Source of the DNA: an uncultured Bacilli bacterium
GTDB taxonomy: Bacteria; Bacillota_I; Bacilli_A; RF39; UBA660
Length of the DNA stretch: 33,229 nt
Direction: 5' to 3'
NCBI GenBank assembly: GCA_944363835.1
Contig: CALVVJ010000005.1
Span: 1 to 33,229, forward strand
Below are positions 1 through 33,229 of this stretch, piece by piece. The stretch's first letter is position 1. The number at the start of each line of letters is the position of its first letter. The translations under genes were made by a program, and so were the position numbers. The notes below the pieces were generated by a model. It saw nothing but the letters and a program-made list of their open reading frames with translations, did no database searches and was not told where the DNA came from.

Positions 1-1964
1 AGAAGAACTGATTTAGTTGTCAAATCATCCAAACTAAATTTAGCAAATTCAATATAATTATCACAAAAATCATTCCAGATAAAACTATAAAGTTCAGAGC
101 CAACGATATTAAATTCATAACGTTCCATCCTTTTAGTAACTACTTTTATCAAATTATTTAATTTAGTTAATATCCATTTATCTTCTTCACTTAAATTATC
201 TAAAGTATAATTACTATCGTTTAAATCTTCAATATTCATTAAAACAAAACGTGAAGCATTCCATAGTTTATTGATAAAGTTCCATGTTGATACAACTTTT
301 TCTTCGTCGTATCGTAAATCCATTCCTGCTGCTGTACTAGTTGCTAAGAAGAAACGTAGAGCATCAGCCCCATATTTGTCGATAACATCCATAGGGTCAA
401 CACCATTACCCAAAGACTTACTCATCTTTCTTCCTTCTTTATCGCGAATTAAACCATGAATTAAACAATCTTTAAATGGTCTTTGCCCTGTAAAATGTAA
501 TCCTTGGAAAGTCATTCTATTTACCCAAAAAGGAATAATATCATAACCAGTAACTAAAACATTATTAGGATAAAATTTCTTAAAATCATCAGTAATTTCT
601 GGCCAACCTAAAGTTGAAAATGGCCACAAAGCACTACTAAACCAAGTATCTAATACGTCTGGATCTTGTACCCAATCATCACCTGGAGCAGTATCTCCAA
701 CATATACTTCATCACCTTTATACCAAGCAGGAATTCTGTGTCCCCACCAAAGCTGACGAGATATACACCAATCATATGTTATTTCCATCCAGTGGTTCAT
801 GATTTTTTCAAAACGGGCTGGGACAAAATTTACTTTAGTATCTTTATTCTTTTGATTTTCTAAAACAGCATCTGCTAAAGGGCGCATTTTAACAAACCAT
901 TGCTTTGATAAGTATGGTTCAATCATTACCCCACTTCGCTCACTATGGCCAACATTATGTGTTATTTCTTTAACAGAAATAAGTAAATCTTGTTCTTCTA
1001 GGTCCTTAATTAATTCTTCACGGCAAGCAAATCTGTCAAGACCTACGTACTTACCAGCGTTTTCATTCATTGTGCCATCTGGATTAATGACAACAATTCT
1101 CTCTAAATTATGTCTATTTCCTACTTCAAAGTCATTAGGATCATGCGCTGGCGTAATTTTTACAATACCCGTTCCAAATTCTGGGTCAGCGTGTTCATCT
1201 CCAATGATTGGAATTAATCTATTAACTATTGGTAATCTTACCATCTTACCAATTAACTTATTATAACGATTATCTTTAGGATTTACTGCTACTGCTGTAT
1301 CCCCAAACAATGTCTCCGGTCTCGTCGTTGCCACTTCTAAATAATCTTCAGTTCCAGCAATGTAATATTTAATGTGATAAAAAGCTCCCTTTATTTCTTT
1401 ATAAATTACTTCTTCATTAGATAAAGCTGTCATTGCTGCTGGATCCCAATTGATAATTCTTTCTCCTCGGTAAATTAAACCTTCATCATATAAAGTTTTA
1501 AAAACATAATTTACAGCTTTATTTAAGCCTTCATCTAAAGTAAATCTTTCTTTAGAATAGCACAAAGATAACCCAAGCTTTGCCCATTGTTTATGGATAT
1601 TATCAGCATATTCATCTTTCCAATCCCAAGCATATTTAAGCCATTCTTCTCTAGTTAAACTTCTTGGATTAATTCCCATATCTTTAAGTTTAGCATCAAC
1701 TTTAGCTTGAGTAGCAATTCCTGCATGATCCATTCCCGGAAGCCACATTGCATTATATCCTTGCATTCTTTTAAAACGAATAATGATATCTTGTAGCGTT
1801 GTATCCCATGCATGCCCCAAATGAAGTTTCCCCGTAACATTTGGTGGAGGAATAACTATTGCATATGGTGGTAATCCATCTCTTTCTTCAAAATAATTAT
1901 TTTGAAGCCAACTTTCATATTTTCCTTCTTCAACCATCTTATGGTCATATTTTTTATCTAACAT
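1..1964 (-). CDS. valS: Valine--tRNA ligase, 3' end beyond window
   Basis: Class I aminoacyl-tRNA synthetase that charges tRNA-Val in the cytoplasm. The frame is open from the start codon to the window edge, so the C-terminal end (rest of the anticodon-binding region and the usual coiled-coil tail) is missing. Directly visible: the N-terminal [17 protein letters not shown] block with the HIGH-type motif HLGH, a [10 protein letters not shown] block, the [10 protein letters not shown] editing-domain motif, and [11 protein letters not shown] with the KMSKS loop. The start is fixed by AGGAGGA four bases ahead of an ATG that opens [17 protein letters not shown]; an ATG four bases upstream is out of frame. 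It sits behind its own promoter and a T-box leader, so expression should respond to uncharged tRNA-Val. Identity is essentially certain from the motifs. Confidence 0.97.
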
Positions 1965-1973
1965 ACATCCTCC

Positions 1974-2146
1974 TAAAAATAAAAAGGATGATACCAAGGA
2001 GTCATAAATGACGGTACCATCCTTTATTTAGCTTAATAATTTTAAGGCATCCCTGCCGTATTTCTCCATTTGCAACCTTCAAATAACCTTAATTTTAGTT
2101 TCCACCACCCACTAAATCTCTTTAAATAAGAATTATTTTACTCCTC
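1974..2146 (-). promoter_or_regulatory. T-box leader of valS (specifier GUU)
   Basis: Reading the minus strand, the leader has a stem I region starting GAGGAG, the conserved T-box AGGATGGTACCGT (2011-2023), and a terminator whose arms are AAAGGATGGTACC and GGTATCATCCTTTT, followed by a T-rich run. The T-box core lies inside the 5' terminator arm, as in classical transcription-attenuating T-boxes. Comparing stem I with the ileS leader in this window puts the specifier at GUU (2085-2087), a Val codon, immediately before the AUUU that closes the lower stem. The T-box call is secure; the exact specifier is my hand alignment. Confidence 0.93.
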
Positions 2147-2169
2147 AAACTTCTTAAAAATACACGTTT

Positions 2170-2198
2170 ATTCTAACAAATTTTTTATCCTAATTCAA
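2170..2198 (-). promoter_or_regulatory. Sigma-A-type promoter of valS
   Basis: On the minus strand, TTGAAT and TAGAAT are separated by 17 bases, about 25 bases before T-box stem I. The -35 overlaps the last codons of the upstream WG-like gene, so valS appears to be its own transcription unit. Confidence 0.65.
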
Positions 2199-3111
2199 TA
2201 GTTTGATATAAATTTCCATCGATAATAATTTCAATACCTGCATCTGTTTGATTAAAATACATCGATGTATACGCCGGCAAAGGAATATTTTGTAAAGGAG
2301 CTGAGTTACAATTTTGATATACTTGTAACGTGCTAGCATTATCCAAAATCATAATATATTCTCCTGCTGCATAAACTCCACTCTTTGTAACTGATGCTAA
2401 ATATTCTTGACCATCATAATCATAAATATGGTAAGCATTATCATAGACAACATAGTAATTTGTATTAAAATCAACTATCTCTGCTCTAGCGGCATCACTA
2501 CTACTTGTTCCATCATTATTTAAAATATACCAATAATTATCTCTTAAAGCAATAAACTTTGAAGTATCTAATTTACCATCAATAATATGGGCCGGTAAAC
2601 TGATATACTCATAATCATAACTAACCAAAGGAACAAAAGCATCATTAGTAATTCCTACAACTCCCCATTTTCCTTCGTCATTTCTAGCAATCAATACCGG
2701 TGATGTGTGTTCAACATGATAATCCTTCAAAGCTGCAAAATTACTAATCGTTCTACCTATTAAAATACTATAAACATAATCGACTCCATTTTGATTAATC
2801 AAAGCAATATTGGGATTTAAAACCGCTGGCAACGCATAAGTTCCTTCCTTAAAATAATTAGTATGATATCCTGTATCATCAATTATAGTTGTCGTTTGCT
2901 TACAACCTAAGCAATCATAAGTTGCTAATAACTCATCATTATAGTAAAAATAAGCTTTATTATTATATATTAAGTCATGATTAGGGTTATCATCGACAAT
3001 TGTAGGACCTTCCGTTTCTCTCGTAAAACTGCGATAAGTTCCCGCTATCGCCGCTGGCAAACATATTGCTAACAAAACAATTATTGTTATTAGAGTTTTC
3101 TTATCTTGCAT
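2185..3111 (-). CDS. Membrane-anchored WG-repeat-like extracellular protein
   Basis: 308 residues. One N-terminal hydrophobic segment (about residues 7-23, TLITIIVLLAICLPAAIAG) acts as a signal peptide or anchor; the rest is predicted outside the cell. The body is beta-rich and aromatic-rich. Around residues 153-175 it has the GKWGVVGITND...PLVSYDYEYIS pattern typical of WG (WG_beta_rep) repeats, with other degenerate copies such as DNYWYILNNDG and YHIYDYDGQEYLAS. A CLGC pair lies near residue 70. It follows the larger WG-like gene by only 10 bases, with its own AAGGGGGG ribosome binding site, so the two are probably co-transcribed and may act together. No enzyme motif is visible; WG repeats are a fold class without a single function. 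Function unknown. Confidence 0.75.
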   Translation of the reverse strand: MQDKKTLITIIVLLAICLPAAIAGTYRSFTRETEGPTIVDDNPNHDLIYNNKAYFYYNDELLATYDCLGCKQTTTIIDDTGYHTNYFKEGTYALPAVLNPNIALINQNGVDYVYSILIGRTISNFAALKDYHVEHTSPVLIARNDEGKWGVVGITNDAFVPLVSYDYEYISLPAHIIDGKLDTSKFIALRDNYWYILNNDGTSSSDAARAEIVDFNTNYYVVYDNAYHIYDYDGQEYLASVTKSGVYAAGEYIMILDNASTLQVYQNCNSAPLQNIPLPAYTSMYFNQTDAGIEIIIDGNLYQTIELG

Positions 3112-3121
3112 AAAACCCCCC

Positions 3122-5251
3122 TTAACCCAAATTAACTTCCACTACTTGGTTACTTCCATTATGAGTATAAGTTAAAACTAATACGTTACCATTTAAACCA
3201 TGTTTAAGTTCTTTAGCATAATCTTTACCATCGATAACAATACCTAAATCTTTAGCTAAATCGACATTACCAGCAGCAAATGAATAAATACCAACTTTAT
3301 TACTACTATCTACAGTAATATAATATTTTTCTTCCATAGCAATATACTTATATTCACTACTTACTATACTACCATCTAAATCATAAATAAGATAATTATC
3401 ACTAGACTTAACTAAAATATAATCTCCCTTATAATCTACTATTTCATTTTTAGTTGTAATATTTTCTGTTATTTCCTTACCTTTAGTATCATATAAATGA
3501 TATGTTCCATCACTTCTTTGCATCAATATATTACCATTTAACCCAGATGCTTTCGTATTAGTATTACCATCACTATCTTTAAACGCTATAATACCTGTAA
3601 CAGAACTAGATTCTATATTGACTAAACCATAAGAATCGCTAGTATTTTTAGCTAACACTACCGTACCAGCCGTTTCTACAAAATTAATCTTATTTTCATT
3701 ATTATAATACTTAGCATCTACTTCTTTATATGTCGCCAGTTTTTTATTATTTTTTAAATCATATAAAATTATATTATCATTAGCACCAGGTCTTGAAGTA
3801 TCTGCTATAAATACAAATCGTTCATTATATATTGGTAAGTATCCTAAATTAGGATTATCTTCTTCTTTAAATATATTACTTTCTTTAGCAATAAAGCAAT
3901 TTGTAAGATCTGTCGTTGTATCCGTTACATCATTAGCATAATTACATGCATAACTACCTAATACTTCTGTCTTTTCAGCATCTTTATAAAAATATAATTT
4001 TCCTTGAAAATAACTATAATATTCTTGAGTCTTATTAAATTTACCTTCATTCAAATTGACATCATAATATTCTTCATCCCATTCAAGTCTCAATGTATTA
4101 CCATTAACATACGCATCAAATGCTTCTTCTTTTCCAATTTGAACTAATTCATCATTAAATATTAATTCTGTATTATATTTATTACTATTAATTCTAATAC
4201 CTTCCATCGTCATTGGATCTACTTCATTATCAAAAACAAATAATCTTTTATTATCAACAGCAATTATATAAGCATCGACAAATCGTATATAATCATATTC
4301 TTCTTCGCTTTGTCTAACACCTTGATAATTATATATATAGTAATCTCCATCTATTTTAACACTTATATTACTACCATTAAAATTCTTTATTTCTCCAGGA
4401 ATATTCTTACTAACTTCCTTACCTTCTAAATCTATTAAAATATAATTTTTATTATTTGCGCCAACTATAGCATCACTATCTTGTATATATCCTAAATAAT
4501 CATAATCAAAATCAATTAAATTATCTACTCCATCTGTACTAAATACTAAAGTTCCATAATTACTTTCCAAATTCTTAACTATTACTTTATCTTCACTTAC
4601 TTCTTTAACTAATTCATATTCATCCATTACTTCCTCTGATTCAATATTATATAGTTTAACATTACCATCTTCTACTACTGTATTATCATAGACAAACACA
4701 TAGTTATCTAAAATTATATCACTACGAAAATCAACTGGAACTCCATTTTCATAAACATTCTTACTTACATCAAATTCATCTTCATTACTATAATATGCTA
4801 CATAACATAATTCATCATCTTTATTAGTACATTCATATTGTCCTAATTCTTCATCATTTTCTCCTAAAAAGACTAACCAACCATCTTCATAACGATAATT
4901 ATCTTTTTCTACTATTACTAATGGTTCTTCTGGTTTCTTATTTTCCTCTTTATCATCTTTCTTAAATACTAAGAACCACAAAAGAACTCCAACTATAATT
5001 AGAAGAATTATAACTCCAAACATAATAATAATTGTCTTTTGTTTCTTAGTTAACTGACTCCATTTACTAGGACCCTTAACTTTCTTTTCTTTCTTCTTTT
5101 TCTTTTTACCATCTTCTGTATCAGTTACTTCTGGCATATCATATTGCGTATTTGTTATTTCCTCATTTTCATCAATTTCTACAATTTCATTCTTTTCCTT
5201 ATTTTCTTCTTCATTTTTCTTAATTTCATTTAGGATATCATCTTCTAACAT
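3122..5251 (-). CDS. Large membrane-anchored WG-repeat-like protein
   Basis: 709 residues. The N-terminal ~65 residues are cytoplasmic and highly charged: an acidic first half, then a lysine cluster (GKKKKKKEKKVKG). One transmembrane helix follows at about 72-95 (KTIIIMFGVIILLIIVGVLL), and the long remainder is extracellular. That part has repeated short beta units of the kind YxLVNIE...GIIAFKD, YGTLVFSTDG, YYIYNYQG, YLIYDLDGSIVSSEYKYI and YHLYDTKGKEI, resembling diverged WG repeats, probably folding as propeller-like blades. The last stretch (LNGNVLVLTYTHNG) matches the style of the downstream gene. The start has GGAGG seven bases ahead of ATG, and a possible -10 (TACAAT, 5277-5282) lies just upstream. 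No catalytic motif is visible. It is first in a two-gene operon. Confidence 0.75.
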   Translation of the reverse strand: MLEDDILNEIKKNEEENKEKNEIVEIDENEEITNTQYDMPEVTDTEDGKKKKKKEKKVKGPSKWSQLTKKQKTIIIMFGVIILLIIVGVLLWFLVFKKDDKEENKKPEEPLVIVEKDNYRYEDGWLVFLGENDEELGQYECTNKDDELCYVAYYSNEDEFDVSKNVYENGVPVDFRSDIILDNYVFVYDNTVVEDGNVKLYNIESEEVMDEYELVKEVSEDKVIVKNLESNYGTLVFSTDGVDNLIDFDYDYLGYIQDSDAIVGANNKNYILIDLEGKEVSKNIPGEIKNFNGSNISVKIDGDYYIYNYQGVRQSEEEYDYIRFVDAYIIAVDNKRLFVFDNEVDPMTMEGIRINSNKYNTELIFNDELVQIGKEEAFDAYVNGNTLRLEWDEEYYDVNLNEGKFNKTQEYYSYFQGKLYFYKDAEKTEVLGSYACNYANDVTDTTTDLTNCFIAKESNIFKEEDNPNLGYLPIYNERFVFIADTSRPGANDNIILYDLKNNKKLATYKEVDAKYYNNENKINFVETAGTVVLAKNTSDSYGLVNIESSSVTGIIAFKDSDGNTNTKASGLNGNILMQRSDGTYHLYDTKGKEITENITTKNEIVDYKGDYILVKSSDNYLIYDLDGSIVSSEYKYIAMEEKYYITVDSSNKVGIYSFAAGNVDLAKDLGIVIDGKDYAKELKHGLNGNVLVLTYTHNGSNQVVEVNLG

Positions 5252-5333
5252 AACGTTACCTCCGTACTATTAATAATTGTAGCATATTTTTAAGCATTTT
5301 AAAAGAGCCTTTATAGCCCTTTTGTGATGAAGA

Positions 5334-5367
5334 AAAATTGACTCAGGGCTTCTAAAGTTTCCTGAGT
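5334..5367 (-). terminator. Terminator of the Ser/Asn-rich anchored protein gene
   Basis: Minus-strand hairpin ACTCAGG / CCTGAGT (7 bp, 13-base loop) followed by CAATTTTTCTT, about 45 bases after the stop of the gene starting at 6246. Confidence 0.6.
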
Positions 5368-5412
5368 ACCAATCAACAAAAATATATCACATTCATTACT
5401 GTTTATCAATAT

Positions 5413-6246
5413 TTAATTGTTTTTAAACTCTTGATACCAACTATCTAGTTTATCTTTTACAGTATTAAATACTTTACCACCAATATCCCCTAAAAAGTTA
5501 ATAGCATTCTTCGTATAATACACTAGTTCATCTTTAGCATCAATTATACTTTGATAGTTTTCTTCTCCTAGTTTTTCGCGAGCAAAATTATTTAAGTTAT
5601 TAGCCCCACTCTTAATTACTTCACTAGCCTTATTAAACGCTTTACTAGCTGTATCACTAATAGTTTCTTTATATCCTGGAATCTTACTTTCAATAGCATT
5701 ATCTACTTTACTAGCAATTTCTAATACTTTTTGTTTTCCGCTATCTGTAAGTTCATTAAAAGTTACTCCATTAATTTCCCCATCATAAAACAAGAAATCT
5801 ACAATACTAACAAATACCCCTTTAGCAGAATCACTAAAAGATGAATCACTAGTACTACCATTATTTATCTTAGTTAAAGAACTTTCTAAACTATTAATAA
5901 CTACTTCATCATTACTTGAATATTCTATTACATCATTAGTACTAGTATTAGCATTACTTCCATTACTATTATCACTTCCACTATTTGTATTAGTCTTATT
6001 ATTTTCTATTACTTTATTACTATCACTATCATTATTACCACTAATTACTTGTTCTTCTTTATATTCAACTGTACCACTAATTACCTCTACTTCATTATTA
6101 CTAGATGTATCTTTAGTACTAGCAACCATATCAACTTTAGTATATACTTCTTTTTTATTTATACTAAGTCCAATTATTAACCCAATAGCAAGTATTAATA
6201 TTGCTCCACAAATTAAAGGTATATTAGAACTTTTTACATACTTCAT
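5413..6246 (-). CDS. Membrane-anchored Ser/Asn/Thr-rich protein, unknown
   Basis: 277 residues from the chosen ATG. An upstream in-frame GTG (6253-6255) would add three residues, but it sits directly against the AGGAAG ribosome binding site, whereas the ATG has 8-base spacing. An N-terminal transmembrane segment (about 9-27, IPLICGAILILAIGLIIGL) is followed by a low-complexity linker rich in Ser, Asn, Thr and Asp (about 45-125), then a C-terminal region predicted mainly alpha-helical and amphipathic (about 135-277), containing blocks such as VSIVDFLFYDGEINGVTF and LVYYTKNAINFLGDIGGKVF. The layout is that of a surface-displayed helical domain on a flexible stalk. I do not recognise the family. 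It has its own terminator and is probably monocistronic. Confidence 0.75.
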   Translation of the reverse strand: MKYVKSSNIPLICGAILILAIGLIIGLSINKKEVYTKVDMVASTKDTSSNNEVEVISGTVEYKEEQVISGNNDSDSNKVIENNKTNTNSGSDNSNGSNANTSTNDVIEYSSNDEVVINSLESSLTKINNGSTSDSSFSDSAKGVFVSIVDFLFYDGEINGVTFNELTDSGKQKVLEIASKVDNAIESKIPGYKETISDTASKAFNKASEVIKSGANNLNNFAREKLGEENYQSIIDAKDELVYYTKNAINFLGDIGGKVFNTVKDKLDSWYQEFKNN

Positions 6247-6610
6247 AGTAATCACTTCCTATGTATATATTATACTACAATAGTATGATTAGGTCAAAAA
6301 GTACCATCAGCTTCCATTTTTTCAAATTCTTCCTCTTTGCATATTATTTCAAACTGGATTAACTTTATTTAAACAAGCCATTAATTATTTTAAGTATATT
6401 AGAATTCCCTTTAGATTTATTTTATATAACACATAACTTTTATTGATTTCCATTAATATTTTTTTAAAATCTTTTTTACGTATTGTAAATTTAATTTGTA
6501 TCACTTTTATTCAATTCGAGTGTATTCATAATACACAAAAATAGGGTAATTCGTTCACCATTGGGCGAACTTCTTACCCTATTTTTTATTGGTTTCACCG
6601 AAGTCAAACG
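6247..6610. other. Intergenic stretch, possible decayed gene end
   Basis: About 360 bases with no intact gene. The minus strand at 6293-6360 reads as a short open tail ending CKEEEFEKMEADGTF-stop. It has no start or ribosome binding site and is preceded by stops in all frames, as a decayed gene end might look. The part nearest the surface-protein gene holds that gene's terminator. Otherwise I see only AT-rich sequence. Confidence 0.35.
6536..6587 (-). terminator. Terminator of the TasA/SipW-type surface protein gene
   Basis: Strong hairpin ATAGGGTAA / TTACCCTAT with an inner GTTC/GAAC stem. It is followed on the minus strand by TTTTTGTG, and on the plus strand by a run of six Ts, so it could work in both directions. 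It begins about 25 bases after the surface-protein stop. Confidence 0.85.
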
Positions 6611-8056
6611 CTATGCTCCAGTCAAAATTCTATATGGATTTCCTTGGGACCCATCACCACTTGAAAATTCTACACTAGACTCCAGATAGAAGGACGGGCG
6701 CACGCCGTAGCCGTAGTAGTTGCTCACGCCGCTGCTGTTCACAGTACCGAGAATCACGATGAACGCATGAGACGTATCGTCCGAATCGCGGGAAATTGTC
6801 CATTCTGTTATTCCTATATTCATCCAATCTGAACTCTTTGCTGGTTCATAATTATACAACTCTGTTGTCCAATAACTTGGATCTGCTGCATATCCATAAT
6901 CCGACACATACATTAATCCTATTTTTGCACTATATGTTGTACTACTTGAACTACTTCCTAATTCCGTTGTATAGTATTGTTTTGCTGTATTTGTTTGGCT
7001 CCATGCCATTCCCCCTACTTTCCAGCTTGTTGTTGCTATCAAGTTACTCCATGTACTTCCTAATCCATTCAAATATGTTCCATTTAATGTTCCTGTATTT
7101 AATGTACTACTACTCCATGTATTACTACTATTCGAACTTGATCCGCTCCAATCATTATTTCCTATACTTGTATTTTTTATCAATTTTACTTGATTTCCAA
7201 ATACTCCGATTATTCTGTATAGGTTATCTGCTGGACAACTTGCGGCATCACTTCCAAAACATACATAATTATTTGGATTTGCACCTGCATATCTGTATGA
7301 TTCATCTCCAGCTTCTTGTGCTCCGTATGTTCCACTTCCATCATGGTAATATAAATCATTTACACCGTCTTCTGTATATAAATTTGTTATATATGTTGCA
7401 AAATTTCCTAAACTTGTTGTCATTGGTTCTTTTTGAATTATTAATTCTGCACTAAAACTTTTTCCTGTATTTTCATTTTGATCACTATCTAAGTTTACAA
7501 ATATTACTTCTATCTTCCATTCTTGCGTAACTGTACCAGTTGATACTATTTCATAATTATCTGCTATCGTGATAAGACCTATAGATGTTGTTATATCAAA
7601 GCCTGATACTCCTCCACTAGTTACATAATTATATCCATCTAATGTTGTTACTTCACTTCCTTCGGGATTTGTTATTTTAAGTAACATCTCTGCTTGATTA
7701 TCTTCTGTTGTATATACAAAATCATTACTTGTAATATTTAAATATACATAATAATTTCTTGTAGCAATATTTGTTGCATTATTGGCGGTTAATATTGCTC
7801 TTGCATATGTTTCACCACTTTTATTACCCATTCCACTTCCAAAGTCTTCTTGGTTTGCAGTTAAACTTATTGCATTACCTACTTGGAATGATAAGTTATC
7901 GGTAGTATTTGTTGTTGCATTAACATTGATATTCCCTGTTCCCCCACCTTGAGCTGTGAAATATGCATATGTTGCTCCAACTACTACTGCAATAAAAGTT
8001 AACACACCTAAGAACGATAACGCTAATACTTTCTTTTCATTTGGTTTCTTTTCCAT
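6611..8056 (-). CDS. TasA/SipW-type surface protein with C-terminal lectin-like variable domain
   Basis: 481 residues. The N-terminus is a SipW-type signal: a lysine-rich head, a hydrophobic core (about 9-30) and the cleavage-region pattern GATYAYFTAQGG, as in TasA/camelysin-like exported proteins. Residues ~30-210 are a beta-rich, Thr/Asn-rich domain. Residues ~215-481 match, from memory, the aromatic/Gly/Ser-rich C-terminal domain of gut Bacillota surface proteins (DUF6273-like, C-type-lectin or formylglycine-enzyme-like fold), with NLYRIIGVFGNQVKLIK and the closing GYGVRPSFYLESSVEFSSGDG. Codons ~420-459 are GC-rich and G/C-ending, unlike the rest of the gene, as in a DGR variable repeat. 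The AAGGAG site lies 12 bases before ATG, which is rather long; an extended -10 (TGTTATACT, core 8092-8097) lies upstream. Likely role: surface binding with diversified ligand specificity. The role is inference. Confidence 0.85.
   Translation of the reverse strand: MEKKPNEKKVLALSFLGVLTFIAVVVGATYAYFTAQGGGTGNINVNATTNTTDNLSFQVGNAISLTANQEDFGSGMGNKSGETYARAILTANNATNIATRNYYVYLNITSNDFVYTTEDNQAEMLLKITNPEGSEVTTLDGYNYVTSGGVSGFDITTSIGLITIADNYEIVSTGTVTQEWKIEVIFVNLDSDQNENTGKSFSAELIIQKEPMTTSLGNFATYITNLYTEDGVNDLYYHDGSGTYGAQEAGDESYRYAGANPNNYVCFGSDAASCPADNLYRIIGVFGNQVKLIKNTSIGNNDWSGSSSNSSNTWSSSTLNTGTLNGTYLNGLGSTWSNLIATTSWKVGGMAWSQTNTAKQYYTTELGSSSSSTTYSAKIGLMYVSDYGYAADPSYWTTELYNYEPAKSSDWMNIGITEWTISRDSDDTSHAFIVILGTVNSSGVSNYYGYGVRPSFYLESSVEFSSGDGSQGNPYRILTGA
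6681..6796 (-). other. Putative DGR variable repeat inside the surface protein gene
   Basis: A hand count gives about 57% G+C over 6681-6795, in a gene and genome that are clearly AT-rich. On the coding strand, 18 consecutive codons from GTG AAC AGC to TCC TTC end in G or C. Nearly every residue in the presumed variable positions has a codon ending in C or T (GAC, GAT, CAT, CTC, GGT, AGC, GGC, TAC, AAC). Adenine-specific mutagenesis of AAC/AAT codons in a template repeat would give exactly this. The block ends in an invariant-looking GGC GTG CGC CCG TCC TTC TAT at the C-terminal lectin-like core, where DGR variable repeats usually sit. No reverse transcriptase or template repeat lies in this window, so the cassette would have to act from elsewhere. 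Confidence 0.65.
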
Positions 8057-8527
8057 ACAAAATATACACTCCTTCTAAAATTTCTAATAACAGTATAACA
8101 TGTTGTAATTACTTATTTTGTTGAATCCTCGTATACTATATAACTATTTATTGCTAGTTGTGACTAGCATTATTATAATCATTTTAGAAGAAATATTTCT
8201 AAAAGTCAATATATACTGTCAGGCTATACAAAGCTTTTTGTAAACAAAACTCTCCAACAAGAACAAGCATTGTATTTAAAAAGCATTTAATATTTCATTA
8301 TTAGAAATTAAAAACATTTTCATCTATATCAGTCACTTAAATATTACCAATAATACCAATTTCAAAATAAAAGAAAACTTACCACAAATGGTAAAGCCTT
8401 CAACTTTTTCAATTTTTTATCTCTCATACAAAGTAACCATAATGAGAAAAAGAAATAAACTGTTGTTAAAAAAAAGGAAATAGCTATTTTTCTCAGATAT
8501 ATATAAATGAAAGGAGGAAAAAATTAA
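8057..8527. other. Divergent intergenic region
   Basis: About 470 bases between divergent genes. The left part holds the surface-protein promoter and a 7-bp perfect inverted repeat TGCTAGT-TGTG-ACTAGCA (8152-8169), about 55 bases upstream of its -10. It has no following T-run, so it is more likely an operator-like site than a terminator. The right end carries an AAGGAGG ribosome binding site for the RhuM-Fic gene. The middle (about 8200-8480) shows no convincing gene or RNA. Confidence 0.45.
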
Positions 8528-9511
8528 ATGTATACTTTTTCAAAAATAAGAAAGGAAGATGATAACATGAAAAATGAAATAGTATTATTTGAAAATCAAG
8601 ATGTAAAATTAGAAGTTAATGTTAAGGATGAAACTGTATGGCTTAACCGTGAACAAATTGCCAAACTATTTAACAGAGATATCAAAACAATAGGAAAACA
8701 TATTAATAATGCACTACAAGAAGAACTGGATTATTCAACTGTCGCAAAATTTGCGACAGTTCAAAAAGAAGGCAATCGAAATGTTACAAGAGAACTAGAA
8801 TATTACAACCTAGACATGATTATCAGCGTAGGATATAGAGTTAAATCAAAGCAAGGAATTGTATTCAGAAAATGGGCAAATAAAGTATTAAAAGATTATT
8901 TGCTAAAAGGATACGCTATAAACCAAAAGAGATTAGAATACTTAGAAAAAACTGTTAAACTAATAGATATTGCAGGAAGAATTGATAATAATATAAGTGC
9001 CCAAGAAGCTAAAGAAATAATCAAAGTAATCAGTAATTATTCTAACGCCTTAAATTTACTTGATGATTATGATCATCGTACTATAACCAAACCTAAAGGT
9101 AGTATTAATAATAATATAATTACTTATGAAGAATGTTTAGAAGTAATTAGTAAACTTAGATTTAATAGTGATAGTAATTTATTCGCCTTAGAAAGAAATG
9201 AAGGATTAAAAGCTATTTTAGGAGCAATTTATCAATCTTTTGATAGTAAGGATGTTTATCCTACTACAGAGGAAAAAGCCGCCAATTTCTTTTATATGAT
9301 AATTAAAAATCATGTATTTATCGACGGCAATAAAAGAATTGCTGCAACATTATTCATTTACTTTTTAAATTATTACAATATTCTATATAAAGATAATAAA
9401 CAAATAATTGATAATAATACCCTAGTAGCCCTTACTCTTTTAATCGCTGAGTCTAATCCTAAAGAAAAAGAAATATTAGTTGATTTAGTAATGAACTTTT
9501 TAGTTTTATAA
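8528..9511 (+). CDS. RhuM-type N-terminal domain fused to Fic/Doc domain
   Basis: 327 residues. The N-terminal half (about 18-135) matches the RhuM/'virulence protein' family: KDETVWLNREQIAKLFNRD, a winged-helix-like segment, then RNVTRELEYYNLDMIISVGYRV. The C-terminal half (about 190-327) is a Fic/Doc domain with the catalytic loop HVFIDGNKR at 262-270. Lys rather than Gly before the final Arg is closer to Doc (which phosphorylates EF-Tu) than to classical AMPylating Fic (HPFxxGNGR), so a kinase-like or NMP-transfer activity on a host protein is plausible. No separate antitoxin gene is adjacent. Two starts are possible: the one used has AGGAGG 10 bases upstream; an ATG at 8567 has AAAGGAAG 8 bases upstream and fits the usual family N-terminus better. 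It shares a bidirectional terminator with dedA. Confidence 0.88.
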   Translation: MYTFSKIRKEDDNMKNEIVLFENQDVKLEVNVKDETVWLNREQIAKLFNRDIKTIGKHINNALQEELDYSTVAKFATVQKEGNRNVTRELEYYNLDMIISVGYRVKSKQGIVFRKWANKVLKDYLLKGYAINQKRLEYLEKTVKLIDIAGRIDNNISAQEAKEIIKVISNYSNALNLLDDYDHRTITKPKGSINNNIITYEECLEVISKLRFNSDSNLFALERNEGLKAILGAIYQSFDSKDVYPTTEEKAANFFYMIIKNHVFIDGNKRIAATLFIYFLNYYNILYKDNKQIIDNNTLVALTLLIAESNPKEKEILVDLVMNFLVL

Positions 9512-9517
9512 AACAAA

Positions 9518-9549
9518 AAGAAGAAATTGTATCAGTCTAATTTCTTCTT
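9518..9549. terminator. Bidirectional terminator between RhuM-Fic and dedA
   Basis: Perfect 11-bp inverted repeat AAGAAGAAATT / AATTTCTTCTT with a 10-base loop between convergent genes. T-rich sequence follows on both strands, and the dedA stop lies within the loop. Confidence 0.85.
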
Positions 9550-10158
9550 ATTTTTCTTTCTAAATTTATAAAACCAAACAATAAAACCGATAAATACTAT
9601 TACAAGTATTATCAAAACTATATGAGAATACTTATCAAATATACCTAATATAGATTCCCAATTATCTCCCACTCTATTACCAATAAATATTAATACTGTA
9701 TTCCATATCGCTGAACCTACAGTAGTATAAAGTAAGAATTTAAGCATTGGCATCTCACTCATCCCCGCCGGAATTGAAATTAAACTCCGAACAATTGGAA
9801 CAAATCTACAAAAGAAAACCGTAATATTTCCTTTTTTATCAAACCATTCATCAGCCATTTCAATGTCTTTTTCTTTTAGCCTTAAAACTTTACCAATTTT
9901 CCCCGACACTATTCTTTTAAGTCTTTCTTTGTTAAATATCTTACCAATATAATACAAAGCTATTGCTCCAATTACTGAACCAAGTGTCGCAGCAATAATC
10001 ATAATTACAACGTTCAAATCGATTGTTGTAGTTAAAAAACCTCCCCCAATAAGTATTACTTCCGAAGGTATCGGTGGAAATATATTTTCAATAGCAATTA
10101 AAGCAAATACAGCAAAATAACCATACTTACTCATTAAAGATAGCATTAATTCTTGCAT
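9532..10158 (-). CDS. DedA-family membrane protein
   Basis: 208 residues, a normal length for DedA. These polytopic proteins have a VTT/SNARE-associated domain; some members translocate undecaprenyl phosphate or phospholipids across the cytoplasmic membrane. Family signatures are present: IENIFPPIPSEVILIGGG near the N-terminus (re-entrant region), and FFCRFVPIVRSLISIPAGMSEM followed by GSAIWNTVLIFIGNRVGDNW. About four to five hydrophobic helices are visible, with a basic tail (FRKKNKKKLD). The start is the ATG with GGAGAG six bases upstream; a longer frame opening with TTG has no ribosome binding site. It begins 55 bases after the deoxyribosyltransferase-like gene and could be the last gene of that operon or separate. 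The substrate cannot be told from the sequence. Confidence 0.9.
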   Translation of the reverse strand: MQELMLSLMSKYGYFAVFALIAIENIFPPIPSEVILIGGGFLTTTIDLNVVIMIIAATLGSVIGAIALYYIGKIFNKERLKRIVSGKIGKVLRLKEKDIEMADEWFDKKGNITVFFCRFVPIVRSLISIPAGMSEMPMLKFLLYTTVGSAIWNTVLIFIGNRVGDNWESILGIFDKYSHIVLIILVIVFIGFIVWFYKFRKKNKKKLD

Positions 10159-10212
10159 AATCGTCTCTCCAATCAATAAAATTTTATCATCTATTAATAT
10201 ATATAGCAACTA

Positions 10213-10584
10213 TTATTTAATATTATCTAAATTACCTTTCAAAGGAATTACTTTCCATCCTTTTAATTCATCTAAATAAGGTTCATAATAATCATTTAAT
10301 AGATAAACTTTCTTATTATAATAAAAACCAAAAGCTATCTCTGCTAGTGAATTAGGGCCAATATAATTTTCTATTTCATTTTTAGTACTATTAACCACCA
10401 AAATATAAGTATTTTCTGGTTCAATTATTCTTGCAAAATGGCTTCTAGAAGCTACCACTTTAGGTAATCCTTCCATACATTCTTTAGGGGTTAATACACT
10501 ATAGCCTTTAGTTTCCAATATATCCTTAACTTCTAATATTTTATCTTTAACTTTCATACTACCACATAAAACTATATTTTTCAT
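10213..10584 (-). CDS. Nucleoside 2-deoxyribosyltransferase-like protein
   Basis: 123 residues, a little shorter than characterised nucleoside deoxyribosyltransferases (~150). The N-terminus KNIVLCGSMKVKDKILEVKDILETKGY fits the family's first strand and glycine loop. GPNSLAEIAFGFYYNKKVYLLN (about 76-97) matches the motif that carries the nucleophilic Glu, here probably Glu82. Such enzymes swap or hydrolyse the N-glycosidic bond of (deoxy)nucleosides or nucleotides in the cytoplasm. The start overlaps the stop of the TudS-like gene as TAATG, so translation should be coupled. Its place after two predicted sulfur-chemistry enzymes suggests it handles a thiolated or otherwise modified nucleoside. 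Family is fairly certain; substrate is not. Confidence 0.8.
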   Translation of the reverse strand: MKNIVLCGSMKVKDKILEVKDILETKGYSVLTPKECMEGLPKVVASRSHFARIIEPENTYILVVNSTKNEIENYIGPNSLAEIAFGFYYNKKVYLLNDYYEPYLDELKGWKVIPLKGNLDNIK

Positions 10585-11105
10585 TATATTTCCCTACTTC
10601 CTTTACCAAGTAATTCTTCCAATTCTTTTAAAGACTTTTTTATATATTTTCTATTTATACCTATAATAGGTATTTTTAGCTCTGCTATATTAGCATATAA
10701 CTTTTCCATAAATAATCCCATTCTCTTTTCCATACCTTTATTTGTATAAATATAATTAACACAACAAGAAGGAGATTGTTCAATTCCTAATATTGCTACT
10801 ACTTCATAATTTGCATCTACTAAATCCTTTATTTGTTTAGCAACTTTTAAAGCTAAAGTCATACAATGTTCATTAAATTCAACTGTATTATATTTAGTTA
10901 TTCCTTTTGGTTCCCGAATTAAACTATTATTAAATTCTGCTTCTATGCAAGGCATTTGAATGATATTAACATCATTATTTAAAAGTAAATCTACAATTGG
11001 TTTTATAGAACTTTTCCATTCATATTTTACTATTCCTTGAGCTTGATATGCTTGAGCAATTAGGCAAAAAGGAATAAAAACAAACTTTTTACTTCTATTA
11101 TCCAT
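10584..11105 (-). CDS. TudS/DUF523-related putative desulfidase
   Basis: 173 residues. It resembles the TudS-related (DUF523-like) family, whose characterised member TudS removes sulfur from thiouracil with a [4Fe-4S] cluster held by three cysteines. Three cysteines stand in matching contexts: Cys14 in IPFCLIAQA, Cys53 in QMPCIEAEF, and Cys114/115 in GIEQSPSCC, the last matching the family's GxxxSPTC motif. No signal peptide, so cytoplasmic. It overlaps both neighbours by one base (TAATG junctions), placing it between the PP-loop ATPase and the deoxyribosyltransferase-like protein in a strictly coupled operon. I assign the family from motifs remembered, not a search. Desulfuration of a thiolated base or nucleoside is a reasonable but unproven role. 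Confidence 0.72.
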   Translation of the reverse strand: MDNRSKKFVFIPFCLIAQAYQAQGIVKYEWKSSIKPIVDLLLNNDVNIIQMPCIEAEFNNSLIREPKGITKYNTVEFNEHCMTLALKVAKQIKDLVDANYEVVAILGIEQSPSCCVNYIYTNKGMEKRMGLFMEKLYANIAELKIPIIGINRKYIKKSLKELEELLGKGSREI

Positions 11106-11809
11106 TATATATATTTCTCCGCTAAATTAATATTTTTATATGCATCTATAATTTCAGCAATTTTCGGATAAAGTTCTTTGATATATACATTTACACAAGC
11201 ATCCATAATAGCCTTATTCACACCATTATCTACCACTGGCATTCCAAGCAAACACTGACTCTCACTCATTTTAGGGACAAAACCATGAGCAAGTATTTTA
11301 TTCTTTATAGCATAATCATCCTCTTCATCTAATAATGGAAACACGATTTCTAAATCAAACTCTTTAAATAAATTTTTAAATTGTTCGATCATTTCTTCTT
11401 GTTCAATAGCAAATAGTTGACTTTTTCTTGCTCCATCAACCACTAGTTTTATATTTTCCTTTTTACAGATAATTATTGTAAGTATATACATTGATAATCG
11501 ACAAGCTAAACAATTAAATTGAGAAATAGTTATATTCCCAAACTCATTTTTTATATAATCTATTTCATAATTATAAAATAAACGTATCAATTCTCTAAAA
11601 ATAGCATCAGTTTTTTTAATTCCTATTATATTAACTCTATCTCCAAATTTCTTTTTTATTTTCCTAGCTCCCACCAATACATTTTGACATTTTAACTCTT
11701 GTCCATTATCAAATGTTACTAAATTTACTCTATATCCCTTATCTAACATCAACAATGACGCCAAAAAAGAATCCTTGCCTCCTGAAAAAAGCACTAAAAC
11801 ATCTTTCAC
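11105..11809 (-). CDS. PP-loop ATP pyrophosphatase, TtcA/TtuA-like cysteine pattern
   Basis: 234 residues. An N-type ATP pyrophosphatase with the PP-loop SGGKDS at 9-14, the signature of enzymes that adenylate a substrate before sulfur or nitrogen transfer (TtcA, TtuA, ThiI, MnmA, QueC). It also has a CxxC pair (Cys100, Cys103 in NCLACRLS) and Cys186 (SESQCLLGM). A central CxxC plus a later Cys is the arrangement that binds [4Fe-4S] in TtcA and TtuA, so iron-sulfur-dependent thiolation is possible. It lacks a THUMP or other tRNA-binding domain. Start is GTG with AAAGGAG about 11 bases upstream. It lies 18 bases after the RlmD-like gene and overlaps the TudS-like gene by one base. Class is certain; substrate unknown. 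Confidence 0.85.
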   Translation of the reverse strand: MKDVLVLFSGGKDSFLASLLMLDKGYRVNLVTFDNGQELKCQNVLVGARKIKKKFGDRVNIIGIKKTDAIFRELIRLFYNYEIDYIKNEFGNITISQFNCLACRLSMYILTIIICKKENIKLVVDGARKSQLFAIEQEEMIEQFKNLFKEFDLEIVFPLLDEEDDYAIKNKILAHGFVPKMSESQCLLGMPVVDNGVNKAIMDACVNVYIKELYPKIAEIIDAYKNINLAEKYI

Positions 11810-11827
11810 TATAACAAAAACTCCTTT

Positions 11828-13024
11828 CTACCGTCTTTTTAACAACCACAAAGATTCGACATGATAAGTATAACTAAACATATCTAAAGCGTATGCTTTT
11901 TCTAAAACATAATCACCCATTAATAATTTATAATCTCTTACTAATGTTTGTGGATCACACGATACATAAATTATACTCTCTGGCTTTATTTTAAGCAACA
12001 CTTCAATTATATCCTTAGTTAACCCACATCGAGGTGGATCAACTATTACTTTCGTAAAATCTAAAGTTATTTTATTTATTGCATCTTTTACATCATTTAA
12101 CAAAAATTTGACATTATTTAATCCATTTATCTGAGCATTAAAAATTGCATTTAGGATTGCATTAGGAACTATCTCAATACCTACAACACTTTTGGCTTTT
12201 TCACCAGCCATCAAACTAAGTGTTCCTACCCCACAATATAAATCCAATACCTTATCATTTGCCCTAATATTATCTTTTACTATTTGAAATAATTTAGATG
12301 CTACATAAGGATTTACTTGAAAAAAAGAATCATATGATATTTTAAATAGACAATTATTAATTCTTTCAAACAAATAACTTTCTCCATAATAAACTTTATT
12401 ATTGATAATTATTCCCACTAATTTAATATGTTTTTTTAATTTATCGACATCGATATCTAATTTATCATTACTATTAATAACTAATAATATTTCTTCATTT
12501 TGATTACATCTAATTACTACTTCTCCATTCATAATATTAAAAGTTTTAACAAAAGAAAGACAAGTATTGATTGCTAAATTAGCAATTCTACACGCAAGAA
12601 CTTCTATTAATTCATGACTACCACTTAAATAATATCCAATTTTTCCATCAATTACTTTTAAACTTATTTTATTACGATAATTATATGGTTTTGGATTATC
12701 GATCATTTCCACTTCATGAACTATTTTATTTTTTCTAAGTGTATTGTCTATTTTTTCTTTTTTATATTGAATGGTTTTATCATATTCTAAACTTTGAAGT
12801 TGACATCCTCCACATTTAGCAAAATAAGGACAAGGCGCCGCAATTCTGGAAGGTGATGATGCAATTAACTCTAAACATTCTGCTTCATTGAACTTCTTTT
12901 TTTCTTTTGTAATATTAATTCTTACAATATCCCCAGGTATTGTTTTAGGAACAAAAGTAATCTTACCATCGACATAAGCCACTCCTCTTCCTAAATCATC
13001 TAATCTAACTATTTCTACTCTCAT
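11828..13024 (-). CDS. rlmD: 23S rRNA (uracil-5-)-methyltransferase, RlmD/RlmCD/TrmA family
   Basis: 398 residues, typical length. SAM-dependent methyltransferase that makes 5-methyluridine in 23S rRNA (or tRNA, if TrmFO is absent). Order: TRAM RNA-binding domain (about 1-55, VEIVRLDDLGRGVAYVDG); iron-sulfur cysteines in CPYFAKCGGCQLQ (about 65-77), with the fourth expected in the ACRIA region; SAM-binding LDLYCGVGTLSLMAGE; the catalytic-region VDPPRCGL; and YVSCDPQTLVRDYKLL near the C-terminus with the conserved catalytic Cys. The start is the ATG with TAGGAG ten bases upstream; a longer frame opening with TTG runs through that site and is unlikely. It heads the operon containing the PP-loop/TudS pair. 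Whether it is RlmD, RlmC or RlmCD cannot be decided here. Confidence 0.93.
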   Translation of the reverse strand: MRVEIVRLDDLGRGVAYVDGKITFVPKTIPGDIVRINITKEKKKFNEAECLELIASSPSRIAAPCPYFAKCGGCQLQSLEYDKTIQYKKEKIDNTLRKNKIVHEVEMIDNPKPYNYRNKISLKVIDGKIGYYLSGSHELIEVLACRIANLAINTCLSFVKTFNIMNGEVVIRCNQNEEILLVINSNDKLDIDVDKLKKHIKLVGIIINNKVYYGESYLFERINNCLFKISYDSFFQVNPYVASKLFQIVKDNIRANDKVLDLYCGVGTLSLMAGEKAKSVVGIEIVPNAILNAIFNAQINGLNNVKFLLNDVKDAINKITLDFTKVIVDPPRCGLTKDIIEVLLKIKPESIIYVSCDPQTLVRDYKLLMGDYVLEKAYALDMFSYTYHVESLWLLKRR

Positions 13025-13115
13025 AAATGTCCAACTCCTATCCAATTATATCACAATATTAATTTTTTCCGTAATAAATTCCAGTTATTGGTAAATATTA
13101 TAAATGGTGATGTAT

Positions 13116-14546
13116 ATGAACAAAATAGTAACAAGAATCCAAAAGGAATTTAGCAAAACTCCTGATTTAATTATCAAAGAAATAAACTTAAATATTTTAA
13201 ACACTATCTATGTTATTTACTTAGAAACCGTAAGTGGTAGTAATAAAGTAAATGACTATATTTTAAAAAACTTGATAGCTAGTCAAAACAAAATTAACAA
13301 ACATAACTTAAAATCATTTCTCGCTGGACCCAATACCAAAGAGATAAAAAATGCGGATGAAATAGAATACTTTCTTACTAATGGGTTTACTATTATCATC
13401 CTAAAAGACCTAATATATGGCGTCGAAACTAGAGCAGACATTAACCGAAGTGTTTCCCCTGCTGATGTTGAAACTTCCATCAATGGTCCCAAAGATTCCT
13501 TTACAGAAAACTATCAAATAAATTTAGGCCTAATAAAAAGGAGATTAAAATCTCACAACTTAAAAATTGAAAATCGCGTCGTTGGAAGAAAAACGAGTAC
13601 CCAAGTTGGTCTTTTATATTTTGATGACATCGTCGACAAGAAGACTGTCCAAAATGTTATAAAAAGAATTGAAGCCATCGACATCGATGGCATCATCGAT
13701 TCTAGTTCTCTAGGCTTTCTCATCAGTGGTGAAACCAATCACGTCTATCCCACCTTCTTACAAACAGAACGTCCCGATATGGTAGCAACTGCTCTTTTAG
13801 AAGGAAAAATGGCCATAGTTATCGACACCACCCCCTATGTTTTAATAATTCCAGCTTTCTTTATTGACTTTATAAACCCCAACATTGATAACTACTCCAA
13901 AAGTAAAAATGTCAACTTTATCAAAATTCTAAGATTATTTGCTTATTTTCTCTCGATGATTGCCCCAGCTCTATATATTGCTATTATGAATTACAATCAA
14001 GAAACGATTCCTACTAGTCTTCTCATCGACTTTGCTATCCAGCGCAATGGTGTCCCATTTCCCACCATCGTCGAAACTCTACTTATGCTCGGCGTCTGTG
14101 AAATACTGCGTGAAAGTGACTTAAGATTTCCTTCCAATTATGGTTCAGCTATATCTATACTTGGGGCCATAGTACTCGGTGAAGCATCTGTATCTGCAGG
14201 TATCGCCTCTCCCATAACTATTATTGTAATTGCTATAACTTTTATTTCCAGTCTAACATTTAGCAATGTCGAAATAAACAATTCTCTGCGTTTCTTTAGA
14301 TTTGTTTTCATAATTCTTTCTGGTTTCTTTGGTCTATATGGTATTACTTTAGGAATTTTATTCTTTCTAATCTATACCACAAACATTACTAGTTTTACCA
14401 AACCATACTTTGCTCCTTTAGCACCTTTTGATAAAACTTATTTCCACAATACCGTTATAAAAAGTCCCTTAGCCAAAGATACTAAACGAAGTAATTTATT
14501 TACTAAAACCAATATAACTAAACAACAAAATAAGGAGGACTCGTGA
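13116..14546 (+). CDS. gerA: GerA-family spore germination receptor subunit A
   Basis: 476 residues, the normal size of GerAA-type proteins. Subunit A of a germinant receptor in the spore inner membrane. A cytoplasmic N-terminal domain (about 1-235) ends with the conserved TERPDMVATALLEGKMAI and DTTPYVLIIPAFFIDF. The integral membrane domain (about 255-430) contains GVPFPTIVETLLMLGVCEILRESDLR and GSAISILGAIVLGEASVSAGI, both hallmark GerA motifs. Possible starts are 13104, 13110 and 13116; GGTGAT sits just before the last, which is my choice. The gene overlaps the GerC-like gene by four bases. In a spore-former it would be made in the forespore (sigma G); a loose match (GTAAT, 18 bases, AATATTA) precedes it but is not convincing. 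Confidence 0.95.
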   Translation: MNKIVTRIQKEFSKTPDLIIKEINLNILNTIYVIYLETVSGSNKVNDYILKNLIASQNKINKHNLKSFLAGPNTKEIKNADEIEYFLTNGFTIIILKDLIYGVETRADINRSVSPADVETSINGPKDSFTENYQINLGLIKRRLKSHNLKIENRVVGRKTSTQVGLLYFDDIVDKKTVQNVIKRIEAIDIDGIIDSSSLGFLISGETNHVYPTFLQTERPDMVATALLEGKMAIVIDTTPYVLIIPAFFIDFINPNIDNYSKSKNVNFIKILRLFAYFLSMIAPALYIAIMNYNQETIPTSLLIDFAIQRNGVPFPTIVETLLMLGVCEILRESDLRFPSNYGSAISILGAIVLGEASVSAGIASPITIIVIAITFISSLTFSNVEINNSLRFFRFVFIILSGFFGLYGITLGILFFLIYTTNITSFTKPYFAPLAPFDKTYFHNTVIKSPLAKDTKRSNLFTKTNITKQQNKEDS

Positions 14547-15616
14547 AAAAAATATTTCTAATACTATTTCTATTTTTACTCACTGGCTGTTATGACTATA
14601 AAGAAATAAACGATTTAGGGATTATCTCAGCTATTGGCATCGATTTTAAAGATGACGAATATATCATAACCTTAGAAGTTTTAAATGACCAAATAAATAA
14701 ACAATCAGAAAAAGTTAAAAGTTATACTAAAACTGCTAGAGATAAGTCCTTAGCTAAAGCCTTAGAAAATACTGCTGATTTACTTTCTAATCAAGCTAAT
14801 TATACCCATGTCAAACTAATGATCCTCGGAGAAAATATCGTCGATGGCAAGTTTGATACCATCATCGATTTTTTCATGCGTAGCACTTACTTTCGGGAAA
14901 ACTTTTATGTCATTTCTTCCCTTGATACTAAACCAAGTCAAATTTTAGAAAATACCACTTCTGAAAACCCTATCGCTAGCACTGCTATTATTAACATGTT
15001 AGAAAGTCTCAACTATTCGAGTAATAGTGCTGTTTTAAAAACATTCGATCAAGTAGTTGAAGAAATTCTAGCTTTTGGTAAAGATACATGTTTTTCCAAT
15101 ATAACTCTTAATGATGATGAATTTACCATCGACGGTTTAGCTATATTTGATAAATATACTTATAAAACTACTTTAGATAACGACCAAGCGACAATTTATA
15201 ATATCCTATCTGGCAATTTCTACCGTCCTATCTTTTCTAAAGAGTATGACAATACCTTTTTCTCAATCGCCGTAAGTGCTGGAAGTGCTAACATAGAAAC
15301 CAACAATCAAGAAATATCTATCAAAGGAACCTTAACTGGTAAAATTATGGATAATGAACCAAACTTCGATATTCGCAGTCTAGATACCCTATCTTCTCTA
15401 AACAAAGATTTTCAAAAACTAATAAATCAAAAACTGACAGATTTTATTAAAGTCTTACAAGAAAATAAAAGCGACATTCTCTTTATCGCTGAAGCATATT
15501 ATCAAAAAAATCGCCTTAAAGAAGAAAACTTTTGGGTTAACTTAAACATCACTAGTGATATTGATTTTTACATCAACAAAAAAGGCTTAATATATGAGGT
15601 GCAAGATGAAAACTAA
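14543..15616 (+). CDS. gerC: GerC-family germination lipoprotein
   Basis: 357 residues. The C subunit of the germinant receptor is a lipoprotein on the outer face of the spore inner membrane. The signal ends in the lipobox LLTGC with lipidated Cys16, followed by YDYKEINDLGIISAIGIDF, the standard Ger(x)C opening. The region KALENTADLLSNQANYTHVKLMILGE and the following DFFMRSTYFREN block are also typical. GTG start, overlapping the TGA of gerA as GTGA, with AAGGAGG four bases upstream, so translation is coupled. Its 3' end overlaps the permease gene. Gene order A-C-B differs from the A-B-C order of Bacillus subtilis gerA. Confidence 0.94.
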   Translation: MKKIFLILFLFLLTGCYDYKEINDLGIISAIGIDFKDDEYIITLEVLNDQINKQSEKVKSYTKTARDKSLAKALENTADLLSNQANYTHVKLMILGENIVDGKFDTIIDFFMRSTYFRENFYVISSLDTKPSQILENTTSENPIASTAIINMLESLNYSSNSAVLKTFDQVVEEILAFGKDTCFSNITLNDDEFTIDGLAIFDKYTYKTTLDNDQATIYNILSGNFYRPIFSKEYDNTFFSIAVSAGSANIETNNQEISIKGTLTGKIMDNEPNFDIRSLDTLSSLNKDFQKLINQKLTDFIKVLQENKSDILFIAEAYYQKNRLKEENFWVNLNITSDIDFYINKKGLIYEVQDEN

Positions 15617-16649
15617 CAAAAGTATTTTAGCATATTTTCTATCCCGTAGTCTTTTCCTAGGTGGAGGTATTTCAACTTTATTTCTATATAGCAATAAAGA
15701 TGCTTATATAAGTATTTTACTAGGAAGCTTATTAGGCATTGGCATCGTCTATATTATTTCTAAAGTAAGTAGTAACATTACTACTTCCCTAACAGAATAT
15801 TTAAAAGAAAAAAACCTTCTTAATATATTAATTCGCCTAGTATTTATTATTTATCTTCTTTTTTTAATAGCAATATCCCTAATTATATTAGCAACATTTC
15901 TTTACTCTTACTTTATTCCCTTTACGCCTTCATTAATATCTTGTCTTCCCTTTATTATTTTAACTACTCTTTTAAATTCTAAAAGCACTACTAAAATAAG
16001 TTATGTTGCTCAAATACTACTAGTCATAAGCATATTCCTAATAATTACTAAAACTCTTCTCCTAACTAATGAATTTGACTTTAGTAATCTAGTTCCAATA
16101 TTCAGTACTAAACCTACATCTATATTTAAAACTGCTACTATATTTGCTATTCTTTCTACATCTCCCTTCCTAACATTAATCGATGAACAAATTACTTTTA
16201 AACAAAATTTAAAATACTATCTTTTAAGTATGTTAACTATCTTTATTGTTGTTCTTTCCATAACAGTTGTTCTAGGAGAAATGGTAAATATCTATAGTTA
16301 TCCAGAATACTCTGTATTGCGAAAAATAAGCCTCTTTAACTTCATCGAAAACATTGAAAACTTCGTCTCCGCCGGTTGGTTCTTCGATATCTTTATTAGT
16401 CTAAGCATCTGTTCTTTAAAATTTAAAAACTTAATAAATAGACAGAGTAATTTTATCCCTTTCATCGTAGTTTTAATTATTTTAAAACTTGTAAGTGATT
16501 ATATTGCCAATAACTTTTACAATTCTATAGCTATTTATAAAGTATTTCCTTGGATTCTTGGTATCCTTTTACTAATCATCTTAATCTTACTAGCATTAAA
16601 AAAGAATAGTAACCAGCACTATTCTAAATCCACCGTGAAATATATATAA
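15606..16649 (+). CDS. gerB: GerB-family germination permease
   Basis: 347 residues with about ten hydrophobic helices, matching the B subunit of the germinant receptor (amino acid permease/APC-like fold), which binds the germinant. The N-terminus KSILAYFLSRSLFLGGGISTLFLY is in the style of the family, with helices running to ILGILLLIILILLALKK at the C-terminus. The start is the ATG with GAGGTG four bases upstream; an ATG 12 bases earlier is in frame but lacks a site. It overlaps the GerC gene end by 11 bases, so all three subunits are translationally linked. The 3' end overlaps a convergent small gene by 26 bases and no terminator is visible. The germinant cannot be predicted. Confidence 0.9.
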   Translation: MKTNKSILAYFLSRSLFLGGGISTLFLYSNKDAYISILLGSLLGIGIVYIISKVSSNITTSLTEYLKEKNLLNILIRLVFIIYLLFLIAISLIILATFLYSYFIPFTPSLISCLPFIILTTLLNSKSTTKISYVAQILLVISIFLIITKTLLLTNEFDFSNLVPIFSTKPTSIFKTATIFAILSTSPFLTLIDEQITFKQNLKYYLLSMLTIFIVVLSITVVLGEMVNIYSYPEYSVLRKISLFNFIENIENFVSAGWFFDIFISLSICSLKFKNLINRQSNFIPFIVVLIILKLVSDYIANNFYNSIAIYKVFPWILGILLLIILILLALKKNSNQHYSKSTVKYI

Positions 16650-16983
16650 CTCTTGTAGTATATTCTTCATAATTATCAAAAATACGTAAAATAGATTTAA
16701 TTATTTCTTTAAGCAAATCTTTAGCATCCCTTTGTACTTTTATTTGAACAATTTGCTTTTGCATTTCTTTTCTAAACAAATAATCATCAATATATTTACT
16801 TACTACATGATCTAATTGTTTAACTGATTCTACATCTTCCGGGTTATTAATATCTATTTTAAAAATATATTTTTGATATAACTTTATTAATTTTTCACTA
16901 ATTTTATCATCTTCATATGGTGTAAAACTTAATATTTTATAAAAATTTGGACAAAAAGCTAATATTTGTTTATTTCTATCCAT
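16624..16983 (-). CDS. Small protein of unknown function
   Basis: 119 residues from the ATG preceded by AAGGTGAT; a TTG one codon earlier is also in frame. The protein is soluble, charged and mainly helical (for example EKLIKLYQKYIFKIDINN and QKQIVQIKVQRDAKDLLKEI), with no signal peptide, membrane helix or motif I recognise. Its last codons overlap the end of the germination permease gene tail-to-tail. The good ribosome binding site and ordinary composition argue that it is real. It stands alone between the germination operon and the carboxypeptidase gene. Confidence 0.65.
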   Translation of the reverse strand: MDRNKQILAFCPNFYKILSFTPYEDDKISEKLIKLYQKYIFKIDINNPEDVESVKQLDHVVSKYIDDYLFRKEMQKQIVQIKVQRDAKDLLKEIIKSILRIFDNYEEYTTRVIYISRWI

Positions 16984-17079
16984 CAAATCACCTTCTACCT
17001 TAAATAAATATTACTACAAATAAAGTATTTTGTAAATACCTAAAAAGTGATATAATTATGATAATTGGAGGGTGATAGC

Positions 17080-18045
17080 ATGGCTACTCGAAGAAAGCTA
17101 AAAAAACAAGTTTATTTTGTCCTCGGAGGATTAATTTTATTTATAGTTCTTCTCATAGTGGGAATAAATAAATATCAAGAATATAAATACCATCAAACTA
17201 ATGAATATAAATTATTAGAAAAAGGTTATTCAGAGGAAGAAGTAAACAAATTATTAGAAAACTTTACTAAGCAAGAAGACATTGATTACTTCCTTACCAA
17301 TGATAAAGATAGTAAGTATGTAAGTATTCTCGATGAAGATTATTACTTGAGTAAGAATTACTATAAATATTTAAATTACATGCAAGAAAATCCTGATTTA
17401 GATTTAAGTAGTGTCGTAAGAAATATCAATATTCATTTAGATAAAGACTTCTATGAAGAAACTTATTCTACTATAGAATCTTTAGATACTTCAATGTTAG
17501 TCAATAAATATTATTTACTAGATTCTAGTTATGCTCCAACAGATTTAGTAAACGTTTCACAAACATATGCCTGGGGCGAAATTGGCTCCCAACAAGTAAG
17601 AGAAGTTGCCTATAACGCTTTTCTAGATATGTGGAATGCCGCTCATGAAGAAGGCTATTATTTGATGATTAATTCCTCATATCGTTCTTATGCCGATCAA
17701 GAAGCCGTTTACAACAATTATAAAAACTCTAGTGGAGAACGCTATGCGGACAGCATTGCAGCTAGACCCGGTTCTAGTGAACATCAAACTGGTTTAGCCA
17801 TTGATATATTTAGCAAAACTAACACCAACAAAAATACCTTTGCTGAAAGCGCTGAAGCCCAATGGTTAGCTGACAATTCTTATAAATATGGTTTTATTTT
17901 AAGATATCCCGAAGATAAAGTTGATATCACCGGTTATAGTTATGAAGCATGGCACTTCCGTTACGTCGGCGAAGATATTGCCACCTATATCTATGAACAC
18001 AACATAACATTTGAAGAATACTATGCTTACTTTTTAGAAGATTGA
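17080..18045 (+). CDS. D-alanyl-D-alanine carboxypeptidase, VanY/M15B type
   Basis: 321 residues. An N-terminal membrane anchor (about 14-29, FVLGGLILFIVLLIVG) holds the rest outside the cell. A helical stalk region (about 30-140) leads to the M15 peptidase domain (about 150-321). Zinc and catalytic motifs are complete: SSYRSYADQ, SEHQTGLAIDI (His235, Asp242) and EAWHFRYVG (Glu289, His292). It should trim D-Ala-D-Ala ends of peptidoglycan stem peptides. The start is the ATG behind GGAGGGTGAT; a longer frame opening with TTG includes that site. An extended -10 (TGATATAAT) lies about 25 bases upstream. It ends in a clear terminator that overlaps the tail of the convergent Fic gene. No van-type resistance genes accompany it, so housekeeping wall remodelling is more likely than glycopeptide resistance. 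Confidence 0.92.
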   Translation: MATRRKLKKQVYFVLGGLILFIVLLIVGINKYQEYKYHQTNEYKLLEKGYSEEEVNKLLENFTKQEDIDYFLTNDKDSKYVSILDEDYYLSKNYYKYLNYMQENPDLDLSSVVRNINIHLDKDFYEETYSTIESLDTSMLVNKYYLLDSSYAPTDLVNVSQTYAWGEIGSQQVREVAYNAFLDMWNAAHEEGYYLMINSSYRSYADQEAVYNNYKNSSGERYADSIAARPGSSEHQTGLAIDIFSKTNTNKNTFAESAEAQWLADNSYKYGFILRYPEDKVDITGYSYEAWHFRYVGEDIATYIYEHNITFEEYYAYFLED

Positions 18046-19181
18046 AATGTTTTCAATCTTTTTAAATGCTTTTCTTCCTCTTCTGGCACCAAACTACTAT
18101 TAAACTCTAAAAACATATTAGGAAAATTATCTCCTAGCATTTTTTTAGAATATTTTACTACTTCTAAAATATCTGCTTCAATTAATGGCAAAAGCATTTC
18201 TTCAAATATATCTTTACTCTTTTTCTTATCGTTAAGATTATTATAGAAATGCACAAAATCTCCGACAGTCTTTGCACCATTCATCGAAAGTAAATATAAC
18301 ATTGTTTGATAATCTATTCCGCTCAATTTATAATGCGTATTACTTGCTATAGTTTGCATGACACTTTCTTTTTCCAATTCTAATTTAACCGTTTCTAACA
18401 TAAATCGCAAAAAATAGGTTATATCACAAGTTCCTTTTGCCTCCCGAATAATTCGGTCATAACTACTACCAGCAAAGCCAATGCCGCGATTGAAGATTAT
18501 ATAAGGATAAGCACCCTTATTAAGTAAATGCCACAATGCCATAGTTCTCGAAGTTCTTCCATTGACATCAAAATAAGGATGAATATAAACAAAATAAAAA
18601 TGTAATATCTGTGATTTAATATATTCATCAGTCATATTTTGAGAAAAATTAGCATTATTAAAAAAATCAAAATAATAATCCATCAATCTAGCAATATTTT
18701 GCCAATTTGTTCCTTCTTCTAATTCAGTATCTAAACGCCCATTACGCAATATATACACCGGAGCCATCCGATAAAATTCTCCCATTCTTTGTAAATCTCG
18801 TTCTTCTAATATATCTTTACTAAGAATTTGATATAATTCTTTTAAATGTTTAGCATCTACTTCATGATGTTTTAATATATATTGATATCCCCGATATAGA
18901 TTAAGTATTCGCTTGCGTACATCTTCATCTTTAATTCTATCAGTTTTCTTTTTAATAACAGCCTCAACTACTCCTAAATCATAACCATAACCTTCGACCT
19001 GATTATTAGCTTTTATCTCATGAGAAAATAACATTTTCTTTGCAAAATGTAAATTATCCATATTATGATCAAAATTCAAAAAATCTTCCAACTCTTCATA
19101 AATAGGAACCAATGGTTCTCTACGCAAATAAAACTTTATCCCCTTCTCTGTTGGCAATTCTAAATATTCTCTTTTTTGCAT
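18027..19181 (-). CDS. Fic-family protein
   Basis: 384 residues. Fic domain proteins transfer AMP or other phosphate-containing groups to target proteins. The catalytic loop HPYFDVNGRTSR lies near residue 201, with Val replacing the usual Gly after the acidic residue (consensus HPFxDGNGR); the catalytic His and the Asn-Gly-Arg are kept. KANNQVEGYG near residue 60 resembles the N-terminal autoinhibitory helix of class II Fic proteins ((S/T)xxxE(G/N)), with Asn in place of Ser/Thr. A C-terminal winged-helix-like part follows (about 280-384). An ATG 12 bases upstream is in frame but abuts AGGAAG; the chosen ATG has 12-base spacing, so the start is uncertain. A 12-bp inverted repeat lies just upstream. 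Confidence 0.87.
   Translation of the reverse strand: MQKREYLELPTEKGIKFYLRREPLVPIYEELEDFLNFDHNMDNLHFAKKMLFSHEIKANNQVEGYGYDLGVVEAVIKKKTDRIKDEDVRKRILNLYRGYQYILKHHEVDAKHLKELYQILSKDILEERDLQRMGEFYRMAPVYILRNGRLDTELEEGTNWQNIARLMDYYFDFFNNANFSQNMTDEYIKSQILHFYFVYIHPYFDVNGRTSRTMALWHLLNKGAYPYIIFNRGIGFAGSSYDRIIREAKGTCDITYFLRFMLETVKLELEKESVMQTIASNTHYKLSGIDYQTMLYLLSMNGAKTVGDFVHFYNNLNDKKKSKDIFEEMLLPLIEADILEVVKYSKKMLGDNFPNMFLEFNSSLVPEEEEKHLKRLKTFQSSKK
18038..18063 (+). terminator. Terminator of the M15 carboxypeptidase gene
   Basis: Perfect 9-bp stem AAGATTGAA / TTCAATCTT with a 5-base loop, followed by TTT. It covers the stop codons of both convergent genes. Confidence 0.75.
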
Positions 19182-19215
19182 ACTATCTATCATCTTCCTA
19201 TACTAACAACTTGCA

Positions 19216-19248
19216 ATATAATACTCTCCTTAATGAAGAGTATTATAT
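19216..19248. repeat. 12-bp perfect inverted repeat upstream of the Fic gene
   Basis: ATATAATACTCT and AGAGTATTATAT are separated by nine bases, between the DHH gene stop and the Fic gene start. There is no T-run on either side, so it is a poor terminator. TATTAT within the right arm could serve as a -10 for the Fic gene, which would make the repeat an operator-like site. Function is inferred. Confidence 0.5.
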
Positions 19249-19267
19249 CACTTTAAATATATTTTGG

Positions 19268-20206
19268 CTATTTATTAACTCTCTTATGTTCACAAATAAT
19301 ATCTACTATAGCATCTCTTACATTAAGACTAATTGGACTACTCGCCGCATAATCATGGCCTTTACCTCCAAAATATTCTGCAATAGGTAAAACTTTTACT
19401 CCGGAATTAACATAACGATATGATATGGTTCCATTATCTAACGATATCATCATTACAAAATCTACTGGGAATTGCTTATCCCTTAAATACTGTGCCAAAT
19501 CATTACGGTATTCATAATCAATAAATACGATGCCAGCTTTTAATCCTAAAACATCTCTATAAACAATATTTTTAGAATAACCTTGAAGTTTATCTTCTAT
19601 CTGTTTATTCTTATTATTAATTAAAGATAACTCTAAATTATTAAACATAAAACTTTGTGGTCTAGAACTTAACTTATCAATCATCAAATCGATATATGCA
19701 TTCGGACCTACCGCATTAAATAATGTCGTTAAATCCCGAGCCATCGGTTCATTTTTCACTGTAGTCCATTCCCAAGTATCATAAAGCCTTGTAAGTTCCA
19801 CAAATCTAGCTATAACTTCATCACCTGACAATAAATTATTTTTTCTAAGGTATTCATAAAATAGAGATGTTCCAGAACATCTTCCAATCTCATCCTCAAT
19901 TCTTACAGTTATAAAATCATAATTATGGCACTCATTTAAAGCAGATTCATGATGATCAAACACTAATACTTTATCTCTTAATTTAACATTATTTACTACA
20001 ATACTTGGATCTTCTAACCACATATCTGTTATAAATATTTGATCATATTGATATATTGTTTTATTGGCAATAAGTTCTCTAATTTTATCTAATAAATTAA
20101 ATGTTTCACACAAAATATAATCGACATCTCCAAAGGCTAGCTTTGCTAAAACTACACCTCCCATCCCATCGATATCACTTAAATGCGAAAATATTAATGT
20201 TTTCAT
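19268..20206 (-). CDS. DHH-family phosphoesterase
   Basis: 312 residues. The DHH superfamily includes oligoribonucleases (NrnA), cyclic-dinucleotide phosphodiesterases and RecJ. The metal-binding motifs are present in order: HLSDIDGMGG (His8, Asp11, Asp13), FITDMW (Asp61) and FDHHES (Asp84-His85-His86). The C-terminal DHHA1-like substrate region ends with GGKGHDYAASSPI, as in nanoRNase-type members. It lacks the PAS/GGDEF parts of GdpP, and no membrane segment is seen, so it is a cytoplasmic stand-alone enzyme. It follows the yqeY terminator by a short gap and probably has its own promoter. Whether it acts on nanoRNA, pAp or another substrate is open. Confidence 0.88.
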   Translation of the reverse strand: MKTLIFSHLSDIDGMGGVVLAKLAFGDVDYILCETFNLLDKIRELIANKTIYQYDQIFITDMWLEDPSIVVNNVKLRDKVLVFDHHESALNECHNYDFITVRIEDEIGRCSGTSLFYEYLRKNNLLSGDEVIARFVELTRLYDTWEWTTVKNEPMARDLTTLFNAVGPNAYIDLMIDKLSSRPQSFMFNNLELSLINNKNKQIEDKLQGYSKNIVYRDVLGLKAGIVFIDYEYRNDLAQYLRDKQFPVDFVMMISLDNGTISYRYVNSGVKVLPIAEYFGGKGHDYAASSPISLNVRDAIVDIICEHKRVNK

Positions 20207-20225
20207 TTTCCCTCTTTTCTATATT

Positions 20226-20251
20226 AAAAAACCTCAATCCAGAGGATTGAG
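20226..20251 (-). terminator. Terminator of rpsU-yqeY
   Basis: Perfect 8-bp stem CTCAATCC / GGATTGAG with a 3-base loop, then GTTTTTTAAT on the minus strand, immediately after the yqeY stop. Confidence 0.92.
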
Positions 20252-20252
20252 A

Positions 20253-20699
20253 TTACATTTTGCTTAGTTTTTCTTTAACTAACTTACTAACTAATGACAT
20301 ATCAGCGTTCTTATCAGCTAATGCTTCATTGACACTTTTCATAACCATACCCATATCTTTCATACTAGTTGGTTTAACAAAAGTAAATACTACATCGATT
20401 ACTTTTTCCACTTCTTCTTGTGTCATTTCTTCCGGCAAGTAAGCATCAAGTATAGCAATTTCTTCTTCTAGATTTTTAACAGATTCATCCTTACCATACT
20501 TCTGATACTCTATAATAGAATCTTTTCTTACTTTAACTTGCTTTTTAATAACCGCACTAACTTCCGCATCACTGAGTTCATGTTTCTTGGCAATTTGTTC
20601 CATTTGCAAAGCACTCTTTAGCATCCGTAGAACTGAAAGTTTAAAAGCATCTTTTTCTTTCATTGCCACTTTTAAATCTTCATTAATTTTTGTATTCAT
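20253..20699 (-). CDS. yqeY: YqeY/GatB-domain protein
   Basis: 148 residues, the standard size. YqeY proteins carry the GatB/YqeY helical domain thought to contact tRNA; the molecular role is unclear. Family blocks are visible: LKVAMKEKDAFKLSVLRMLKSAL, then LEEEIAILDAYLPEEMTQEEVEK, and the closing KDMGMVMKSVNEALADKNADMSLVSKLVKE. It starts two bases after the rpsU stop, the widely conserved rpsU-yqeY pair, and ends in a strong terminator. Confidence 0.95.
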   Translation of the reverse strand: MNTKINEDLKVAMKEKDAFKLSVLRMLKSALQMEQIAKKHELSDAEVSAVIKKQVKVRKDSIIEYQKYGKDESVKNLEEEIAILDAYLPEEMTQEEVEKVIDVVFTFVKPTSMKDMGMVMKSVNEALADKNADMSLVSKLVKEKLSKM

Positions 20700-20701
20700 T
20701 A

Positions 20702-20887
20702 TTAGCCCCGATTCTTTTTATGAGAATTTTTAATTCCTTCTTTAATTTCATTTCTTCTTCTAACACCAGGTTTTTCATAGTGTTTTCTTTTCTTAAGTTC
20801 AGAAGGGACTCCACTACGTGCAACTTTTGCTTTGAACTTTTTTAATGCTAAATCAATATTACCATTTTGAACCACTACTTTTGTCAT
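20702..20887 (-). CDS. rpsU: 30S ribosomal protein S21
   Basis: 61 residues, full length. The S21 signature is clear: an ALKKFKAKVARSGVPSELKKR core and the basic tail YEKPGVRRRNEIK. It binds the small ribosomal subunit near the anti-Shine-Dalgarno region. An AGGGAGGG ribosome binding site precedes ATG, and a near-consensus promoter lies about 35 bases upstream. Confidence 0.97.
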   Translation of the reverse strand: MTKVVVQNGNIDLALKKFKAKVARSGVPSELKKRKHYEKPGVRRRNEIKEGIKNSHKKNRG

Positions 20888-20919
20888 TACTCAGCCCTCC
20901 CTTCTGTTAATTCGTTATT

Positions 20920-20948
20920 ATTATAACATTCAAAACTAAGCATTTCAA
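20920..20948 (-). promoter_or_regulatory. Sigma-A promoter of rpsU-yqeY
   Basis: TTGAAA and TATAAT (minus strand) are spaced exactly 17 bases apart, about 30 bases before the rpsU start and just after the last bacteriocin-like peptide gene. No strong terminator separates the two, so some read-through is possible. Confidence 0.85.
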
Positions 20949-20975
20949 CACTTTTAGATAATTTTTACAAGACTT

Positions 20976-21122
20976 TTAGCCAAAAATTAACTTTCGAATG
21001 TTTTTTCCTATTTGACATCCAATATCAAAAATTGCCTTACCAATATTGAGTACTGCTGTCAGGAAAGAAGCCGTTATTGCTCCCCCAACAACATTAGCCA
21101 AATCTCTATTTTCTAACTTCAT
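20976..21122 (-). CDS. Double-glycine-leader bacteriocin-like peptide A
   Basis: 48 residues, absent from standard ORF calls because of its size. AAGGAGG lies six bases before ATG. The leader MKLENRDLANVVGG fits the class II double-glycine type (L at -12 to -7 region, E/D, V, GG at 13-14), the cleavage site of C39 peptidases. The predicted mature part (34 residues) is hydrophobic and amphipathic, AITASFLTAVLNIG... to ...KNIRKLIFG. It has a cationic C-terminus, one Cys (36) and a GxxxG motif (Gly35-Cys-Gln-Ile-Gly39). It is last in the operon after the C39 exporter. Together with peptide B it fits a two-peptide (class IIb) bacteriocin. Gene call is strong; activity and target are inferred. Confidence 0.82.
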   Translation of the reverse strand: MKLENRDLANVVGGAITASFLTAVLNIGKAIFDIGCQIGKNIRKLIFG

Positions 21123-21137
21123 ATTTAACCTCCTTAT

Positions 21138-21260
21138 CTATTTTTCAAAAAAGCCACAAAATATTCCTAAAGCAAAGATAACTAATCCCCCGAGAACAAT
21201 CAGTATAGTTTTGCTTCCACCATTTATATTTTCTAACTCTCTATTACTTAAAACTTCCAT
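21138..21260 (-). CDS. Double-glycine-leader bacteriocin-like peptide B
   Basis: 40 residues. AAGGAGG is four bases before ATG. The leader MEVLSNRELENINGG is a textbook class II leader (LSNxEL...I.GG, cleavage after Gly15). The predicted 25-residue mature peptide is strongly hydrophobic (SKTILIVLGGLVIF...), with one Cys (35), two glycine-spaced stretches including GxxxG (Gly32-Ile-Phe-Cys-Gly36), and a short charged end EK. It lies 15 bases upstream of peptide A and downstream of the 18-codon ORF. Paired GxxxG motifs are typical of two-peptide bacteriocins, in which helices from both peptides pack in the target membrane. The lone Cys in each mature peptide could form an intermolecular bridge. 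Confidence 0.83.
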   Translation of the reverse strand: MEVLSNRELENINGGSKTILIVLGGLVIFALGIFCGFFEK

Positions 21261-21271
21261 AAAACCTCCTT

Positions 21272-21328
21272 TTAAATTGGCAATGCCATTTGCAGTAAAT
21301 AATATATAGCTCTAAAAATAAAACCCAA
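21272..21328 (-). CDS. Possible 18-residue peptide in bacteriocin operon
   Basis: An in-frame TTG follows the near-perfect ribosome binding site AAGGAGGGTGAT by about ten bases and reads MGFIFRAIYYLLQMALPI before a stop just ahead of the next ribosome binding site. That strong a site with no other ORF to serve suggests translation here. The peptide has no double-glycine leader and is hydrophobic with one Arg; it could be a leaderless peptide, a signal, or a translational bridge to peptide B. It could also be a remnant of a lost gene. The TTG start lowers confidence. Confidence 0.4.
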   Translation of the reverse strand: MGFIFRAIYYLLQMALPI

Positions 21329-21344
21329 TTTGCTATCACCCTCC

Positions 21345-21743
21345 TTATAATAACTTCTTAATTTTTTCCCATACTTTTTCTTTATTATAATAAATACTAA
21401 CTTTAACAACTGCCTTCTCTGGATAAACATCATAAGCATTTACAATTACTTCTTGATAATTAACCATCGTCTTACTATCTAACAATACATCGCTCACCGC
21501 CATAACATGGAAATCGTATTTTCTATCTGTAATTTTAAAATATTCCGTATTTACAATCGTATCAGAGTAAGTAATTGGTATATTTAAAACTATATTACCA
21601 TTTTCATAATAAGCATAAGTATTATAAACATCATATACCTTGATATTTAAAATACTAATTAATACCACTATTAATAAAAACGTAATAACAAAAATTAATT
21701 TAAAAGTTTTATAAGGAATATTTAATAATTCTTCAGTATTCAT
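21345..21743 (-). CDS. Small bacteriocin-export accessory protein (membrane-anchored)
   Basis: 132 residues. An N-terminal cytoplasmic segment, one transmembrane helix (about 16-38, LIFVITFLLIVVLISILNIK), then a ~90-residue extracytoplasmic beta-rich domain. Placement and layout recall the accessory (HlyD/membrane-fusion-like) proteins that accompany C39 ABC exporters, but it is far shorter than usual (400+ residues) and I see no coiled-coil hairpin. An immunity protein is another possibility. The ATG chosen has GGGAGG a few bases upstream and overlaps the exporter stop by 11 bases; an ATG-less extension upstream is unlikely. Translation is coupled to the exporter. Confidence 0.7.
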   Translation of the reverse strand: MNTEELLNIPYKTFKLIFVITFLLIVVLISILNIKVYDVYNTYAYYENGNIVLNIPITYSDTIVNTEYFKITDRKYDFHVMAVSDVLLDSKTMVNYQEVIVNAYDVYPEKAVVKVSIYYNKEKVWEKIKKLL

Positions 21744-23781
21744 TACGTCCTCCCACATTTATTACGGTATCAAATAATTTATCTTGATTCTTATGAGTTA
21801 CATAAATTATCGTTTTATTATTGTATTTTCTCTTTAGATTTCTAATGATTGTTCTTTCTTTATAGTAATCAACTTCACTTAAAGCCTCATCCAATATTAA
21901 TATGTTAAAATCATTTAATAACGCTCTTGCTAAAACTATTCTTTGTTTTTCACCTCCAGAAATATTATTAGTATCATTGCTTATTAATGTTTCATATCTT
22001 AAAGCCTTACCAGCCACAATCTCATCCACTAAACATAACTCACAAACTTCTCGATAATACTCTTCACTTACCTTCCTTTCTAACAAAATATTATCTCTAA
22101 TGCTTCCCGTAACCAAACTTTCTTGTTGTCCAACGTAAGTTATGTTTTCTCTAACTGTCGCTATACTTAAATCTTTAAGATTATATCCTCCAATAAGTAT
22201 TTCTCCTTGATAATCCGTAATATATTTATCTAATATCTTACATAAAGTCGATTTACCAGAACCACTTCGACCTTTTAAAAGAACCAAAGATCCGGGAGGA
22301 ATTTGCCAATTAAACCTAGTAAAAATATTTCTTAGAGCATCATAAGAATAAGTTAAGTCTTTAATTACTATTTTCCAATCATTTAATTTCATAAAACGTC
22401 CTAAATTTTCCTTATGCAAACTTAAAAAATCATCGATTTTTGTAAATGTTGCCTTCACAAAATTATATTTAGGTAAAATATCAATACAATTCTTAATAGG
22501 TTCTAAGAACAATCCTAAAAGTGTATTAAAAGTAATTAGTTCACTAACTTCTAAATGCCCTTGATAAATCAAATAAAACCCCCAAGTATTTATAACAAAA
22601 AATCCCAATTCGTTAATAATATTTTTAATAGTAGTTTCTCTATTTATAAAAAGTCCTACTTTAAAATTATCATATAGAAGTTTAATTAAACTATTCTCTA
22701 CTTTTTTAAGACGTTTATCTGTTAGATGCAAGTTTTTTATACTAGTTATCATATTAATATTTTCTAAAAGCGTATTATTAAACTCTGCTTCTAACTCAAT
22801 ATTACTATAAGCCTTTTTATATATTATCTTACTCGCAATTATTCCTGCGATTAAATAAAGTACTAAACAAAGAAAAAGTATCCAAAAGAGTTTACTACTT
22901 ATCCTATATAATAAAGGCACTACTGCTATTACTAGTAAAAAATCCAGAAAACAAGTAATAAAAATCTCCGTAAATAAATTTTTAATATTAGCTAATTCCG
23001 TTACCCGAGTAATGATTTCTCCACTCGTTCTACTAGTAATAACTTCCAAAGGGAGATGAAAAATATGACTTATAAAATTACTATGTAAAAGACCATCAAT
23101 ATTTTTATTTAAGTGTGTCTCTAAATATGACCGAATATACCCAAATACTAACTTTATGACTATTAAAAAACCGAAAAATATTCCAAATACTTTCAAATAA
23201 TTGACATAATAATTTTGGGTAATACCATCAACCATAACTTGAAAATAATACCCACCACCAATCGTACTTAGCATTAGAATGACACTAGCAAGAAGTATTC
23301 CCCAAAATAGTTTCTTTTCCTGTAAAACAATACTTCCAAGCATTTTAAGTAAACTATTTTCTTTAACTAGAATATCTATCTTTCTTTTAGGATAAAATAT
23401 CAACAATACATGACTCCATTCCTCATAAAATTCATCCTTAGTTTTTACAATCTTACCTTTAGCTGGATCCATTAGTACTACTTTATCTTTGGTAATTTTG
23501 TAAATAACCACATAATGATTCAAACCATTTTTCTTTATCATATGAGCAATCGCCGGTAATCGAATATTCTCATCCTTTAAATTATTGGCCTTTATTCCTT
23601 TAGCATCAAATCCATACTTTTTAGCAGTTTGTACTAAATTGAGAGCTGTCGTACCTTCATTAGAAACCTTAGCATCTAAACGCAATCGCTCCAAAGAAAC
23701 ATACCCTCCATAATGTTGAATAATAGATGCTAACGAACAAACTCCGCAATCTTTTAAATCACGTTGCCGAACAATTTTCAT
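21733..23781 (-). CDS. Peptidase-containing ABC exporter (C39, bacteriocin type)
   Basis: 682 residues, a normal length for PCAT exporters. An N-terminal C39 cysteine peptidase (about 1-130) has catalytic Cys12 in DLKDCGVCSL, His89 in LNHYVVIY and Asp105 in VVLMDPAKGK. The transmembrane domain (about 160-440) has six hydrophobic helices, and the C-terminal ATPase (about 460-682) has Walker A GRSGSGKST, signature NNISGGEKQR, and Walker B ILILDEAL. It cuts double-glycine leaders and exports the mature peptide; both short peptides downstream have such leaders. It is the first gene of the operon: exporter, accessory protein, 18-codon ORF, peptides B and A. GGGAGGTAAG precedes the ATG. No histidine kinase or regulator is adjacent. 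Confidence 0.95.
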   Translation of the reverse strand: MKIVRQRDLKDCGVCSLASIIQHYGGYVSLERLRLDAKVSNEGTTALNLVQTAKKYGFDAKGIKANNLKDENIRLPAIAHMIKKNGLNHYVVIYKITKDKVVLMDPAKGKIVKTKDEFYEEWSHVLLIFYPKRKIDILVKENSLLKMLGSIVLQEKKLFWGILLASVILMLSTIGGGYYFQVMVDGITQNYYVNYLKVFGIFFGFLIVIKLVFGYIRSYLETHLNKNIDGLLHSNFISHIFHLPLEVITSRTSGEIITRVTELANIKNLFTEIFITCFLDFLLVIAVVPLLYRISSKLFWILFLCLVLYLIAGIIASKIIYKKAYSNIELEAEFNNTLLENINMITSIKNLHLTDKRLKKVENSLIKLLYDNFKVGLFINRETTIKNIINELGFFVINTWGFYLIYQGHLEVSELITFNTLLGLFLEPIKNCIDILPKYNFVKATFTKIDDFLSLHKENLGRFMKLNDWKIVIKDLTYSYDALRNIFTRFNWQIPPGSLVLLKGRSGSGKSTLCKILDKYITDYQGEILIGGYNLKDLSIATVRENITYVGQQESLVTGSIRDNILLERKVSEEYYREVCELCLVDEIVAGKALRYETLISNDTNNISGGEKQRIVLARALLNDFNILILDEALSEVDYYKERTIIRNLKRKYNNKTIIYVTHKNQDKLFDTVINVGGRNEY

Positions 23782-23845
23782 AATTTTTCTTACCTCCCTT
23801 CACTTATATATATCTGTAAAAATTGCCAATTTCCTTTTTTTTAAC

Positions 23846-23873
23846 ACAAAAAAACATCACTTTTTGTGATGTT
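23846..23873 (-). terminator. Terminator after tRNA-Arg
   Basis: 8-bp stem AACATCAC / GTGATGTT with a 5-base loop, then a run of seven Ts on the minus strand. It separates ileS/tRNA-Arg from the bacteriocin operon. Confidence 0.88.
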
Positions 23874-23883
23874 TGCATTCTTA

Positions 23884-23960
23884 TGGTGTCCTCGACAGGA
23901 TTTGAACCTGCGACCTAATGCGTCGGAGGCATTCACTCTATCCAACTGAGCTACGAGGAC
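23884..23960 (-). tRNA. tRNA-Arg (anticodon CCG)
   Basis: Minus-strand cloverleaf of 77 bases including an encoded CCA. The acceptor arms GTCCTCG / CGAGGAC pair perfectly, followed by discriminator A. D arm AGCTCAGTTGGATAGAGT; anticodon stem AATGC/GCATT around loop CTCCGAC, giving anticodon CCG (Arg, codon CGG); T arm with GGTTCAAATCC. It lies 17 bases after the ileS stop and ends in a terminator, so it could be transcribed from the ileS promoter. Confidence 0.97.
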
Positions 23961-23977
23961 CCATAACCATTTTACCA

Positions 23978-26900
23978 TTATTTTTTCCTAATAGCAATTT
24001 TAATTACACTATCATTGACACTAAACTCTTCAGTGGTATCATCACTTACTTTTATTTCTGTGGCCAATGTTTCTCTTTTTATATAATCGGCATATTCATT
24101 AACTGCTGCAATAATTTCCTCAGTAGCATTATAATTTATAATAATGCGATCCGTTAATTCTAAATTAATACTCTTCCGCATTTGTTGTACTTTAGATACT
24201 ATTTCCCTAGCTATACCTTCATTAATTAAATCATTAGTTAAAGTTGTATTCAAAATAACGAAGTTATTATTTTCCATCCCCACATTAAATCCTGATTTAG
24301 CTTCAATTCTAATGTCAGTCATCGTCGAATCGATTTCAGTTTCAACACCAGCAATTTCCATCTTGATTATTTCATTATTTTGTAGTTTTTTAATGTCATT
24401 TAAAGATAATGTCAATAATTTATCTTGGAATTCTTTAATATTCTTACCAAATACTTTACCAACTACTCTAAAATTAGGTTTAACAGTAAAATTCATATAC
24501 TCACTTGTATCATCTACAAAAACTACTTTCTTAACATTTAATTCTTCTTTAATAAGTTCAGTAAGTTCTCCGATAACAAGTTCATTTTTACCATCCAATA
24601 ATATTTCACTAAGTGGTTGGCGAACTCTTATATTTACTTCTTCTCTAACATAACGACCAATACTAATCAAATCTCTTACTAAATCCATTTTTTCTTCTAA
24701 CATTTCATCGATTAACACTTCATCGTATTTAGGAAAGTCTGATGTATGAACAGAATATTCTCCAGTTAGATTAGTATAAATTTCTTCTGATAAATATGGT
24801 ACCACCGGAGCCATCATCCCTGATAAACCTACTAATACCTCATAAGTTGTCTTATACACGGCCTTTTTAGAATCATCTAATTTAGAACCCCAAAATCTAT
24901 CTCTATTTCTTCTGATATACCAATTAGATAAATCATCAGAAACAAAATCTGTTAAAGCTCTAACTACTTTATTCAAATCATATTCTTCATATGCTTCCGT
25001 AACATACTTAAGTAATTTATTATATTTACTTATAAGCCATCTATCGATATCTTCTCGCATATTCACTGGAATATCACATTCATCGATATCGATACCATCG
25101 ATATTAGCATACATTGTAAAGAAATTATAAGTATTTTTCAAAGGATTAAAGAACTTAGAATGTACTTCTTTTAACCCATTGATATCAAACTTCAATGGTA
25201 CCCAAACTGGAGATACATAAGGAAGATAAAATCTTACTGTATCTGCTCCATATTCTTTCATCGTAGTAAACGGTTCCACAATATTACCTTTACTTTTACT
25301 CATTTTCTTACCTTCAGCATCGAGTAATAAATCATTTACCAAAACATTCTTATAAGGACTTACACCTTTGACAAAAGTAGAAATTACTAAAAGAGTATAA
25401 AACCATCCTCTCGTTTGATCGATTCCTTCGCAAATGAAGTCTGCAGGAAATTGGGTTTCAAATAGATCATTATTTTCAAAAGGATAATGATATTGAGCAA
25501 AAGGCATTGAACCGGAATCAAACCAACAATCAATTACATCTTTACATCTTGTCATGGCTTTACCACATTCTGGACACTTCAAATGAATTTCATCAACATA
25601 AGGACGATGTAATTCGACAGACTCATCGATTTCTTCAATTGCTTTTTCAACCAATTCCTTTCTTGAACCAATCATTTCCGTATGACCACAAGAACAAATC
25701 CAATAAGGAAGAGGTGTACCCCAATATCTACTTCTAGATATTGCCCAATCATTTAAGTTTTCTAACCAATTGCCAAATCTTTTTTCTCCAACATAAGCCG
25801 GATACCAATTGACAGTTTTATTATTAGCGACAATCTTATCTTTTATCTTCGTTATTTCTAAATAATAACTTGGTTTAGAATAATAAATAAGGGGTGAATG
25901 ACATCTCCAACAATGTGGATAATTATGCACTATTCTTTGCTTTTTAAATAACTTACCATTTTCTTTTAAATATTTAATTACTTCTACATCAGCATCAAAT
26001 ACTAGCATTCCCCGCCATGGACCTTCCATATATTTTCCATCTTCACCAACAGGATTTAAGTATGGCAAATTATATTTTTTACCAACACTTGCATCATCTG
26101 CCCCAAATGCGGGAGCAATATGGACTACACCGGTACCATCATCATCTGTAACATAAGTATCACAAGTAACAAAGAAACCTTTACGATCTACTTTAAGTTC
26201 AGGAATTAATTGTTCATATTCCGTATATTCTAGAGTACTACCTTTAAATGTATCAAGTATTGTTGCTTCATCACCTAAAACTTTAGAAACTAAACTTGTT
26301 GCTAATATAAACTTTGTTCCTTTTGATTCCACTAAAGAATAATCATATTCCGGATTAACACACAAAGCCACATTGGCAATTAAAGTCCATGGTGTCGTTG
26401 TCCAAACTAAGAAATAGACATCTTCATCTTTTTTCTTCATTGGTACAATTACGGTATCGACACTCATTTCTTCATAGCCTTGAGCAACTTCATGACTAGC
26501 TAGACCTGTTCCACATCTAGGACAATATGGAAGAATTTTTGCTCCTTCATAGAATAATCCTTCTTCCCAAAATTTCTTTAATATCCACCATTCCGTTTCA
26601 ATGTAATTATTATCATAAGTTACATATGGATGCTTAAGATCTATAAATTGTCCCATTTTATTGGTAAGGTCTGTAAATGTTTCTTCATTTTTCCAAACAG
26701 ACTCCCGGCATTTTTGATTAAATTCCTTAATACCATATCTTTCAATATCTTTCTTACCATTAAAACCTAATTCTTTTTCTACTTGTAATTCTACCGGAAG
26801 ACCATGAGTATCCCAACCTACTTTACGCAACACTTTGTATCCTTGCATAGTCTTATATTTACAAATAGTATCTTTTAAAAACTTTGCAACCATATGATGC

Positions 26901-27070
26901 AAGCCAGGATGTCCATTAGCAGTCGCTGGTCCGTCATAGAAAACAAAATATGGTGCATCATTTCTGTTTTCAATACATTTAGTTAAAATGTCATCTTTAA
27001 GCCAACGCTCTAATATATTCCCTTCCACTACATTCACTGGTTCTTTACTTAAACTCTTAAAATTTTTCAT
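23978..27070 (-). CDS. ileS: Isoleucine--tRNA ligase, IleS2-like
   Basis: 1030 residues. Class I synthetase charging tRNA-Ile. The N-terminal signature is GPATANGHPGLHHMVAKF (about 48-65), the HPGxHH variant of the HIGH motif, followed by QGYKVLRKVGWDTHGLPVE. The editing domain carries VWTTTPWTLIANVAL; the catalytic domain GIDQTRGWFYTL and EGKKMSKSKGNIVEP carries the KMSKS loop; C-terminal anticodon-binding and DUF5915-like parts complete it. The HPGxHH form and the C-terminus are those of the eukaryote-like IleS2 subtype, which in known bacteria is less sensitive to mupirocin; that property here is inference. GGAGGG is five bases before ATG. Expression is under a T-box leader with its own promoter. 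Confidence 0.97.
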   Translation of the reverse strand: MKNFKSLSKEPVNVVEGNILERWLKDDILTKCIENRNDAPYFVFYDGPATANGHPGLHHMVAKFLKDTICKYKTMQGYKVLRKVGWDTHGLPVELQVEKELGFNGKKDIERYGIKEFNQKCRESVWKNEETFTDLTNKMGQFIDLKHPYVTYDNNYIETEWWILKKFWEEGLFYEGAKILPYCPRCGTGLASHEVAQGYEEMSVDTVIVPMKKKDEDVYFLVWTTTPWTLIANVALCVNPEYDYSLVESKGTKFILATSLVSKVLGDEATILDTFKGSTLEYTEYEQLIPELKVDRKGFFVTCDTYVTDDDGTGVVHIAPAFGADDASVGKKYNLPYLNPVGEDGKYMEGPWRGMLVFDADVEVIKYLKENGKLFKKQRIVHNYPHCWRCHSPLIYYSKPSYYLEITKIKDKIVANNKTVNWYPAYVGEKRFGNWLENLNDWAISRSRYWGTPLPYWICSCGHTEMIGSRKELVEKAIEEIDESVELHRPYVDEIHLKCPECGKAMTRCKDVIDCWFDSGSMPFAQYHYPFENNDLFETQFPADFICEGIDQTRGWFYTLLVISTFVKGVSPYKNVLVNDLLLDAEGKKMSKSKGNIVEPFTTMKEYGADTVRFYLPYVSPVWVPLKFDINGLKEVHSKFFNPLKNTYNFFTMYANIDGIDIDECDIPVNMREDIDRWLISKYNKLLKYVTEAYEEYDLNKVVRALTDFVSDDLSNWYIRRNRDRFWGSKLDDSKKAVYKTTYEVLVGLSGMMAPVVPYLSEEIYTNLTGEYSVHTSDFPKYDEVLIDEMLEEKMDLVRDLISIGRYVREEVNIRVRQPLSEILLDGKNELVIGELTELIKEELNVKKVVFVDDTSEYMNFTVKPNFRVVGKVFGKNIKEFQDKLLTLSLNDIKKLQNNEIIKMEIAGVETEIDSTMTDIRIEAKSGFNVGMENNNFVILNTTLTNDLINEGIAREIVSKVQQMRKSINLELTDRIIINYNATEEIIAAVNEYADYIKRETLATEIKVSDDTTEEFSVNDSVIKIAIRKK

Positions 27071-27085
27071 ACTTTCCCTCCAAAA

Positions 27086-27279
27086 GAAAAAGGATGATAC
27101 CCAAGGAGTCTTACGACGACGGTACCATCCTTTAATTTACTTAATTATCTTAACGCGATTAACGAGATAACTTACTTTTGTTCAGTTATCCAATTCCTGA
27201 GTGATATATATAAGATTTCCATTATTCTCCTCACACCTAACAAGAACTCTCTTTAATTTTCCTCTTATATACGTGTCTC
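27086..27279 (-). promoter_or_regulatory. T-box leader of ileS (specifier AUC)
   Basis: The minus strand shows stem I (GAGACACG...), an AAAGAGAG block, the specifier loop GGAAAUCUUA with Ile codon AUC (27214-27216), the T-box core AGGATGGTACCGTCG (27117-27131), and terminator arms AAAGGATGGTACC / GGTATCATCCTTTTT. GAA-AUC is the typical context of a specifier. The T-box core is nearly identical to the one before valS. Confidence 0.95.
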
Positions 27280-27303
27280 ATTCACAATTTTTCCGATGTA
27301 CTC

Positions 27304-27333
27304 ATTATATATCAAAACTTTCTTCTTCGTCAA
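27304..27333 (-). promoter_or_regulatory. Sigma-A promoter of ileS
   Basis: TTGACG and TATAAT (minus strand) with an 18-base spacer, about 25 bases before T-box stem I. Confidence 0.8.
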
Positions 27334-27371
27334 GCCCTTTTTGCATGTCGAACTTTGTCGGACTCTTTTTC

Positions 27372-27400
27372 TTGCAATTACACTTATTTCCCATTAGAAT
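27372..27400 (+). promoter_or_regulatory. Promoter of the 31-residue hydrophobic peptide
   Basis: TTGCAA and TAGAAT spaced 17 bases on the plus strand, divergent from the ileS promoter. Transcription would begin near 27407, leaving a 5' leader of about 70 bases before the peptide start. Confidence 0.7.
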
Positions 27401-27478
27401 AAATAACCGTTACCGGAGAGTGTTGTGCCTGCTTTCAACTGAGTAATTTCTTACTACTCTAATATTGGGGGTTTTGGA

Positions 27479-27574
27479 ATGAAAGGGGCAAAAGATATGA
27501 AAGAAGAAGAAAATAAAAGTACTCTTTTAGTAATAATAATCTTATTGATTGTAGCTATACTGCAATTGATATAG
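27479..27574 (+). CDS. Hydrophobic 31-residue peptide, candidate type I toxin
   Basis: A short ORF reading MKGAKDMKEEENKSTLL and then a hydrophobic run of about 15 residues (LLVIIILLIVAILQLI) to the stop: a charged N-terminus with one membrane-spanning helix, the usual build of type I toxins. GGGGG lies upstream of the ATG; an in-frame ATG at 27497 is also possible. It has its own sigma-A promoter and a long structured leader. Just downstream a convergent small RNA covers the 3' untranslated part of its transcript. The 5' leader can pair with that 3' part (GTTACC...TGCCTGC with GCAGGCA...GGTAAC), as in translationally silenced toxin messages. I do not recognise a named family. Alternatives are an unrelated small membrane protein or an uncharacterised peptide. 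Confidence 0.6.
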   Translation: MKGAKDMKEEENKSTLLVIIILLIVAILQLI

Positions 27575-27625
27575 AAAAAAAACACTAGCCTTGTAGTTCC
27601 AATATAAATTGGACAGGTATAGTGT
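27575..27625 (-). terminator. Terminator of the convergent small RNA
   Basis: Imperfect long hairpin with outer stem ACACTA/TAGTGT, a CCT/AGG step and inner stem TCCAAT/ATTGGA, then eight Ts on the minus strand only. The T-run touches the stop codon of the 31-residue peptide. Confidence 0.8.
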
Positions 27626-27669
27626 CTCAACCAACGTTGCAGGCATTATCCACTAGGGGTAACACTTAC
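27575..27669 (-). ncRNA. Candidate ~95-nt antisense RNA (type I antitoxin-like)
   Basis: Bounded by a good promoter on the minus strand (TTGAAA, 17 bases, TATATT) and a hairpin with a T-run. No ORF or ribosome binding site lies between, so a non-coding RNA is likely. It runs against the peptide gene and would be fully complementary to the 3' part of that message if the message reads through. Its first ~35 bases (GTTACC-AGTG-TGCCTGC spaced as in the peptide leader) resemble the 5' end of the opposing transcript. The exact ends are estimates. Confidence 0.62.
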
Positions 27670-27675
27670 ATTTAT

Positions 27676-27704
27676 AATATACCAAATTTTATTTTAGTTT
27701 TCAA
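27676..27704 (-). promoter_or_regulatory. Promoter of the candidate antisense RNA
   Basis: TTGAAA and TATATT spaced 17 bases on the minus strand. The -35 lies in the last codons of the DUF2130 gene. Confidence 0.7.
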
Positions 27705-28983
27705 CATTATTTCGAGCATCTTCAAACATTTTGGCAATCGTTGGGCTATTATTAGTAAGTTTTTTTATCGTCAAATCTTCAGCCTTATTATTGGCAAGCC
27801 TTAAATTATTTTCACTAGAGAGTAAAGCTTCTTTAGTCTTTTGTAAGTGATCGATTGTCTTATCAATTTCTTCAATTGCTTTTTTAAATCTTTCACTAGC
27901 AAGGCGATAATTTCTGCCAAAACCTTCTTTAAAAGCATTCATATTTTCTTCAAAATAAGCTATTTCAATATTTTGATTTTGTGCTACTGCCAAAGCTTTC
28001 TTATATTCTAAAGAATTAATAGCTAGATTCCTAATCAAAGTTATAAGAGGAATAAAAAATTGGGGCCTTATCACATACATCTTTGGATACTTATGTGATA
28101 CATCGACAATGCCATCATTATAATAATCATTATCCATCTCTAAAAGAGAAACCAAAACAGCATATTCGCAATTCTTTTCTTTCCTATCTTTATCCAATTC
28201 CTTAAAGAAGTCTTCATTCTTATGCTTCGAAGCTGTCTTATCAGCTTCATTTTTCATTTCAAACATAATTGAAACAATCTCTGTCCCATCATCATCAAAA
28301 TCCCTAAAAATAAAATCCCCTTTTGAACCAGTCTTAACATCATTATCTTTTTCAAAATAAGCATTTTTAAATAAAGGGCGCAATCTATTAAATTCGATAC
28401 TACAATGTTGTTCTAAAGATTCTCCGACCATCTTAGTAGATTGTTTTGCCTTAAAATCTTTATAATAAGCAATTTGTTCATCTCTACTTTTTATTTTATC
28501 TTCATAATTTTCTTTTAAATTCTTTTCCTGCAACAAATACTCATTTTCTTTTAACTTTAACTTATTACTTAAATCTTTAATTACTTCGTCTTTTGCACTA
28601 AGAGCATCCTTAATAGTTATTTCCTGCTCTCTTTCTTGTATCTTAAGCTTATTCTTAAGTTCATTAATTTCCAAATCCTTTTTGCTTAATTCCCCATTAT
28701 ATTTTAAAGAAAGACTATTTTGCATTTGTTCTTCTTTATTTTTAAGTTCATTTTTCAAATTATTTATCTCGATATTTTTATTATTAATATCTTCTTTTAA
28801 TATCTTTTCTACACTAGCCTCTGCTATCTTTATAGCACTTTCTTTATCTTTCTTATACTGTTCTTCTCTTAAATGTATTTCTTTATGAAATTCACTATCT
28901 CTTACTTGTTTTACAATCGATTCATAATCCATTTCATCTATTTGAAATACTGTCCCACATTTTGGACATTTAATATTATTCAT
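27694..28983 (-). CDS. DUF2130 coiled-coil protein
   Basis: 429 residues. N-terminal CPKC knuckle (Cys6, Cys9) in KCPKCGTVFQID style, a long coiled coil (about 30-180) with heptads rich in Lys/Glu/Leu, then the DUF2130 domain (about 187-320), opening GESLEQHCSIEFNRLRPLF. This is the family of COG4487, still uncharacterised. Within it, GDFIFRD (Asp223) and SIMFEMKNE (Glu242, Lys244) have the spacing of a PD-(D/E)xK nuclease core, so a nuclease is possible; that is my inference. The C-terminal ~110 residues are helical. No signal peptide. It lies after the terminator of the preceding operon, and the antisense RNA promoter overlaps its 3' end. Confidence 0.87.
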   Translation of the reverse strand: MNNIKCPKCGTVFQIDEMDYESIVKQVRDSEFHKEIHLREEQYKKDKESAIKIAEASVEKILKEDINNKNIEINNLKNELKNKEEQMQNSLSLKYNGELSKKDLEINELKNKLKIQEREQEITIKDALSAKDEVIKDLSNKLKLKENEYLLQEKNLKENYEDKIKSRDEQIAYYKDFKAKQSTKMVGESLEQHCSIEFNRLRPLFKNAYFEKDNDVKTGSKGDFIFRDFDDDGTEIVSIMFEMKNEADKTASKHKNEDFFKELDKDRKEKNCEYAVLVSLLEMDNDYYNDGIVDVSHKYPKMYVIRPQFFIPLITLIRNLAINSLEYKKALAVAQNQNIEIAYFEENMNAFKEGFGRNYRLASERFKKAIEEIDKTIDHLQKTKEALLSSENNLRLANNKAEDLTIKKLTNNSPTIAKMFEDARNNVEN

Positions 28984-29005
28984 TTTCCACCTCTCTTACA
29001 ATACT

Positions 29006-29033
29006 AAAAAGTAAAGCACTTAACTTTACTTTT
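29006..29033 (-). terminator. Terminator of the manB/SAF-protein operon
   Basis: Perfect 10-bp stem AAAAGTAAAG / CTTTACTTTT with a 7-base loop, at the stop of the last gene and followed by further Ts on the minus strand. Confidence 0.75.
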
Positions 29034-29673
29034 AATTACATAATCCATCACAATAAACTAAATTAAATGTATTCATAAATAAATGTTTATTTACTTCATA
29101 CCCTACAATCGTATAATCATCTTCTTCATTGTAATAGACATTACCATCTTCTGTTTCATATACGCTAAATTTTTCACTATTTAATATATCATTTATTTCT
29201 CTTTCTAATTGACTAACATTCTTAGGACTTTTAAAGACAATTAATTCATCCCAATATTCTCCCGAAATAATTGAATAAGATGGTATAATTAACTCTTTAT
29301 CATAATCTTTTAACTTATAAGTCATCACTCCTTCCGGATATGACTTACTATATTGATTAATTTCTTTAAACATATATATTGACCCACTAATAGTCAAAAT
29401 AATTAAAGCCCCTAAAATAAAAACAATTATAAGTAAAATATTATTGATTTTTTGTAATTTCTTATTATCTTTCTTTTTCTTCTTTAACCTACCTTTTATT
29501 ATTTCATTAACAATGATAACTATAACTGCTTCAATAAATGAAACAAATATGAATATCCAAAAGTATTCATTACTAAATCCTAATGGCCATCCCATCGCCG
29601 TCCAAGTAATCAATACTAAAAATACAATTATCCCCACTGAAATAATAATCTTACTACTATCTTTAGATGTCAT
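29032..29673 (-). CDS. Membrane protein of unknown function
   Basis: 213 residues. Three hydrophobic helices at about 9-30, 37-58 and 78-104, with a lysine-rich cytoplasmic loop (LKKKKKDNKK) between the second and third. An extracytoplasmic C-terminal domain of ~105 residues is rich in Tyr, Asp and Glu, and has YDKELIIPSYSIISGEYWDE. AAGGAGG precedes the ATG. It starts nine bases after the SAF-like gene, so it belongs to the same transcript. I do not recognise the family. Confidence 0.7.
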   Translation of the reverse strand: MTSKDSSKIIISVGIIVFLVLITWTAMGWPLGFSNEYFWIFIFVSFIEAVIVIIVNEIIKGRLKKKKKDNKKLQKINNILLIIVFILGALIILTISGSIYMFKEINQYSKSYPEGVMTYKLKDYDKELIIPSYSIISGEYWDELIVFKSPKNVSQLEREINDILNSEKFSVYETEDGNVYYNEEDDYTIVGYEVNKHLFMNTFNLVYCDGLCN

Positions 29674-29682
29674 AATACCTCC

Positions 29683-30339
29683 TTAACTAATTGCATATAT
29701 TATATCATTAATTTCTATATCTGCAATGTCTTTAGAACTTTTTACTACTGGATAAATATTATATTCCGTATTATTTTCAATGTTAGCAAGAGCATTATTG
29801 ACATCTAACGGTACATCTAAAATAATATCAGTAACTCTTGCTTTTTCTGTCAAAACAGTTTCATTATTTCGATAATACAATATCTTAACATTACTTACTA
29901 ATGGAGCACTAACTATTAAACCATCCATAACCCCATCAATCCAAATATCAACATAACTATAATTATATATAATATTCTGATATTCTGTTGGTACAGCTAA
30001 ATTATATAAAGTTTCATATTCTAATGAATCATATATATTAACTAGTAAATCATCTAAATAAAAATAAGAACTTTCTTCTTTATCTCCCGCTAAGTATTTG
30101 TCAATTATCAAATTACTATCCATTATTAAATTATTTTCTTCTGCAAAATCCTTATAAACAGAAACATATTTAATATTACTTTCTCTAACTACTGCATATT
30201 TACTTAAATCATTATTAGCCACAGGTACAGATACATATAAATCTCCTACATATTGCACATTTTCAAAGAATATATTATAAACTAAAGTTCCAAGTAATAA
30301 TACTCCAATAACACTTAATAAAACTATCTTAAATTTCAT
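29683..30339 (-). CDS. SAF/CpaB-like membrane-anchored protein 2
   Basis: 218 residues. An N-terminal transmembrane helix (about 4-22, KIVLLSVIGVLLLGTLVYN), then an extracytoplasmic domain with SVPVANNDLSKYAVVRESNIKYVSV and later IDKYLAGDKEESSYF. This is the pattern of the SAF domain in CpaB/RcpC-type proteins: 'V.V...D...G..I....I'. It overlaps its paralogue upstream as ATGA. The pair resembles the SAF-domain subunits of Flp/Tad pilus assembly, but no other pilus gene is in the window. Function unproven. Confidence 0.68.
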   Translation of the reverse strand: MKFKIVLLSVIGVLLLGTLVYNIFFENVQYVGDLYVSVPVANNDLSKYAVVRESNIKYVSVYKDFAEENNLIMDSNLIIDKYLAGDKEESSYFYLDDLLVNIYDSLEYETLYNLAVPTEYQNIIYNYSYVDIWIDGVMDGLIVSAPLVSNVKILYYRNNETVLTEKARVTDIILDVPLDVNNALANIENNTEYNIYPVVKSSKDIADIEINDIIYAIS

Positions 30340-30998
30340 AAATTAAGCCCCTTACTATCCAAATAAGTATTAAAATATTCATTAGCATACATTGGACCAG
30401 CATCACTAACATTTTCAGCTAACTTAGGAACTAAAGTAAGCCCATCAGTTCTAGCAATTATACTTAAATATCTTATAGTATCACTAAGTACTTCTATATA
30501 AAGATAATTATCACCCACTTCTATTACCTTAATTCCTTCCATAAATGTTCCATTGAGTTCACCAACTAATTCAAGATTTATATAATCTCCACTATTATAA
30601 AAAGATGTATCACTTACTCTAATAGGATATAAATACATTCCACCACTTAATTGTTCTACTTTTTCACTTACTTCCGCACTCACTTGGTACTCATAAAATA
30701 AACTATTAGTAGCAATATAATTATCTTTATTAACATATTTATCAATTATCTCATCGACATTTTTTAACACTCCATCGGGAATTTCATCATCAGGAATCGA
30801 AACATAACTTATATCTTCTTCACTAATCTTTTCTTCTTCACCGATGTTAGTACTAGCCACGGGAATTTCTACTAAATTAGTAAGTGGTTCTACTTCCCTA
30901 ATCTCCGGATTTTTATATTTATATACCCCAAAGCCAATCGATATTCCCAAAGAAATACTTAAAAACCCTATTGCTCCGAGCAAAATTTTATCTTTCAT
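30336..30998 (-). CDS. SAF/CpaB-like membrane-anchored protein 1
   Basis: 220 residues, paralogous in layout to the following gene. An N-terminal helix (about 5-26), then VEIPVASTNIGEEEKISEEDISYVSIP, which reads as the SAF opening (V.V...I..GE.I...DI..V.IP), then DEIIDKYVNKDNYIATNSLF, matching the paralogue's IIDKYLAGD block. A further beta-rich region (about 130-220) has GDYINLELVGEL and RTDGLTLVPKLAENVSDAG. The start overlaps the phosphomannomutase stop as ATGA, so both SAF genes are translationally coupled to manB. Confidence 0.7.
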   Translation of the reverse strand: MKDKILLGAIGFLSISLGISIGFGVYKYKNPEIREVEPLTNLVEIPVASTNIGEEEKISEEDISYVSIPDDEIPDGVLKNVDEIIDKYVNKDNYIATNSLFYEYQVSAEVSEKVEQLSGGMYLYPIRVSDTSFYNSGDYINLELVGELNGTFMEGIKVIEVGDNYLYIEVLSDTIRYLSIIARTDGLTLVPKLAENVSDAGPMYANEYFNTYLDSKGLNL

Positions 30999-32374
30999 AA
31001 ACTATCCATTCCATCAATTTCTTTTTGAACCATTCCTACATAAATGTTTTCCAGTATCTTAATTCCTTCTTCACTATCAGCTTCTGCTCGAAATGTAATA
31101 TTTGGTCCTGTATTACTAGCTCTAATTAAAGCCCATCCATTAGTATAAGTTATTCTTACTCCATCAATATCATTTATTGGATAATTCATACCTTTAGCAT
31201 ATTCTTTTACTTTTTCAACAACTTGAAATTTGCTATTATCAGCACAAGGAATCTTTATTTCTGGTGTCGAATAATACTTAGGAAAACTTTCTACCATCTT
31301 ACTTAACTTATCACTTGTCTTACTCATTATTTCTAAGAATCTTAATGTCGCATATATAGCACTTCCGCAGTCGGCATCTCTATCTCTAAAGAATATATGG
31401 CCAGAATATTCACCCCCAAAAGGCAAATTATCTTGATGAACTTTATATTGCGTATAACTTGCTCCCGTTCTATAACAAAGTGGTGTTCCTCCTAAACTTC
31501 TTATGTAATCATCGACACTCTTAGAACACTTGATATCATATAAAAATGTCTTATTGCTTACATTATAAAACATATCTTTAATACATATTATCATAAAGTA
31601 TTCAATTGGAAGCAACTCTCCATTATCCATAACAATACCTATTCTATCGCCATCACCATCATAAGCAACTCCAAAATCAGCACGTTCTTTCTTTACTTTT
31701 TCTTGTAATTGTTTCATATTTTCAGGTACTGCTGGATCAGGATGATGTGCTGGAAAATTTCCATCTAATGTTTCATTTATATATATCGGTGTACAAAAAC
31801 TATTATCAAATACTTTTTTTATAATACTACAAGTCGCTCCATTACCTGGGTCTATTACTATCTTTCTTTTATTCTTTCCATATTTAATCGAATACTTCAA
31901 ATATTCAATATATTTATCTACTATATTACTATTAGTTACATTACCCATACCATTTTTAAAGTTCCCCGCAAGCGTATAATTCTTAAAGTCTTCAATCATT
32001 TCTCCCCGTGCGTTTATCATCCCATCAAAAGAAAATTTAAAACCATTATCATCTTTCGGATTATGAGAAGCTGTTACCATAATCCCCGGCATTTGATTTA
32101 AATAACGTCCATAATAATTCATCGGTGTTGTAGTAAGACTATAATTAATTACATTACATCCAGTAGATGTAATTCCTTTAATTAAGTTTTGCGTTAAAGT
32201 TTCGCTAGAAAGTCTATTATCATGTGATACTACACAACTATTCTTCCCATACTTTTCTTGCAAGTATGACCCATAACTTCTCCCAATAGTATAAGCTGTT
32301 TGTTCGTTAATCTCTTTAGGATATACCCCTCTTATATCATAAGCTCTAAATATACTCGTATCAATTTCATTCAT
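30995..32374 (-). CDS. manB: Phosphomannomutase/phosphoglucomutase
   Basis: 459 residues, the usual length of the ManB/AlgC group of alpha-D-phosphohexomutases, which convert sugar 6-phosphates to 1-phosphates for polysaccharide and glycoconjugate synthesis. The N-terminal IFRAYDIRGVYPKEI, active-site loop MVTASHNPKDDNGFKF (phosphoserine 103), Mg-binding YDGDGDRIGIV, sugar-binding GEYSGHIFF, and RASNTGPNITFRAEA phosphate-binding end are all present. The start is the ATG with GGGTGAT just upstream; a GTG nine bases earlier is part of that site. First gene of the operon; a weak promoter (TTGTTT, 17 bases, TAAAAT) overlaps the preceding terminator. The specific sugar cannot be told from the sequence. 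Confidence 0.95.
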   Translation of the reverse strand: MNEIDTSIFRAYDIRGVYPKEINEQTAYTIGRSYGSYLQEKYGKNSCVVSHDNRLSSETLTQNLIKGITSTGCNVINYSLTTTPMNYYGRYLNQMPGIMVTASHNPKDDNGFKFSFDGMINARGEMIEDFKNYTLAGNFKNGMGNVTNSNIVDKYIEYLKYSIKYGKNKRKIVIDPGNGATCSIIKKVFDNSFCTPIYINETLDGNFPAHHPDPAVPENMKQLQEKVKKERADFGVAYDGDGDRIGIVMDNGELLPIEYFMIICIKDMFYNVSNKTFLYDIKCSKSVDDYIRSLGGTPLCYRTGASYTQYKVHQDNLPFGGEYSGHIFFRDRDADCGSAIYATLRFLEIMSKTSDKLSKMVESFPKYYSTPEIKIPCADNSKFQVVEKVKEYAKGMNYPINDIDGVRITYTNGWALIRASNTGPNITFRAEADSEEGIKILENIYVGMVQKEIDGMDSL

Positions 32375-32383
32375 TTGTATCAC

Positions 32384-32696
32384 CCTATCATATTCATTTT
32401 ATCAAAAAAACAAATAAAAAACAATCCAATAAAAAATAGTATATAGTCTTATAAATACTATACACTATCTTTTATTCAAATATTATTTTTCTAAAAAGGT
32501 GGGGTTCAAAAGCAAACTATCCGATGCTTATCAATAATTTTTAATTTTTGAATGTATCGGTTATGCATTTCTTGAATTTCAAATTTATCATCATAACTAA
32601 TAGATCATTTAATTTATTGAAAAATTGTCATCAATCAAAAGGTCTTTTAAATTTACTAATTATAAATTTCATTTTACTTATTGTAACATTAATTAA
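32384..32696. other. Intergenic stretch between surface-protein gene and manB
   Basis: About 310 bases with no supported gene. The only clear element is the terminator at 32431-32468; the remaining ~220 bases towards the surface-protein gene are AT-rich and unstructured to the eye. Confidence 0.5.
32431..32468 (-). terminator. Terminator downstream of the second surface-protein gene
   Basis: 12-bp stem ATAGTGTATAGT / ACTATATACTAT (one mismatch), followed by TTTTTT on the minus strand. Confidence 0.75.
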
Positions 32697-33229
32697 TCAA
32701 TATATAACAAAGGGATTACTAATAGTTCCATTTCCACTAATATTTACACTAGACTTTAAAGAAATAACAGGTCTAACACGTGCAGAATTACCATTAAGCA
32801 ATTCATCTTGTATATAAGAATCTCCTTCTGAAACAGCAATGGACATATAAGAATAATTTTCATGGTAATAAGCAGGTGTCATTGTCCAATACCAAGACCC
32901 CATTGACAAATATAAACTAAGATTATGCTTCCACCAAATTCCTCCTGCAAAAACTAACTCATCTGCAGTAATTAGTCCCACTGGATATTTTAAGTCGCCA
33001 TTTGTAGGCAAATCATTTATATTTTCTGCCACACTAAATCTATCATTAATTTGATTACAAGTCAATTGAGGTTTATTATTTGTCGCAAATCGTAATCGAT
33101 CATATGCTGCATAAGTAGCAGAATTACTACCGTATGCATTTCCCTTTGATATACTTCTATCATTACAATATATCGCATCTGCAACATACATGCTATATCC
33201 TTTATTTAATATATTTATTTCATACCAAT
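32697..33229 (-). CDS. C-terminal part of a second surface protein (lectin-like C-domain), 5' end beyond window
   Basis: The frame is open to the window edge: in front of the first internal Met it reads WYEINILNKGYS, so this is a partial gene, not a 164-residue protein. The visible ~177 residues have the aromatic, Asn-rich style of the DUF6273-like/lectin-like domain. These include SYATYAAYDRLRF-type segments, a CNDRSIS stretch, SWYWTMTPAYYHENYSYMSI, and a closing ARVRPVISLKSSVNISGNG that aligns with GVRPSFYLESSVEFSSGDG of the 6611-8056 protein. Unlike that protein, its coding DNA stays AT-rich throughout this region, so it is not an obvious DGR target. The N-terminal part, presumably with an export signal, is outside the window. 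Confidence 0.8.
   Translation of the reverse strand, partial: WYEINILNKGYSMYVADAIYCNDRSISKGNAYGSNSATYAAYDRLRFATNNKPQLTCNQINDRFSVAENINDLPTNGDLKYPVGLITADELVFAGGIWWKHNLSLYLSMGSWYWTMTPAYYHENYSYMSIAVSEGDSYIQDELLNGNSARVRPVISLKSSVNISGNGTISNPFVIY

Follow-up and report, generated by a model that had tools for sequence, protein, structure and literature searches.

A predicted lectin-like gene of an uncultured Bacilli bacterium as a probable remote target of a diversity-generating retroelement

The gene at positions 6611-8056 (minus strand) of the window, a 33,229-nucleotide stretch of contig C5 from an uncultured Bacilli bacterium, is almost certainly a remote target of a diversity-generating retroelement (DGR). 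Its 3' end would be replaced in trans by cDNA made from a template of the type we call TR3, through the action of a DGR reverse transcriptase (RT) and Avd. The original prediction, made from the sequence of the window alone, had proposed just such a remote target. It had also remarked that neither an RT nor a template lies in the window, which is the case; RTs, Avd genes and an A-rich template (C46:76-124) are all present elsewhere in the source genome, a draft of 1.18 Mb in 99 contigs that is 90% complete. A genome lacking both a repeat and a DGR RT, which would have counted against the prediction, is therefore not what we find. The process would begin with a non-coding template of TR3 type, rich in AAC and AAT, ending in GGCGTGCGCCCG and followed by structured RNA. 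The RT and Avd would copy the template RNA, errors would arise opposite its adenines, and the mutated cDNA would replace a matching stretch of 100 bp at the 3' end of a target gene far from the template. AAC and AAT codons would in this way become varied NNC and NNT codons within a lectin-like domain. One TR3-type template would serve at least seven genes in the genome, and the RT serving it would be either RT2, encoded on contig C71, or one absent from the assembly.

The composition of the gene changes abruptly near its end. The gene as a whole has a G+C content of 0.35 and the window one of 0.29, but the value is 0.50 over codons 421-440 and 0.62 over codons 441-460. The third position is G or C in 12/20 and 18/20 of these codons, against 0.205 for the whole gene. 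Codons 439-456 are exactly 18 G/C-ending codons in a row (GTG AAC AGC AGC GGC GTG AGC AAC TAC TAC GGC TAC GGC GTG CGC CCG TCC TTC); at a GC3 of 0.205, such a run has a calculated expectation of about 4e-13 per starting codon. These counts bear out the G+C-rich block and the codon run of the original prediction, as they do its reading that variable residues sit almost always in codons ending in C or T: NNC and NNT codons encode nearly all the variable residues of the target. The variable repeat (VR), ATTTCCCGC...GGCGTGCGCCCG, occupies 6695-6796 on the minus strand within a G+C-rich block at 6677-6796, near the 3' end of the gene (which ends at 6611) and inside a predicted C-type-lectin-like domain. 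Its G+C-rich 3' end, GGCGTGCGCCCG (6695-6706, minus strand), is common to the VR and to TR3. Directly past it the two part, with TCCTTC in the VR and AGACCT in the template. By its position, this point of divergence lies where an initiation-of-homing site would be expected, and it is a candidate for one.

A DNA search of the genome found a VR of this type in six further genes (on C7, C16, C18 and C41, and two on C3), making seven in all. The copies differ from the template mostly at its adenines; they are largely alike at ATTTCCCGC, TTCGGAC, GCGTTC, GTG and GTGCGCCCG and differ between these blocks. Some 30 paralogues of the window gene, partial or full, exist in its own genome and allow a broader comparison, with alignment scoring that does not favor adenine mismatches. 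Among 24 paralogue ends, the G+C-rich copies (mostly 0.49-0.57) fit one of the three templates of the genome at non-adenine sites; the tabulated window-type VRs, at a G+C of 0.51-0.57, are changed at a fraction of only 0.06-0.19 of these. Most of the A+T-rich ends (mostly 0.28-0.41), which are linked to no template and serve as a negative control, mismatch the templates at about 0.5 of the same sites. An exception, C3c, has a G+C of 0.54 and yet matches TR1 only loosely. Since the G+C-rich ends fit a template and most A+T-rich ends do not, the composition of the VR is largely the mark of a DGR-linked copy. A second lectin-type C-terminus (NSARVRPVISLKSS) is encoded in the window at 32697-33191, minus strand; it is A+T-rich and linked to none of the three templates.

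TR3 was found by searching the genome with the expected template, in which AAC and AAT are placed at the variable codons. It is a repeat of the sort that the original prediction had proposed looking for, differing from the VR mainly at template adenines. Its 3' part, GATAATGTGAACAACAACAACGTGAACAATAATAACAACGGCGTGCGCCCGAGACC, lies at C46:76-124, is A-rich and falls in no listed open reading frame. The 3' half alone is present in the assembly, at the start of the contig, the cut falling within the 5' half. Congener G012 has the homologous template in full, flanked by a target VR upstream and by a MutS-like gene, Avd and an RT downstream. The C46 and G012 loci hardly differ up to the template end and along some 130 bp of tail; past this they diverge, leading into the DGR genes in G012 and into a guanylate-kinase-like gene in C46. 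None of the MutS-like, Avd and RT genes found in G012 stands next to TR3 on C46, and there is no dedicated RT3 in the assembly. The two other templates of the genome, TR1 and TR2, each lie in a cassette with an RT and Avd.

The full VR of the window gene can be compared with a template from another species, that of G012, over two ungapped stretches. Here 14 of 29 adenines are changed against 2 of 46 other bases (p = 1e-5), and 14 of the 16 changes fall at codon positions 1 and 2. Set against the TR3 part of its own genome, in an alignment that favors adenine mismatches, the VR differs at 9/20 adenines and 2/28 other bases, with one extra codon. Because of this one-codon length difference and the two non-adenine changes, the window VR was not written by exactly the TR3 part on C46; five of the genome's seven VRs are shorter than TR3 by a codon at that place. 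Transfer in trans to C5 would have come from C46 or from an unassembled copy.

Three genes of the genome encode RVT_1 proteins (on C1, C71 and C4), two of them inside DGR cassettes. DGR1, on C1, consists of a small MutS-domain-I-like gene, Avd, the RT, TR1 (locus L049, 1854-1946) and a target whose VR lies at 3325-3417; this VR is changed at 13/34 adenines of TR1 and at 0/59 other bases. DGR2, on C71, runs from the target through TR2, a MutS-like gene and Avd to the RT, with 18/27 adenines changed against 3/57 other bases. DGR-type RTs have the motif I/LGxxxSQ in place of QGxxxSP. The enzymes of C71 and C1 carry IGNMTSQ and IGNQSSQ, respectively, and match phrog_1423 at E = 2e-65 and 2e-55, which identifies them as of DGR type. 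The Avd assignments are below threshold: NF033474 gives E = 9e-10 and 4e-8, both under its curated cut-off of 80 bits, and bAvd (PF22296) gives E = 6e-6, also under its cut-off, while the PHROG family 'Avd protein of DGR' was matched for a congener. Among solved structures the G012 RT matches 8ub7 best (E = 1e-21); we take this to be the BPP-1 enzyme. No recent phage origin is implied: identity is 25-35% to the closest RTs on viral contigs and about 28-34% to the best-listed phage RTs. As for the third RT, on C4, we discarded it as a candidate driver, since it is retron Ec107-like and not of DGR type; it adjoins a CTP-synthase-like gene (L001 1240-2187, G000:C4). A VR nearly identical to a TR2-type template, and so almost unmutated, was seen in a coding target of another genome (L250, G005:C39, 67-157).

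What the three templates share is the RNA that follows them. The stretches that follow TR1, TR2, TR3 and 19 congener templates can be aligned and fit a common fold. Of its 31 pairs, 23 have changes on both sides, and 95.9% of cells are paired, compared with 77% after shuffling and 40-51% for slid controls. A covariance model built on it finds exactly three such elements in the genome (on C1, C46 and C71), at least one in 24/30 genomes of the genus, and further examples in 13 more genera of the family; Rfam holds no family for it. TR3 retains this tail whole (E = 1.8e-21 with the covariance model), which argues that TR3 was, and may still be, used in trans.

Whether the copying continues is the question behind the main rival, itself a special case of the DGR explanation: the VR was written in the past, TR3 has since been broken by an insertion sequence (IS), and the copy in the window is now a frozen relic that no longer changes. 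The 75 bases before TR3 (L056, G000:C46 1-75) are 85% identical to part of an IS-type transposase-like gene on C52, so that TR3 begins directly after a transposase fragment; the templates of G010 and G015 likewise run into IS-like sequence. Also in line with this reading, no RT adjoins TR3, and each of the seven VRs shows small mismatches to it. However, the structured tail of TR3 is whole, two intact RTs are encoded in the genome, and the VRs are still open and G+C-rich, without the drift of the unlinked paralogues. A repeat present in eight copies also naturally breaks contigs, and the junction may be an artefact of assembly. We regard a frozen relic as a serious possibility, though we lean somewhat against it. 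Several genomes have IS-like sequence abutting a template or VR at a comparable place, namely at L056 (G000:C46), L254 (G015:C33), L253 (G010:C19) and L249 and L250 (G005:C34 and C39); either IS elements have repeatedly inserted into templates, or the assemblies broke at repeats.

Recent rewriting is visible at a homologous locus in congeners. One genome represents each species in our set, and so the comparison of near-identical loci is that of the congeners G002 and G007. Their DGR loci have the same template and differ by no more than one change per 100 over most of 3 kb. Their VRs differ at 24 sites, all 24 at template adenines (24/24, p = 6e-14), and each VR has 0/62 changes from the template at other bases. 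These differences show recent rewriting from a TR3-type template. Scale comes from G012, where 18 VRs belong to one template and, with neutral alignment scoring, 352/666 adenines are changed against 61/1116 other bases. In linked, near-identical loci of other metagenome-assembled genomes (L180 and L190) divergence amounts to 33% in the VR, 13% upstream of it and 3% farther downstream; two unlinked near-identical loci from such genomes lack this picture, with differences of 0-4%. The G002/G007 target also has a second strongly variable block outside the VR (L068 about 600-790, compared with L069), unmatched by the template.

That second block, left unexplained by the template, is one of the points in favor of gene conversion among the roughly 30 paralogues, which would shuffle the C-terminal block with no retroelement involved; the number of paralogues and the differing lengths of the VRs are others. 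Conversion would copy sister VRs, though, and would not confine changes to the adenines of a non-coding template as seen between G002 and G007 and in DGR1, and we consider it very improbable. A horizontally acquired G+C-rich piece or a local codon bias, with no hypermutation, would account for the compositional contrast alone, but the template has the same G/C-ending codon design and the VR copies depart from it mainly at its adenines, so that this last idea is in effect refuted.

The remote DGR target of the window is an open reading frame for a probably exported two-domain protein of 481 amino acids. At its N terminus is a signal or membrane segment (7952-8056, minus strand) with a SipW-type look (VGATYAYFTAQ), which has no profile match of its own in Pfam or NCBIfam. 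The genome encodes a SipW-type signal peptidase, on C6 (TIGR02228, 102.9 bits against a curated cut-off of 51.85), making export of the protein likely. The original prediction had called it a TasA/SipW-exported protein. This part of the prediction is less well supported: the TasA label is not established, with no match of the window protein to the TasA/M73 or SipW-cognate families of Pfam and NCBIfam. The segment is followed by an all-beta, jelly-roll-like domain (residues 50-212; 7421-7909, minus strand), predicted as a beta sandwich. It resembles many unrelated beta sandwiches weakly (VIA-align Z of 5-6.7), the TasA fibre 8aur (Z 5.0) and Ena2A (Z 5.2) among them.

The C-terminal domain (residues 216-481, about 266 residues; 6614-7411, minus strand) is the one that carries the VR. 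It was modelled alone, from 71 sequences, because Foldseek with the full-length model was uninformative except for 9qa6; the model has a pLDDT of 94.9. Its top solved-structure match is again 9qa6, the N-terminal domain of the Thomasclavelia ramosa IgA peptidase (Z 17.6, 201 residues, rmsd 2.7, 20% identity), followed by Legionella Lcl (Z 6.2) and several C-type lectins, animal ones included (Z 4.6-5.7). The model and this match support the C-type-lectin-like domain predicted near the C terminus. Known DGR variable proteins such as Mtd are absent among the structure matches listed for the domain, which is no evidence against the assignment. Sequence searches of the protein against Pfam, NCBIfam and PDB sequences returned nothing useful, and weak 'nebulin' matches were taken as noise. 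The protein would be displayed at the surface and bind a ligand. The syntenic counterpart in G012 (L177 5293-6804, with the same neighbors) keeps the lectin domain and has a different VR. Its N-terminal domain is also different, an instance of domain swapping at the locus.

Templates themselves multiply in related genera. In G167 a tandem array of 13 template modules, each a TR with its structured RNA, lies on the minus strand (L288, G167:C11:9500-18500) at a spacing of 270-306 nt and adjoins a target gene with a VR. Aligned with one another (two of the 13 are cut short in the alignment), these templates differ in 60/378 adenine columns against 27/666 others, and the neighboring VR combines features of different templates, as if it were a mosaic. 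G170 has at least four templates behind one RT (L289, G170:C50, at 2344, 3002, 3295 and 3966). A literature search found no description of arrays of this kind, which is not proof of their absence. More speculatively, the DGR may have separated in this family into two parts, an enzyme of RT, Avd and MutS-like protein that acts in trans, and independent template-RNA modules recognized by their conserved fold. One enzyme would then serve several templates and each template many dispersed surface lectins, and templates would multiply and drift at their adenines, up to arrays of 13, as a library for rewriting targets. We put this forward as a possible scheme only.

Several known systems offer points of comparison. 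DGR targets typically have C-type-lectin folds with the VR at the C terminus (PMC8144416). The DGR of Treponema denticola (TvpA family) has one TR and up to seven dispersed targets (PMC4891356); as here, it is chromosomal, with one template for several remote lectin-fold targets and adenine-biased differences. Unlike it, our genomes have up to 18 VRs per template (G012), two to three template types each and a MutS-like gene in the cassette, and in the assembly no RT accompanies TR3. Thiohalocapsa PB-PSB1 has nine DGRs, with 15 targets of conflict-system type and 21 VRs, and action in trans (PMC10907252). It shares with our case several DGRs per genome, incomplete loci, targets explained by trans-acting templates and transposons around the loci, whereas here the targets are exported two-domain proteins and the genome is about 1.2 Mb. 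Bordetella phage BPP-1 has the same components (RT, Avd, TR and VR) and a structured spacer RNA 3' of the TR, which folds and recruits the bRT-Avd complex (PMC12875486); it differs in having a phage tail fibre as its target, in cis, and in having no MutS-like gene. The T. ramosa domain, the closest solved fold to our variable domain, is called C-type-lectin-like by its authors and belongs to a protease, and the available portion of that paper does not describe it as a DGR target (PMC12237041).

Remote DGR targets are already known, and the window gene adds one. Cyanobacteria have 76 of them (PMC7517822), individual templates have dozens of VR copies in one survey (PMC6642488), and a global survey of DGRs on metagenome contigs states that remote targets were undetectable for it (PMC8144416). 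The fan-out is unusual, and so is a template located away from its RT; this separation and the template arrays of related genera are the less expected parts. The findings suggest that the number of DGR targets has been undercounted. In an uncultured Bacilli genus with small genomes, one to three templates supply large families of exported lectin-like proteins, and adenine-only rewriting is visible between near-identical loci. This makes it possible to test retrohoming in trans, how a template is chosen and what its structured RNA does.
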